From: Anadara kagoshimensis | Lineage: Eukaryota; Mollusca; Bivalvia; Arcoida; Arcidae | Assembly: GCA_021292105.1 (NCBI GenBank) | Contig: CM037869.1 | Coordinates: 41,802,849 to 41,866,848, forward strand | Direction of reading: 5' to 3' | DNA length: 64,000 nucleotides | Shown: positions 1 through 64,000 of the stretch, piece after piece | How the letters are laid out: each line of letters opens with the position of its first letter | Position numbering within the stretch: the stretch's first letter is position 1 | Program-made: the position numbers and the translations under genes | The notes under the pieces: generated by a model | Told to the model about the DNA's origin: nothing | What the model saw: the letters and a program-made list of their open reading frames with translations, nothing else | Databases searched by the model: none

Positions 1-1700
1 AGAGAAACTAAGGCGGTTCAATTTTTTAGAATATATTCATGTTAACAGTAAATGTTTTGGGATGCACAAAATATTGAAATATTAGACACATCAGAATTTG
101 ATATGTGAGAAAAAAGACATGCCAACTTTCTGAATATATATAATTGTGTTCACGGAAAACCGTCTCTGTTTTGGATACACAAACAAGTCTTGAAATGATG
201 AAATATTTGTCACTTGATTTCAATACGAGAGACTAAGGCGGGTCAATTTTTCTGTATATATTCATGTTAACAGTAAATGTTTTGGGACACAAAATATTGA
301 AATATGAGACACTTCAGAATTTGATACATAAGAAGCAAGACGTGCCAACTTTCTGAATATATGTAATTGTGTTTACGGAAAATAGTTGTATTGATTCCGT
401 CTCTGTTTTGGATACACAAAAAATCTTTGAAATCATGAAATATTAAAACTTGATTCTAATACGAGAGACTAAGGCGAGTAAATTTTTCTGTATATATACA
501 TGTTAACAGTAAAATATTTTGGGACACAAAATATTGAAATATGAGACACTTCAGAATTCGATACGTGAAAAACAAGACGTGCCAGGTTTCTGAATAAATA
601 TATTTGTGTTTACGGAAAATATTTGTATTGATTCCGTCTCTGGTTTGGATACACAAAAATGTCTTGAAGAAATGAAATATTAGACACCTGCATTCAATAC
701 AAGAGACTAAGGCGGGTCTATTTTTTTGTATATATTCATGTTAACAGAAAATGTTTTGGGATGCTCAAAATATTGAAATATAAGACACTTCATAAGAAGC
801 AAGACGTGCCAACTTTCTGAATATATATAATTGTGTTTACGGAAAACAGTTGTATTGATTCCGTCTTTGTTTTGGGTACACAAAAATCCTTGAAATCATG
901 AAATATTAAAGCCTGATTTCAATACAAGAGACTAAGGCGGGTCAATTTTTCTGTATATATTCATGTTAAAAGAAAACTGTTTTTGATGAACAAAATATTA
1001 AAATATTAGACACTTCTGAATTCAATACGTGAGAAGCAAGACGTGCCAACTTTCTGAATATATAAAATTGTGTCCACGAAAAACATTTGTATTGATTCCG
1101 TCTCTGTTTTGGATACACAAAAAATCCTTGAAATCATGAAACATTAAAACCTGATTTCAATACAAGAGACTAAGGCGGGCCAATGTTTTCTGAATTTATT
1201 CATGTTTACAGAAATCTTGTCTGTTATTTGAGTACTGACAATGTGTCTGAATCCATGAAACCATGAAATATTGGAAAGGATTTATGAATTCGATATACAA
1301 GAGACTAAGACGGGTAAATGTTTTCTGAATATATTATGTTTACAGAAATCTTGTGTTTTTTTTAAATATAGAAAGTGTGTCCGACACTATAAAACTTTTG
1401 ACTCTTATGAATTCGATACGTGAGAGACATGACGTTCCGATTTTTTTTGAATTTCTAATTTCATGTCAGAAAACTTGTCGGTTTCGTTATATACAGAGCT
1501 CTCTAAAAACCCTTTAATATTGAACACTCCTAAAAAGCAAGATGTGCTAATTTTCTAAATATGAATTATGTTTACGTTAAACTTAAATTGTTTATTGATT
1601 CAAAAGACCTGTTTTAGATACACAAAATGCTATTAAAACCATGAAATATTCGATACTTTTTTTAAATTCAATTGAAAGTTAGACGTGCAATAGTTTTTAT
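1..1700. repeat. tandem array, 225-238 bp unit, decaying rightwards
   Basis: The marker ACTAAGGCG recurs at 7, 232, 468, 706, 931 and 1169, giving spacings of 225, 236, 238, 225 and 238 bp. A shorter unit follows at 1304 and diverged remnants continue to about 1700. Each unit carries the same blocks in order, including CATGTTAACAG, GACGTGCCAACTTTCTGAAT and GATTCCGTCTCTGTTTTGG. The array begins before the window. Short open frames in it are by-products of the repeat. It resembles no satellite I can name. Confidence 0.9.
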
Positions 1701-1847
1701 ATATTGTCGTATACTGTTTTGAATATATTTAAATGTACATTTATTGTTTCCCCCAATGTGTTCAATGATATTTTAATTAAATAATTCGAAAGTGACATAT
1801 TATACTAATTCAAATAATCCCTTCCAAAACAATAAGGATAGTCATAA

Positions 1848-2115
1848 TACCCCCCGCTTAAAAAGTCGGGGTATATAGTGATAGGGGTGTCCGTCCGTGT
1901 GTCCGTCCGTCCTTCCGTTACACCTTAGGGTACCTATCTCTTATCCGCAACTCCTCCTAAACCCTTCAATGGATTTTCATGAAACTTTCACTCAATCTTT
2001 GTGATATAATGTAGATGTGCACCTCCTATTTAAAAATTTGATCCGATGGATTTTGTTATGTGGGGGAGCGGGGAATATTTTTGTGAGCTTGTGGCTCACA
2101 GTTTTTCTAGTTTTA
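1848..2115 (+). repeat. dispersed repeat with GTCCGTCC block
   Basis: Starts with a C-rich block and a CGGGGTATATAGTGATAGGG segment, continues with (GTCC)n-like sequence and a conserved-looking stretch around CTCCTCCTAAACCCTTCAAT, and ends near 2115. I recall similar segments from bivalve and other invertebrate genomes; that is memory, not a search. No open frame. Probably a single non-autonomous element copy. Confidence 0.5.
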
Positions 2116-2269
2116 AACAAAACTCTTTTATCTTTTTGTGGGTAAAACCGGTCTTTAACACTGAGGCTTAAAACCTAAAAACAGTTGTTATTAAAAGATT
2201 ATGTTTTGCCAAATTCTATGTACTAGTATTACATTTGCATATTCCCTTATTCTATAGGTAAATGTTCCT

Positions 2270-3060
2270 TCCCTTTTCATTGTTTTGATGTCGCACGTGA
2301 CTAGTGTAACTAACTTTTATTTTTCTGGAACACCGATTTCAATTCCTGATGGAAGTTTGCGTGTTAAACTTAATTGCCCGTTATCAAGACTTTGAGTCTG
2401 CTTTTTGCTTTTGGGATTTTAATATTGACCGATGATATGGAATAACATGCTCAGGGATATTGCAAGCCTAGGCTTATCAAGGCCCTAATCACAGTATTGC
2501 TGAAAAGTTTGATGTCTCTGTTTCCAGGATTGCGCTGGATATATTTGACGTCTCATAGTTCCATGTTCCTTTCACACAATTTTGATTATACACGTGGCGG
2601 GTGTACCTGGCTAAACTGGAGGTGCTTACCCTTCCGGAGCATCCGGGTTCACTTCCAAGGTGAAGGTCCACGTGTCTAACCTAACTTCCAAAGTTTTTAC
2701 TTTGCTTCTCAATTGTGATTCGGACATGGATTAGTATGTTTGTTTTTGTTACTAAATTGCTAGATTTCAAATACAAAATTAATAAGCACATTTGGCCAGA
2801 TTAGAATCTATTCACAATGTCCACGATTTTTAAGTCAATCCTAGATTTTTTTGTTTTGTTTTTGATTGATATGGATTTGAAGGTCAAATGAGTATAAAGA
2901 GGGTTTCAGGTCTCAAATTCTTGTCAACACACCGCTATAATTTCCCTGGAGGAAGTTCACGTGTTGAACTTAATTTGCCAGTTTTCACAGTTTTACTTTG
3001 CTTTTGGGATAGTGAGTTCAATATGGATCGATATGTGTGTCTGCGATTGCTTAAATTCAT
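2270..3060 (+). repeat. three adjacent copies or fragments of repeat B
   Basis: Repeat B segments lie at about 2270-2450, 2455-2750 and 2880-3060. Each carries the block order 'GGAGCA-C-GG / CTTCC-TGGTGGAAGTTCACGTG / AACTT-TCAGTT-CAAAG-TTTTACTTTGC / GGACATGGATTAGTATGTTTG' with mutations. The middle copy is the longest and includes the CTAGGCTTATCAAGGCCCT block at its left side. Non-coding; the ~60-residue frames on both strands are shadows. Confidence 0.75.
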
Positions 3061-3174
3061 TGACATTTTTGTTGGCAAAAATCAAATACAAATAAACCGG
3101 TCCGAGTTCAAATGACAATCTCTAAAACAAAAGTAAAAAAAAAATAAAATTAAAATGGCATATTAAATCAACAA

Positions 3175-3560
3175 AAAATTCTCCACAATTGGCGTGAAAC
3201 CTGGTATCCAAGAAGGAAGCTAGCTACATCCACCATATGTGACATAAAATTGAAAATGAAAGAAACATGGAACTATGGGATGCAATTGTTGTTTACAATA
3301 CATTGGTTCCAAATCAAATACAAATATACCGATCCGAATTCAAATCAAATCAATATACTCAAAGCAAAAGAAAAAAAATCAAAAATGGCATATTAAATTA
3401 ACACAAAATCTTACACAATGGGCGTGGAATCGGGTGTTCCAGAAGGAAACTGGCCATATTTTCCATGTGTGAAATCAAAATTGAGGATGAAAGAAACATG
3501 GAACTATGGGATGCATTTTTTGTTTACAATACATTGGTTCTAAAATTTATTACTGGAGTG
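3175..3560 (-). repeat. tandem pair of repeat B fragments (231 bp offset)
   Basis: The phrase GAAACATGGAACTATGGGATG occurs at about 3262 and 3493, followed both times by TTGTTTACAATACATTGGTTC, an offset of 231 bp. The sequence is the reverse-orientation left part of repeat B, so this is a local tandem duplication of a B fragment with its flank. Confidence 0.7.
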
Positions 3561-3794
3561 ATATAGAATCTTTGACTTATGATTGGACCCAAGTGAGAAT
3601 ATCTAGTGAGAACATCCAATTCTAATAGATGACAGTTTTGTACAATTTTGTCTGCATATCTTTTCAAACTCCAGACAAACAGATATATCATTCAGACAGA
3701 TTTATTACCCTGCTTCTAAGTTTCTGCATGTTCTTTTTTATTTTGCGAGGATTTTATATTGCGTTATAATATACACACATGTAAGTAATGATTT

Positions 3795-4305
3795 GTGTTC
3801 TGTCTCTCCCTATTTCCCTCGCCCTCCCTAATCTTTAATCTCCGCATCTATGTCCTCAGTCTTCGTCATTTCTATTTGATTCCCTCTCGTAACTTTCGTC
3901 TTCCTTTCCATCTTTCCCTTTTCTTACGTCTAGCTTTTCCCCCGTCTCTCTCACTCCTTTTCTCCGTATTCTTCTATGTCCATCTCCCCTTTCCTTTTAA
4001 TCTTTTCTTCCTCTCTCCCCTTATCTTGTTTCTATTTCTTTTTCTCCTTTTCTATCTCCGTCCTCCTCCTTTTCCGTCTCAACATGTTCTTTTTCTGTCT
4101 CTGTTCCTACTCATCATGTTTCTCATTCTTCTTCATTTCTCCTTTGTTTTTTTTATTCCATATCTGCCCTTTTCCTTCTTTCGTTATATTTTTTCACTTT
4201 TCGTCTCGTATCTCACCCCTTCTTTCTTTTTTCTTTCATCTCCCACATCCTTTCCTTCCCTTACCTCATTGTTGTCTTTTTTGCTTCTAACATGTACCTA
4301 TTCCT
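3795..4305. repeat. 500-bp pyrimidine-rich tract
   Basis: The + strand is almost entirely C and T for about 500 bases, with irregular mixtures of CTTT, CTCC and TTCC and no fixed period. Two long + frames (170 and 104 codons) exist only because stop codons need purines; their products would be Phe/Leu/Ser/Pro runs. Such tracts can adopt triplex structure in supercoiled DNA (established property of mirror-like polypyrimidine tracts); whether this one does is unknown. Confidence 0.8.
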
Positions 4306-4439
4306 AACATGACCTGAAAGATATTTCTTGTAACTGTCTTTTTTCTTTATCCAAACTCTGGATATAGACTTTCCTTTGATAAAATCATTAATCAATTCAA
4401 ATTAACTTATAAACTTTTGCATGCATTTGTGTGTTAAAG

Positions 4440-4730
4440 GTATTTCCTACTTTGTTGGTAAGTATGATATTTCTGTATCCAAAATGATCCTTGATATATT
4501 TGACGTCATATACGTCCATGTTTCTTTCATTCTAAATTTTGACTTCTCACCTGCGGTTGAAGATAGCTAGTCAGGGGAAACATGTCCATTCGGAGCATCC
4601 GGTCTCTCTTTCCTGATGGAAGTTTCACGTGTTGATTTAACTTGCCAGTTTTCAAAGTTTTTACTTTGATTTTGGAAATCATTTGTATATGTACAGGACT
4701 TGGTGTGTTTCTATTTTATTAGACGTGCTA
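4440..4730 (+). repeat. repeat B copy
   Basis: Contains the B blocks TTTCTGTATCCAAAATGATCC, GGAGCATCCGG, TTCCTGATGGAAGTTTCACG and TTTTCAAAGTTTTTACTTTG in the canonical order. Diverged, full-length for the common core. Confidence 0.7.
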
Positions 4731-4856
4731 TTCTCATAGAGCGTCGTCTTTATCCATTATATTACATATTATACCAGTTTTAATTTTACAGCACTAGCCG
4801 GCTGTTTCGGAATACAATTCATGATCAGTAGTGCATAAATTAAAATTGTTTTTAAG

Positions 4857-5084
4857 ATGTTGAAAAAATTACCAAAGGACCAAAATATATTTTCACCAAT
4901 TTCAGCTAAGGAAATACTTTGCATGAGAGATGATACGTTAGTTTTTAAGGACTATCAAACTTTAACTGGCAGCAAATTTAGACAATGGTATATTTCAGAC
5001 AATCATACACAATTACTGCCTACCGAGTTTGTAATATCCTCAGGGTACCAGCCACCAGCAGAGATATCGGCTCAGGGGTTTTAA
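4857..5084 (+). CDS. unrecognised 75-codon open frame
   Basis: An ATG-to-stop frame of 75 codons lying between two repeat B copies. The product has mixed composition rather than low complexity and ends ...PPAEISAQGF. There is no signal peptide, membrane segment or motif I recognise, no polyadenylation signal close behind, and no matching copy elsewhere in the window. It could be a chance frame, a decayed exon or a fragment of a transposon protein. I do not assign a function. Confidence 0.15.
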   Translation: MLKKLPKDQNIFSPISAKEILCMRDDTLVFKDYQTLTGSKFRQWYISDNHTQLLPTEFVISSGYQPPAEISAQGF

Positions 5085-5214
5085 TTACATATTAATTAGA
5101 CTGTTATGGAAAAAGAGGTAGTTTCTAAGTTATTGATATTCCCGATACAAGTTTACGTACAAGCAAATACGATAACCTCAAAAAGGAGCGCTAAACGTTC
5201 GTAGGTAAGAACTG

Positions 5215-5490
5215 TTGCAAGCAAACACAAAAATATCAGTCCGTGTTTAAATTCCAATTCAAAAAGCAAAGTTTAATCTTTGAAAACTGGCAAGTTGAGT
5301 TAAAATATGAACTTCCACCAGAGAAGTAAGGCCGGATGATCTGGATTTGTAATCACTTACTCTTCCGGAGCACCTAGCCTCACTTCCCTGGTGGAAGTTC
5401 ACGTGTCTAACCTGACTTGTCAGTTCCAAAGTTTTATACTTTGCTTCTGGATTGTTATTCGGACATGGAATAGTATGTTTATTTTTGACT
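5215..5490. repeat. head-to-head pair of repeat B fragments
   Basis: A reverse-orientation B fragment (5215-5345, with AACTTCCACCAGAGAAGTAAGGCCGG mirrored blocks) abuts a forward copy (5345-5490, TTCCGGAGCACC then CTGGTGGAAGTTCACGTG). The pair forms an imperfect inverted repeat. Confidence 0.7.
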
Positions 5491-5734
5491 ACATGTACTC
5501 TTTAGCGAGTTAAACCCGCGACATGTGAGATATAAACTGAGAATGAAGGGAGCAATAAAATCGAATTATGGAACGTCGGATATACCGGTATTCAATCAGA
5601 AACATCGCATGTCAAAAACCATTAACCAAATTCTTATTATGACTACATCGATGTGTGTATTGACTTTATGATAAAATTATGATGGACGAAGTGTGTAAAT
5701 ACTAACAAGTAAACCCATAATAAATGTGTAGTGT

Positions 5735-5955
5735 ACGTACAGTAATGACCTGTTTAAGGTTTAACACCGACATTACGAAATGGAGTCGAATCTTGACTGC
5801 TCCCAAATGACCGAGAAATAGATAGCGAGTTGAAAAGCTACCTAGAGATAGATAGCAGCTGCTTTCGAAATATACAATTACTAACGAATCGCCTAGATTT
5901 GGCACTAATTGTTGGCTTAGTAATAAACTTTTGACAGGTCTGTTCTGTATACAAA
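5735..5955 (+). mobile_element. MITE-A copy
   Basis: Left end near CAGTAATGACCTGTTTAAGG and right end AACTTTTGACAGGTCTGTTC are diverged terminal inverted repeats of MITE-A. The interior carries the family's GAGTCGAA..TTGACTGC.., GATAGATAGCAGCTG and GGCACTAATT blocks. No protein is encoded. Confidence 0.8.
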
Positions 5956-5995
5956 GATCTGTGTCGATAAATCTATAGTCAGTATGCAGTATATA

Positions 5996-6045
5996 GACAC
6001 TACAGACCTGTCGGAAGTTGAACACTAAGCTAACCAATGTATTAT
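5996..6045 (+). mobile_element. isolated MITE-A end
   Basis: TACAGACCTGTCGGAAGTTG followed by AACACTAAGCTAAC is a left MITE-A terminus without its other half. Confidence 0.65.
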
Positions 6046-6099
6046 TTTTTTTTTTTTTGGCATAACACAAAATTGATTATACAAATAACATAAGTATAA

Positions 6100-6240
6100 T
6101 AAGTGCTTACCCTTCCGGAGCACCCAGCCTCACTTCCCTGGTGGAAGTTCACGTGTCTAACCTAACTTGTCAGTTCCAAAGTTTTTACTTTGGTTCTGGA
6201 TTGTGATTCGGACATGGATTAGTATGTTTGTTTTTCATAA
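6100..6240 (+). repeat. repeat B copy (short)
   Basis: Compact B core beginning TGCTTACCCTTCCGGAGCAC and ending GGATTAGTATGTTTG. Nearly identical to the segment at 5345-5490, so the two are recent copies or one local duplication. Confidence 0.8.
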
Positions 6241-6429
6241 GTATAATAAACAACACATCTACATTTCTACAAAATACTGGTGTGTGATGCTTACAATATT
6301 TCTACATCAGGAAGTTATATAGTAGTTATAGATGACTTAAATAATAAAATGCAGTATTTTCTAGGAAATACATATTAACTAAGCTAAGGAATTACTGCCG
6401 AATCGAACCCCTTCCAAACGGAGGCTGAA

Positions 6430-6564
6430 CTTCAACTCCTTGATGTTAGCTCAGTGTGAAACTTTTGACAGGTCTTTACTCTATATCTTGACATTTTGGG
6501 GTCAATGATTATCCATATCTCGATCACTCTGCAGTCGATTTTTCTACTCCGTTTTGTCAGGATT
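6430..6564 (-). mobile_element. MITE-A right-half fragments leading into an array
   Basis: TTAGCTCAGTGTGAAACTTT followed by GACAGGTCTTTACT is a MITE-A right end; an inner block (CATATCTCGATCACTCTGCA) follows and runs into the tandem array at 6565. Confidence 0.7.
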
Positions 6565-7145
6565 AGTGTTAACCTCTCGACAGGTCTGTACTGTATATCT
6601 TGACAGATTTTCGGTCATTAGCTATTAATATCTCGACAACTCGGCAGTCGGTAAGCTTAGTGTTAAACGTGCGACAGGTCTGTACTCTATATCTTGACAT
6701 TTTTGTGTCACTAGCTATCCATGTCTCGACAACTCGGCAGTCGGTAAGCTTAGTGTTAAACGTGCGACAGGTCTGTACTCTATATCTTGACATTTTTGTG
6801 TCACTAGCTATCCATGTCTCGACCACTCGGCAGTCGGTAAGCTGGGTGTGAAGCTTTCGACAGGTATGTACTGTATTTCGATCCCTGGTCCACTCGGCAG
6901 TCGGTAAGCTGGGTGTGAAACTTTCGACAGGTATGTACTGCATTTCGATCCCTGGTCCACTCGGCAGTCGGTATGCTGGGTGTGAAACTTTGGACAGGTA
7001 TGTATTGTATTTCGATCCTTGGTCCACTCGGCAGTCGGAATGCTGGGTGTGAAACTTTCGACAGGTATGTACTGTATTTCGATCCCTGGTCCACTCGGCA
7101 GTCTATAAGCTTGGTGTGAAACTTTTGACGGGTCTGTACTATATA
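6565..7145. repeat. MITE-A-derived satellite, 93-bp units then 67-bp units
   Basis: Units begin at AGTGTTAA-type positions 6565, 6659, 6752 and 6845 (94, 93, 93 bp). From 6847 the equivalent base recurs at 6914, 6981, 7048 and 7115, exactly 67 bp each time. Both unit types contain the MITE-A right end (CGACAGGTCTGTACTGTAT) joined to the internal CACTCGGCAGTCGGTAAGCT block; the 67-bp unit lacks the ATCTTGACA...CTAGCTATCC part. Because 67 is not a multiple of 3, all three minus frames stay open and give 96-152-codon frames that are repeat artefacts. Confidence 0.92.
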
Positions 7146-7254
7146 TATTAAATAGAAATAAAGACATTAAAGTGAATGTAAATATGAAGTAACATATATA
7201 TTTAACACTTTTATTGATTTTGGTGCGTTAATTTCCGTCAGAGATTTCATATTG

Positions 7255-8000
7255 GTCAATACTACAACAGTACATTCTGACCTTGGTAAAGCCAGGCTTA
7301 ATCTTACATTGATTTCTACAAATGCTACAGTAAATTATACAAGTCTTTTAGATCTTTTTTTCCAACAAAATTTCGTTGGGATTAATTCCAATTGGAGTTT
7401 TTCCCTAATGGAATTCCAAAAAGAGTATTAGATTTTAATAAATAAAAAATATTTCCAAACATTTTTAAAAATTAGCCATTTCGTAGCGCAAGTACGGAGA
7501 AGATACAAAGATTTTTCATGAACAGTTTATTTTGATCTTGGTTAAGCCAGACTCAATCTAACATTGATATCCATAAATGCTACAGTAAATTTTACCAGTC
7601 TTTTAGATTTTTTCCCAACACAATGTCATTGTAATTAATTTCAATTGGAATTGGAATATTGGAGTTTAATAAATACATAAATAAATTCAAATGTCTCAAA
7701 AACTAGTCATTTTTTATTATAAAGAAAGGAACTTTATTATATAACAATTTTCTCAATCAGAAGTCTCGTGTATGGAAAAGGTTTTAATAAATGTCAATAT
7801 TCCTACAGGACATTTTGACCTTGATAAAGCCAGGCTAAATCTTACATTGATTTCTACAAATGCTACTGTACTGGTAAATTATACCAATCTATTATATTTT
7901 TTCCAACACATCTTAATTGGAATTAATTCCAGTTTGATTTCAAATAAGAATTTTGGATTTTAATAAATGAAAACATTTCCAATCATTAAAAAATTAGCCA
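7255..8000. repeat. three tandem diverged units (255 and 283 bp)
   Basis: ACATTGAT within CTTACATTGATTTCTACAAA starts at 7306, 7561 and 7844. Each unit continues with AATGCTAC-GTAAATT-TAC, a TTTTTTCCAACA block, an AATTCCAATTGG-type block and TTTTAATAAAT. The 63-codon frame at 7772-7963 lies inside the third unit and is not supported as a gene. Confidence 0.85.
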
Positions 8001-8189
8001 TTTTTAATTATATTTTTTCCTTCTAAAAATCTTCTACGTCAGTTTAGTTGTCAAAGTTCGGTATTTTTATATGTTATCCAAGAATTGACCGCCTCGATAT
8101 TAGTCAAATAATACATGTAATAGGCACTGATAAAGCTTGTTCCCATTATGGGAACTAAATATCGATGCAAGCATCCTTCAAATAATTTG

Positions 8190-8525
8190 TTTATGCAGGA
8201 ATATTGCAAGCCACGGTTTATCAAGAATCTCAAATAGTTTTACAGGCGTCATCATGAGATTGTTGATAAATATTATGCCTCTGCATCCAAAAGTATCCAA
8301 TATTACCCTGGATATACATGTATTTGGCGTCCAATAGTTTAATATTCCTTTTATTCCCAATTTTGATTACACAAAGGGCGGGGGTAGCTAGCTTATTAGG
8401 CTGTGTTTACCATTCAATAGCATCCAGTCTCATTACCCTGGTGGAAGTTCAAATGTTTGACTTAATTTGACAGTTTTGAATGTTGGAATTGTGGTTTGGA
8501 TATGGATTGGTTAGTTTTGTGTATT
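8190..8525 (+). repeat. repeat B copy (long form)
   Basis: Begins with the AATATTGCAAGCCACGGTTT block, contains TATTACCCTGGATATACATG, GGGCGGGGGTAGCTAGCTT and CCCTGGTGGAAGTTCAAATG, and ends GATATGGATTGGTTAG. Overlapping short frames on both strands are not genes. Confidence 0.75.
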
Positions 8526-8575
8526 ATCCGATGGTTATTTCTCCACTATCCAATTACTGGCCGCATTGATATTAC

Positions 8576-8805
8576 TCAAATAACCATGAGTAAAACACCA
8601 CCACTCCCATTGTGTAATGTGTAGGGAAAGGGCGTCTGTTTTTAAGGTCTTTTCCGAAAGACCAAGTGACTCATTTCTATGCTGAGTGTTTGGCGAATAA
8701 ACAATCACTACCTTTCTATTGTCGGTTTTCGAACACAACTCCAAAATACGGTACAAGCACTCTACTAATTGAGCTACCGTAGTCAGTGGCTGTTGTTTCA
8801 GCATC
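8576..8805 (-). mobile_element. tRNA-headed SINE, diverged
   Basis: Read on the minus strand from about 8800, a GTAGCTCAATTAGTAGAGTG segment matches a tRNA A box, followed by a degraded B box (TTGTGTTCGAAAACC). A body containing GGTAGTGATTG..., a run around GAGTCACTTGGTC and no clear tail follows. Shares its head and the GTAGTGA..CACTC body block with the SINEs at 22365 and 25793. Confidence 0.6.
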
Positions 8806-9049
8806 CAAGAGCTGATCACGTAGATATCACTCAAATATTTATCACAAATCAGGAGTACAAAATACCATTTATACTCCTACTCTCTCCATTTAATTAACTG
8901 TTATTTGTAATCCTATATAAAGCCCACCTGCCATTTATGTCATTCCACAATTGACCATTAGGTGACCTTTTCAGAAAAAAATCAATTGGGAATATAGATA
9001 GACAATTTAAAAAATATGATACTAAGCACGTATAAGCTTATTTTATACA

Positions 9050-9486
9050 TGTAGTACAGACCTGTCTAACGTTTAATATCGAGCTCAAGAAATGGAGTCA
9101 AAGCTTGTCTGCCGTGAGACCGAGATGTATAAAGCTAGTGGAAGAGAAGAACAGTACAGGCCTGTCGACAGTTTAACATTGAGCTTAAGAAATGGAGTCG
9201 AAGCTTGGCTGCCGTGAGACCGAGATGTAAAAAGCTAGTGGAAGAGAAGAACAGTACAGGCCTGTCAAAAGTTTAACACTAAGATAACGAAAGAGTGGAA
9301 AGCTTGTCTGCCGAGTGATAGAGATATGGATAGCTAGTAGAAGAGAGGAAGATAGAAGTTGTCAGAAAGCTGTCGAGATACAGCTAACCAGGGCTCGATC
9401 CGCGAGCTGAATGTTTGATTCTACACTGATGAGTTTAGATTTATTTGTTAGTTTAGTGTTAAAGTTTCGACAGGCCTGTACTGTAA
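9050..9486 (+). mobile_element. nested MITE-A: tandemly repeated left part, one right end
   Basis: Three successive left ends (ACAGACCTGTCTAACG near 9058, ACAGGCCTGTCGACAG near 9154, ACAGGCCTGTCAAAAG near 9254) are followed by GGAGTC-AAGCTTG-CTGCCG blocks, with a single right end (GTTTCGACAGGCCTGTACTG) near 9465-9483. The first three parts are about 96-100 bp apart, so the left part of one element has been tandemly amplified. Confidence 0.8.
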
Positions 9487-9487
9487 T

Positions 9488-10655
9488 ACACTATAGACCT
9501 GTCGAAAGTTTAACCTTGAGCTAAAGAAATGTAGTTGAAGCTTGGTTGCTTAGTGGCTGAAATATGGACATCTAGTGAACAAAAAGCTGTCTAGAGGTAT
9601 CAGCTATCAAGATATACAGACGTGTCGAAAGTTTAACATTGAGCTAAAGAAACGAAGTCGAGGCGTGGCTCTCTAGAGGCTGAAATATGGATAGCTAGTG
9701 AGCAAAAAGCTGCCTAGAGGTATCAGCTATCAAGCGTGGGCTGCCCAGTGGCTGAAATATGGATAGCTAGTGAGCAAAAAGCTTATCTAGAGGTAGCAGC
9801 TATCAAGCGTGGGCTGCCCAGTGGCTGAAATATGGATAGCTAGTGAGCAAAAAAGCTATCTAGAGGTATCAGCTATCAAGATATACAGACCTGTCGAAAA
9901 TATAACATTGGGCTAAAAAAGGAGTCAAAACTTGGCTGCTTTGTGGCTGAAATATGGATAGGTAGTGAGCAAAGAGCTGCCTAGAGATAGGTAGCAGCTA
10001 TCAAGATATACAGACCTGTCGAAAGTTTAACATTGAGCTAAAGAAACGAAGTCGAGGCGTGGCTCTCTAGAGGCTGAAATATGGATAGCTAGTGAGCAAA
10101 AAGCTGCCTAGAGGTATCAGCTATCAAGCGTGGGCTGCCCAGTGGCTGAAATATGGATAGCTAGTGAGCAAAAAGCTTATCTAGAGGTATCAGCTATCAA
10201 GCGTGGGCTGCCCAGTGGCTGAAATATGGATAGCTAGTGAGCAAAAAGCTTATCTAGAGGTATCAGCTATCAAGCGTGGGCTGCCCAGTGGCTGAAATAT
10301 GGATAGCTAGTGAGCAAAAAGCTATCTAGAGGTATCAGCTATCAAGATATACAGACCTGTCGAAAATACTAAAAAAAGGAGTCAAAACTTGGCTGCTTTG
10401 TGGCTGAAATATGGATAGGTAGTGAGCAAAGAGCTGCCTAGAGATAGGTAGCAGCTATCAAGATATACAGACCTGTCGAAAGTTTTAACATTGGGCTAAA
10501 GAAACGGAGTCGAAGCTCGGCTTCCCAATGGCCCAAATGTAGGACCTGGTGTAAAAAAAGCTGTCGAGAGATAGGCAGCACTGTCATGATATAGTTAACG
10601 AGGAGGTACCATAAGCTGTTAACTTTATAGGGTTAAACTTTGGACAGGTCTGTAA
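9488..10655 (+). mobile_element. MITE-A with internally amplified core (about 1.17 kb)
   Basis: Left end CTATAGACCTGTCGAAAG (near 9493) and right end AACTTTGGACAGGTCTGTAA (near 10634) bound the region. The core block GCGTGGGCTGCCCAGTGGC recurs at 734/807 (9734, 9807) and at 10128, 10201 and 10274, each 73 bp apart. A higher-order repeat of about 394 bp is also visible: GATATACAGAC followed by the left-end sequence starts at 9611 and 10005. Non-coding. A normal MITE-A here is 200-240 bp, so this copy is about five times longer. Confidence 0.88.
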
Positions 10656-10909
10656 TGTATCTAAATAATAAATTGAGAATGATCAGTGAAAAACCAATTA
10701 CCAAGTCATTCTGTATCTATAATAATATATAATATATCAAATATATAGAAAATAGATTAATACGGACGCATATAAAACTGTTGGCTTGTTAAATGAATTT
10801 GTGCCAGACAAATCAATGGTAGTTTATATCATTGTTAGCGGGCATTGTTATAAAAGAGATTTATTGTCATCGCCCTGTTTAGCCGATCATATTATATGGC
10901 CGTCATCAC

Positions 10910-11165
10910 AATGTTGTAAATGGGTAAATGGGTATGATGTCTCTATATTCAAAATTACCATGTATATATTTGTTTGACTTCCCATAGTTCAATGTTCCTT
11001 TCATTCTTAAATTTGATTACACATGTAGTGGGTGTAGCTAGCTAAACAGGAGACGCGTACCCTTCCGGGGCATTCGCCCTAACTACCGGTAATTTGTCAG
11101 GTTTAAAGATTTTACTTTGCTTTGGGTTGTGATTTGAACATGGATTAGTAGGTTTGTTTTATATG
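10910..11165 (+). repeat. repeat B copy
   Basis: ATGATGTCTCTATATTCAAA, GTGGGTGTAGCTAGCTAAAC, CCCTTCCGGGGCATTCG and GAACATGGATTAGTAGG appear in B order. The TGGTGGAAGTTCACGTG core is replaced by TACCGG. The 63-codon frame at 10786-10977 overlaps the left edge and is not supported. Confidence 0.7.
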
Positions 11166-11204
11166 GACAAGAACAATTGAATTCCTGGTCGCTGTCAAAT
11201 GGAT

Positions 11205-11960
11205 TAGCATGTTAGCCATTTGCCTCTTAATGGGTATTTTCTAGACAAACCACTAGATCTCATAGTTACGATGAACCGGATACCGATTAACCCATTTGAG
11301 CCACTAGCCTCTAAATGATGATTTCTAGGGAAATAATTGAACTCGTCAGTGGTCGCTGTGATCTTGATACGCCTTAAACTTTTAAACCATTGGCTTCTCA
11401 ATGTAGAGTTCCTACGTAAACATTTTGAATGTTTTATAAAGCCTTTTGGTTGGTTGGTTGGTTGAATGCTTATAAACGTCGCATCAGCAATTTTTCAGCT
11501 AATCGCGACGATACTTTTTTTAAATAATCTCTATGGATTAATCTATGAACAAGTTCGTGTATGCATGTGAAGTGCGAGTGTGTTGTACGCTCTGCCTTGT
11601 ACTATCGCACAATCAGGGCGACTTTAAGGTGCTTACTCACCGAGCTAGTACGCCACAGACAAGCGTATCACATTATACTGAAACCAGGTGAACCAGTAAA
11701 GGCCAAAGGCAGCGGCAAGGAAAATTCACTCTCCACATGTGGTCTGAAAGGGACTCGAACTCATAGCGGTGAGACACCATAAATTTGTAGACTGACGTCT
11801 TATCTACATGTATTTAGCCTCTTATAAAGCCTTTTGGGCTACTAGCCTCTAAATGCGAGTTTTCTAGAAAAACCTTTGAACTTCTAGTAGTTGTAAACTT
11901 GATACGCGTTAGCCTTTAAAGTCATTAGCATCTAAATGCAGATAGCGTTTGTCAATGCAT
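11205..11960. repeat. 83-90 bp minisatellite split by a SINE
   Basis: The phrase CACTAGCCTCTAAATG and variants recur at about 11214, 11299, 11388, 11841 and 11924, each followed by a TTTCTAG-type block. Removing the SINE at 11450-11821 and one copy of its target duplication restores a continuous array. Confidence 0.75.
11434..11837 (-). mobile_element. SINE family 2 with 16-bp target duplication
   Basis: TTATAAAGCCTTTTGG occurs at 11434-11449 and again at 11822-11837, a perfect 16-bp target-site duplication around a 372-bp insert. The insert reads on the minus strand: a tRNA-like head with CACCGCTATGAGTTCGAGTC (B box type) near 11780-11750, a body around GGCGTACTAGCTCGGTGAG, and a tail ending in CAACCAACCAACC next to the left duplication. 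A sister copy lies at 51241-51588. Confidence 0.9.
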
Positions 11961-12282
11961 AATATCGTCCCTTATCATCTCTATCGACGTATAATAACCA
12001 ATGTTTGATCATAAAGTCGAATTACCAGAATAAATATTGCCAGCCACAAGTCCCAAAAGGGAATACACGCCATTTTAAACATGTAAGTTTTCTGCGTAAT
12101 CTGACACATCAACCGCCATTAAAACATTGCTAGCATTAGGAAAGATGTAGATATTTTTACAAGAAGTTGAGAACTACTCTATGAGACATGTATTTTAAAC
12201 ATCTAATGAGTAAGCTTAAATACGCGATTTTATATTGTATTCAGTAGCATTTTATTTGGCCCATGGGGACACATACTATATA

Positions 12283-12512
12283 CATATAGACCTGTCGAAA
12301 GTTTAACACTGAGCTAACAAAAATGAGTTGAAGTTTGGCTGCCCGAGTGACCAAGATATGGATAACAAGTGACTGAAAAGCTGACGAAAGATAGATAACA
12401 GCTTTCCAGACATATAGCCAACGAGAGACTGAAATGTGCTTTCGATTCGGTACCGATTCGTTAGCTCAGTGTTAAACTTTCTACAGGTCTGTGCTGTACT
12501 TATTGATCTATT
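12283..12512 (+). mobile_element. MITE-A copy, near complete
   Basis: Left end TAGACCTGTCGAAAGTTTAA CACTGAGCTAAC and right end GTTAGCTCAGTG TTAAACTTTCTACAGGTCTG. Interior has GTTTGGCTGCCCGAGTGACC, AAGATATGGATAACAAGTGA and GATTCGGTACCGATTCG. One of the best copies for deriving a consensus. Confidence 0.88.
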
Positions 12513-12559
12513 ATCATACAGAACAAAACATTGACACAAGCCAGTGTTAGAAATTGATC

Positions 12560-13870
12560 ATGATATTATAGAAGTCCGTCCAAATGTGTATGTTAACTAA
12601 TATGTGCATTGTGACCTTTACAAGCGGAGAATATGACGTCAAAAGTGCGAGAAACGAAAGTGATTTTTTTTTTTTGGGCAAGAACCTTTGTAAAATATCA
12701 CTGAATAGCAATTTAGTAGAAAGCAATGGCAAAAATAAGTGTGAGAAATTGATCATTATATTATATCTTGTGAGTCCGTCTCAATAGTAATGTATAATCA
12801 ATTAGCATTGTGACGTAAGCAAAGAAAATGACGTAAAAAGTGCGAGAAACGAACTTGAGATTTTTTTTGCGCAAATGACGTGGTAACATATGATCGAATA
12901 GGAATCTAGTAGAAACCAATGGCAAAAACCAGTGTGAGAAGTTGCTCATGCTTTTAAACAAGAGTCCCTTTAATAAGAAAGTCTCTTATATGTGCATTGT
13001 GACGTGAGCGGAAGAAATGACGTCAAAAGTATAAGAACGAAAGTGAATTTTTGCTTCGGTAATGATTAAAAATCAGTGAACAAAATAATGACAGCGCTTG
13101 TGTGTGAGAACTTGAAATTGTATATGAGACCGTCGAAGAATAAACTCCTTATATGTGCACCGTAAGCGGAGACAATGACGTCGAAAGTGTAAACAATAAA
13201 AGCTGATTTGTTCATGACAAATGATTCAGTTATATATGTTCGAATAGCAATACAGAAGAAACTAACCCAAGGACATGGTGCGAAATTAAAATTATATTTG
13301 AGATAATCAAATTAAGAACGTCCCTTTTATTAACTTCATAAAAAACTAAGTACATTTATGCGCTATTGTTCAAACTGTTTTGCCTTAGGTCGATTTGGTA
13401 CAATAATTATTGGTCATTCTATTCTCCTTATTCCAACGACTAATTTTTTTATTACCACATTTTAGGTGCGGTATTACTGTTGAGGATTTTGTTTAAACAA
13501 AATTATGACAAAACTTGTGGGGTAAATTGAAGTTTTATATGAGATCGTCAAAGAAGATACGTTCCTAAATTTGCATTGTGGCGTAATTTGTGAAATTGAG
13601 GTCGAAAGTGCGGGAAACGAAAGTGGGATTTTCCTGCGCAAACTACTCGGAAATGAACAAAATTATGACAAAAATGTGGAATTTCATAATGAGACTGTTA
13701 AAAAAGAAACCGCTCCCTCGTATGTTCATTGTAACGCAAGCGAAGAAAATTATTTTGGAAGTGTAGGAAATAAAAGCGAGTTTTTCATCGCAAATGATTC
13801 AGTAATGATCAATATTCATGTTTTTGTCTCAAAAACATATGGGTGCATAACACTAAAGTTTTCATGACCA
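12560..13870. repeat. diverged tandem units of 158-195 bp with TGACGTCA-like blocks
   Basis: TGACGTC-AAAGTG-GAG blocks start at 12634, 12829, 13018 and 13176, and weaker versions occur near 13597 and 13748. Each is preceded by ATGTGCATTGTGAC-T and followed by AACGAAAGTG and TAGTAGAAA-CAATGG blocks. CRE-like TGACGTCA octamers recur once per unit; this may be incidental. The 98-codon frame at 13571-13867 is within diverged units and I do not call it a gene. Confidence 0.8.
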
Positions 13871-13989
13871 AAATTTTTGGTGTCAATTCACAACTAAGGC
13901 ATGGCTCTTGTTTTCAATTTGTTTTGCTTCTCAAATCATTACCTTCATTAAAAAACTAAGCTACAATTATGCACTATTGTTCAAAGTTT

Positions 13990-14175
13990 TGCCTTAGCAG
14001 TTGCATTTGGTAAAATATTTTTGGCCATTTTATTCTCCTAATTCCAACGTCTACTTATTTATTTATTTATTTATTTATGTATTTATTTATTTATTACCAC
14101 AATTTAAGTGCGGTACTACTGATAAGAAATTTTATTCCGAAAGGGTCGCGTATTGCTGCAAGTTAAAACAACTTT
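13990..14175 (+). repeat. repeat C fragment with (TTTA)n
   Basis: Holds a (TTTA)n run at about 14057-14095, then GCGGTACTACTGATAAGAAA and TTTTATTCCGAAAGGG, the marker of repeat C seen also at 34215, 35700, 40110, 41470 and 45520. Diverged copy. Bases 14175-14620 show nothing beyond AT-rich sequence. Confidence 0.55.
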
Positions 14176-14621
14176 AGCAACAACTGACAACTTGCGTCAT
14201 ATTAAAGCATTTTAAGCTGACACACAGATCGTTAGAAATAAAGGAAAACTCTAATAAAAACTAGGTGTGTAAAATAATCGCTATATTTGACTTTCAAATT
14301 ATATATGTGTGATTCTTCTACCATAACATTTTATTTCAATTGCGTAATTCTATTTGAAAAAAAAAACGAATAAACAAGCACACAATATGGCCGAAAATAT
14401 CTGAGCGTTACACGATACTCAATTTCTTGCGTAATGACAAATGACGTCAACGCGAGGATGAAATACACACAAACCCTGTAATTAGCACACCCACCAATGG
14501 TAAAAGGAACAAGTATAAATAGATACCTAGACAAAGAAAGGTGATAAAATGGAACATAAAATAAGTAATAATGGATTATGAAAAGTTCAGTACTGTTTTT
14601 GACAAAGACAATGACATGAAG

Positions 14622-15150
14622 ATGGATTGGTTGGTTGGTTGGTTGGTTAGTTGATGGATAAATGGATTGATGGTTGCTTGAATGTGTGGTTCCAATGATT
14701 AGTTAGATGGATGGATGATAGGTTGGTTGGTAGGATGGATGGATTGTTTGGTTTGGTGGTTGGATTGATGCATGGATGGATGGTTGGTTGATTGTGCGGA
14801 TGGATGGTTGGTTGATTGTTTGGATGGATGGTTGGTTGGTTTGTTGGTTGGTTGAATGGATGATTGGTTGGCTGGTTGATTGATTGTTATTGGATGGTTG
14901 GTTGGTTGGGTGGGTGGGTGGGTGGCTGGGTGATTGGTTGGTTGGTTGAATAAATGGTTCGAATGATTGGTTTCTTTGTTTATTGACTGATTGATTGAAT
15001 AATCGTTGTTGGTTGGTTGGTTGGTTGGAAAGATGGGTTGATGGTTGGTTGGATGGATGGATGGATGGATGGATGGATGGATGGATGGATGGTTGATTGA
15101 TAGATTGATTGGTTGGTTGGTTGTTTGTTTCTTTGTTGTTGTTGGTTGGT
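14622..15150. repeat. 530-bp TTGG/GGAT tetranucleotide array
   Basis: Dominated by GGTT and GGAT tetramers with interspersed TGAT, GGTGGGTG and a pure (GGAT)n block at about 15048-15092. The minus-strand 152-codon frame here reads as Asn/Pro/Ser/His/Thr repeats and is an artefact. The (CAAC)n-type tails of SINE family 2 share the motif, so the array may have expanded from a SINE tail (inference). Confidence 0.88.
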
Positions 15151-15479
15151 CAGACATGGCAAGGTTTCGAATATCGGCCTCTCATATTAAAACTAAACAC
15201 TCTATGTATTTACTCAATAGATAAATACATTTGTAGCGATTAATTTATTCCGGTAATAACAAAATTGTAGTTATTTCCATCTACACAAACTGCAGGCAAA
15301 TAAACCGCAATAAAAGTGTGCATATCATTGGTTGGTTGAATACTGTCCAATACTACTCTCGACGCAACTAAAATAACGAAATAAAGAGATTTTAGACATT
15401 TGTGTGATTTTTTTACATAGACTTCACTGGGTGGGGTATAAAAAAGGAAATCTCACTTTTTAAGAAACTTAAAAGGAAA

Positions 15480-15580
15480 AGGAAAAAAATAATACAGCGG
15501 CCAAACCGGGACCTTATCAATATTAGGCGCTCTTCCCACTGAGCTACCCGGCTACCTATCGAGTCCGGTCCGCCAAAGAA
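15480..15580 (-). mobile_element. tRNA-like SINE head or tRNA pseudogene
   Basis: On the minus strand GCCGGGTAGCTCAGTGGGAA GAGCGCC is a near-perfect tRNA 5' half with A box, followed about 25 nt later by GGTCCCGGTTTGGCCGC, a broken B box lacking TTCGA. A spliced or functional tRNA is unlikely because acceptor and T arms do not pair well. Confidence 0.55.
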
Positions 15581-15737
15581 CCACGATAATAAATGATTTA
15601 ATGGCAATCTATTTCTTTTTGTTTATAGTTTAAGAAAATGTTACAAGGTTCAGCGCACAATATTCTTGATGAAGACAGAACATTTCTTAAAAAAGCTATT
15701 GATAAAAACATTATCAGTGATGCGTGAATGTGTTCGT

Positions 15738-15922
15738 TTACAGTACACGCCTGTCGAAAGTTTACCATTAAGCTAACGAATCGTTAGCTTTATCTAGACA
15801 GCTGTTCGGCAGTGGCTTGCTTTTTGGTAACTATCTATCTATATCTCGACCAGTCGGCAGTCGAACCTCGACTTCTTTTTATAAGCTCACAGTGTTAAAC
15901 TTTCGACAGGTCTGTACTGTAT
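15738..15922 (-). mobile_element. MITE-A copy
   Basis: Ends CAGTACACGCCTGTCGAAAG and CTTTCGACAGGTCTGTACTG, flanked on both sides by TA. The interior is in the CTATATCTCGACCAGTCGGC orientation. Confidence 0.88.
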
Positions 15923-17042
15923 TTGTGATAAATTTAAATTTCAAATGATATGGGGTCGTTAAAAGCATCATACAGTCATGAAGTAAGCCATTTATAGATC
16001 GCTTAATGCTCATAAATGTCTTAGAATTAAGTTCACACTAAATAAACTGAAAACTGTAATAATTGTTGTTTTCTAGATTTAATTGTCATTTCATGTGTTA
16101 CTATAACACGGGTTTAAATAATTGGTAATTCTCTTAACACGAATTTCACATTTTTTAAAATGTATTTATTTCACGGGTTCACATTTTCGCGTTTTTGCGA
16201 TTTCTGAACTTTTCGTGGGGTGTTATATTACCATATGATTGTAAGATCGACAATATATAGATCAGCAAAAGTTAGTATATTTCTCAGTAATGTATTGATT
16301 TTAAACCACATGTGATAAAACTGGGAATTTCTGAAATTGAGTTTTAGAATTCGGTACAGCCATAAAGAGTCATAAAATGAATATTGACAGCACATGTTTC
16401 AGGATAAGCGTAATCATACATAAACTCGTTAGTTGTGATGAAATGGATTCTGACATATACCGCCTATAGGGTACTGTAAACCTCTTTAGATTTGTGCATA
16501 CTTATTTTAACTTTTACAAATGCCTATTGCGTAGTTTAGATTTAGAAACAGACAAAAAACTATTTTTGTAATCAAGGGCCACGGGTTGTAACTTTCGATT
16601 TGGATGGTGGAAGACTCTTCAAAAGTGCATTCTTTTGTCACTTAATTCAATGACCGTCCAAAGGTTTATTACTAGTGGGCCCAATATGTGTCTCATCAGA
16701 CACTTAGGGACCATTTTAGTTCTAAACTTAAATGCGCCAACAACTTAATGCTAACGTTGCCAAGAAAGAACACTTTAATAAGACAAAAGATAGAGTGTAT
16801 ATGGGGACCGTTATTAAATAAATTAATTAATTAATAAATAAATTTATTCAGATTTTTTCTGAGCACATTCGAATAAATCGTAGACAACTCAGAAATTGGT
16901 ACAAAAGCTTGTTCCATAGGATCAAGTGAAATGTACTTGCAACCCAATTGCCTCAATAAAGGCAAAAATAGTATAGTAACGTTGGTATCATAGATTCGGT
17001 CAAAATGTACAACCAAAGTTTAAAAGCTGACATCATATCTCT
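15923..17042. other. AT-rich sequence, nothing defended
   Basis: A short CG-containing patch at 16165-16220 (TTCACATTTTCGCG, TTTTTGCGATTTCTGAAC) resembles another at 50060-50280. The minus frame at 16831-17016 has no recognisable motif. Otherwise I see no feature. Confidence 0.5.
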
Positions 17043-17056
17043 TTCAAAACAAAATT

Positions 17057-17081
17057 GAAAAAAAAAAAAAAAAAAAAAAAA
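17057..17081 (+). repeat. poly(A) tract
   Basis: About 24 consecutive A residues. It could be a retroposed 3' end, but the upstream 200 bases show no recognisable cDNA or SINE body. Confidence 0.7.
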
Positions 17082-17222
17082 CCCACAAAAAACTATAGTG
17101 CTAATAAACCTTATAAGACCAGTAAACCTTATCAGACTCTTGCTTTTATTTAACTGTTAAGACAGCAATATTAATCGATAGATCCTTCCCAAGGTCACGC
17201 AGATACGGAAAGCAGTCATGAA

Positions 17223-17427
17223 CAGTACAGGTCTGTCAAAAGTTTAACACTAAGCTAATGAATTGGTGCCGAATCGACAGTTCATCTCGGTCCTCTCGAC
17301 AGCTGCTATCTATCTCTTGACAATTATTTTGGTCATATTCTATCCATACCTCGGACGATCGGCAACCAAGCTTCGACTCCGTTTCGTTAGCTCAGTGTTA
17401 AACTTTCGACAGGTCTGTACTGTATTG
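17223..17427 (-). mobile_element. MITE-A copy, near complete
   Basis: Ends ACAGTACAGGTCTGTCAAAAG and CTTTCGACAGGTCTGTACTG, with GGTGCCGAATCGACAG, CTCTCGACAGCTGCTATCTA, and CGGCAACCAAGCTTCGACTC inside. It starts a series of MITE-A plus flanking-unit composites. Confidence 0.88.
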
Positions 17428-17734
17428 GAACAAGTCATTATTCCCATACATGCCATTATTTTATTGGATATTCAATATCAAATTTAAATTGTACAAGACT
17501 TGGTTTGATTACTTGGCATATAGGGACCACTGTCAATGGTAATAACAATACACACATAATCAATAGAAGGATTTGTTAACACGATTGCTGTATTCAAGGG
17601 AGGTTATATTTTGCCTCAAGCAATTAGGCCAGACTATTTGCCTTGATGATGGTACATACTTTTATATCGGTCTATAAATCCACTGACGAGGCAACTGATA
17701 GCAATTATACTAGTTTGAATACGAACAACCGGCC

Positions 17735-17936
17735 TTCGAAAAGTTTATCACTTAACTAACGAATTCGTGCCGAATCGTCATCCTCTTTCGATCCTCGTTT
17801 CCTATGTATAGACATGGTTTCGACATCTTTTTCTTCGCAGTTTTTTTCGGTTTCTCGACCAGTCGTCAGTTCAACTTTCACGCTTTTTTTAATTTCTTAA
17901 CTCGGTTTTAACTTTCGACAGGTTGATACTTTATAT
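17735..17936 (-). mobile_element. MITE-A copy, diverged
   Basis: CCGGCCTTCGAAAAGTTTAT at the left and TTTTAACTTTCGACAGGTTG at the right; interior CGAATCGTCATCCTCTTTCG and TCTCGACCAGTCGTCAG. Confidence 0.75.
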
Positions 17937-18627
17937 ACAAAATCAATAGATGAACTTGTTCACGCGATTGTTGTATTCAAGGCAGGCTATTCTTTTGCTT
18001 CAAGCAATGAATCCCTGAAAAGGCAATTAATGAGAAGCTATTTAAAGACGATTGTTTTTTTAATTGTTTATTAAGATATATACATATATACATATAAATA
18101 TTAAAGCAGACTCGGGCAACTCGCATTAGTCGCATATCTTACATTTATACAGTCAATCGTGTAAGTTCCATACGCCATGGCGTAACTAGTTCATCAAAAA
18201 AATAACGTCATTCGTAGATAAGAGGTTCATAAAGAGAGTGATACATTACTTAGATTGTTAATATGCGAGTACGACAGGTACATACTTAATATACATAATC
18301 AATAAAGGATTATAGTATTGAAGGGAGATAATAACTAACTTGTCCAATATTTTGCCTCGAGCAATGAATCTATTGATGAGGCAATTGATGGCAATTATAT
18401 TAGTATAAATACGGTTATTACATGTCATGGATGAAGAAGAGATTAATTGATTCCATCTGGCTCAACAATAAGAATTTAGTTGAGAAAAGAGGCAATATTT
18501 CTTTCTATTGCACTTAGGCCTATCCTTTTTTCAAAACAAAAAATTCTTAATTAAATAGAACTTATAGCAACCGCAACACGAATCCAAAAACAGGATAAAA
18601 CATATTATATTCATCTCCGACCTTTTT

Positions 18628-19295
18628 ATGTACAGACCTGTCGAAAGTTTAACACATTAAATTAATGCCGAATCGTTGGCTCACCTCGTCCCCTTGTTAT
18701 CTATATCCCGACAGCGTTTGAATAATAGAATCTTACACCAGTAACAGGGTAAGACAGAGATATCTCAAACGAGGATGAATATTTTCCTGTCCAGAACGAG
18801 CTTTAGCGAGTTCTGGACATTGAAAATATTCATCTGAGTGCAACATAAAACATGATTTTAAACAAAAAATTGTATCAAATGTTAAGTTTTTATGTCACCA
18901 TGCGTGTCTGCTGAAAGTGACTTCATTAATTTTTGTTGACGTTCTCACGTAAAATGATTATGTCATCAATTAAGCGTGTGTAAGTGATTGTGAAGTTGAG
19001 AAATTGTTGGTTGACTTCGGAACTTTTCTCAGGTTATTAAGTCCTTTCAACAATAAATCCAGAGCAGGTATAACTACACGGGAAATTCAGCGTGTAGCCT
19101 GTCTCAACCCTAGGGTGAGACAAGGAAATCCCACATGGGTAAAAACAAGGGATTTCCATACCACAGTTGTGAGAACAGTTGTTATCTATCTCTGGACAGT
19201 TTTCGGTCACTAGCTATCCATATCTCGGGCAGTCAGCAGCCGAAGTTAGGCTCCATTTTGTTAACTCTTGGTTTAAGTTTCGACAGGTACATACT
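18628..19295 (-). mobile_element. MITE-A split by about 460 bp
   Basis: The left half (TACAGACCTGTCGAAAGTTT to CCCGACAGCG, 18632-18715) and the right half (CTCTGGACAGTTTTCGGTCA to TTTCGACAGGTACATACTG, 19190-19292) belong to one element. The intervening sequence includes the hairpin at 18774-18834 and unknown sequence containing two short frames that are not defended. Confidence 0.7.
18774..18834. repeat. near-perfect hairpin, 24-bp arms
   Basis: GATGAATATTTTCCTGTCC.. (18774-18797) pairs with ..GGACATTGAAAATATTCATC (18810-18834), with a 12-nt loop and one small mismatch/indel. Likely a tiny foldback element. Confidence 0.8.
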
Positions 19296-19634
19296 GAATT
19301 TAATAATCAATAGAGAATTATAGTATTGGAGGGAGATAATAACTTACTTGTTCAATATTTTGCCTCAAGCAATGAATCTATTGCTGAGGCAATTGGTGAC
19401 AATTATATGAATATCAATAGGGTGATGGATGAAGAAGAGATTAATTGATTCCATCTGACTCAATCGAGAAAAGAGGGATTATTTTTTTCTTTCTAGTGCA
19501 CTTAGACCTACCCTTTTCAAAACAAAAATTCTTAATTAATTAGAACTACTGATATGTATGTTCTTTACACCTACTTATCGCAACCGCAACACGAAACCAA
19601 AAACAGGACAAAGCATATTATATTTATCAACGAA

Positions 19635-19806
19635 TTAGTACCGCATCTGAAGCCAATCTCACCCACCTCGTAAGCTATATTCCTACAGCTTCTTGGCAGT
19701 TGTTTCCATCTCCCGACAACTTTTCGGCCGCTTGGTATCTATCTCGACCATCGAGTTCGGCTCCATTACGTTACCTCGGTGTTTAATTTTCGACAGGTAT
19801 AAACTG
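19635..19806 (-). mobile_element. MITE-A copy, 5' truncated
   Basis: Begins inside the element at ACGAATTAGTACCGCATC and ends with the right terminus AATTTTCGACAGGTATAAAC. Immediately followed by the third long composite flank. Confidence 0.75.
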
Positions 19807-20199
19807 AATATACGTAATCAATAGAGGATTATAGTATTAAAGGGAGATGATAACTTCCCTGTCCAATATTTTGCCTCAAGCAATGAATCTATTGATGAGG
19901 CAATTGATCGCAATTATATGAGCATGAATAAGGTGATAACATCACGGACGAAGAGATGAATTGATTCCATCTGACTCAACAATAAGAATTTAGTCGAGAA
20001 TAGAGGGGTTATTTCTTTCCAGTGCACTTATCCTTTTTCAAAATGAGTTTTTTAATAAATTAGATGAACTATTGTAATTATTTACAATTCTGTACTTGAT
20101 AACAACCAAACGCAACAATGAACACGAAACAAAAAAGTAAAGAAACAAAGCATAATAAATAATTATGTTTTAGCTGGGTAGGTTTTGTAACCGATTTGT

Positions 20200-21720
20200 A
20201 CGTTAAACATAAAAAATTGAGTTGGCTTTAAGAAGCATATTATGATCATACATGAGTTTAATGTAATGTACAAATCGTATCAGATGACATGCATAGCAAA
20301 TACCTGTTAGCCGGCTAGGTTTTTGTAATTGATGTAGACGTTATGCACAGAAAGGTCTGAGTTGGCCTAAAAAGTATTAAACTTGGCAGTTAGTGAATAT
20401 AGAAACATAGAAAACTTTGGGTTGGCCTAAAGAAGCGTGATAGAATTTTGCAGCGTTCAATGTACAAATAGTATCAGAAGGTATGCAGAGCACATACCTG
20501 TTAGCCGGCTAGGTTTTTGTAATTACACAGAAAAGTTTGAGTCGGCCTTAAGAAGTATTAAACTCAATAGCTAGTCAATATAGAAACATAGAAAACTTTG
20601 GGTTGGCCTAAAGAAGCATGATAGAATTGTGCAGAGTTTAGTTTACAAATCGTATCAGATGACATGCATAGCACATACCTGTTAGCCGGCTAGGTTCTTG
20701 TTATCGATGTAGACGTTATGCACAGAAAAGTTTGAGTTGGCTTAAAGAAGTATTAAACTCGATATCTAGTCAATATAAAAACATAGAAAACTTTGGATTG
20801 GCCTAAAGAAGGGTGATAGACGTTATACACAGAAAAGTTTGAGTTGGCCTAAGGAAGTGTTAAACTCGATAGCTAGTCAATATAGAAACATAGAAAACTT
20901 TGGGTAGGCCTTTGGAAGCGTGATAGACGTTATACACAGAAAAGTTTGAGTTGGCCTAAGGAAGTATTAAACTCGATAGCTAGTCATTATAGAAACATAG
21001 AAAACTTTGGGTAGGCCTTAAGAAGCGTGATAGACGTTATACACATTAAAGTTTGTGTTGGCTTAAAGAAGTATTAAACTCGATATCTAGTCAATATAAA
21101 AACATAGAAAACTTTGGGTTTGCCTAAAGAAGCGTGATAGACGTTATACACAGAAAAGTTTGAGTTGGCCTAAAGGAGTATTAAACTCGATATCTAGTCA
21201 ATATAGAAACATAGAAAACTTTGGGTTGGTCTAAAGAAGCGTGATAGACGTTATACACAGAAATGTTTGAGTTGGTCTAAGGAAGTATTAAACTCGATAT
21301 CTAGTCAATATAGAAACATAGAAAACTTTGGGTAGGCCTTTGGAAGCGTGATAGACGTTATACACAGAAAAGTTTGAGTTGGCCTAAAGAAGTATTAAAC
21401 TCGATAGCTAGTCAATATAAAAACATTAAAAACGTTGGATTGACCTAAAGAAGCGTGATAGACGTTATACACAGAAAAGTTTGAGTTGGCCTAAGGAAGT
21501 ATTAAACTCGATAGCTAGTCAATATCGAAACATATAAAACTTTGGGTTGGCCTAAAGAAGCGTGATAGACGTTATACACAGAAAAGTTTGTGTTGGCTTA
21601 AAGAAGCATTAAACTCGATATCTAGTCAATATAAAAACATAGAAAACTTTGGATTGGCCTTAAGAAGCGTGATAGATTCATAGAGTTCAATTTACAAATC
21701 GTATCAGACTGTATGCACAG
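20200..21720. repeat. tandem array with exact 107-bp period and 181-194 bp long units
   Basis: CGTTATACACA starts at 20821, 20928, 21035, 21142, 21249, 21356, 21463 and 21570, exactly 107 bp apart seven times. The unit holds AGAAAAGTTTGAGTTGGCCT, GAAGTATTAAACTCGATAGC, TAGTCAATATAGAAACATAG and AAAACTTTGGGTTGGCC. Left of 20820 longer variants carry an extra CATACCTGTTAGCCGGCTAG block at 20302, 20496 and 20677 (194 and 181 bp apart). The right edge near 21690 repeats the ATCGTATCAGA..GTATGCACAGCACATA block once more. No open frame runs through. Confidence 0.95.
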
Positions 21721-22364
21721 CACATAAGTAATCGCATTAGTTACATAATATCATTTATAACGCAGTGACACGACAAACTTAGAATCCTGGCTTTTACAGA
21801 TTAAATTATTGTCCTTAATGTGATATTACCGAAGAACAAAATCGATTCTTTTTAATCATTAGATTCAATTTGTCGCTTTTTCTCTTCTTTTATTCAATCT
21901 TCGTTCTGTTGTACTTTTTAAATTCATTTTTTAAGTTTGATTCTTTTTATCTTAAACGCTATGCGATTCTTTGGTTTTTGCTCTATAAAACAATATATAA
22001 TTGTTTTCGTCAAATTTATTTTTTATTTTCTCTACGTTTGCTCTTTTAAAACACCATAAATGTTATTGAATTTCATTGTTGTATTACTTTTTATTTTAAT
22101 ACGAGGTTCAAATTAGTGTTTGTCTTTGTAATTTTTTATTTAATTTATTTTTCTGCTCATTTATTTTAATTGTTTTCTACATTTGCTCTTTTTACCAAAA
22201 ATGCTATGTTATTTCCGATTGTTACATTGCTATGCATTTTTAATACGAAGTTCAAATCTGTGTTTGTCTTTTTTCTTTCCTGTTTATTTTTCATTATTTT
22301 TATATTATATTTATTCATAATATTTTATTCTCAAGTCGTTTGCTTCTTTTTATCATGGAAAACA
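21721..22364. other. T-rich sequence without a defended gene
   Basis: Repeated T-rich phrases such as TTTGCTCTTTT and AATACGA-GTTCAAAT occur twice about 130 bp apart. The 89-codon frame at 22170-22439 ends inside the SINE tRNA head and is spurious. Confidence 0.5.
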
Positions 22365-22700
22365 ACTGTTGTAGCTCAGTTGGTAGAGTGCTCGACCCGT
22401 AAGTGGGAGGTCGTGGGATCGAACCCCCACCGGGTCTGACCCAAGACTTGAAAATGGGTAGTGACTTCTTCTGCGAAGCACTCGGCATTACGAAATAAAA
22501 CTCACGGTTCTATCAGATGGGAACTTAAAATAAACGGACCGTGCCACAGTAGGCGTGGCACAATAAAGAACCTTGCTGTGTAATGCCATTTGCGCAACGC
22601 ACAGGCAAAACATCTGCACATGCTCCTATAGCTGGCGACGTCTTGATATAAGTAAAATATTCTTGACTGGGACGTTAAACACTATTACTCAACTCTAAAC
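22365..22700 (+). mobile_element. SINE family 1, full-length tRNA-headed copy
   Basis: Starts at a tRNA-like head with A box GTAGCTCAGTTGGTAGAGTG and B box GGGATCGAACCCCCACC. The body includes GACCCAAGACTTGAAAATGG, GAAGCACTCGGCATTACGAA and GGCGTGGCACAATAAAGAAC, and the 3' part ATATTCTTGACTGGGACGTT followed by a degenerate ACTCAACTC tail. The plan (tRNA head, conserved centre, LINE-like tail) matches SINEs known from molluscs, for example V-SINE types such as RUDI; that family name is a suggestion only. Confidence 0.88.
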
Positions 22701-22904
22701 TCTTTTTTATGATGAGTGTTTATTGTTTTGTGCACTTTCTCGGTTACATTTCCTATTACTATACTTTCTTCTACTTTAAACACGTATATGATTAACTTTA
22801 TATCTACACTGGTCACCGAGTTAAAAATCCTGCGAAATCATTTATTTTCTTAGTGTTATGTTTAAGCTTTTTCATGAACATTACGACCCAATTTTTAAGG
22901 TTTG

Positions 22905-22985
22905 AATTCCACTCGGATCAACGTCTTGATATAAATGGAATATTCTTGGCTAGGACGTTAAATATTAACCAATTCAACTCCTCGA
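22905..22985 (+). mobile_element. SINE family 1 3' fragment
   Basis: ACGTCTTGATATAAATGGAA and TATTCTTGGCTAGGACGTTA followed by AACCAATTCAACTCC match the 3' end of the SINE at 22365. The rest is missing or too diverged to see. Confidence 0.7.
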
Positions 22986-23324
22986 ATAAGGTTCTAGTGT
23001 GAGGAAGTTTTTTAATTCGCTTGTCGAAGGTCGGTGTTTTCTCAGGGAACTCCGGTTTTCTTAACTATTCCTGAACTGACTGCCGCGATTTAGATGAAAA
23101 AAGTCCTGACTGGGGGCATAAACTTCCATTACTCCAAAATATATTAATTCCCTTAGCCTAAACATTTGCGCAAAAAGATTTTTTAATATTCTCATAACCA
23201 ATAAATATGATGCAGTGATGAAAATTAATAAAATAAAAAAAATACAAATATTACTTTTGTTTGTTTAAGCCGAATCGTGCCTTAATAGCTATTGATTTAC
23301 GCAACAATGATGATGTTTATCGCT

Positions 23325-23568
23325 AACAGTACAGACCGGTCGAAAATTTAACACTGAGCTGACGAAAAGGTATAGAAACCCGGCTGCCGAATGGCCGATA
23401 TATGGATAGCTAGTAGCCAACAATAGCTTGTCGATACATTGATAGCAGCTGTCGAAAAAACTGTCGATATACACATGTGGCTAACGAGGGACCGAAATAG
23501 ACTGTCGGTTTGGCACTTATTCGTTAGATTAGTGTTAAACTTTGGACATGCCTGTACTGTATCTAAAT
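23325..23568 (+). mobile_element. MITE-A copy, near complete
   Basis: ACAGTACAGACCGGTCGAAA at the left and AACTTTGGACATGCCTGTAC at the right, with GGATAGCTAGTAGCCAAC and GATAGCAGCTGTCG inside. Confidence 0.87.
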
Positions 23569-23627
23569 ATTAATCTTCATGTCATAATAGTGTTTTTATT
23601 ATTATATATATTATATATAGATGAATA

Positions 23628-24362
23628 ACATTGACCTGTCGGTGTGACCTTTAATTGCAATATTTATTATATACCAGATCATATACGTATACATAGGGAA
23701 AATGGTGTCTTCCCACTTAGCCAACATTTTAAAATTTCCTATTCCCACTTAGCCAACATTTTAAAATTTCCTAATTTTAAAATTTCCTATTCCCACTTAG
23801 CCAACATTTTAAAATTTCCTAATTTTAAAATTTCCTATTCCCAATTAGCCAACATTTTAAAATTTCCTATTCCCACTTAGCCAACATTGTTAAATAAACA
23901 TTTAAGATTTCACCTGCAAAGTTTTTGCTATAGTCTTTTTCAGCAAATTTGATTGTGGTGCAGGATATACTGTAATTTATAATTCAGCAATTTATTCCTT
24001 TAATAAATCATTTTAAGAAATCATTTTATTCAGATTTTGAAAAAATGTATTTGTTTTCTGAAACAGACTTTACTCTCACCTGTAATTAATACCTATTGTT
24101 TTTGGTAATCCAACAACGAACACCAATTATGACTTAGCCAACATTTAAAATTTTACTTATAGGTACAAAATTTCAAAATGTTGGCTAAGTGGGAATGAAC
24201 CAGGGGAAATATGTGTTTTCATTTCGTCTACATCTTGGGAAGCATGTATTGTTTATGCATTGAGCAGGAATCTTAAAATTACCCCCTGTGTTGTGCGAAT
24301 CATCGAATATTGACATCCCTAATGAAAGGTCAAGCTGACAGGTCAATGTTGTTTGCCTATAC
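23628..24362. mobile_element. foldback element D containing a minisatellite
   Basis: AACATTGACCTGTCGGTGTG ACCTTT at about 23629 is matched in reverse by AAAGGTCAAGCTGACAGG TCAATGTT near 24325-24350. Another member with the same ends is at 44345-44585. Between the ends lie the CTTAGCCAACATTTTAAAAT minisatellite (23715-23890) and an inverted copy of that motif. No transposase frame. Confidence 0.8.
23715..23890. repeat. CTTAGCCAACATTTT minisatellite
   Basis: The motif TCCCACTTAGCCAACATTTT followed by AAAATTTCCTA recurs five times at spacings of about 32 or 50 bp, the longer ones carrying an additional AATTTTAAAATTTCC. At 24130-24195 the motif occurs in both orientations (CTTAGCCAACATTTAAAATT and AAATGTTGGCTAAGTGGG), forming a hairpin. 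A 78-codon frame across it is an artefact. Confidence 0.85.
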
Positions 24363-24805
24363 ATATTATCACAAATACATCTTGTGTTTTATATACACAA
24401 CAAAAATGTTCATTATAGTATGAAATCTTTATTGATCAGACTGTTGATACGACCTAATAACATTGGTGGATAAAATACATGACGGTTTTAGTATTTCTCT
24501 AAGAGCGGTAAAAGAAACACATATTTCCGTTCTTTGGCCTAAGCCTAGACATTTGCAACTGAAAAAATGACTAAGCAACGACTAAGACAAATAAGAACAC
24601 ATGGCAGAAAAAAATGACAAAAGTCACAAAATCAGGCAAACGAGACAAAAATAATTAGGACTACTGATTATAAAACTCCCGACTTTGCAATTGGACATGC
24701 ACTGAAGTGCAGAACTATATAAAATAATCACCAAAGCATTGAAGAGTTCTGTTAAAACACTTCTAAAAGTATAGAGCCGTGTTTCTTTGACATTTTTGGC
24801 CGTGT

Positions 24806-24853
<48 letters not shown>

Positions 24854-25104
24854 TATTTATATTACGTAAAATATCATAGATAAGTTATAACAATTGGGTT
24901 TCTAGATATTGTTAAATTCTGCAAAAATTATTATCAACAAGCATATTCGTTGAATTAGGACTCCCCATCAATAGATACTTTTCTGTGATGTGCACTTTTG
25001 TTCGAAGGACCATAACTCCCAGGAAAATTATCAAACCAACTCAGATTAATGATATGCGCAATTCCTATTGATCAATGTTGATGCTTTTTCATAATGATTC
25101 CTAA
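24363..25104. other. AT-rich sequence with (TTTA)n at 24806-24855
   Basis: The only clear feature is a pure TTTA run of about 12 units. No gene-like frame. Confidence 0.6.
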
Positions 25105-25292
25105 TACAGTAAAACCTGTCTATAAAGACCACCTAAGGGAACCAGTAAAAGTGGCCTTTATGGGCAGGTGACCTTTATATACAGGTTCAAATATTGTGAA
25201 TAAAGAACAACTGGGATACAATGTCACAAGCCTTTATAAGCAGGCGGCCCTTATATAGAGGTGGTCATTAAGGCAATTTGAACTGTACAGTG
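25105..25292. mobile_element. short element with ACAGTAAAACCTGTCTATAA end
   Basis: Begins ACAGTAAAACCTGTCTATAA AGACCACC and ends in a rough complement (GGTGGTCATTAAGG...GAACTGTACAGTG). Internal GGCCTTTATGGGCAGGTGAC, ATACAGG and CCTTATATAGAGG repeat the same theme. I recall very similar sequences in many invertebrate genomes; classed as a MITE by structure. Confidence 0.7.
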
Positions 25293-25721
25293 CTTCATGG
25301 TTTTGACTTATTACACACGGCAAAAATGTCAGAACTGGTGGTCGGTAGTTCGAATTTAATATCCATCTCCCCGATTTTCAAGTGATCCATAGTTTTGGCT
25401 AATTCCTCCGTACTTAAGACCACTGCAAAGTTGAACGCAATTCCAAGATTTGAAGCCGTAAAAGAGAAACGCTGTATATTTTTAAAACGATTTTACTACG
25501 ATTTCCCAGAAATTGCACCGTTTCCCCTCTGTCTTCACACCATTTAATAAGTGCTTTAACTTCGGTTTTAATATGATTATGGAGAACAAATTAAAACTTT
25601 TCAGTGTGGTAAAATTATAAGAAGTAACAAGTAGCATTATAATATGGAGACGTGTTTCTTAAACATTATTAGAATCATTTGATTATCTTTATAGACAAAA
25701 TCACAAGGGACTGGATGATTT
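25293..25721. other. no defended feature
   Basis: Mixed AT-rich sequence. No open frame, tRNA-like or repeat signature that I recognise. Confidence 0.4.
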
Positions 25722-25792
25722 ACAGTACAGACCTTCAAAAATTTAACAATGAGATAACGAAAAGGAATGGAAGCTTGGCTGCCGAGAATTGA
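25722..25792 (+). mobile_element. MITE-A left fragment
   Basis: TACAGTACAGACCTTCAAAA to GGAAGCTTGGCTGCCGAG, cut off by the SINE that follows. Confidence 0.78.
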
Positions 25793-26133
25793 GTTGAGTT
25801 GAGTTAAGGTGTTTTACGTCCCAGCCAAGAATATTTCACTTATATCGAGACGTCGCCAGCTATAGGCGAAGGTGCAGAAATTTTGCCTGTGCGTTGCGCT
25901 GATGGCATTATACAGCAAGGTTCTTTCTCGTGCCACGCCTACCAAGACACGGGACCTCTTTTATTTTAAGTTCCCATCCGAAAGAACCGTGACTTTCATT
26001 TCGTAATGCCGAGTGCTTGATGAAAGAACAGTCACTACCCACTTTCAAGTCTTGGGTCAGACCCGGCCGGGGATTGAACCCACGACCTTCAACTTACGGA
26101 GCGAGCACTCTACCAACTGAGCTACTGCAGTGG
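25793..26133 (-). mobile_element. SINE family 1, full-length copy
   Basis: Reverse-complement counterpart of 22365-22700. On the minus strand: CAGTAGCTCAGTTGGTAGAG TGCTCGC (A box), GGTCGTGGGTTCAATCCCC (B box), GACCCAAGACTTGAAAGTGG, GGTTCTTTCGGATGGGAA, GGCGTGGCACGAGAAAGAAC, GTCTCGATATAAGTGAAATA and a (CTCAA)n tail at 25793-25812. Lies between two MITE-A fragments whose adjoining sequences (GATAACGAAAAGGA.. and GCTAACGAAAAGGA..) are similar but too long and diverged to be a normal target duplication. Confidence 0.88.
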
Positions 26134-26545
26134 AGCTAACGAAAAGGAGACGAAGCTCGGCAACCTAGTGGCAAAAATATGGATAGCTAGTGACCGAAGA
26201 ACCTGCCAAGATAAAGATAGCAGTTGTCGAAAATAAATGATGTAGCTGTCATATACCATTTTTTTAATGTATTTTAGAATAAAATTATAAAAATGGTATA
26301 TGCCATAGCTAGCGAGAGAGGCAGACATGTTACACTTAAATATTAGCTTAGTGCTTAACAGGTCTATACTGTAGCAAACGAAAAGGGGTCGAAGGTCAGC
26401 TGTCGAGTGATCAAGCTGTGGTTAGCAAGTGCCCGAAAAAGCTGCTTATTATTAGGGGCTTAGATAAGTTGTCGATACGATACTAATTCGTCAACATCAT
26501 ATTAGTGTTAAATTTTCAACAGTTCTGTAGGTATTTTAAGGGCCG
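26134..26545 (+). mobile_element. two truncated MITE-A copies in tandem
   Basis: 26134-26375 starts inside the element (AGCTAACGAAAAGGAGACGA) and ends GCTTAACAGGTCTATACTGT. 26376-26545 starts again at AACGAAAAGGGGTCGAAGG and ends TTAAATTTTCAACAGTTCTG. The minus frame at 26122-26328 is not a gene. Confidence 0.75.
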
Positions 26546-26811
26546 GTTTTAATTCGAACAAGCAGTACAGATGTGTACTGTCTCTAAATTATGGGAAGTA
26601 AAAAACATGTAGCATTATAAAGAGTAGACGTGCTCCTAAAACTTCAATATAATTATCTATAGACAAAAGACACCGGAGACTCAGTGATTTATTTTAAGGC
26701 CATGCTAAATTAATTTGTAGTTTATCAGACTTGCCGACCTGTAAAATTTACAAAAAGCAGAAAAATAAATAAATCCAGTTTCAGGTCGTTTTCCACCCAC
26801 CAAATTTCCAT

Positions 26812-27036
26812 TCAAAGTTCTTCCCAAGAGAAATTGCCATGATATAAAACCGTAGTTTCTACATTATCAATACCAAGCTTGGAAACAGCGTCTACGTACT
26901 TTCTAGCTCCGTGTGTCGCGAGTAAGACTTGATAGAGATACGAATATTGGTCGCTGTTGGAAGCTTGCAATTGCACCAGTCCATTTGTATTTGGTTGTCG
27001 TCGAAAGCATGCGTAAACTTTGTAAAAAAAATACAT
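26812..27036 (-). CDS. unrecognised open frame, possible exon or gene remnant
   Basis: A minus-strand frame of 74 codons whose product, unlike most frames here, has a balanced globular-looking composition, including segments NTNGLVQLQASNSDQY, LLATHGARKYVDAVSKLG and VLYHGNFSWEEL. It lies outside the repeats I recognise. The upstream minus-strand sequence is T-rich before ACAAAG, which is a weak acceptor at best. It might be the last exon of a gene, a retropseudogene fragment, or chance. I recognise no family. Confidence 0.28.
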   Translation of the reverse strand: MYFFYKVYACFRRQPNTNGLVQLQASNSDQYSYLYQVLLATHGARKYVDAVSKLGIDNVETTVLYHGNFSWEEL

Positions 27037-27104
27037 TAAAAATTTTATCGCTCATTTGCCTCAAAACAATACTAAAAGAAGCTAGCACTCGCCCTTAAGA
27101 CCTG

Positions 27105-27320
27105 CAAGTCATAGGGTTTGTCGGACGAGACTTTAAAAATCCGATGTCCCGTGTCATGACAAGGACAAGCGTGGCACGTTAAAAAGCCTTTCCAGTACAT
27201 TGCCCAGAGCGTATTGCAAAGGTAAAAATTTCTTTCACTTCTCTTATAGTTGTTGACATCCCTATGTAAGTGAAATATTCTTGATTAGTATGTAAAACCC
27301 TAATCAATCAACTAATCTCT
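27105..27320 (+). mobile_element. SINE family 1, diverged 3' two thirds
   Basis: ATGTCCCGTGTCATGACAAG, GCGTGGCACGTTAAAAAGCC, TATGTAAGTGAAATATTCTT and CAATCAACTAATC match, in order, the central and 3' parts of family 1. No tRNA head. Confidence 0.65.
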
Positions 27321-27529
27321 TTTTTCTTCTTCTTTTTTTCTCTTTTTCAACAAACCGTAAAACTGAAAATTCATGTGGTGTGGCCTATACCAAATTGACA
27401 AAAACAACATGTGATATCTGACCTTTTCGTGATATTTTAAGAAAGTACTTTATGAGGCTCTTGCGTATACTTTACTGATACAATATAGACGGCCACTGTC
27501 TTTTGTTTACGTCATTATACGAAGCTAAC

Positions 27530-27585
27530 ATTAAAAAAAATAATAATAAAAAATAAATAAAAAATAAAAAAAAAAACCGAATAAA
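27530..27585 (+). repeat. A-rich low-complexity run
   Basis: A run of A with scattered T and C, similar to degenerate poly(A). Confidence 0.6.
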
Positions 27586-27949
27586 ATAAACTATGCCATA
27601 TAAGGCAGATCAAACACACATAACCACCCATATGTACAAAAAACCCTTTGGCGAAAATTTGAGATTTTAACTTTTTATATATTTTTGAAATAACAATATA
27701 AGGTTATATAAATAAAATAATTAATATGAATTCACCTCAATATTTGTTCAGAAATTGTAAAATCACACACTAAGCCAAAACAGTCATTAAAGACTATATT
27801 AATTGCATTTAAAATGTGTTTTCTGCATTATAATTGGATTTTTTCTAAGGACACATTTCGCTTATGGAACTTCAGATATACCAAAAACAAACACAAATGT
27901 TACATATTTGAACAATGGCAAAGCAAGATGAAAACTTTTAAGCTGACAA

Positions 27950-28095
27950 ATTAAATAAAAGACGCAGGCGAACTTCCACTGGGAAAAGTGAGGCCGGGTG
28001 CTCCGGAAGGGTTAACGCCCCCGTTTAGCTAGCTACACCCGTTACGTCTGTGGTCAAAATTGAGAACGAAAGGAACATGTGCTGCTGATAGAGAT
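27950..28095 (-). repeat. repeat B copy
   Basis: Complement of the B core: GAACTTCCACTGGGAAAAGT, GGCCGGGTGCTCCGGAAGGG, TTTAGCTAGCTACACCCG and GAACGAAAGGAACATG. Confidence 0.8.
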
Positions 28096-28134
28096 ATTGC
28101 AACTGTCGAAAAGCTGCTAATATCATGGTACAAG

Positions 28135-28372
28135 TTCGGCGATTTTCTTAAAAAAAATTACGAACAGCACCTGTCGAAAGTTAAACAATGAGTTAACTAA
28201 AAGTTCAGCTGTCTAGTGACCGAGATTTAATTAGCTGTTGGCCACAATAAGCTGCCAAGTGATAGATAGTAGATGCCGCAAAGCTGTCGAGATAGGCTTA
28301 CATGTGCTGCCTTTTCTGTACTTAATTATCAGCTTGTTGATAAAATTCCGACAGGGGTCTACTGTACGCAAT
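28135..28372 (+). mobile_element. MITE-A copy
   Basis: Left GAACAGCACCTGTCGAAAG and right AAATTCCGACAGGGGTCTAC TGTAC; interior AAAGTTCAGCTGTCTAGTGA and GATAGATAGTAGATGCCG. Frames at 28238-28470 are shadows. Confidence 0.78.
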
Positions 28373-28589
28373 ACCATACAAAGAAATTACTTTTCCCAGC
28401 TGACTTCAATTTCCACTGGGAATTATACCGACAAATAATGCGTGTGTATAATGTAATTTTTTCCATTTAATCAAATTGAGAACTGTTTTAAGGAAATGTC
28501 TAAGACATAAATTCCAATATATAAGATGACATTTCAACGTTCTTGGTGTTTTACCATATAAAGTGTACTATAGGCAATCTCAAAACCAC

Positions 28590-28775
28590 AAATTGAAATC
28601 AAAAACAAACATACATGTACTAATTAATGTCCGAATCACAATCCAGAAGCAAAGTAAAAACTTTGAACTGACGAGTTAGGTAAGACACATGAACTTCCAC
28701 CAGGGAAGTGAGGCCGGGTGCTCCGGAAGGGTAAGTACCTCCAATTTAGCTAGCTACACCCGCCACGTGTGTAAA
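28590..28775 (-). repeat. repeat B copy inside 600-bp unit
   Basis: AAAAACAAACATACATGTAC, CAATCCAGAAGCAAAGTAAA, GAACTTCCACCAGGGAAGTG, CCGGGTGCTCCGGAAGGG and CACCCGCCACGTGTGTAA. Absent from the sister unit at 28981-29576, so it inserted after or was lost since duplication. Confidence 0.85.
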
Positions 28776-29301
28776 GATATTTGGAAGTGAAAATAAGTCA
28801 GTGTTGTAGGCAATACATAGTACTCTTCCGTTAATTGCTGGTGTGCAAAATTTAATTAATAAAAATAGTAAAGTTTAACAACCAGTGCATGCAATTCCTT
28901 AAAAGTTCAAAAAATTAAAAATCCTGATCACATGCATACTTTTGGTATTTGCTCATTTGAACAACTAGCAATTCCAAGCAAAGAAATTACTTTTCCCAGC
29001 TGACTTCAATTTCCACAGGACATCATATAAATTTTTCGTGTGTATAATTTAATCAAATTTAGAACTGTTTGAAGGAAATGTCTAAGACAGAAATTCCAAC
29101 ACATGCACAAGAGATAAAAATCCAACGTCTTTGGTGTTTCAGCATATAATCTTATAAAGTGTGCTGAAAACAATATCAAAACCACAAACTGAAAGATATT
29201 TGGAAGTTAAAAATAAGTCAGTATTAGCAGGCAATGCATAGTAACCTCTTTTAATTGCTGGTTTGCAAAATTTAATTAAAAAATAGCTAAGTTTAACAAC
29301 C

Positions 29302-29485
29302 AGGCCCCGGTTTTACAATCATTCCTTAACTAAGATTTTACTTAACTTAAATTTAGCAAATTTTAGAATGCTCTGTTTGAAACTACAAATAAATGTATTT
29401 GTCAAAACTAAATGCAGATGTCATATACTTGATATAATCTTTAAAATGACACATAAACTTTTCTTATATCTTAAGTTTAACCACC
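29302..29485. repeat. repeat E insertion
   Basis: GGCCCCGGTTTTACAATCAT TCCTTAACTAAGATTTT is followed by an AT-rich stretch with no counterpart in the other units. Related sequence flanks another locus at 41345-41700. Confidence 0.65.
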
Positions 29486-29814
29486 AATACACGCAATTCC
29501 TTAAAAGTTAAAAAAAATTCCTGATCACATGCATATCTTTGTTATTTGCTCATTCGAACAACTAGCAATTTCAAGTAAAGAAATTACTTTTCCCAGATGA
29601 CTTCAATTTCCTCAGGACATAATATAGACAAATTGTCCGTGTGTATAATTTAATATAATTGAGAACTGTTTGAAGGAAATGTCTAAGACAGAAATTCTAA
29701 TACATGTACACGAGATGAAAATCCAACGACCTTGGGTGTTTCATCGTTTAGAGTGTATTATAGTCAATATCAAAACCACAAATTGAAAGGAAATTTGGAA
29801 CTGAAAAATAAATT

Positions 29815-30040
29815 TCAACAGGTCTGTTCTATAGAATGTGTGTTTACCCTGATAGAATAAAGTAAGTGAACTCTCAACTGATATCTAGGGAATCCACTCT
29901 CTGTCCACTATCTTATATTCTCCTACCTATCTTTTAGCATCTTTTTGACCATAAGCTATTTATATCTCCGTCACTCTGTAGATGTACTTCGACTCCTTTT
30001 CGCTTGTTCAGTGTTCATGTGTTGTGGGACCCCTAAATGT
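29815..30040 (-). mobile_element. MITE-A remnants
   Basis: TTTCAACAGGTCTGTTCTAT (a right end) then a diverged interior CCACTATCTTATATTCTCCT, TATTTATATCTCCGTCACTC, CTTCGACTCCTTTTCG and TTGTTCAGTGTTCATG. The final terminus is missing. 30041-30310 shows nothing. Confidence 0.6.
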
Positions 30041-30312
30041 AGTAACCACTGATCAATAAAAACTAAACGCACTTTCGGTTGATCTGATCATGAGCGAACC
30101 AATTTGTGATGGTGTCTTTGTCTCAGAAAAAAGTCAAATGTAAAAATAATTTGATATATATTTTTGTCTTTTACAGATTTGAGCTGGACAATTCTTTGAT
30201 TTGAAATCGAATATAAAACTGTAAGTAAAATTAATGTTGATTTTTTAATATAAAAAAAAAATTGCTAAATTAAGCTGATTAGAACATACAACATGTTACA
30301 TTATGTATATAC

Positions 30313-30432
30313 AAAATGTCTGCACACTCTGTAAAATTCAAACGGACAAAAAGGTGGAGTTGTTAGACATAGAACTTTGTTTCAATTTAAACTGAAATTG
30401 AAAATTTTACGAAGTGTGCAGACTTTCTGAAA
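30313..30432. mobile_element. foldback element, GTCTGCACAC ends
   Basis: GTCTGCACACTCTGTAAAATT at about 30318 pairs with AATTTTACGAAGTGTGCAGAC near 30396-30416. Related inverted ends occur at 31118-31172, and the adjoining TTCTGAAATAAGATT / AATCTTATTTCAGAA sequences are inverted with respect to each other, so the two elements frame 30.4-31.1 kb. Confidence 0.78.
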
Positions 30433-30582
30433 TAAGATTTATGTGTGTTATGATTGTTTGATTGGGCACGAGGTTAAATGTAAATTACCTTCCTTGACTC
30501 TGACGTCACTTAGACGTCACAACTACGTGGTTAGCACAGTTAGAGTGCAGCCACGATAGTCCGTGGGCAAGGCGGACCCACC

Positions 30583-30774
30583 GTGCACCCCCAGGATCCA
30601 CCGACACCACTTTTTTCTGGTACCTTAGGGTGTCTAGTAATGGAATTAGGATGTTTCCCAGAAATAAATTGGGATGCTCTTCATGAAAAACTTCAATATT
30701 TAGGAGTGCCTGAAAGTTTTCAGGAAATTTCTCTATTAGGGATAGGGGAACGTTTTTATCTTTGTTTTCAATAA
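30583..30774 (+). CDS. unrecognised 63-codon frame between inverted elements
   Basis: The frame starts at an ATG after a GC-richer stretch (GGGCAAGGCGGACCCACC) and encodes segments such as GCLVMELGCFPEINWDALHE and LQYLGVPESFQEISLLGIGE, amphipathic and not low-complexity. It sits inside the region framed by the inverted GTCTGCACAC elements. It may be part of a transposon-carried gene fragment, or chance. No family is recognised. Confidence 0.22.
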   Translation: MHPQDPPTPLFSGTLGCLVMELGCFPEINWDALHEKLQYLGVPESFQEISLLGIGERFYLCFQ

Positions 30775-31066
30775 TATTATGCAGATACAGATCATATTTG
30801 GTATCATTGTAAAGGGAAAATGTTCAACTTTAATAAAATACAAAGTTGGTTGATGTAGCTGCTACTATGTCGTCACCATGACGTCATAAACACAAGTTTT
30901 GAGGAAAAACGCTATAAAATCGTGTCAATTTATCCTTTATAAAATTATTTCTGTACAGCATAATAAAACACATGAAGACAAAGTATGTTTTGCATTTACT
31001 TGATGAATTGTATAGAGATTGTAGCCGCATCTTACATTTTCCAGTGGCATCATTTTATTAGGATGT

Positions 31067-31212
31067 GACCTAATGTACAATGGTTGTCTCTGCTCAAAAT
31101 CTTATTTCAGAAAGTCTGCACACTCCGTAAAACCCCACCTTTTTATCATTTTGAATCTTACAGGGTGTGCAGACATTTAGCAGAGACCGCCGTATGCATT
31201 GTACATTAGGCC
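31067..31212. mobile_element. foldback element with nested inverted repeats
   Basis: CCTAATGTACAATGGTTGTC TCTGC near 31069 pairs with GCAGAGACCGCCGTATGCATTG TACATTAGG ending near 31209, with the GTCTGCACACTCCGTAAAA / TACAGGGTGTGCAGAC hairpin inside. Confidence 0.8.
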
Positions 31213-31319
31213 AATTATTATTTAGTTAGTGTAACTAATTGTGAACTATTGGTAAAATGTGGCCATATTAATATTGCTGAAAATGGTTTTTTTGTAATAT
31301 TGAATATGATTGAATTCGT

Positions 31320-31360
31320 TATATTGTTTAACTTTCGATAGGTTTGTACTGTGTATGTTT
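31320..31360 (-). mobile_element. isolated MITE-A right end
   Basis: GTTTAACTTTCGATAGGTTT GTACTGTGTA. Nothing further of the element is nearby. Confidence 0.65.
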
Positions 31361-31694
31361 CTATTCGATCAATAACATTTTACATAAGTGGACAATTAAT
31401 GAAGATGTGGACGGTGATTACAGCAGGGGTCTGTGATTACTCCGGATTTGTTATGTGATATTGACACTGGAAGCAGCGGGGAACTCTGAAGACAATGGCT
31501 TTGATTAAGAGGATTATTCTTACCAATTAGACTTAAATACACCATATTATATTACTTGGTTTGTAATTGCATCAGTCTTAAATGAAAGATGAGCGGCTTT
31601 TAGACTAATAGTGGAAACAATAATGAGTTTTTATAGGAAAAATGATAGCTTTCTAGAGACAGCTAAATTACTTGAAAATTGCGGTAGAGAATTA

Positions 31695-31820
31695 ACAATT
31701 GTCTTAAGCGCACTGCAAAGGTCACTGCACCTATACATTTGATGACATCTCGATATAAGTGAAATATTATTGACTGGGACGTTCATACCATTCAATCAAT
31801 CAATCAATCAATCAATCTTC
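31695..31820 (+). mobile_element. SINE family 1 3' end with (CAAT)n tail
   Basis: GCGCACTGCAAAGGTCACTG, CATCTCGATATAAGTGAAAT, TATTGACTGGGACGTTCATA and a (TCAA)n tail of about seven units at 31791-31818. Confidence 0.78.
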
Positions 31821-31969
31821 TTTACAAAGGTTTTTTCGACCAGGCACATAGTGATTTTCAACTAGTTAACCAACATAACAATACACATTACCAACTTATA
31901 ATATTTATAATATTCTTTCGTTCTGATAAGAACGCATATAAATAGGGTTAATAACAAATTACACTTCCA

Positions 31970-32255
31970 GTACAGACCTGTCAAAAGTTTAATACTAAAG
32001 CAACACATTGGTACCGAATTAGATGCTCAAACTACAGTACATATCTGTCAAAAGTCAGACATTAAAACGACAAATTTGTGTCAAATCGGTAGCTCATCTT
32101 AGCATCTTGTTTCTCGATAGATATTTATCAGCAGATATCTATCTCTCGGCAGCTTTTCTGTCACTAGCTATCAATATTTCGGCCATTTGGCAGCCGAGCT
32201 TCAGTTCCATTTTTTAAGCGCAGTGTTAAACTTTCGACAGGTCTGTACTGTCTAT
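31970..32255 (-). mobile_element. MITE-A: solo left end then complete copy
   Basis: A solo terminus (AGTACAGACCTGTCAAAAG, 31970) precedes a complete element from ACAGTACATATCTGTCAAAAG (32033) to CTTTCGACAGGTCTGTACTG (32251). Confidence 0.82.
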
Positions 32256-32377
32256 TATGTTGCTTGTAATTCGCCGCCATTCCTGTACATAAAAAAAACT
32301 AATGATCTTCTTGCGGTATCTCAATTAGTCAAATGAATTGGAAAATATACATAATACATACGAAATAATAAATAATA

Positions 32378-32615
32378 CAGTACCGACCGGTCGAAAATCT
32401 AACACTGAGCTAACGAACAAGTGCCACATTTGTAGCTCATCTCGACTCGTCTATATCTCGACAGCATATTTGAAGCTGCTATCTCTTTCTTGGATGTTTT
32501 TCGGTCACTAACTATCCATATCTTAGCCAATCGCCAGCCTAGCCTCAAATTCTTTTGCTCAGTGTACGTGTTAAACACAGTGTACGTGTTAAATGTTCGA
32601 CAGGTCTGTCGTATT
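32378..32615 (-). mobile_element. MITE-A copy with small internal duplication
   Basis: Left ACAGTACCGACCGGTCGAAA, right AAATGTTCGACAGGTCTGTC. CAGTGTACGTGTTAAA is duplicated in tandem at 32560-32595. The minus frame is a shadow. Confidence 0.82.
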
Positions 32616-32697
32616 TGTCGATTTAACAAGCAATAATGAATAAAATCCATCTATATTTTTGTATAATAAAAATATGTTGACGTTACAATTACGTACG

Positions 32698-32895
32698 TAC
32701 AGTACATACCTGTCGAAAGTTTTACACCGAGTTAAAGATAAAACTCGGCTGCTGAGTGACGCAGATATGTGGAACTAGCTAAAGACAAGTAGTCAAAGTT
32801 CAGATGCTGGGTGACCTAGATTTGTATAGCTAGTGACCGAAAAAGATTGCGAGAGATATAAAGCAGCTTCCGAACAGTTATCGTGATATACGTGT
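32698..32895 (+). mobile_element. MITE-A copy, right end lost
   Basis: TACAGTACATACCTGTCGAAAG at the left; two copies of a GATATGTGGAACTAGCTAAA / GATTTGTATAGCTAGTGACC type block follow, and the sequence loses similarity after CGTGATATACG. 32896-33150 shows nothing. Confidence 0.72.
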
Positions 32896-33151
32896 TTTAT
32901 TATATATCAAAAATCAAAATAATGAATTTAAACAATAAATATTCATTTCCAATATTATTCAAATCGGTTCTTTTGTTCACAATATCAGCTTTGATTCTGA
33001 TCAACCAAACATTTTTCCGAACCCACTGCCCTGAAATAATTTTTAAACCGTTGTAAACACATGACTATGCATATCTTAAATTTCGTACTTATTTACTCAG
33101 CATCTAAATTATTCCACTTAGGTAGTTAATTTTGGGATGTTGGATAAAACG

Positions 33152-33362
33152 CAAGTACAGAACATACCTGTCGAAAGCTTAAGGCCAAGCTAACGAGTTT
33201 ATTAGTGCCAAATCGGTTCTGATCCGAGATCTTCTTAAATTTTATCTCGGCAGATGCATGGACACTTCCTATCCATGGCCATATCGCGGCCGATCGGCAG
33301 CAGAGCTTCGAATCTTCTTCCTCAGCTCACTGTTGAACTTTGGACAGGTCTGTACTGTACTT
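33152..33362 (-). mobile_element. MITE-A copy, near complete
   Basis: GTACAGAACATACCTGTCGA at the left and AACTTTGGACAGGTCTGTAC at the right. Confidence 0.82.
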
Positions 33363-33536
33363 GTAGAAAGCTTTCGACCTACAATATACAAACCGACCAA
33401 CTTCTACCACACTAATTGGTATTCGTGCTTAGTTCATGGCCGGAAATGTTCTCTATAAGCTCGCAATTAAGACAACTTCGTTGGAGTCCCATATTGCTGA
33501 AATTCATTCATTTATTGGGTATACTAATTCAAGTAT

Positions 33537-33766
33537 ATACAGTACCGACCTGTCGAAAGTTTACCACTGAGGTGAAGAAAAGAGTCGAATTTCCGCTTCT
33601 GAGCGGCCTATATATGGTTAACTTGTGACCAAATGATTTTATATCTACCAAGAGATATATGGTAGTTGTCGAGATATTGCAAAAATGAAAGCGAAATGAG
33701 TTGTTGGTTCGGCATTAATAAATCAGTTTAGATTAAGTGTTAACCTTTCGACAGGCCTGTAAAAAC
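33537..33766 (+). mobile_element. MITE-A copy, near complete
   Basis: ATACAGTACCGACCTGTCGA at the left and AACCTTTCGACAGGCCTGTA at the right; interior TTCCGCTTCTGAGCGGCC and CGGCATTAATAAATC. Confidence 0.84.
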
Positions 33767-34085
33767 AAACGTGATGTTGATTTCCTTGTCAATGATCTTA
33801 GTCGTCATTTTTATTGTGGTGCGTGTGTCATTTATATGTAAATATATGATAATCATATTTGGTGCTGTATTAAGCGTTTATACATGTAATATATTGATGG
33901 ACTTATCCTATAGTACAAACAGTCGTAAGATTAACACTCAGCTGACGAAAAGAAGTCAAAACTCGGCTGTCTAGTTGTCGAGGTATGGATAGCTAGTGGT
34001 TAAAACAGCTGCATAAAGGGATATAGGTGACAGCTGCCAAAAAACACCTGTCGAGATATAGCGAAATGAAACTTGAAATTCCTAA
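33767..34085 (+). mobile_element. MITE-A 5' part preceded by unassigned sequence
   Basis: AACAGTCGTAAGATTAACAC followed by TCAGCTGACGAAAAGAAGTC and GAGGTATGGATAGCTAGTGG is a MITE-A left/middle part (33908-34070). The 67-codon frame at 33771-33974 runs into it and encodes a hydrophobic N-terminus; I do not support it as a gene. Confidence 0.6.
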
Positions 34086-34099
34086 AAAAAAGGAATACT

Positions 34100-34290
34100 C
34101 CCTCATGCAAAGTTATTTCCTTAGCTGAATTTGGTAAAATATATTTTAGTCCTTTTGGTTTCGTTTCAACATCTTGAAAACATTTTTGGTTTTCATAATT
34201 TTAGGCCAAACACTACTGAAGAGGTATTACGAAACGGCCGTCTAGTGCTGTAAAAATAAAACTGGTGTAATTTTATTCCAATATGGTTAT
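34100..34290 (+). repeat. repeat C copy
   Basis: Ends with the C marker ACGAAACGGCCGTCTAGTGC TGTAAAA, preceded by CAACATCTTGAAAACATTTT and TTAGGCCAAACACTACTGA. Same order as 41380-41550 and 45470-45570. Confidence 0.75.
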
Positions 34291-34527
34291 TTTTTGGCTC
34301 TGACATTTTTTCAGATTCTTTTCAATCCGACATCTATATAAATAGTTGTCTTTTATTACGCAGTTATTGATTTCGGTGTTACATGTGTCCAAGACATAAT
34401 TGCATCATAGAATCCCAGTGTAATAACAACAATTAGATTTGTGTTTTGTTTCCGGGATTGTATTGATAATGACCTTTGATGTAGTTAGTCATTTGGAGGC
34501 TCGGAATTACCTCAAGAATTGTTTTTA

Positions 34528-34709
34528 AATTCCAACAGCCTTCTAGGAGTTGACTATTGACATTTTTTTACGCATTTGGTATCTAAAAATCTCTTTTGAC
34601 ATTATTTTCATCGTTCTTAAATTCCAACAGCCTCCCAGGAGTCGAGTATTGATATTTTTTTACGCAGTTGTTATCTAAAAATCTCTTTTGAGATTAAGTT
34701 TGTAAACTA
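34528..34709. repeat. 91-bp tandem pair
   Basis: AAATTCCAACAGCCT starts at 34528 and 34619; each unit continues with AGGAGT-GA-TATTGA-ATTTTTTTACGCA and ATCTAAAAATCTCTTTTGA. Confidence 0.82.
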
Positions 34710-34727
34710 TCAGATATTTGATTTTAA

Positions 34728-34960
34728 TGTACAGTGCAGACCTGTTGAGAGATTAGCACTTAGAAAACGAATTAGTGCCGAATCACCACCTCATTTCGGC
34801 CTCTCGATAATTATATCTCAGCAGCATTTCGTCAGCTTTAACCCATCCCTCGGTAGTTTTTCGGTAACTTGTTATCTATATCTCTTCTATTTGGAAGCCG
34901 AACTTTGACTCCTTTTTGTTCACTCAGGATTTATCTGTCGACAAGTCTTTGCAACAACTA
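34728..34960 (-). mobile_element. MITE-A copy, diverged
   Basis: TACAGTGCAGACCTGTTGAG at the left and TTTATCTGTCGACAAGTCTT at the right; interior AGTGCCGAATCACCACCTC. Confidence 0.75.
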
Positions 34961-35014
34961 GCCATATAAACACCACAAAGATGAAAAGATCACATTGCAA
35001 CAGTCGGACAAAGC

Positions 35015-35195
35015 TCAAAAATCTAGAATGAAAAACAAAACATACCTACCCATGTCCAAATCACAATCCCAAAACAAAGCGGTAAAACTTTGAAACTAGC
35101 AAATTAGATTAAACACGTAAACTTACACCAGGAAAGTGAGAGCGGGTGCTTCGGAAGGGAAATTACCGCATGTTTGACGCTACACTCGCCATTAA
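35015..35195 (-). repeat. repeat B copy
   Basis: CATGTCCAAATCACAATCCC, GTAAACTTACACCAGGAAAG and GCGGGTGCTTCGGAAGGG. Confidence 0.75.
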
Positions 35196-35349
35196 GAATT
35201 ATAGGAAATGGAAAGTCGTATATATCCATGATGATGTAATACTATAACACTATTATTTTGAAATTTAAATTTAGAAAAAATTCATTGCTTGTTTCAGCAT
35301 GAATATAATTCGTCTTCCTTATGTTACGTGTCTTTTTTTTTTTAACTTA

Positions 35350-35495
35350 ACAGGAATGGTATACCCTTCCTGAGCACCCAACCTCATGTCCCGTACTTTC
35401 CATTACGTGGTTATGTTTAATTTGCCAGTTTTTAAAGATTTTACTTATGTTTTTTAGATTTGATTTGGATATGGATCGGTTTAATTTGGATTATT
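35350..35495 (+). repeat. repeat B copy
   Basis: ACCCTTCCTGAGCACCCAAC, TTTAATTTGCCAGTTTTTAA and GATATGGATCGGTTTAA; opposite in direction to the copy 160 bp to its left. Confidence 0.68.
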
Positions 35496-35574
35496 ATTTG
35501 CCTTTATGCTTAATAACGTATAATTTATATTATCAACATTAAAAGATGCTTTGCAGTTTTAAATATGGTTTTGG

Positions 35575-35790
35575 TCTGTTAAACAATATTAGCGTGTAAA
35601 AATTGAATTGGGCCGATTTTGTCAAATAAATATTGGTCCTTCTATTTTTCTCATTTCACTATCATAAAAATATTGCCACATTTATTTTTCTAGTACAAAT
35701 ATTAATTTTATTCGGAAACGCCAGTCAAGTGCTGCAAAATTAAAATTGGTTTAGTGATAATTAGTGTTACAATTGTAAAAAATTATTATA
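35575..35790 (+). repeat. repeat C copy, diverged
   Basis: TTTATTCGGAAACGCCAGTC AAGTGCTGCAAAATTAAAA marks the C end at about 35705-35750. Confidence 0.6.
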
Positions 35791-35827
35791 GAATTCCTTC
35801 AAAAGTTTAATAATCATCCTCTACCGA

Positions 35828-36036
35828 TGCAATCCGAACCTGTCGAAATATAAACATTGAACTAATGAAAAAGTGTTGAACCGCGACTGTAATGTGACTG
35901 AGAAATTGAAAACCTTTGTCAAAAAACTGCAGACAGATAGGTAGCAACTGCCAAAAATCTTTCAAAATTAAGCTAAGGAGGGACCTAGTTTAAGCCTATT
36001 GCTAAACTTTTGACGTGCTTTACTGAATAAAGTTTG
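35828..36036 (+). mobile_element. MITE-A copy, diverged
   Basis: TCCGAACCTGTCGAAATATA at the left and CTAAACTTTTGACGTGCTTT at the right; interior GACAGATAGGTAGCAACTGC. Confidence 0.72.
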
Positions 36037-36217
36037 AAAACCATTCTCTAGAGATTCATTAATTGTCTACCGTATGATCTCAATACATGGAATGAATATA
36101 GACTAATTCGAGTAGGCATTGTTACATAACGAATTCTATTATCACATCTGAAGATAGCATCGGGACCACTAGTTGCACAAGACGTTAGATGGAAGATAAC
36201 TATTCAATTTATTATTA

Positions 36218-36312
36218 CTTCGATCTGTCGAAATGGGATTCGAACCTAGACGGTGACAGGTACTGTTATCCACAAGCGCGTGTTTTGAGACCACTACACT
36301 CGATTTATTGAA
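36218..36312 (-). mobile_element. tRNA-like SINE head
   Basis: On the minus strand GTGTAGTGGTCTCAAAACAC is followed by GTCTAGGTTCGAATCCCAT, an intact B box. The A box is imperfect. Spacing is longer than in a normal tRNA, which favours a SINE head or pseudogene. Confidence 0.6.
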
Positions 36313-36317
36313 TTGTC

Positions 36318-36622
36318 AATCAAAAACAAACATACTAATCCATATCACAATCCAGGAGCAAAGTAAAAACTTTGGAACTGACAAGTTAGGTTAGGCACGT
36401 GAACTTCCACCAGGGAAGTGAGGCCGGGTGCTCCGGAAGGGTAAGCACCTCCTGTTTAGCTAGCTACACTCGCCACGTGTGTAATCAAAATTGTGTGAAA
36501 GGAACATGTAACTATGGGACGTCAAATATATCCAGGGCAATCCTGGACACAGAGACATCAAACTTATTAACAACACTGTAATTATGCCTGGTATAAATTG
36601 GCCTTATGAAGGAGTTTGAAAT
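36318..36622 (-). repeat. repeat B copy (well preserved)
   Basis: Runs AAAAACAAACATACTAATCC, CAATCCAGGAGCAAAGTAAA, GAACTTCCACCAGGGAAGTG, CCGGGTGCTCCGGAAGGGTA, TTTAGCTAGCTACACTCGCC, ATATATCCAGGGCAATCCTG and GACATCAAACTTATTAACAA. A good reference copy. The 60-codon + frame inside recurs in mutated form in other B copies because the DNA, not a protein, is conserved. Confidence 0.88.
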
Positions 36623-36664
36623 ACTAATATTAGGTAGGCTCAATATGTTCCATATTGTTTGTTG

Positions 36665-36892
36665 AATAATGGCGTTTTGCATCCCAGTCAAGAGAATCTA
36701 TTCTCTAATATCGAAGCGATCAATTCTGGGATGGCGCATGAGTACCCAAGTACATCACTTAATTGCTCCAAGCATACTTTCAAAACCTCTCAATTTAGGA
36801 TCTGCCCGAAAGGAATTTGAACCTAGGTGGTGAGAAGCACTGTGATTCCGTAGGCGTGTTCTTTAAGATGTCTGAGTCACCTTATCATTCCT
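36665..36892 (-). mobile_element. SINE-like element with tRNA-like head
   Basis: The minus strand starts near 36890 with GGTGACTCAGACATCTTAAA and has an AGGTTCAAATTCCTTTCGGG B box; its far end (36672-36720) is GCGTTTTGCATCCCAGTCAA, the complement of a GGGATGCAAAACGCC tail akin to the GGGACGTTAAAC tail of family 1. Confidence 0.55.
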
Positions 36893-37094
36893 GATATTGT
36901 TATGTTTCTTGATTTTATTTTAATGTCAATGATCGGTAAAACAAAGCTTATTTCTAATTGTAAGGTGTATTTCAAGCAAAATGTTGTAATAAATAAAAGA
37001 ATACAATGCCCTCCAACTGTACCATGACCAAAAACACTTGGTATTTTCTAGTGAGTCCCTAAAGCAATAAATTGCACGAGTAATCAGTGTTCCA

Positions 37095-37415
37095 AGTATG
37101 TTTTACCAAGACCCTAACTTAGAAAAGTGCTCGGTCCGTAAGTGGAAGGTCATGGGCTCGAACCCCGGCCTAAGACCGACCAAGACATGAAATAAGATAG
37201 TGTCTGTCCTTTTGCCAAACAATCGGAATTTATAAATGAATGTCAAGCGGTTCTCCAGAAGAAACCTTTAAAACTAATGTCGTGTGTCACGACAGAAATG
37301 CCACATTAAAGAAGCGCCCATGCACATTGACACAGAACGCACTTTAAATGTCAAAATTTATTCTACTTCATCTATAAGTGTTGGTGTTTCGATGTAAGTA
37401 AAACCTCATTCAATC
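37095..37415 (+). mobile_element. SINE family 1, diverged, (CAAT)n tail
   Basis: AAGTGCTCGGTCCGTAAGTG GAAGGTCATGGGCTCGAACC is the tRNA anticodon arm to B box; the body GACCAAGACATGAAATAAGA and the 3' CATTCAATCAATCAC tail follow. The A box is lost. Confidence 0.72.
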
Positions 37416-37659
37416 AATCACTAATTTGTATTGGTTTTTAGCGTTATTTTTTCTTTGTGATAATCACAGTTTTTACCATTGAACTAACAATCAGATTGTT
37501 TACGTTATTTGAAACACAATACCGTAATAGTCATATGAACCCCATGGAGATACTTACGCACGCAGAAAGTTTCACGTCACAATAACGCGCAAATCTGAAT
37601 GAAATTCCACGAATGTCAAAACAAATGCCATGCCAATAACTAATGGTGTGAAAAGTCAT

Positions 37660-38200
37660 TAAGAGTTGTTAGTCAAAAATAAACGCATAGACTCATGCAT
37701 ATTCCAATCCCAATCAAAAAACAAAAAAAAGAAAAGGACCAAGCACCTTTCAAGTTGTAAAATCAAAATTGTTAATACGAAATGTCATGAAAAAATTTTA
37801 ATCATTAATAAACGTATTTGTCCATGTTCCAATCCCAATAAAAAAAATAAAATAAAACTGAGAAAGATCAAGCGCCTATGGTTCAGTTAGGTACACCTTC
37901 CATGTGTGTAATCAAAATTGAAAATGTGAAAGAAACACCGAACTATGGGACGTGAAATATATACGTGAAAAGGCTTTAATACAGAGGCATTATGTTGATC
38001 AATAATATAGGCATGACGGTAATGAAACTAAAATAATAAAAAATCATTAAGCATAGATAAAAATACATATCGGGCAGGAATACAAAACATTGTTTTATTT
38101 AGGATTTTAAGACAACACATTTGTGATAGATAAAACCTTAAATAGATCCAGGATAGTTTTGGATGGAGAGACGTCGTATTAATCAATATTTTGATGATGG
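37660..38200 (-). repeat. repeat B fragments, two partial units
   Basis: AATAAACGCATAGACTCATG..CAATCCCAATCAAA and AATAAACGTATTTGTCCATG..CAATCCCAATAAA are duplicated about 128 bp apart, then TCCATGTGTGTAATCAAAAT TGAAAATG and GACGTGAAATATATACG continue B. The 74-codon lysine-rich frame at 37666-37890 is a shadow. Confidence 0.65.
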
Positions 38201-39475
38201 TCATAAAACTTAAACAATTAATATTAAAATTTATTGATCATAAATATAATTTTGTATTCCATTGAAACAAAACCTACCGTCTTATTATTCTATTTTCAAT
38301 TTTTTTCTTATTTCAGATTTAAAAAACAATATTAAGACAACACCCACCGTATGTGATAAATATAACCCCAAATTATATTCAGGATGATGACATCATACTT
38401 AAATATATTGCGATGACTGACATATCAAAAAATGAATTAAAATTCATTGAGCATGAACATGAATTGAATTACGTTTTACATTAGAGCATCAATAACACAC
38501 CTCCTTTTATTTACAAAAAATATTCATATTTACGAAAAAAATTAAAGTAAATTTAAACCATTCTTGATATACATCAATATTAGGATGATGGCCATATAAC
38601 ACACAAAAAATAATGAAATCAAATTCATTAAACATTATTACGTCAGATTAAAAAAGTGAAGTAAAGAAAACCTGTCCTTCCCATGTAGAAGTAAGAACGA
38701 GTTTAACAAGAATATTGCGAAGATGGCCACAAAACAAAAACAAAACAAAAAATGAATAAAAAATAATTAAGCATGACTATGAATAGAATTACGTATTACA
38801 TTAGAACATTCATAACACACCTAGTTTTATTTACAAAAAACTATTAATATTTAGGATTTTAAAAAAATTAAAATCGCACAATTCTTGATAAAGAAATCAC
38901 CCTCGATATATCAATTTTTTGATGCAATAAATAATAGATAAATAAGAAAATGAAATTCATTAAGCGTGAATTAGAATAGCATTATTACGTCAGATTTAAA
39001 AAGTGAGACCACATAATTCTTGATAAAGAAAACCTGACCTTCAATATAACACTATAGAAGTAGGAGAGAATTTAACGAGAAAATTGTGATGAAGGCCATA
39101 AAATAAAACAAAAAATGAATAAAAAATCATTAAGCATGGATATGAATAGAATTACGTATTACATTAGAACATTCATAACACACCGAGTTTTATTTACAAA
39201 AAAATATTCATATTTAAGATTTAAAAAAAAGATAAAATTATATCTTAAAATTCTTGATAAAGAAAACACCCTCGATATATCAATATTTTGATGCAATAAA
39301 ATAGATAAATAAAAAATAAAATGAAATTCATTACACATGAATAGAGCAGTAATATTACGTCAGATTTAAAAATAAAAGTTAAATCACACAATCTTGATAA
39401 AAGTAAATCTGACCTTCCCATGTATTTGGTACACTATAGAATTAAGGATGAGCTTTACGGCCACTATTATTTTGC
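38040..39475. repeat. AT-rich tandem array, 320-362 bp units
   Basis: AATAACACAC/CATAACACAC blocks at 38491, 38811 and about 39172 follow GAATTACGTATTACATTAGA in each unit. Alternating blocks ATTATTACGTCAGATTTAAA (about 38640, 38985 and 39350) and ATTCTTGATAAAGAAAAC keep the same order. Roughly four units, AT content very high. Confidence 0.82.
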
Positions 39476-40000
39476 GTGTTATTCCCATTGCCTACACTTA
39501 TAAATTATTGAAATTACCCCACGCCGTTTCCTAATAAAGGCTAAAAACCATCCTCTAGAAATTAACTGATAAAAACATTGATGATATCTGCATATAGTAT
39601 GAATAGAAAGACAGGTAAGGTAAAAACACCATACACCGACTTATTTTTTATTTACAAGATCTATTCTTATTTCAGATTTTATTGAATTATTCAATTAATA
39701 GCCTTATTTGTTATTTATTTACAATAAAAATACAATGTATTCTTAATTAAAGACATTTACTATCGGTTCCCGTTACAGATGAGATTGATTATTCGATGTT
39801 GTTTATCAAATGTACGTATAGCAAAACAGCGTTATATTGCGTCTTTAATATCTTGCTATAATGCGTCTTTAATATCTTTTTTCCGTCACTTATCGCAATG
39901 GTATTTTGAACTCCAAAGACTCATTGGGTTAATCGCTAAATCAACTGTATAACGCTGAATTTTGACTTAACAAATGATGGCGACAAATTCCGATTTTTCT
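39476..40000. other. no defended feature
   Basis: AT-rich; a short local repeat (GCGTCTTTAATATCTTGCTA / GCGTCTTTAATATCTTTTTT) at 39838-39885 only. Confidence 0.4.
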
Positions 40001-40004
40001 GTAT

Positions 40005-40165
40005 ATGGACCAGTATGAATGTAGGTAGATTCAGTAAAATAATTTTCGTCCTTTATCTGCTAATTTTAACTATCTAAAAATGCTTGGATTTCGCAATTTT
40101 GGCCCGAGAACTACTAATGTGGAATTTTATTCCGAAATGTCGATCTACTTCAATCTGTAAAATAT
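40005..40165 (+). repeat. repeat C copy
   Basis: GGCCCGAGAACTACTAATG then GGAATTTTATTCCGAAATGT CGATC, the C end in diverged form. Confidence 0.6.
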
Positions 40166-40539
40166 AAAAAATATGTTAGGAAATAATTAGACATTTACAA
40201 TTGGTTTCAATTCCGTATCAGATGAGATTGATAGTTAATTATCAATTGTACGTGAAGCAAAACATCGTAACAAGTCCTTATATTTCAATGCCACCTACGA
40301 CATTGAAGACGAAATAAATATGTAACTGAAAAACATGTACTTTACATCAATCAAAGCAACTAATATTAGTAAAAAACAATAAATAAAATTGTAATTAGCA
40401 GTAATACAAAAAAAGGCGAGAAAAACAAACGCCTACTTGCACTTATTGCCACTTTCGAATATGCGAGTTTAGAGAACATCGTTGTTAAACGAATTACAGT
40501 ACTCTAATTTTTGTCGAATTTTTATTCCTTATCTTTTTC

Positions 40540-41240
40540 TTTTGGCGTTCATAACAATCCTTACACGCATGTGTAAAATGAGTAAAATTTATAAAATGTA
40601 TTTTTATATATAAATTTTATTAATATAATTTACAAAATATATATGTTTTCCATAAAAGTACAATTTTATATTTATTTTTTTTACTATTATTAATAACACA
40701 AACATAAGTTGGTAATCAAGAGAACTTGTACATTTCAAGGAAGCCATTCAGTGAATAAGACAAAAAACACGAAGGTTATAGAAACCAAACCAAACATATC
40801 CATCCATGTCAAAATCACAATCCTTATGCAAAGAACAAATGTTCATTTAAGTGGCCAAGGATGCGAGACCAGATGCGTTGGATAGGTAATCACAATCTAT
40901 TTAGCTAGCTATAATGGTCACGAGTTATCAAAATAGAAAATGAATGGTACATAAAACTATAGGTTGCAGAGTATTTATATTTCAAAAGTTATTATCAACG
41001 ATATTGTGATGAACCTTATTATACTTAAAAATGAACCAAAAACTTCAAGATAAATAAATGTTATATCCATGAAAATAAATATTGATATTTTAATATCTTT
41101 TAATAAAATTTGTAACATGATATGTAATACATAAAAATATATTTTTACATTTATGTTATTAATAAAATTTTATGACATGTATATGTTATCCATTGACGTA
41201 CATGTTTTGTATTTATTTTATTGCTTTTATTTATAACTCA
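40540..41240. repeat. AT-rich duplicated segment flanking a repeat B copy
   Basis: ATATAT.TTTTCCATAAAAGTACA (near 40640) and ATATGTTATCCATTGACGTACA (near 41180) head two related AT-rich segments about 540 bp apart. Between them, at 40760-41000 on the minus strand, is a B copy (CATGTCAAAATCACAATCCT, TTTAGCTAGCTATAATGG). Confidence 0.55.
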
Positions 41241-41344
41241 AAAATAAGTTCGATAATATACTGTAGTATAAAAGAATGTATTTCAAGGGAGCTACTTAAA
41301 ACACAAAACCAACAAAAATATGGACAGTATATTAATTTAACTCA

Positions 41345-41705
41345 GTGTTGTACAATCATTCCTTAAATAAGATTTTTTTAACCTATCATTTAGAATTTTT
41401 CTAAACAATCTTTTCAACATTTTCAAAATAATTTTGGTTTCATAATTTTGGTTTCATAATTTTAGTCCAAGCACTACTGATGAGGAATTGTATTCCGAAA
41501 CGGCCGTCTAGTGCTGTAAAATTAAAACTGGAATAATATGTAATTAGAAGTTTAGAAGTTTCACTTTCATTTTAAAACATTTGTATTTAGTTTTGTCAAA
41601 AAATTTATAAGTAGTTGCAAAAATGATTACCAAAGTTAGCTAAATCTAATTTAAAGAAAATCTTAGTTGAGAAATGACCGTGAAACCGGAGTCAGGACCT
41701 ATCTA
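41345..41705. repeat. repeat E with repeat C inserted
   Basis: TACAATCATTCCTTAAATAA (41351) and, in reverse, GAAAATCTTAGTTGAGAAAT GACCGTGAAACCGG (41660-41690) are the two ends of an E-type foldback, with a C copy (GGAATTGTATTCCGAAACGG CCGTCTAGTG at 41484-41515) between them. Confidence 0.62.
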
Positions 41706-41929
41706 ACTCGGTTCACTCTAGGGTGAGTCCGTCATTGATTTCCACTAGTGTCATCAGGCATGAGAGAAGTTTTTATAGGATCAAAATACCGGAAATCAAG
41801 ATCAGATTAATATACTTCAGTTTAAAATTGGATGAAATTTAATGTTGCTATAGTAATGGAAATCTAAATTTAATAAATAAGATACTAGCTCTTGTATTTC
41901 ACATTGAAGGTACTCTTGTGTTGAAACGA

Positions 41930-42089
41930 ACCTACGAGGAAAAAAGTCAATTAAGTCCCAAATCAATAAAGTAATGTCAAAGCCAGTTTGTAAACTTAGA
42001 GTCAGCAATAATAATGCAATAAATGCCTTAATGACTTATTGAATGGGAATTTACATCACAATTTATTCGAGAACGGGTGAAGTGAATGT

Positions 42090-42145
<56 letters not shown>

Positions 42146-42507
42146 GCGGTTCAGTAGGGTCCTCGTTGGTTAAATGAATAAAATCGTGGGTTAAGATTTG
42201 AACCCAACTCGGTACAGATCCTATTTTGCATGAGATTTGTCATTTTCTAAATGTTGGTGGTTTTCCCTGAACTCTCCTGTTTTTAACCGTCAATGACCAA
42301 TGAACCATAACTGTCTCAATATACAGGAAAACAAGTCAATGAAGACACAAATCAATAAGCTAATGTCAGAAACAGTTTGTAAAGCTAAAGAAGGCAATAA
42401 TAAAGCAGTACCAGAAAGCATCTTCCCATTACAACGACAGAAACTGGTTTTATTGTAGGCTTCCTGACGTAATGAGTTAATGGAAATTTACATCACAGTA
42501 TACAAGG

Positions 42508-42548
<41 letters not shown>
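41930..42548. repeat. tandem duplication, each copy ending in (GT)n
   Basis: GTCAATTAAGTCCCAAATCA (41947) and GTCAATGAAGACACAAATCA (42334) begin two copies that both contain AATGTCA-A-CAGTTTGTAAA, AAT..GAATTTACATCACA and end in (GT)n runs, at 42093-42143 and 42510-42549. Offset about 387 bp at the left edge. Confidence 0.8.
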
Positions 42549-42551
<3 letters not shown>

Positions 42552-42752
42552 CGCCGGCCACGCCCACAATGTTCCGACAAAGGTCGCCATCACGGTTCCA
42601 AAGCAGCGTCACGGCAACTAATGACGTACTAGTTTCTGTGACATTATATAATGTCACAATTCAGGCCAAGTTTTTATTCTTTTTGCATCTAAATCAAGCA
42701 TGTCGGCCATTTGTAGGAACATTGTGTGCGTGACTGACGATCCGTCAATTCC
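42548..42752. mobile_element. MITE-F copy beside (GT)n
   Basis: Ends GTATCGCCGGCCACGCCCACAATGTTCCGACAAAGG-type left terminus and GTAGGAACATTGTGTGCGTG..GATCCGTCAATT right terminus, imperfect inverted repeats. Its interior (GTCACGGCAACTAATGACGT, AATTCAGGCCAAGTTTTTAT) is shared in reverse with the copy at 56588-56800. Confidence 0.82.
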
Positions 42753-42899
42753 TAATCAGCCTATCTTAAAATAAAATTTATAACTGGTTCGTTAAAATAA
42801 ATATGTATTGATAAGTATTCTATTGTTTTATTATCTATACAATGGGTCAAGACAAAGACCTATCCGGAAAATGGTACAACAAAATGAAACATAAATGTA

Positions 42900-43010
42900 A
42901 AATACATGAATTTTCCTGGTGTAAAATTCAAGTATTTACATTAATTTGCCAGTTTTTACCTTGCATTTTGAATTGTAATTTGGATATGTACCGTTATTTT
43001 TGTATTTTAT
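42900..43010 (+). repeat. repeat B fragment
   Basis: TTTCCTGGTGTAAAATTCAA, TTAATTTGCCAGTTTTTACC and GGATATGTACCG. 43011-43237 shows nothing. Confidence 0.5.
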
Positions 43011-43237
43011 ATTAGAATGATATAACATTTGTGTTCACGAATTCAATTACATAATTACATGGATTTGTAAGGCAGATAATACAATTATGTGTAATCAGTC
43101 TTATTAATGTAGCCGTTGGCTTCTCTCAAGCACACTTTGTCCAGTCATTTTTAATTCATGTTCGAAAATAAGTCTAGACAAAAGTGATCATTTAGATTTA
43201 TTGTTTACTAGGTGAATAACCGTAAAAGATGGATTTC

Positions 43238-43593
43238 GTTATACACTGCCCTCCATAAATTATCATACATGTTTAAAAAAGTCCTATCATAACAGGCTTA
43301 AAATCTTCACAAAATTTAGTAGAAAATATTATTATGTGAAAGCTGAATGTTTTTGTCAGCTGAAATGATGTTTTTATCTTTAAAAATATGTAATTTTTCC
43401 AATTTTCAGAGAAATTCACAGAAAGTTTATTTTCAAGAAAAATAACTTTATTACATACATCCAGATCATAAAGTTAATATATCGCTTTCAATTACAGAAA
43501 AAAACTTTTGATATGATGAGTATAATGTTAACCTATTGCAAATATACATTCATTTTGTAAAGTTATTTATGAAGCGCCGTGTAGTATAAAAAT
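43238..43593. mobile_element. mariner-type MITE (inferred)
   Basis: TTATACACTGCCCTCCATAA at the left is matched by the imperfect complement TTATTTATGAAGCGCCGTGT AGTATAA at the right. TA flanks and a CCTCCATAA-type end suggest a Tc1/mariner non-autonomous element. No transposase frame. Confidence 0.55.
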
Positions 43594-43724
43594 TCATACA
43601 ATGTATATATGTTTATTGATACAGCGAATACAAAGCATCTTTTTACACGATAAAATATCGAATCTGAATGATGTCTTTATGGTGTATGTTTCTCACAAAT
43701 ATATTGTAAACTGTATTTAAAAAC

Positions 43725-43935
43725 ATAATTTTATGTCCAAATCACATTCCTTAAGGAAATCAAAAATTTTGAAACTGACAAACTAGGTTAAATTCGCAAT
43801 ATTTCTTTGAAAAGAGTGAGTGCCTTATGTTTAGCTAGCTACATCTATCACATGTGTAATCAAATTTAAGAATGAAGGAATATACAACTAATGGAAGTTT
43901 AATATATCCATGGTGAATCAGAAAATGTTGCGTCA
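43725..43935 (-). repeat. repeat B copy
   Basis: ATGTCCAAATCACATTCCTT, TTTGAAACTGACAAACTAGG, TTTAGCTAGCTACATC and AATATATCCATGGTGAATC. Confidence 0.7.
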
Positions 43936-44344
43936 GATAATTTCAAGAGTATTTTAGTCTGGCCTTGTTTGTTTCATTGTCGCGCCATTGAATGACAGTT
44001 AGTGCAATTTCGCAAAAGTTTAACTTTTCTTTCTATTTTCTCCCACGAAATTAAAACGAAATGAAAATTTTTCCGATTTACAAACATATTTTAAGTACTA
44101 CCTGAACGGTAACAATCGAAAACTAAATACGAGCAAAAACCATAATAGAAACACGACAAAACTCAAGCAAATAATATTAATAGACAAAACATAAAGGGAA
44201 ATCAAATCAAACATTGTTTTCGATATGTTACATACAACATGAAGACTATTAGTCATGAACTAAAGTACGTTTTATTCTACCTTTAGACTACGCAAGCGCA
44301 CACGCGTGTGTATGTTTTGTTTTTATTCATTTCAATAAGTATAT

Positions 44345-44588
44345 ACAAACAACATAGACCTGTCTGCCTGACCTTTCATTGGAAATAGTCATATAGGAGC
44401 GTCCATCCAATATGTGGGTAACGTTATGATTCAGTCAAAACATACACACACTGCCAATGATTAGTATTCACATTATATCAAATGAAATATCCACGCATGA
44501 TCCATATTACTTAAATTTATTCGTCCATAATGACTTTTTATAATTAAAGTCAAACGGACAGGTCAGTGTTCTTTGTCTATATTAAAAT
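44345..44588. mobile_element. foldback element D, compact copy
   Basis: AACATAGACCTGTCTGCCTG ACCTTTCATT at the left and AAAGTCAAACGGACAGGTCA GTGTTCTTTG at the right. Same ends as 23628-24362 without the minisatellite, so this is the simpler form. Confidence 0.8.
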
Positions 44589-44879
44589 ATTAAATAGAAT
44601 TTGCCTCAGCATTGTCAATATAAAATCAGGTTTCCACAATTACTGTCGCTAGTTTTGTTCGATCTGAATCCTAGCCCGAAAATAATTCTTAGATTACTTG
44701 CAATTTTGTTTCCTCCGCCAATCTAGCACTACCCGCCTCGGCATTCCTGGATGTGGCATAAAACTACATTACTCGTTACAATAACAAAAGAATCAATTAT
44801 TTGTATTGCCTTTATCACATTATACAACTTAATCATGACAGCTTTTCAGATATGTTTTTATGATCTAGTTCTTTACATA

Positions 44880-45385
44880 AACATTTCAACAACGCTTAGA
44901 AAACTCATGCTGAGAATTATCATAATCTGAATCGGATACTATTTAGAATTAACATCATTGCAGCAACTACTCCGTTACAGACAGGTAACGGAAGACAAAC
45001 CTAACCTGCCTGGTTGATCCATGATGACCATTATCATAACCTGAATCTGAAAAAATAAGGAATTAATTGAATTCCGTGTGTGATCGGTTACCGGTCCGCA
45101 TTTTACTAATACTTCGCATCTATGTGACGTCACTGTGTTTTAGTGCACGATTATACAAGCATGGCAATCCAATGTGCCCAGCAGGTTTCCTCAAGTGAAA
45201 ATCGCATTCTTAGTTACAAACAGGTAACGGTAGACAAACCTAACCTGTTTAGTGATCCATGCTGAGGATTTTCATAATCCGAATCTGAAAAAAATCTAGA
45301 GTTTTACACCATTGCCACCACTACTCAGTATCAGACAGCAAAGGCAGACAACTTTAACCTGTCTGCTTGCTCTTTTATTTTTTCC
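44880..45385. repeat. diverged tandem units with ACAGGTAACGG..AACCTAACCTG
   Basis: GTTACAGACAGGTAACGGAA GACAAACCTAACCTGCC (44970), GTTACAAACAGGTAACGGTA GACAAACCTAACCTG (45212) and TATCAGACAGCAAAGGCAGA (45330) head three units, each followed by TGATCCATG-TGA--AT--TCATAA-C-GAATC. Spacing about 240 then 115 bp. Confidence 0.75.
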
Positions 45386-45469
45386 ACCTGATTCTGATAA
45401 CCATTATAACATTGCAATTTCAGTTTTATAAATGGATTTGGCAAACTGATTTTGGTCCATTTAATTTTC

Positions 45470-45575
45470 TATTTAAACAATAAAAAATTTTGAATTTCCG
45501 CTATTTTGTTTCGAGCACTAATGATGAAGAATTTAGAAATTCCGAAACGGCCGTCTAGTGCAGTTAAATTAAAAC
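45470..45575 (+). repeat. repeat C copy
   Basis: GCTATTTTGTTTCGAGCACT AATGATGAAGAATTT then ATTCCGAAACGGCCGTCTAG TGCAG. 45576-46000 shows nothing further. Confidence 0.68.
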
Positions 45576-45999
45576 ATGTTTAGTTTTATATACAGTTCAG
45601 AACTACAGGTCAAAATTTTAGGATAAGCCGAGCATTTAAAGGTATTAGATTTCTGGATGAATTGACATAATCCGGTCGATAGATTGATCAGCTATTTCCA
45701 TGACAAAGATTGTAGGATTTTATTTATTAATCCTTTCAATTAGCCTTTTAGCTTTATATTTCAGCTTAGTCAAATTATCCATTAAAACAGAACATCACAT
45801 AACATAACAATCTGTAAACGATTTCTGTTAACTCATTTCAATCATCGATACAAAAGTGTATTCTAATTCGTAGATATCAATAAACACACATCAAAGCGTT
45901 TAGAGAGAAAAAGGGATTCTATTATACGCATCAATGTATTTAGTCTCAAGTGCAGCACCTGAATGGTGAAAAACTAATCTCGGTGGGTTGGTTTGTGAA

Positions 46000-46950
46000 T
46001 CACGCATTTTGAGGGGGGCGACATTGTTTCCATATTGTATATTTTTGACGTCCAACATTTTCCATGTTAATTTCAATCTAATATTTATTTACATACGTGA
46101 CTGTTATAGCTTGCTAACTATTGTTCGTCTTTTATACAGTCCTTAACTAAAATTGCTATGTTATCATTTGGTGCCTCATTAAATAACCACAATATTTGTG
46201 TTTAAAAACAAAAATACTAACAAGGAAAAATACATGAAAAATTAAAATAAATACATTTATTTCTATTTATAGAGAAAAAATCAGCAGATTTACAAATATT
46301 GTGATTAGACTAAGAACTAAGACACTCGTTTTAGACCCCATGTTCTAAAACATTGATATTCACGCCTGAATAACGCCTGTATCATAGACTTAAATCAGTT
46401 TGTCCACTTTCAAACAATGTGATCCTTATGCTTTTTTACAAATTAAAACACTTCAAAACTTCAAAATTACATAATTCACGTCATCTAAAATAGATATTTT
46501 GTGAAAACCGATTCCAATAACAAGTGTAATATATAAGTGATTTGTATTGTAATATTTGACCTTAGTTGAACCTTTTAATATATGTATATTTGGTCACAAA
46601 GGGAACATATTACAGCTGCTTTATAGTAAAAAATGTAAAATTTTCTCTATGTAGGAGAATGACGGAAAAAGTAAAAATAAAACTAAAAATATGTTTAGAT
46701 GCGGTTTTTGTTTTCAAAATAAAATATCAATATTAGGTTTCAAAATTTTAAAAAGTATTAAAGTGATTTATGGAAACGACTGTCTCTAAACATTAAAGAT
46801 GAACAATAGTAGTTGCTTAACATTCTTTATGTACATGGCCTCAATTCCTTGGTGAAAGTTCATGTGTTTATCTTAATTTGCCAGTTTTGAAAATATTTAT
46901 TTTGGTTTTTTTACGGTGGTTTGATTATGGACTGGTGAATCTGTATTTAT
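46000..46950 (+). repeat. two repeat B fragments around AT-rich sequence
   Basis: 46020-46120 (TTCCATATTGTATATTTTTG ACGTCCAACATTTTCCATG) and 46835-46950 (CTCAATTCCTTGGTGAAAGT TCATGTGTTTATC) may be the two ends of one B copy separated by about 700 bp. The interval holds an inverted pair (CCACAATATTTGTG / CAAATATTGTGATT) at 46190-46305 and otherwise nothing. Confidence 0.5.
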
Positions 46951-47228
46951 TCTATCCGATAATTTATTTTTCTTCTTGAAAATATTTACATTTCCAATAT
47001 CTTTTCTTCAATAAAGTATTTGACATCGACTTAACTTTGCTACTTCATAAAGACATTGTTCCACGCGCTGACGTGATGACGTCAGATGTCAAAAGCCCTC
47101 GTTGACTGACAAGAGACGATCCATTTTTATAAAAAGGTGAACCAACAGCGCATTTCAAAATTGTTTTCAAATTAACATGGAAAATGTGAGATGGCAATAA
47201 AATTATTTATTAATATTAAACATTTAAG

Positions 47229-47378
47229 AAATAAGGTAACTTTTTAATGTCTTTATGAACTTTCAAAGTATTATAGGCTGTCTCAAATGTTTGCAGAAAG
47301 CGTTTCGCCTTTGATGCAATTTGAGACAACCCATAATACTTTGCAAGTTCACAAAGACATTGGAAAATTACCTTATTT
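47229..47378. mobile_element. 150-bp foldback element
   Basis: AAATAAGGTAACTTTTTAAT GTCTTTATGAACTTTCAAAG at the left is almost fully complementary to CTTTGCAAGTTCACAAAGAC ATTGGAAAATTACCTTATTT at the right; arms of about 60 nt with a short GAAAGCGTTTCGCC centre. Confidence 0.88.
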
Positions 47379-47855
47379 ATTAAGTATACCTTTCTGAGGT
47401 GTTGCGTGGGATGTTTTGTTTTTCAAAAGAAGACATCAATATAAGGTATCGAGTTAGAATGTAAAGATAGACACGCAATAATAACTCAAAAAGAAACAAA
47501 CATAATAATCTATTTCCTCATTTGTAGGCGTGTTTTTGTTTTTACTTTCAATATCTATTTTAGTTTATGGCGTTGCTTTGATAGTTTCCAGTTTTATGAT
47601 TCTTCTTGTTATTTGACTTTCGAACGTTTTGATTTGCGGATCTTATTTCGAATGCGGAGTTGTTCAGATATTTTTGAGTTGAATGACAGATACAAATATT
47701 AAGGCACCTTTGCAAAAATAAAGACAGGCATCTAAGATTTCAATTTGTCACATCTTGTTTTGGACTTTTTGTGTACAAGATTGTTTACTTAAAGATATCG
47801 TGCTGCCATGACTTACATAATTAACTTTTAAACAGACCAGAGATTATAAGAATAT

Positions 47856-47998
47856 ATTATGAGTATCCATGTTGGATAGTGAAATCTTACCCGAGGATTT
47901 GAACATTTCAGTCAAAGACGAGGCTTGCCGAGTCTCTGACCAGAAATGTTCAACCCCGAAGTTGAGATTTCCCTATCCTACATGGATATGCTCATTAT
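47856..47998. mobile_element. 143-bp foldback element
   Basis: ATTATGAGTATCCATGTTGG ATAG..ATC at the left pairs with CTATCCTACATGGATATGC TCATTAT at the right; a second inner pair CGAGGATTTGAACATTTC / GAAATGTTCAACCCCG follows. Whole element is a near-palindrome. Confidence 0.88.
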
Positions 47999-48796
47999 GG
48001 ATTATTTTTCTTTCATTTTAGTGTCGTGTCGATGTTTAGCTTCAAGTACGATTAACATAGACAACGACGCCATGTTCTTAAAATCTAACTTTGTAATTCG
48101 ACATTTTTCTTTAAAATAATTATGACCAAAGATTGTACCGGATTTTGGTTTATACATAAAGTATAAACTACAAAACAAAGGCATTCATCAAATAAAGCAA
48201 TATTTAATATTTATAACGCAATCAAAATTTCTAAATTTTGAAAAAATTGGATGCCATTTTCCCGCAAAATGACGTCATGTTCCCCACATGATGACGTCAT
48301 TTATTTGTCTTTTGATTGTAACGTCACTAAAGGTCACGTGGTCATGTTAGATAGGCGTATCTCACATGGGGGAAAATCCTATCTTACATTAGCAGATATG
48401 GAAGAAGATAATTGTTTTCTATAAAGAACAGTTTTGTATCTGTAACACCGAATTGCATAACGGGTGCTTTAATGGCGGAAATGTTATAGTTTCCGGAATT
48501 GTTTATATATATATCCGAGTTGTATGGCAAAATATTGAGGTACCTTTATTCAAATAAAGACATAAAAGATTTCAACTCATCATAAAACTTTTTGGACTTT
48601 TTGTGTAAACGATTGCTTACTTGAAGATATCGTGATACAGTGCCATGACTAACTTAATTAACTTTTAAACAGGCCATAGATAATAATGGATTACTATAAA
48701 GATCATTTTTGTATCTGTTACACCGAATTGTATGACGGGTATTTAAATGGTGGATATATTTTACTAGTGTGGCGACACCTTTAGGGGTTTCGCGGG

Positions 48797-49407
48797 AAAG
48801 AATGGAACAATCTAGAGGATTTCAATTAGTAGAGCTCATCCACAGAACTTGCCAATCAAAAGTTTAACACAGACCTAACGGATAAGTGCCTAACCTACCA
48901 ATAATTTGGTAAAGAATTGGTTACTTTTTTATGGGTACAAATTAAAAACGGTACGTTAAATTTATTTTGGATGATAGGGCCGGGCCGACTTTAAACAGTT
49001 ATTGTGGATTTTATGTGCAAGATAGAAAAAATGTAAAAATACCGTCTTTTCCGTCAGATCTTAAACTTTTTTCGGTCAATGGACGACTTTTTCGTACAAT
49101 GAACGGTTATCGAACAGGAGTGCGTTAAACGTAATTGTTATTTGGAAAAATTCATTTTTTGCATGTTTGACCCCAAAATTAAGTATGATACCGAATTTTC
49201 CCAAAAAATTCACCAAGTTAGATAGCTAGATCGCATTAGACTCCACAACCTCAGAAATTTTTAGCAAAATCTATGCAGTAGTTTTCAAGGTTCCCAAGAT
49301 GCAAGAATATGCGGCTAAAAAGGGGAAAGTTGTCGCCTTTATCATTTCACATCCAGAGGATGTTCCGAATGAATTCGGAACTAATCCTCTAGATTGTTCC
49401 ATTCTTT
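48797..49407. mobile_element. 611-bp element with perfect 25-bp inverted ends
   Basis: The 25 nt at 48797-48821 (beginning AAAGAATGGAACAATCTAGA) are the exact reverse complement of 49383-49407. The interior has no long frame. A MITE-A left fragment (TTGCCAATCAAAAGTTTAAC) is nested near 48850. The element interrupts a tandem unit, so it is younger than the triplication. Confidence 0.88.
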
Positions 49408-50059
49408 ATTTTCCGGGGTTTCTTCGCTCAAATAAAGCTATTTAAGATTTCAACTCATCACAAATCATTTTGGACTTTTTGTGTAAACGATTGCTTATTT
49501 AAAGATAGCGTGATATAGTACCATGACTGACTTAATTAACTTTTAAACAGGACGGATCTATGAAGATCATTTTCTGTATCTGTAACCCCGAGTTGTACAA
49601 CGAGTGTTATACGTTTGACTCTATAATACAAGTGTGGCAATCATTATTGAACGTCAGTTTCATATATATTGAGCTCTAAGAGTACAAATTAATATATATA
49701 TATGGTGAATTAGTGGCGTTTTATTCTGTCAGAAAACCTTATATCGTTCGAAAAAGTTGGTCTTGTGCGGCAATAAAAAAATGAATCCAGACATGCAATT
49801 TCTATGTATTGGTGTGTTGTGCTGAAAAAAGATAATTATGGATTTTAGTATGCCAGAACTTGTTGTAAGAACTACTATTCTGACTTTGTGTGTTAGATGT
49901 GTTTTGTAAGTATCCTTTTTATTTCCCACATTGCGATTGTAGCTATGCGTACGTATTCCTATGTGTTACGAGTGAGACCTATTGTAGCTTCTTGAACGCG
50001 AAAAAATCTGAGGTTAAGTTTTGACCGTTTAAACAAAAATTACGAAAGCATTATGTTAT

Positions 50060-50280
50060 TATACTGTGAATATAATTTTCGCTTATTTCGCACTAAAGAC
50101 ATTTCTGCAAAAAAATTTACTAATTCGAAAATGTCTACCATACATAGATTAATATATCATATGTATATACAATATATACCCATTTATATTGGTAACACGA
50201 AAATTATAACCACGTGAAATGCGAGATTTCAGGAATCGCGAAATTTTCACCTCGCGAAAATAATCTCCTTACAGTATATC
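50060..50280. repeat. CG-containing dispersed repeat
   Basis: TTTTCGCTTATTTCGCACTA, CACGAAAATTATAACCACGT and CGCGAAATTTTCACCTCGCG. Comparable CGCGAA-type patches lie at 16165 and 58915-59230. 49651-50059 shows nothing. Confidence 0.5.
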
Positions 50281-50329
50281 ATATATTATATTTGTTTCCC
50301 CAATTAATAAGCTATGTTCCCACTACGTG

Positions 50330-50705
50330 GACTTTGTATAAAGAAACAGGCTGCTTGTAAACAAATTGTTAACCAATGGAAATTGCAAGCCTAGGCTTGT
50401 CAAGGCCCTCAAAAAGTTTTATGGCTGTTATCACAGTATTGTTGATAAGTTTAATATGTCTGTGTCTAGGATTGCTCTGGATATATTAGACGTCACATAA
50501 TTCAATGTTCCTTTCACACAATTTGATTACACATTTTGCGGATGTAGCTAACAGGAGGGTCTAGCTTAACAGGAGGTGCTTACTATTTTGAAGCACTCGG
50601 CCTCACTTCCCTAGTGAAAGTTCACCGGTTTAACTTGTGAGTTTGGAAGTTTTTACTTTGCTGCTGGATTGTCATTCGGATATGAATTGGTATGTTTTTC
50701 TTTAT
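50330..50705 (+). repeat. repeat B copy (long form)
   Basis: From CCACTACGTGGACTTTG through GCAAGCCTAGGCTTGTCAAG, TCACAGTATTGTTGATAAGT, TAGGATTGCTCTGGATATAT and CACTTCCCTAGTGAAAGTTC to GGATATGAATTGGTATG. The left third is seen also at 53880-54650, defining the full element. 50706-51080 shows nothing. Confidence 0.83.
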
Positions 50706-51079
50706 TAATGACGTGTTAAATCACGCCATTATAAGCCATAAAAATGTAAACATCATCGTGTCGCAATCAATAGTTTAATTTCAGCAGAACAGTCTAGAAG
50801 CTTTTAAAATTGATGAGGTGAAAATATTTAACATCAACCTTTTTGTGTATTACGTAAAAACAAAATTGATTATTGTTAAAAATATTATTTTAAGCAATCA
50901 AGGGAACAAAAAATCTATCCCACAGGGTGATTCATCTTAACTGGTTGAAATTGGAATTCAATAAAGAGCGATTCTTCCGCATTCAGAATAAACAATGCAT
51001 TTATTTGGCTATATATCAATTCAATTTGTTATCAAAGTCTAATGAATCCATTTAGTCTGTCATTTAAGTGAAGATCGTT

Positions 51080-51672
51080 TTACATAGTATACAGACCCGT
51101 CGAAAGTTTGACACTGAGCCAACGAAAACGAACTTAAGCCGTGTAACTAACAGGCCAAGATATGTTATTTGCCGAAATTGCTTATAAGAAATAGATAGCA
51201 GATGTCATAAAGCTGCCGAGACAAAATTAACAAGGGACGGTTGGTTGGTTGGTTGGTTGGTTGGTTGGTTAAATGTTGCTTAACGTCGCATCAGCAATTT
51301 TTCAGCTATTCGCGACGAGAACTATTTTTTATAAATCTCTATAGATTAATCTATGAACAATTTGGTGTATGCATGTGAAGTGCGAATGTGTTTTTTGGTC
51401 TGCCTTGTACTAGCGCGCACTCAGGGCGACTTTAACGTGCTAGCTCACATAGTAAGTACGCCACAGACAAGCGTACCACTTCCCCAGTCCATTATACCGA
51501 CACCGGGAAGGAAAATTCACTTTCCCCCACTTGGTCAGAGTGGAACTCGAACTCACAGCGGTGAGAGATCCTGGATTTGAAGACTGACTAACAAGGGACG
51601 GAGATCTGCTTCTGATGCGGCACTATTTCGTTAGCTTAGTGCTAAACTTTTGTCAAGCCTGTACTGTACGCA
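51080..51672 (+). mobile_element. MITE-A copy interrupted by a SINE
   Basis: Left end ATACAGACCCGTCGAAAGTT (51090) and right end AACTTTTGTCAAGCCTGTAC TGTAC (51648-51668) belong to one MITE-A. The SINE at 51241-51588 splits it just after the GCTAACGAGGGACCG-equivalent block. Confidence 0.9.
51228..51601 (-). mobile_element. SINE family 2 with 13-bp target duplication
   Basis: TAACAAGGGACGG is present at 51228-51240 and 51589-51601. The 348-bp insert matches 11450-11821 in its TTAACGTCGCATCAGCAATT, GTATGCATGTGAAGTGCGA and TACGCCACAGACAAGCGTA blocks (written in + sense) and ends in (GGTT)n at the left, the SINE's 3' tail. The frame at 51353-51580 is a shadow. Confidence 0.93.
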
Positions 51673-51869
51673 TAAATGAATTCAGACTTTTGTACTGACA
51701 TTGTGCAAACATAATGGTGATATTTGATTATATGCATGTCTGAACATTGGGGAGGTGTGTTCATCTTTGATTTGTGTTGTCATGACACCTCTTCAACGCG
51801 GAAAATTCTCTATTTGTAAAATATCGGTATTTTATTTATTTTGCATCTTCGTTATCTAATCAAATCAAC

Positions 51870-52175
51870 GAACAAACAAAACCAATTCATGTCTAAATCA
51901 CATTCACAAAGCAAAGAGAAAACTTTGAAGACTTTTAAATAAAGTTAAACACGTGATTTTCTACAAGACAAGTGGTGAGACTGGGTGTTCACAATTTTTA
52001 TTGAATTGTTTGTATCTCGTTTTTTGGTTGTCCAACTAAAGTTATACCAGTGTTAATAAAAAAACACATACTAATTCATGTCAGAATCAGAGTAAAATCT
52101 TTGAACTGACAGGTAACGTTAAACACGTGAACTCCAAACAGGGATGTGAGGCTGGGTGCTCCAGAAGGCTTCTCG
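51870..52175 (-). repeat. two repeat B fragments in tandem
   Basis: AATTCATGTCTAAATCACAT (51886) and AATTCATGTCAGAATCAGAG (52073) each lead into CTTTGAA-ACT-ACA and AACACGTGA-TT blocks; the second ends GGCTGGGTGCTCCAGAAGG. Confidence 0.75.
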
Positions 52176-52787
52176 GGATACAATTCTATCATGTACTCGG
52201 ATATATTTTTTTTAAAATGTGGTATGTTTCAGTAGGTTTTTTTATTATTCACCTATTATAGAAAACGTGACTCTTGTAAATGACTTGAAGACAGTCAACA
52301 GTCATTGATAAACACATGGTTTTTGGATGAAACATCCTCTAGTTGTTCATAGTTCATCATACGTTACAAACAGATACAACGGTTGCTGGTCTTAGTCTCA
52401 TTGTCTCAAGCACATTGTTTTAGGTCTCCAGCCACACTTTGTGTGGGAGACTTAAATTTTCCTTATTACATTTCTCCTCTTTCCTTCTCATTATTATTTT
52501 ACTTCCGCACGCCCGCTTGTCCGTCCTTTCTCAATACCACTGAAACTTTAAAGCAACAATGTATAAACTATGTAAATTTGCAATTCGCATTTTAAATTTT
52601 CATCATAGTTGTCGTTACCATGAAACCAGAGGATAGGAGACTTTGTGCTTGCCACAATAACAATTCTGGTTTCTGATTTTAATCGTATTTTAGTTTTATT
52701 CACTTAAATCATGTTTTTAAGTTTATTTCTGTATAATATATAACATTTCTACACTAATTATAATCCTAAAGTATAAGGTCCGCAAAA
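52176..52787. other. no defended feature
   Basis: The 70-codon + frame at 52383-52595 has a hydrophobic N-terminus but no family resemblance, splice context or polyadenylation signal that I can support. Confidence 0.35.
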
Positions 52788-53120
52788 TTTTAGAAAGGAG
52801 TTGAGTTGAGTAATGATGTTTAACGTCCCAGTCAGAAAATTTCACTTATACCGAGACGTCGCCAGCAATAGGCAAAGGTACAGAATTTATGTCAGTACGT
52901 TGCCCTGATGGCATTATACAGCATGGTTCCTTACCGTGCCATAAGACCTCATTTTATTTTAAGATCACATCCGACAGAACCGTGATTTTCATTTCTTGAA
53001 AGAACAGTTACTACCCACTTTCATGCCTTGGTTCTGAACAGGTCGGGGATCAATCCCACGACCTCCCACTTACAAAGCGGGCATTTTATTAACTGAGCCA
53101 CTGCAATGGCTTTTTAGAAA
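52788..53120 (-). mobile_element. SINE family 1 with 9-bp target duplication
   Basis: TTTTAGAAA lies at 52788-52796 and 53112-53120 around a 315-bp insert. On the minus strand: CCATTGCAGTGGCTCAGTTA (A box), GAGGTCGTGGGATTGATCCC (B box), GGTTCTGTCGGATGTGATC, GGCACGGTAAGGAACCATGC and a (CTCAA)n tail. Confidence 0.88.
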
Positions 53121-53499
53121 CGAGGAAATGTCTCTCTGTAACTTTGCCTCGATTATCGCCGGTACATTTCTTTAATATTTTTCACTAAGCGTGTCTCGAT
53201 TTATCGTCTAATCCCTCTCCCTATAACGCCAAAAAGACTAAACAAACAGTACATGAATTGAGGTACGATGTATTTCAGAATATGTAGGAGTTAAATAGCA
53301 TGATTGTATGTTTCTGACACATGATCCATTGAAAATTAATAAACTTAATGTAAAATGCTTTTTAAAATGTTTTAAAAACATATGGATTTTATTCTCTGAT
53401 ATTTTTAAACAAGAATTGAAATGTTCAATTTAACTTGACATTTCCTAACGTAACAAAACAGATTTAATCATTAAAGAGCGAGGTTACGTCAACACAAAT

Positions 53500-53790
53500 T
53501 GATTGGAAAACTCTAAAATTACTGAAAAATAAATTAGTTTTATGGCCGCCATCACAGTATTGTTGATAGATTTGATGTCCCTGTGTCCAAGATTGCCGTA
53601 GAAATATTTGTTATCCAATAGTTCCATGTTTATTTTACTTAATTTTGATTTCACACATGGCGGGTATAGCTAACCGGAGCATCCGGCCTCACTTCCTTGG
53701 TGGAAATGTACATGTTTAACCTAACTTGTCAGTTTCAAAAATGTTTTTCAATTATGTTTCAAACACGGATGAGTATGTTTGTTTTTTATT
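53500..53790 (+). repeat. repeat B copy
   Basis: TCACAGTATTGTTGATAGAT, AAGATTGCCGTAGAAATATT, CATGGCGGGTATAGCTAACC, GGAGCATCCGGCCTCACTTC and GAGTATGTTTGTTTTTTATT. Confidence 0.82.
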
Positions 53791-53879
53791 TCACTTAGAA
53801 TGATAATATGAAATCGGTTGCACGAGGTGACTTATTAGCACTTTTAAATGATATCTTTATTTAATTCAAAATACACAAT

Positions 53880-54650
53880 GTTCATTATTCTTTACATCTA
53901 TTAGATATCTTTTACAATTTATTTTCTGCTTATCAGCCATATTTACAATCTGAACGGCACACGTAGTTGCGAGTCTTGCTTGAAAAATCTCTGCGTCAGC
54001 ACTTTATTTACAAGCAGCTTGTTACCTTGTTCCAGTAGTGGGAAGAGGCTCTACCATATCGTATAAATTCTGAACTACAATACACTACAAGTATAAGGGG
54101 TATTGCTACATATTAAAGGAAAATTGAAAACTTACAGCCATCACGTTTTTCACACAGTTCCAAATCAAAAACAAACATACCTATCCATGTCCGATTCAAA
54201 ATCAAGAAGCAAAGTAATAACGTTGGAACTGACAAGTTAAATTAGACACGTGAACATCTATCACCTCCTGTTTAGCTAGCTACACCCGCCACGTGTGTAC
54301 TCAAAATTGTGTAGACGAACGTTAGACTTTGGGACGTCAAATGCACCAGTAAAATACTGGACATGGAGACATCAAACTTATCAACAATACTGTAATGGCG
54401 ACCATAAAATTTTTTGAGGGCCCTGATAAGCCTAGGCTTGCAATAATTTTGAGTCAACAATTTATTTGCAAACAGCTTGCTTCGTTGTACAAAGTCCTCT
54501 AAGTGGGAACACGCTCTACCATAGCGTATTAATAAGGGAACAAATACACCACAAGATAGGAGAAGCGGGTATATTTCTTCATAGAAAAGGAAAATTGACA
54601 ATAGAAAAATTAAAGCCATCACATTTGTCATAAAATTTCAAATGTAGCCT
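53880..54650 (-). repeat. two repeat B copies, including the longest
   Basis: 54155-54650 is the longest B copy: CAAAAACAAACATACCTATC, GCTAGCTACACCCGCCACGT, GAGACATCAAACTTATCAAC, AAGCCTAGGCTTGCAATAAT, CTCTACCATAGCGTATTAAT and AAAGCCATCACATTTGTCAT. 53880-54150 repeats the last third (CTCTACCATATCGTATAAAT, CAGCCATCACG). The 119-codon minus frame over it is not conserved in other B copies and is not a gene. Confidence 0.82.
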
Positions 54651-55001
54651 TTCGTAGGCGTCATAATTCAGGTATAAGTCTAAATATGCAGTAGAATTTG
54701 CGGAATCAGTCGTATCTTTTATTTTAAGCTCACAAAGATAGATGACATTAACATAGTCTCCAAGTTAAGGATTGTTAAGAGACAGAACGTCATATGTGGA
54801 GTTGAATGATTAAGCGACAGTCTTCTCTCCAGATTTAATTTAGCCTTTGTTATGTGTCATAATTGAGGTATGAGTCCAAATATAAAGCAGAATTTGAGTA
54901 ACATTAGTAATATTAAAGGTATGGAAATATGTGCTAGAACATATTCTTTTTATAACATGACATTTTTCAACAAAAATATAGTATATTTCTTATTGTTTCA
55001 G
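54651..55001. other. intron or upstream region of the 55-kb gene
   Basis: AT-rich sequence ending in a T-rich tract and TATTGTTTCAG (AG at 55000-55001), a good 3' splice site. A pair of similar phrases (GTCATAATTCAGGTATAAGT CTAAATATGCAG at 54660 and GTCATAATTGAGGTATGAGT CCAAATATAAAG at 54856) shows a 196-bp duplication. No TATA-like promoter is convincing, consistent with the true start site lying further upstream. Confidence 0.5.
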
Positions 55002-55009
55002 GTCACAAC

Positions 55010-56450
55010 ATGGATATGAATATAAAAGTGTTCTTATTTCTGATGTGTGTATTAGTCGTCAATGGATTTTCACTTCGACGGAGATCGGTGCAGAATCCGT
55101 ATGATCTTTCTAGAGCCTTAGATGTTTTAGAAAGGGAAAGACGGCGGATAGAAAATCAGGAATATTTACAAGAGTTATTAGAAAACCAAGATAGCCTGTA
55201 TCCTTATGCGGAAGATCAAGGGTACGAGGCATATAAAGACCCGTATGATTCACCTGCCAGGTATTCGATAGCAGATGTTTTAGATGCTTACCCTGGACTT
55301 TCTCTTTCGGGATTACGTCAACCGATGCCATCTACAAAACGATCGCGATCAGTTCACACACGCACTAGTAAACCAACGTTAAGAGAGCTTGAAAGTATAT
55401 TTAGCCCTAGTAGTAGTGCATCCAAAAAACGTGACACGTCTCTGTCAATTCATAACTTACCACCGCTTAAAGAAAATAAATCTGATGAAAAGGCTTCAGT
55501 GTCTGAATCTAGTACAAAAGAAAATGCTGATACGACAAATAATAAATCGACAGAAAAAGAAGAAGCAGAGGACCAAAAGCAGATTTCCGAATCAGAAATG
55601 GAAAAATTACTATCAGAAGCTGAGAAAGTCGATAAAGACGAAGTCATAAAGGAAGTAGAAAGCGAAAAAATAACAACAAAAGATTCCGAACCAGTAAAAG
55701 AAGAATTAAAAACAGTTTTCAGTGAAGAAACGGAAGATAATTCCGAACGAAATAAACAAGATTCAAATAAAATAACAGATGAAAGTAATAAAGTCTCAGG
55801 CGATGAAAAACAAGATACAGCACGAAATTATCCTGAAGAAGGAGGAGAAAAATTCAATACTGAAAGGTTTTGGAAATTAAACGAATATGTTAATTTGGCA
55901 TCCGGGAATAAAAAGAAGAGAGGAGCTCAGAGGGATTTTGGAGAAAACGAAGAAACACAAAAATCAATGATAGAACTAGTAAGTGAAGTTGAAGCGCTTC
56001 GAGACGAAGTTTCTAGACTAAAATTAGTCGAATTCCTAGAAGACAAAGAAAACGATTTTCTAGCAAGTGCTTTAAAAGACGCGACACTGGCGCAGTTGCA
56101 AGGAACAGATCAATATTTAAAAGGAGAATACAGAGATATTGAAAGAGCAATTCAAGTTGAAGAACTTTTACAAACTGTAAAATCAAACGATGAGGACAAT
56201 ACCGCTAGCGCAGATGAAAATCAAACCGATCAATTACAAGAAATTATTGCGCCACCGGATTTAGAATCACAACCGGAAGAAGAAGATGATGAGAATGCGG
56301 ATGAAGGACCCGATGCCCTGTATCCGTCACTCGCAGCTGCTGAAGAAGCAGAAAAAAGAGATAGCAATAAAGATGACCAAACACCAAGTCTTGAAGATTC
56401 CATGGGAAGATGGTACGAACGACCTGTAAGAGGACATCCATTGACACAAG
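55010..56450 (+). CDS. granin-like secretory precursor, first coding exon
   Basis: This exon encodes residues 1-480 plus one base of the next codon. The ATG has A at -3 and G at +4, and lies 8 nt after a splice acceptor (AG at 55000-55001), so an untranslated exon is upstream. Residues 1-20 form a signal peptide (hydrophobic VFLFLMCVLVV core, likely cut near NGFS). The only cysteine is C13 in that segment. Basic clusters at 23-25 (RRR), 44-46 (RRR), 110-111 (KR), 139-141 (KKR), 301-304 (KKKR) and 449-450 (KR) are candidate prohormone-convertase sites. Residues about 155-275 are disordered Glu/Lys/Ser/Asp-rich; 318-392 could form a coiled coil; 400-435 is very acidic. The features match granins or neuropeptide precursors, which condense in secretory granules and are cleaved there; sequence identity to a named family is not recognised. 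The donor is CAAG|GTATGA. Confidence 0.88.
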
Positions 56451-56587
56451 GTATGATATTGTTGTTATTATGAATATTTTTATCTAATGAAATTTTTTAT
56501 GTTCATTGTTCTTTTCAGTCTAATTAAAAGGAAGTAAATCACTATTACGTTAAAATGATATGCATTTCCTTTATACCTACCTATGAA

Positions 56588-56800
56588 ATTGACGGATCGC
56601 TGACCACGCACATAACGTTCCGACAAAGGCCTGGCATGCTTGAATTACACGCAAAAAGAATGAAAACTCGGCCTGAATTGTACCATTTAATGACGTCACT
56701 GACACTAGTACGTCATTAGTTGCCGTGACGCTGCTTTCATACCGTGATGGCGGCCTTTGTCGGAATATTATGGGCTAGGCAGGCGATACGTCAATTCAGC
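56588..56800. mobile_element. MITE-F copy in intron 1
   Basis: AATTGACGGATCGCTGACCA CGCACATAACGTTCCGAC at the left and GTCGGAATATTATGGGCTAG GCAGGCGATACGTCAATT at the right are inverted repeats. The same ends and interior are found in reverse at 42548-42752. Interior holds AATGACGTCACTGACACTAG. Confidence 0.86.
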
Positions 56801-57039
56801 TAGTACAGTACAGAACATTGCAAATTGAAAGTTTTTTCAAATCAATTTATCAAGTCCAATTCATTTTTCTCAGTTGGTAGAATATTTTAAAAACATATTT
56901 TTCGTATAAGGCGTGCATCAAGAAATCATATATTGCCTTATCACAGATTGCCAATACAAACCTATGAAACAAAATACGCTTCTGAATGCATTTGATAATG
57001 AATAGTATTACAAAATAGTGAAGACCTGGAGGGTTAAGC

Positions 57040-57160
57040 TGGTTAAACATGAATTGCTTACTTTGGCGTAGCTCCTGGTCTTGCTTTCCTGATGGGCGTC
57101 CAGCGTTTTAAATAGCCAGTAGTGTTTGAAATTTTATACTTACCCTGCAAACTGAAAACG
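57040..57160 (+). repeat. repeat B fragment in intron 1
   Basis: ATTGCTTACTTTGGCGTAGC TCCTGGTCTTGCTTTCCTGATGGGCG keeps the B core order but is very diverged. Confidence 0.45.
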
Positions 57161-58392
57161 TTTTATTAACAATAAGACTATATACGAAAAACTCAGTATT
57201 TAACAAAGCAATAAACAAATAACCCGGTATTTTATTGTTGCAGACATCTTACAATTGTTGGAAAAATTGACATTTGAATAATTCCTTAAATTTTTTTAAA
57301 AAAAATAATAAAAATTTATAGCATACATCATCATTGCATGTTCAGTTTACCTATAAATCTTCATATAATACAGTAATTTTTGTAGTTATAAAGTCGATAT
57401 GTCTTTAACAATCGTAATTTGCAAGGAAAAAGTTTCTAATTCCAGAAATAATCTCAATTTGTAAGAGGTATTAAATTTTATCTTTGTTAGTTTTTACATT
57501 AATGTTATATGGTTTTACGTTACAAAATAGGTTTATTATCAATGCACCTGTAAAATATCGGTTTTATTATCAAAGGAATTACATCATTAAAATATATTAT
57601 ATACCACTCATTCTTCCTTTAAAAAAACTTTTCTTGACAGACAAATTATATTTCCGTGTTATAACAGTACACTATTTATTTGTGGAATTTCCTCTTTTGA
57701 AAATTACTCTGTAAAATATAAGCAAGATGTCTGATGACCTTCAAATAGATCTAAAACAACATCATTGGATAGTTATTCCAGTGATTTACATAGTGAAGGT
57801 TTTGCCATCATTGGCCTCGATGTTTGTTATAATCATGTCTTGTTTATCATTTTTTATCATTTATTCTATTTTGTTATGTTTTTTTGGTAAAAGATACTGT
57901 CAAGTATATTATTTTACTCAAAATTTAGATTTGTTATTTTTCTATTAATTTTGTGAATTAATTCTGTAAATAGGTAGACTTTCCTAGCAAGATGAACAAT
58001 GTTATAGAATGAATGTTTTCATGATTTTACGTTCTAAAATAGAACTCTGCACCAAACAAACTCCCCATTTTTGTTTATGCAAGTATGGGGCCCACATTCC
58101 TATTTAATTCACCTCATCCTTTCATTCATTTCTCTTTGATGTATCAAGATAAATGATAGACATGCGGCTTTTTTGGCGTTTCTGTCTTTTTGCAATTAAT
58201 TTTCCCGAGGTAATAAAAATATTAAAGACGTCGGTATTTGGCGCACTGTACTGGACAACTTGCAAAGAGCTTCTTGTTACTTGCTTTGTAAAGAATAAAT
58301 ATATTTAGATCTCATGTCGATAGATTAGACGGGTATCTTTAGTGATAAGCTTTATTTAATGCTGTTCTGATCGCCATATTAATACAATCTAT

Positions 58393-58453
58393 CACCACTT
58401 GTAGTGCCAGATATGGATATCTGAAATTTTCTTATCTGGCACTACAAGTAGTG
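58393..58453. repeat. hairpin with 21-bp arms in intron 1
   Basis: CACCACTTGTAGTGCCAGAT A (58393-58413) pairs with TATCTGGCACTACAAGTAGTG (58433-58453) with one mismatch, around a 19-nt loop. Stem length and a TAGTGCC repeated phrase invite a pre-miRNA comparison, but the arms are near-perfect like a foldback element. Confidence 0.8.
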
Positions 58454-58914
58454 TTTGATTCTATTTCTTGCATCAGAGAGTACAATTTTTCAATTTCAAA
58501 TCAATTTCAACTTTTTGACACACATCTGATTTTTTTTTATAAATTTTTTCGAGAAAAACAGCGTGTAGGCTACCTTGCACCGGGGGTACAAGATGGGGAT
58601 ATCATGCACCTCTCTTTTTATGGATTTTTTTTATCTGGGGTGCAAGAAATATTTCTTCAGAACATTCTTTTTTAAATACTTGATTTTCTAAGCATGATCG
58701 TTTTATGCATGATGTCGTTTTATCTGTTAAAGTTGAGTACGCCCTTTTTCAAATCGGTTTCATCCTTTTAAGCTTGTTTCAGTTTGTTTTACTAGACACG
58801 AGGCAAGATAATAAATATGTAAATAAGAAAGATTTCTAAACTTGGTTTTTAGGAACCAGGAAAATGTACCACCGGAGTTTGTTAAAGATATACATACTTG
58901 AGATTACAGATTTA

Positions 58915-59230
58915 TTGACCGTAATTTCGCGATGTCCATCGGTCGCGACGTAATTGCGCGAGTTCTATCGGTCGCGAATTCATATATTACGCGAATATTC
59001 CGGAAATCACAAAAAATAAAAAGTCAAATTGCAAAACACGCAGGCAGTCTACTATGACAATGTATACATGTATAACAGGACAAATCGTCTTAAAAAGGGA
59101 TTCTATCGCTCGCCCATTTTGACATTTACATAGATTGAAGTCGCAAGTGGACGCTAAAGGGTCGGTACGCGAAATGTGATACCTGCGAATTTAAATTAAT
59201 CTAGATTATAACCTGTAGCTAAAATTTCGG
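58915..59230. repeat. CG-containing repeat in intron 1
   Basis: TTGACCGTAATTTCGCGATG, GTCGCGACGTAATTGCGCG and TACGCGAATATTCCGG at the left, and GTCGGTACGCGAAATGTGAT ACCTGCGAATT at the right. Resembles in style, not strictly in sequence, the patches at 16165 and 50060. Confidence 0.5.
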
Positions 59231-59307
59231 GAAAAAACAGACTATGGTGGAGTTATTGGAGAGTAATATCTATTAATGATAATTCATAAACGTTTTGTGT
59301 CTTTCAG

Positions 59308-59376
59308 ATGAAGCAGAAGGCGTTTTAGAAAATTTGATCGATAAATACGGACAGGAGACAGACAATGAAGAAAATG
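59308..59376 (+). CDS. granin-like precursor, second coding exon
   Basis: A 69-nt exon bounded by CTTTCAG|AT and AATG|GTATGA. It starts and ends in phase 1, so it adds exactly 23 residues without shifting frame and could be skipped. The joined codon at the left junction is GAT (Asp). The product begins DEAEGVLENLIDKYG and continues acidic (QETDNEEN). No basic pair, no cysteine. The matching phase and acidic composition with exon 1 support the join; a transcript would prove it. Confidence 0.82.
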
Positions 59377-60353
59377 GTATGAACTGAAAAGTTATAACTT
59401 GTTTTGTAGTGGCGTTGGATGTTACCACGTTTATAGTTTTCTGTAACAGTTACAAATTCTATTCCTCTATTAATGCTTGATTCTGATCGATATTTACTTG
59501 TAGACATTCTGATTAAGCCTAAATGTAATATCACACATTTATTTTCCCCAAGTGATTCTTGGGGTCTAAGAAATTACTAAGCTATTTAAGGTTTAGAAAT
59601 GAACTTTGTTTCAACTGCAATATAATACAGTTATATGTGATTCTAGTGAAACAATACACCTTGACAAAGCGGTTTAACGATATAGAATAATAAAATATAT
59701 AGAAATGAAGGATGTATTTTGCTATTATCTAATATCCAGCTGATCATCCGGAACACCCGATCTCACTTTCCTAATAATATGCTATATTTGTTAATTTTAT
59801 AAAGATTTTGCTTTATTTTCTTGATTAACATTTTTAGCATGGACTTGTATGTATATTTCGGATTAAAGCTATTTCAATAAATTACAAAAAGAATGTTTTA
59901 ATTATTTCGTGAACCTAATAATGTAAACCGAATTGGTTACCAGATTCGTTCAATCAGAAATATTCTCATCGATTACTATGAAATAGCTCTTGCACTTAGG
60001 CGTATTTCAAGCTTCCCTTTTCTTTCAAATTAAACAGGATTGTAAATATAAAAATAATACGTTATTATCGATGTCTTGAACTTGATTTGAATGCCTTTCG
60101 GTATAATAATTCCGATTCAAGACAAAGTAAGAATTAATAAACATAGCAGTCCATATTAAAACGCCGTAATATTAATGGACCATAGTAAGCGTACACTAAT
60201 TGTATAGGACCAAGTACAATGTACTTGAGAACAAAGAGTATATAATACCAGATTATTCTTAATTTAGTTTTCATGTTTGAGTTCTCAATATAAGATATCA
60301 AACTATTTATTTTTTAATTAATTTCTAGAAAAAGAGTTCTAGAGAAAAAGGGA

Positions 60354-60407
<54 letters not shown>

Positions 60408-60568
60408 TGGTAGAAGCGAAAAAGGAGAATACTATTAAAAGAAGTCCAGCAAAAGAAAATTAAGAAAAAGACGTATTGTTAAGCGAGTACAAACATATAG
60501 AGAAGCAGTATAACATTATCTTGTCAGTAGTTAAAATGTAGACTGATGTATGTTTTGTACAATTTCAG
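59377..60568 (+). other. intron 2
   Basis: GTATGA to AATTTCAG. Contains a repeat B fragment at 59735-59870 (ATCATCCGGAACACCCGATC TCACTTTCC) and the (GA)n run at 60358-60405. The minus frame at 59325-59534 overlaps the exon antisense and is a shadow. Confidence 0.75.
60358..60405 (+). repeat. (GA)24 microsatellite
   Basis: Uninterrupted GA dinucleotide run in intron 2. Two more of the same type lie at 62628-62672 and (as CT) 63318-63371, clustered within 3 kb. Confidence 0.95.
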
Positions 60569-60697
60569 ACGAAGAACCTATAATTGCCGAAGTGCCTGAT
60601 AATTCTGACAGTGAATCAATTATAGAGGACTTGACCCCGACACAACAAAAGGTTTTACAGTATGAGTTATCAACGAACGAAGACGAAGACAGTGAAG
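60569..60697 (+). CDS. granin-like precursor, third coding exon
   Basis: A 129-nt exon bounded by ATTTCAG|AC and GAAG|GTAAAT, again phase 1 to phase 1, adding 43 residues. The left junction codon is GAC (Asp). The product starts DEEPIIAEVPDNSDSES, has a mid segment IEDLTPTQQKVLQYEL that could be helical, and ends NEDEDSE. Very acidic, cysteine-free and without dibasic sites, as in the second exon. Like exon 2 it is symmetric and could be alternatively used. The antisense frame at 60531-60728 is a shadow. Confidence 0.82.
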
Positions 60698-60734
60698 GTA
60701 AATAATTGTGAAAGACGATCATAATCATAGCTAA

Positions 60735-61110
60735 TATAGCCTTTTAAAACACACAAACGATATCCAAACATCAATCCAAAATCAAAGGAAAATCTTTGAA
60801 ACTAGCACATTATGTTAAACATACTGGATGTTTCAAAAATATCCAAGGTACTTTGGATACACTACAGAGACATTATAATTGTTAACAATATTGAGCCACC
60901 CTTGATAACACTGGCTTGCAATATCTCTGAATTAACATTTTATTTGTAGTTTGATTAATTGTATAAAGTTTTTGTAGGAGTAATAAACTCTACCGTAGCG
61001 TATAAATAGTTAAACAAAAAACGCCAAAAATATGGGATTCGGAGTATGTTGCTGCATAGAAAAGAATATTTGACGATAGAAAATTAAAAGCATCACGTTT
61101 GACATACAGC
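60735..61110 (-). repeat. repeat B copy (long form), diverged
   Basis: CAAACATCAATCCAAAATCA, TTTGAAACTAGCACATTATG, GACATTATAATTGTTAACAA, CTCTACCGTAGCGTATAAAT and AAGCATCACGTTTGACAT. Lies in the intron after the third exon. Confidence 0.75.
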
Positions 61111-61164
61111 TATATGATACTTTTCTATACAAAACTGTATCTACTTCTTTTACTTATGTTGCAT

Positions 61165-61335
61165 TTGTTTCACAATTACATGTTCTATGTTCCTTTCACA
61201 CAATTTTGATTACAAATGTGGCGGTTGTAGCTACCTAAACAGGAAGTGCTTACCTTCCGGAGCACCCGGCCTCTCTTCCTTGGTGGAAGTTCACATATCT
61301 GACCTTACTTCTCAGTTCCAAAGTTTTTCACAAGA
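61165..61335 (+). repeat. repeat B copy
   Basis: TATGTTCCTTTCACACAATT, GGAAGTGCTTACCTTCCGGA, CTTCCTTGGTGGAAGTTCAC and CTCAGTTCCAAAGTTTTTCA. Oppositely oriented to the preceding copy. Its right end is replaced by the CTTTAAGG minisatellite. Confidence 0.82.
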
Positions 61336-61342
61336 AGAAAAG

Positions 61343-61530
61343 TCACCTTTAAGGATCCTTAAAGCCCCCTTAAAGACTCATTAAATGGGGCTTTAAGGAT
61401 CTTTAAGGGGTCTTTAAGGACCTTAAATGTGTCTTTAAGGTCTCTTTAAGGACATCCTTAAAGATCCTTAATGGAACTGAAATTTTAAGGATCTTTAAGG
61501 CGGCTTTAAGGATCTTTAAGGATTCGTTTA
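61343..61530. repeat. TTTAAGGATC minisatellite, about 15 irregular units
   Basis: TTTAAGG occurs more than ten times in roughly 190 bases, alternating with its complement CCTTAAA and with GGATC, GGGGTC, TGTGTC and CGGC spacers of variable length. Many sub-units are palindromic (TTTAAGGATCCTTAAA at the left edge), so the tract can fold into small hairpins. Confidence 0.9.
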
Positions 61531-61539
61531 ATAAACATA

Positions 61540-61760
61540 GAAAACAAATTTCTTTACATTTTTTTTAATTTTAAATTTATATAAATGTGATGTTAAATAT
61601 AATTATTTAACTTATACTCTTACACTGTTTTTATTTTATTGTTTTATTTTTTTATTTTTTATTTTTTTATTTTTATTTTTTTTTTATTTATTTATTTATA
61701 AAATTTGTAAATTTACAAAAAATAAATTTATTTATTTAATCATTTTTCTTTATCAATTTA
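61540..61760. repeat. A/T homopolymer-rich stretch
   Basis: Runs of T with single A interruptions (TTTTATTTTTTTATTTT) followed by AAATTTATTTATTT. Nothing else is visible. Confidence 0.75.
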
Positions 61761-61849
61761 TACTAATTTTGGTTGTTTTGCAAGTATTCCTGAAATCACA
61801 AATAAAGAAGAACACTTTATTTAACATCATTTATTACAAATTTACTTAC

Positions 61850-61960
61850 CTAAGTTCGCTCGCAGCGGGACTTGAACTCACTACCCTTAGTTCCCCAGAT
61901 TACATCCTTTCCTGACTCTACATCCTTATCCATTAGGCCACGGAAGACATGAATATGCAA
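61850..61960 (-). mobile_element. tRNA-Arg-like SINE head or pseudogene
   Basis: On the minus strand TTCCGTGGCCTAATGGATAA GG is a close tRNA-Arg-type A-box region, and GAGTTCAAGTCCCGCTGCGA is a B box. The interval between them (over 50 nt) is too long for an intact tRNA without an intron. A SINE head or pseudogene is more likely. Confidence 0.6.
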
Positions 61961-62077
61961 TCTACATTTTTAAACTATATCAGTACCCGGTAGCCTAAGG
62001 ATCACGTGACTAGCTCTAAATCTTTCAGATTTAATAATAAAATATATAAATAAAATGTTTTACTCCATTTTAAAAAT

Positions 62078-62078
62078 A

Positions 62079-62113
<35 letters not shown>
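62078..62113 (+). repeat. (ATT)n microsatellite
   Basis: About eleven ATT/TTA trinucleotides in uninterrupted register. Confidence 0.9.
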
Positions 62114-62116
<3 letters not shown>

Positions 62117-62607
62117 GCTCTTTCATTCTTGAGAGGAATAATTTTTAGGTTAATTTAACTGACTTAAGATTTTTGATCAACGGAAGACGGGCATATCAAA
62201 CCTTTACCTGTAATACACTTATTTATCTGACTGGCAAACATCACTTTTATAAAGATCAATTATCGATCAGATATCCATTCCTATTTGTATAATCTTAATC
62301 ATACTACTGCTTTTTTATTAAAATATTTCAATAATTCTTGAAATTAAAACAATAATTTTAAGTAAATTTTATTTTAAATTGTCTTTTATAATTTAGTTAC
62401 ATTTTTGTTGTAATACCAATACTTATTTCCTTGTTTGATAAACAACTATAATATTGTACCAGCGACATTTAATAATCTGTACAAAATGGAAGGACGAGTT
62501 TTAATGATAATTTGTTATAATCTTAATCTATCCTTCAAAATCTCGCATTTAACTTAAATGACTGTTTTATGAGGAAACAGTGAGAATGTTAAATAAAATA
62601 ATTTCAG

Positions 62608-62624
62608 GAATTAATTCAATTCAC

Positions 62625-62625
<1 letters not shown>
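62608..62625 (+). CDS. candidate 18-nt micro-exon of the precursor gene
   Basis: ATTTCAG|GAATTAATTCAATTCACG|GTGAGA has a good acceptor and donor around 18 bases, phase 1 to phase 1, adding residues GINSIH (first Gly from the junction). The donor runs straight into the (GA)n run. It fits the series of symmetric exons, but chance pairs of AG and GT this far apart are common, so support is weak without RNA evidence. Confidence 0.33.

Positions 62626-62627
<2 letters not shown>

Positions 62628-62672
<45 letters not shown>
62628..62672 (+). repeat. (GA)n microsatellite
   Basis: About 22 GA units, immediately after the candidate donor site. Confidence 0.95.
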
Positions 62673-62675
<3 letters not shown>

Positions 62676-62799
62676 GGGATGCACATGTTAAACATTATAA
62701 TAATAGTACTCTTTACAAATTGAAACAGTAGAACTAGCGACATTTCCTACTGTTATAAATCTGGTAAAACTGTTTAAAAAAATATTACCATTGTCATAC

Positions 62800-62950
62800 T
62801 CAAAAGCGGATCCGAGTGAATAGTCACTACCCTTTTTCAAGTTTTGGGTCAGACCCGGCCAGAGACCAAACCCGCGACCTTCCACTTCTGGAGCGGACAA
62901 TCGACACTCTACCGAGCTGGCTGCTACCGAAGTGGAAGGTCTCCTTCCTC
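62800..62950 (-). mobile_element. SINE family 1 head fragment
   Basis: On the minus strand CAGCTCGGTAGAGTGTCGAT (A box), AAGGTCGCGGGTTTGGTCTC (B box), GGTCTGACCCAAAACTTGAA and AGTGACTATTCACTCGGATC, truncated there. The 91-codon minus frame is a shadow. Confidence 0.72.
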
Positions 62951-63315
62951 CCCTTTTTTCCACACTTGTTTAAAATTATCTATATGACATCCATCTGAAC
63001 ATTCAAGTTAATTTTATTATATTAATTAAATTATTACATTATTATACTAAATAATCAGTATAATGGTGCAACACACAAGAATCCTTTTTACCAGAAAATA
63101 GCACTTATCATTTTAGATTTGTTCCATAAAGCCAATAACGGACGGATAGAATAAAAAGTCAAATAAGATGGAATTTATCTATTGAAACCAATTCAAAATA
63201 AAAAAAATGTACAAAAAATGTACAAAAGTTGGGACTTTTATATGAAAATAGAACTTTGCACTATAAAAATATACAAAAAGATAATCTTATGTGCTAAAAA
63301 TGCACCATTCTAATT

Positions 63316-63317
<2 letters not shown>
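62951..63317. other. AT-rich intronic sequence
   Basis: No exon-like or repeat-like segment is recognised apart from a small TACAAAAAATGTACAAAA doublet near 63205. Confidence 0.4.

Positions 63318-63371
<54 letters not shown>
63318..63371 (+). repeat. (CT)27 microsatellite
   Basis: Uninterrupted CT run of about 54 bases. Confidence 0.95.
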
Positions 63372-63373
<2 letters not shown>

Positions 63374-63946
63374 GCCCTGACCCTTGGTCCCAATATTCAT
63401 TTATGATTAATGGAATCACTCTTTATGGAATCTGTCCTTGAATAAGAATTATTTTTGAAGTACTGATAACAACCCTGTTTAAAATTCATGCTTTCTGACA
63501 AGACAGAAGTGTCTTAATTAGTATTACTAATTAACGTCATTTACTAATACTAACTGGGTTCTTTCATGCCTAAGTGATCAGGTACATGTAAATAACATTA
63601 TCACCTAAGACTGGTCAGCACTACCTGAATTCTTTCATACCTCAGCGAACTGGTACCTTACATCATCACCTGATTGCAATTACCTACCTGTACACGAATT
63701 AATTAGTACCACTAATTAACTGGTCCATCCACTGGTTGCTTGACAATTTGCGGTAAGCGAGAGGAAAAAAGTCGGAAAGCAGGGGCAAATGTTGGGGTGC
63801 CCCCCTCCCCGCCCACCTACCTCCATCCCGCTGGATCTGACACTGCATGATTTACCATTTTTGAATTATTTTTAAACAGAACGAAAAAAGTACACGACAC
63901 TGCAAATCCAAATTCTCTCTCCTCTCTCTCTCTCTTTCTCCCCTAG
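63372..63946 (+). other. intron sequence with diverged doublet and C-rich patch
   Basis: CTAACTGGGTTCTTTCATGC CTAAGTGATCAGGTAC (63550) and CTACCTGAATTCTTTCATAC CTCAGCGAACTGGTAC (63622) form a 73-bp tandem doublet. A C-rich patch lies at 63798-63830. A second possible acceptor at 63878-63879 (TTTAAACAG) would give a frame with ERKKY but it runs through the CT tract and stops, so it is disfavoured. Confidence 0.5.
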
Positions 63947-64000
63947 ATATGACAATATTCCAACGTCAGCTGCAGACTGCTAATATCTTTTTGTGTTTGA
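63947..64000 (+). CDS. candidate further exon of the precursor, cut by window end
   Basis: A strong polypyrimidine tract (CTCTCTCTCTTTCTCCCCTAG) ends with AG at 63945-63946. In the phase-1 continuation the frame is open to the window edge and reads DMTIFQRQLQTANIFLCL. The junction codon would be GAT (Asp), as at the other junctions. The composition is less acidic than exons 2 and 3. The exon cannot be confirmed without downstream sequence. Confidence 0.45.

Follow-up and report, generated by a model that had tools for sequence, protein, structure and literature searches.

A multi-exon gene of the bivalve Anadara kagoshimensis predicted to encode a secreted acidic precursor, granin-like in design, with a putative cysteine-rich tail

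The 64-kb window of the Anadara kagoshimensis genome considered here, by which we mean the whole stretch of DNA analysed, contains a real gene with several exons at positions 55010-60697. With moderate confidence, and judging from sequence, we read its product as a secreted two-part precursor that would enter the regulated secretory pathway, its long acidic first part being granin-like in design only and followed by a cysteine-rich tail. To our knowledge, the building of dense-core granules in invertebrates is poorly known beyond 7B2, the convertases and membrane proteins. An acidic precursor under constraint that carries a folded tail would, if true, be a concrete candidate for a part in it.

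Gene structure and a second copy

The start ATG lies at 55010, and exons 1-3, which are joined by GT-AG introns in phase 1, translate to 546 residues.

55002..55009, forward strand: 5' untranslated bases of coding exon 1, with an AG acceptor read in the sequence at 55000-55001
55010..56450, forward strand: coding exon 1, 480 codons plus 1 base, phase 1
59308..59376, forward strand: coding exon 2, 69 nt, phase 1 to phase 1, DEAEGVLENLIDKYGQETDNEEN; 15.4 bits
60569..60697, forward strand: coding exon 3, 129 nt, phase 1 to phase 1, acidic; 22.8 bits

A non-coding exon upstream of 55002 is implied. Exon 1, which carries the probable signal peptide, the N-terminal helix candidate, the acidic disordered stretches and the second helix candidate, lies in an open run of 505 codons. 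In 100 order-2 Markov nulls, each 64 kb long, the longest open run reached 187 codons. A codon model trained on exon 1 alone was used to rank 115 symmetric phase-1 candidates of the forward strand, exon 1 itself excluded, and exons 2 and 3 take the top three places, one of them going to a shortened exon 3. The best forward candidate at any other place scores 2.5 bits and the best of 183 reverse-strand candidates 5.2 bits, and the window 3' of 60697 holds no convincing further exon candidate.

A second, near-identical copy of the gene is located 1.12 Mb away, and it was the sole other match found when exon 1 was compared with the genome (99%). Exons 2 and 3 show zero differences between the copies. 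Codon-level constraint is seen between the two: 10 synonymous changes at 394 sites were counted against 3 non-synonymous changes at 1526 (ratio 0.077, Fisher 2e-5), with exon 4 contributing its first 84 in-frame bases only. 7B2 likewise occurs at two places on a single contig of this genome, about 0.8 Mb from each other. Because of this pair we lean towards left-over haplotypes, and the two copies described here may be alleles left in the assembly rather than true duplicates.

Putative exons past the window edge

The gene seems to continue past 60697, giving a protein of about 652 residues with a ten-cysteine end; the evidence for exons 4 and 5, and for the tail that they would encode, is good but falls short of proof. 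In the copy that the window contains, exon 4 starts 6,224 and exon 5 8,857 bases beyond the window's end. The corresponding distances in the second copy, taken from the ATG, are 15,177 and 19,128 bases, and there the exons read in frame to a stop as 652 residues. Exon 4 of the window's copy differs by one base in length, which breaks the frame, so the tail sequence was taken from the second copy; exon 5 gives identical residues and the stop in both. The tail (residues 547-652, the last 106) contains ten cysteines, an even number, and is probably a compact part held by five disulfides. A genome search with the tail gave four matches, all from the two copies, and no paralogue besides them. The initial annotation had described the protein as free of cysteine after residue 13, which holds for the 546 residues encoded in the window and fails for the whole protein with its ten later cysteines. 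Since the window edge cut the gene before the tail, the absence is an artefact of the window, and it illustrates how such an edge can make a two-part protein look cysteine-free.

Scored with the codon model from the acidic part, which has no Cys codons and few hydrophobic codons, exons 4 and 5 reach -4.7 and -19.5 bits, a result that does not speak for them. A partial form of exon 4 came fourth among the candidates listed by codon bits, behind those at 112969, 79876 and 86132 of the extended sequence, and exon 4 was preferred by eye over these three for its paired cysteines and strong donor. Exon 5 was selected by phase, first Gly and Cys content, and other open runs equal to it in length and Cys number exist downstream. 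Two further candidates in the extended sequence were rejected, one at 77821 for having no match in the other copy and one at 70849 because its phase is wrong when the GTAAGT donor of exon 4 is used. The later synonymous-codon comparison between copies supports the by-eye choice of exon 4. Over exons 4 and 5, counted ahead of the length difference in exon 4, all 6 differing codons are synonymous, compared with 146 of 576 (25%) in a non-coding control of open windows from the same two copies; the chance of such an outcome is therefore about 3e-4.

Composition and processing sites of the acidic first part

The features of the first part are listed below; those other than the helix candidates were taken from the translation.

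55010..55066, forward strand: probable signal peptide, residues 1-19, by inspection
55076..55084, forward strand: RRR (residues 23-25), first likely convertase site
55091..55189, forward strand: amphipathic helix candidate, residues 28-60, by hydrophobic moment (38/1000 shuffles reach it)
55337..55342, forward strand: KR (residues 110-111)
55424..55432, forward strand: KKR (residues 139-141)
55910..55921, forward strand: KKKR (residues 301-304)
56042..56209, forward strand: second amphipathic helix candidate, residues 345-400, by hydrophobic moment (27/1000 shuffles)
56354..56359, forward strand: KR (residues 449-450), last likely convertase site ahead of the tail

Inspection of residues 1-21 makes the signal peptide that had been claimed likely: K6 precedes a hydrophobic run at 7-17, with V17 and G19 at the cleavage positions. 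Cleavage is probable after G19, with S21 as the alternative. Residues 20-546 appear as a disordered, acidic, cysteine-free chain with two amphipathic helix candidates. The 546 residues have a pI of 4.36 and a net charge of -66, with 134 D/E against 68 K/R, E more frequent than D (84 vs 50), K abundant and a single Cys at residue 13. By charge-hydropathy, 19 of 20 windows along the chain fall on the disordered side, the exception being the first, which includes the signal peptide. These values bear out the long acidic disordered stretches of the initial annotation, and in both respects, acidity and disorder, the chain agrees with the granin design class. S-x-E motifs are depleted (4 vs 8.0 expected), and S-x-E enrichment was rejected as a granin-like feature because the sites are fewer than chance.

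Six basic clusters are present at intervals, as had been noted, and all end in R; their number is not above what composition yields (shuffle means 7.3 and 7.4). The shuffle probability of six R ends among six clusters is 0.006 and that of four of the six being three residues or longer is 0.008, both statistics having been picked after the clusters had been seen; the two features together occurred in 0/20,000 shuffles. The RRR at residues 44-46 lies inside the helix candidate 28-60. When the hydrophobic moments of ten segments were compared with shuffles, 28-60 and 345-400 stood only mildly above them, by values uncorrected for the number of segments, and residues 316-352 did not exceed them (549/1000). 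The possible coiled coil suggested earlier was rejected: over ten heptad tests, 37 to 286 of 400 shuffles reach the observed scores, including 37 and 168 of 400 at residues 340-400, so that the scores are not clearly above shuffles.

These sites also bear on an unlikely alternative, that of a hormone or neuropeptide precursor whose ligand would be the ten-cysteine tail (or else the N-terminal helix 26-109), with the acidic region serving only as a spacer. The likely signal peptide, the cysteine-rich tail and the convertase-type sites flanking 26-109 and 112-138 would suit such a precursor. Against it, Gly precedes none of the six clusters, so no amidated peptide is predicted, and no string of at least five residues recurs anywhere in the protein, which argues against a repeated peptide. 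Between residue 450 and the tail there is no basic cluster, apart from an RR within the tail itself. Furthermore, chosen peptide strings matched no relevant paper in the literature, the one text match being to an unrelated Toxoplasma kinase.

Relation to granins, phospholipases and other known systems

Granins combine a signal peptide, an acidic disordered chain, R-ended dibasic sites and short amphipathic helices. The first part resembles the vertebrate granins (chromogranins, SCG2, SCG3, VGF and proSAAS) in its acidic disordered chain, with a probable signal peptide, R-ended convertase-type clusters and amphipathic helix candidates in addition; the protein differs from them by its putative ten-cysteine end and by S-x-E motifs that are not enriched. 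Of the earlier description, a secreted acidic precursor of granin-like design with convertase-type sites stands for residues 20-546; no granin membership that was tested was borne out. A granin-like working is proposed for the first part, not a place among the granins. The secreted precursor with a cysteine-rich tail, which we favour, would pass into the regulated secretory pathway, where the acidic region may condense with calcium at low pH and aid sorting into dense-core granules. Convertases, with the help of 7B2, could then cut the precursor at KR/RR sites, freeing the tail with the acidic linker 451-548 as a folded product. Condensation with calcium at low pH and granule sorting are reported for chromogranins (PMC5814729). 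The same paper itself concludes that granules of hippocampal neurons can form and be sorted without chromogranins A and B (PMC5814729), and the granin mechanism used here as a model is therefore disputed. Molluscs also have a PTSP-like peptide precursor, named in three papers as a neuropeptide precursor (PMC4342343, PMC5455113, PMC9410093; the Aplysia form is NM_001204682 in PMC4342343), and any likeness to it lies in the kind of precursor that the name implies.

No named family matched the first part or the tail, which were scanned separately; the initial annotation had likewise been unable to name a family for the first part. The 546 residues matched 0 Pfam families, and their sections gave weak non-granin matches only. 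A Pfam search at E<=10 with the tail and two of its sub-stretches likewise gave 0 families, HMMER filters being able to lose weak matches, while NCBIfam had no match to the tail and PDB sequences no meaningful one. No relatives were found in viral contigs (first part) or in prokaryote contigs (first part and tail).

The tail contains C-x2-H-x2-C-Y-x-C-G and, further on, C-D-x2-F-x2-D-x4-C. We take this Cys-His-Cys-Tyr and Cys-Asp-Phe-Asp-Cys layout, as a lead, to resemble the catalytic helices of phospholipase A2, and the pattern is like that of secreted phospholipase A2 (conodipine or PF09056 kind) and otoconin-90, from which the protein differs by lacking a profile match and by the long acidic region in front. 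The whole plan, an acidic part with a phospholipase-like domain, presumably resembles vertebrate otoconin-90. It is rather improbable that the product is an acidic protein of an extracellular matrix, such as shell or statoconia, with an inert phospholipase-like domain and an otoconin-90-like plan: the protein is acidic, disordered, likely secreted and cysteine-rich at its end, but its excess of E over D and its abundant K are unlike the known Asp-rich shell proteins, and the R-ended basic clusters fit convertase cutting. It is also rather improbable that the gene encodes an invertebrate granule-building protein of independent origin, convergent with chromogranin, in which a granin-like condensate former is joined to a phospholipase A2-like, non-enzymatic tail that could hold the condensate to the granule membrane. 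That the tail is itself a secreted phospholipase A2, preceded by a very long acidic propeptide, is quite improbable; the two motifs speak for it, but no Pfam phospholipase A2 model or other profile identified the tail, and the residue after its His is Gln, where the enzymes have Asp. A genome search with PF09056 returned nothing at E<=1, leaving no local relative for comparison.

That the protein is a true invertebrate member of a vertebrate granin family (proSAAS, SCG3 or VGF) is hardly credible, in spite of an N-terminal order of features like that of proSAAS (RRR-S-V, then an amphipathic helix) and an N-terminal alignment to an unverified human VGF sequence that 4 of 200 shuffles reach. That match falls in Glu/Arg-rich sequence, and the other three VGF comparisons are reached by 16, 34 and 73 of 200 shuffles; VGF has no Pfam family of its own. 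For human proSAAS and SCG3, between 37 and 170 of 200 shuffles do as well as the alignments. Homology to these two, and with less certainty that to VGF, was rejected, the alignments being at or near shuffle level (at it in 11 of 12 cases), and we know of no ten-cysteine tail in vertebrate granin family members. PF07259 (proSAAS) and PF15467 (Secretogranin-3) were not among the matches of the protein or its sections at E<=10, while human proSAAS and SCG3 score 192 and 716 bits on them; a proSAAS search of the genome gave no match, and was a weak one in which the control matched nowhere. PF05281 (7B2) was likewise not among the matches of the protein or its sections. 7B2 (secretogranin V), of the neuroendocrine secretory group to which the present protein would also belong, is a separate gene on contig C2. 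It scores above the cut-off in the genome, whose eight PF05281 matches lie on C2, C5 and C18 and none on C13.

The acidic first part and its exons

In the window, the longest stretch without a stop spans 505 codons, whereas 100 order-2 Markov sequences of equal length gave at most 187 (mean 142). A codon model for which exon 1 was the only training set was applied to phase-1 symmetric candidates within the window and outside exon 1. Exon 3 headed the 115 forward candidates with 22.8 bits (19.7 in a shorter form) and exon 2 reached 15.4 bits, compared with 2.5 bits at the best other place; on the reverse strand, the top score among 183 candidates was 5.2 bits. The open frame that starts at 55010 is real, as are the two small exons. 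The introns following exons 1, 2 and 3 have GT–AG ends and phase 1, and no good exon was found within the window after 60697.

55010–56450, forward strand: exon 1, from the ATG
59308–59376, forward strand: exon 2
60569–60697, forward strand: exon 3

The product of these exons (residues 1–546) is acidic, as had been claimed, with 134 acidic and 68 basic residues and a pI of 4.36 once the first 20 residues are removed; its single cysteine is residue 13. Six basic clusters are indeed present in residues 21–546, which is fewer than the means of 7.3 and 7.4 in shuffles of the same letters; it is their form that stands out. Every cluster has R as its last residue (0.6% of shuffles) and four of the six span three or four residues (0.8%); both features together occurred in 0 of 20,000 shuffles, these being statistics picked post hoc with the clusters already seen. 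The convertases PC1/3 and PC2 favour clusters of this form, with an R end and three or four residues. Since Gly precedes none of the six, no amidation is predicted. S-x-E motifs, expected where a Fam20C-type granule kinase acts, are depleted (4 observed, 8.0 expected).

The suggested coiled coil is not supported: depending on segment and letter set (five segments, two letter sets), between 37 and 286 of 400 shuffles scored as high in the heptad test. The helical moment is mildly high in residues 28–60 (38/1000 shuffles), 345–400 (27/1000) and 120–131 (45/1000), values uncorrected for the ten segments tested, and not high in the other seven (85 to 549/1000).

The downstream exons and the two copies

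A search of the host genome (1.115 Gb, 36 contigs; the window lies on contig C13) located a second copy of the gene on C13, 1.12 Mb upstream, with exon 1 99% identical. Downstream DNA from both places was compared, and two further exons are proposed.

C13:40750259–40750377: exon 4 of the second copy, reading EYCPEVQSLSDNCVIADAVGLPIDKEARRLCNRHQTCYTC
C13:40754210 (start): exon 5 of the second copy, reading GSTLGFSMAECDNGFRGDIIALCGNDSKCVLNGAEFLSFIKGYHKFNFDFSRQCDASCIKDFIVGL, then stop

The phases are consistent (1 into exon 4, 0 into exon 5), and exon 5 of the window's copy yields the same residues. Exon 4 differs in length by one base between the window's copy (L027) and the second copy (L026), so its frame is broken in the former and only the second copy reads through; the difference reflects either an error of assembly or a genuine lesion. 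Read from the second copy, the whole protein is 652 residues long and has cysteines at 13, 549, 559, 577, 583, 586, 597, 609, 615, 640 and 644. Because the tail (residues 547–652) contains ten of these, "cysteine-free" describes solely the truncated view, and there apart from Cys 13.

These exons were chosen not by score alone, exon 5 being taken by phase, first Gly and Cys. A partial form of exon 4 ranks fourth among the candidates listed by codon score. The acidic-part codon model gives exon 4 −4.7 bits and exon 5 −19.5 bits; it judges a Cys-rich, less acidic stretch poorly, yet lends them no support, and other open runs downstream are as long as exon 5 and have as many Cys. Comparing the copies gave independent support. 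Before the exon 4 length difference, all three differing codons of exon 4 are synonymous, as are all three of exon 5, compared with 146/576 in a control set of 154 non-coding 84-base windows that are open and differ between the same two copies. Of the 89 control windows with at least three differences, 2 have synonymous changes exclusively, and six out of six at the control rate has a chance of about 3e-4. The tail is well supported as part of the gene.

The gene is under constraint: the copies differ by 10 changes at 394 synonymous sites and 3 at 1526 non-synonymous sites (ratio 0.077; Fisher test, 2e-5). In this count exon 4 contributed just its first 84 in-frame bases, so that two synonymous changes are missing from it. 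Exons 2 and 3 are identical. Among the blocks listed, copy-to-copy identity falls to about 84% outside the gene core and rises to 99.8% in introns. The PF05281 (7B2) profile found eight places in the genome, six above cut-off and all six on contig C2, where Secretogranin V (7B2) exons occur at 7488214–7494313 and 8287665–8295450 (L016–L021), a parallel to the gene studied. Because 7B2 too has two places on a single contig, separated by about 0.8 Mb, the two copies are likely left-over haplotypes.

Relatives and a possible mechanism

The likeness to granins is one of design, and the memberships tested gave no assignment. Pfam returned zero families for the 546-residue first part, and three sections of it gave weak matches (best 0.041), all below cut-offs. 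Human proSAAS, SCG3 and VGF sequences served for comparison; Pfam confirms the first two as members of PF07259 and PF15467, and the VGF sequence, which matches no Pfam family of its own, is a provisional reference. Eleven of 12 alignments to these sequences were matched by at least 16 of 200 local shuffles. The twelfth, the N-terminal part against VGF (4/200), lies within Glu/Arg-rich sequence. The PF07259 profile had no match in the genome, though its control also gave none.

Searches of Pfam and NCBIfam returned no match for the tail, and those in the PDB were not meaningful (unrelated proteins, E-values 0.7 to 1.8); its only relatives in the genome were the two copies (four matches). Its layout, C-x2-H-x2-C-Y-x-C-G then C-D-x2-F-x2-D-x4-C, resembles that of phospholipase A2, a lead from this pattern rather than a profile; PF09056 gave no match in the genome at E≤1. 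In phospholipase-A2 enzymes Asp directly follows the His, whereas the tail has Gln, and catalysis would therefore be doubtful even given the right fold.

No description of the protein was found among the matches listed in open-access literature, a search that reached a minority of subscription papers and neither preprints nor supplements. In a survey of molluscs (PMC6425005) the main text mentions 7B2 and contains no word starting with "granin". The PTSP-like precursor, a molluscan neuropeptide precursor named in PMC4342343, PMC5455113 and PMC9410093, is a possible identity.

The proposed mechanism is that the precursor would enter the secretory pathway and be cut at the R-ended clusters, the acidic part would condense in granules, and the tail with its acidic linker would be released. 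The granin mechanism taken as model is disputed: according to PMC5814729, older work had chromogranins aggregating at acidic pH and driving granule formation, and its own conclusion is that hippocampal neurons form granules without need of chromogranins A and B.

Other features of the window

Intron 1 holds a MITE-like inverted-repeat element of ~200 bp (56587–56796; other copy 42548–42750, 83% identity) and an 85-base palindrome (58381–58465; 80% identity to its own reverse complement, blastn). On the minus strand, 26812–27051 is a 79-codon open run resembling a coding exon, with no meaningful Pfam family (best E 0.1, below cut-off). A dispersed repeat family (54262–54643) has partial copies at 2458–2624, 8118–8393, 36446–36582, 50289–50558, 53978–54165, 60900–61106 and others, and there are four tandem repeats.

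160–1214: tandem repeat, unit about 237 bases
6823–7140: tandem repeat, unit about 67 bases
9495–10346: tandem repeat, unit about 73–125 bases
20710–21676: tandem repeat, unit about 107 bases
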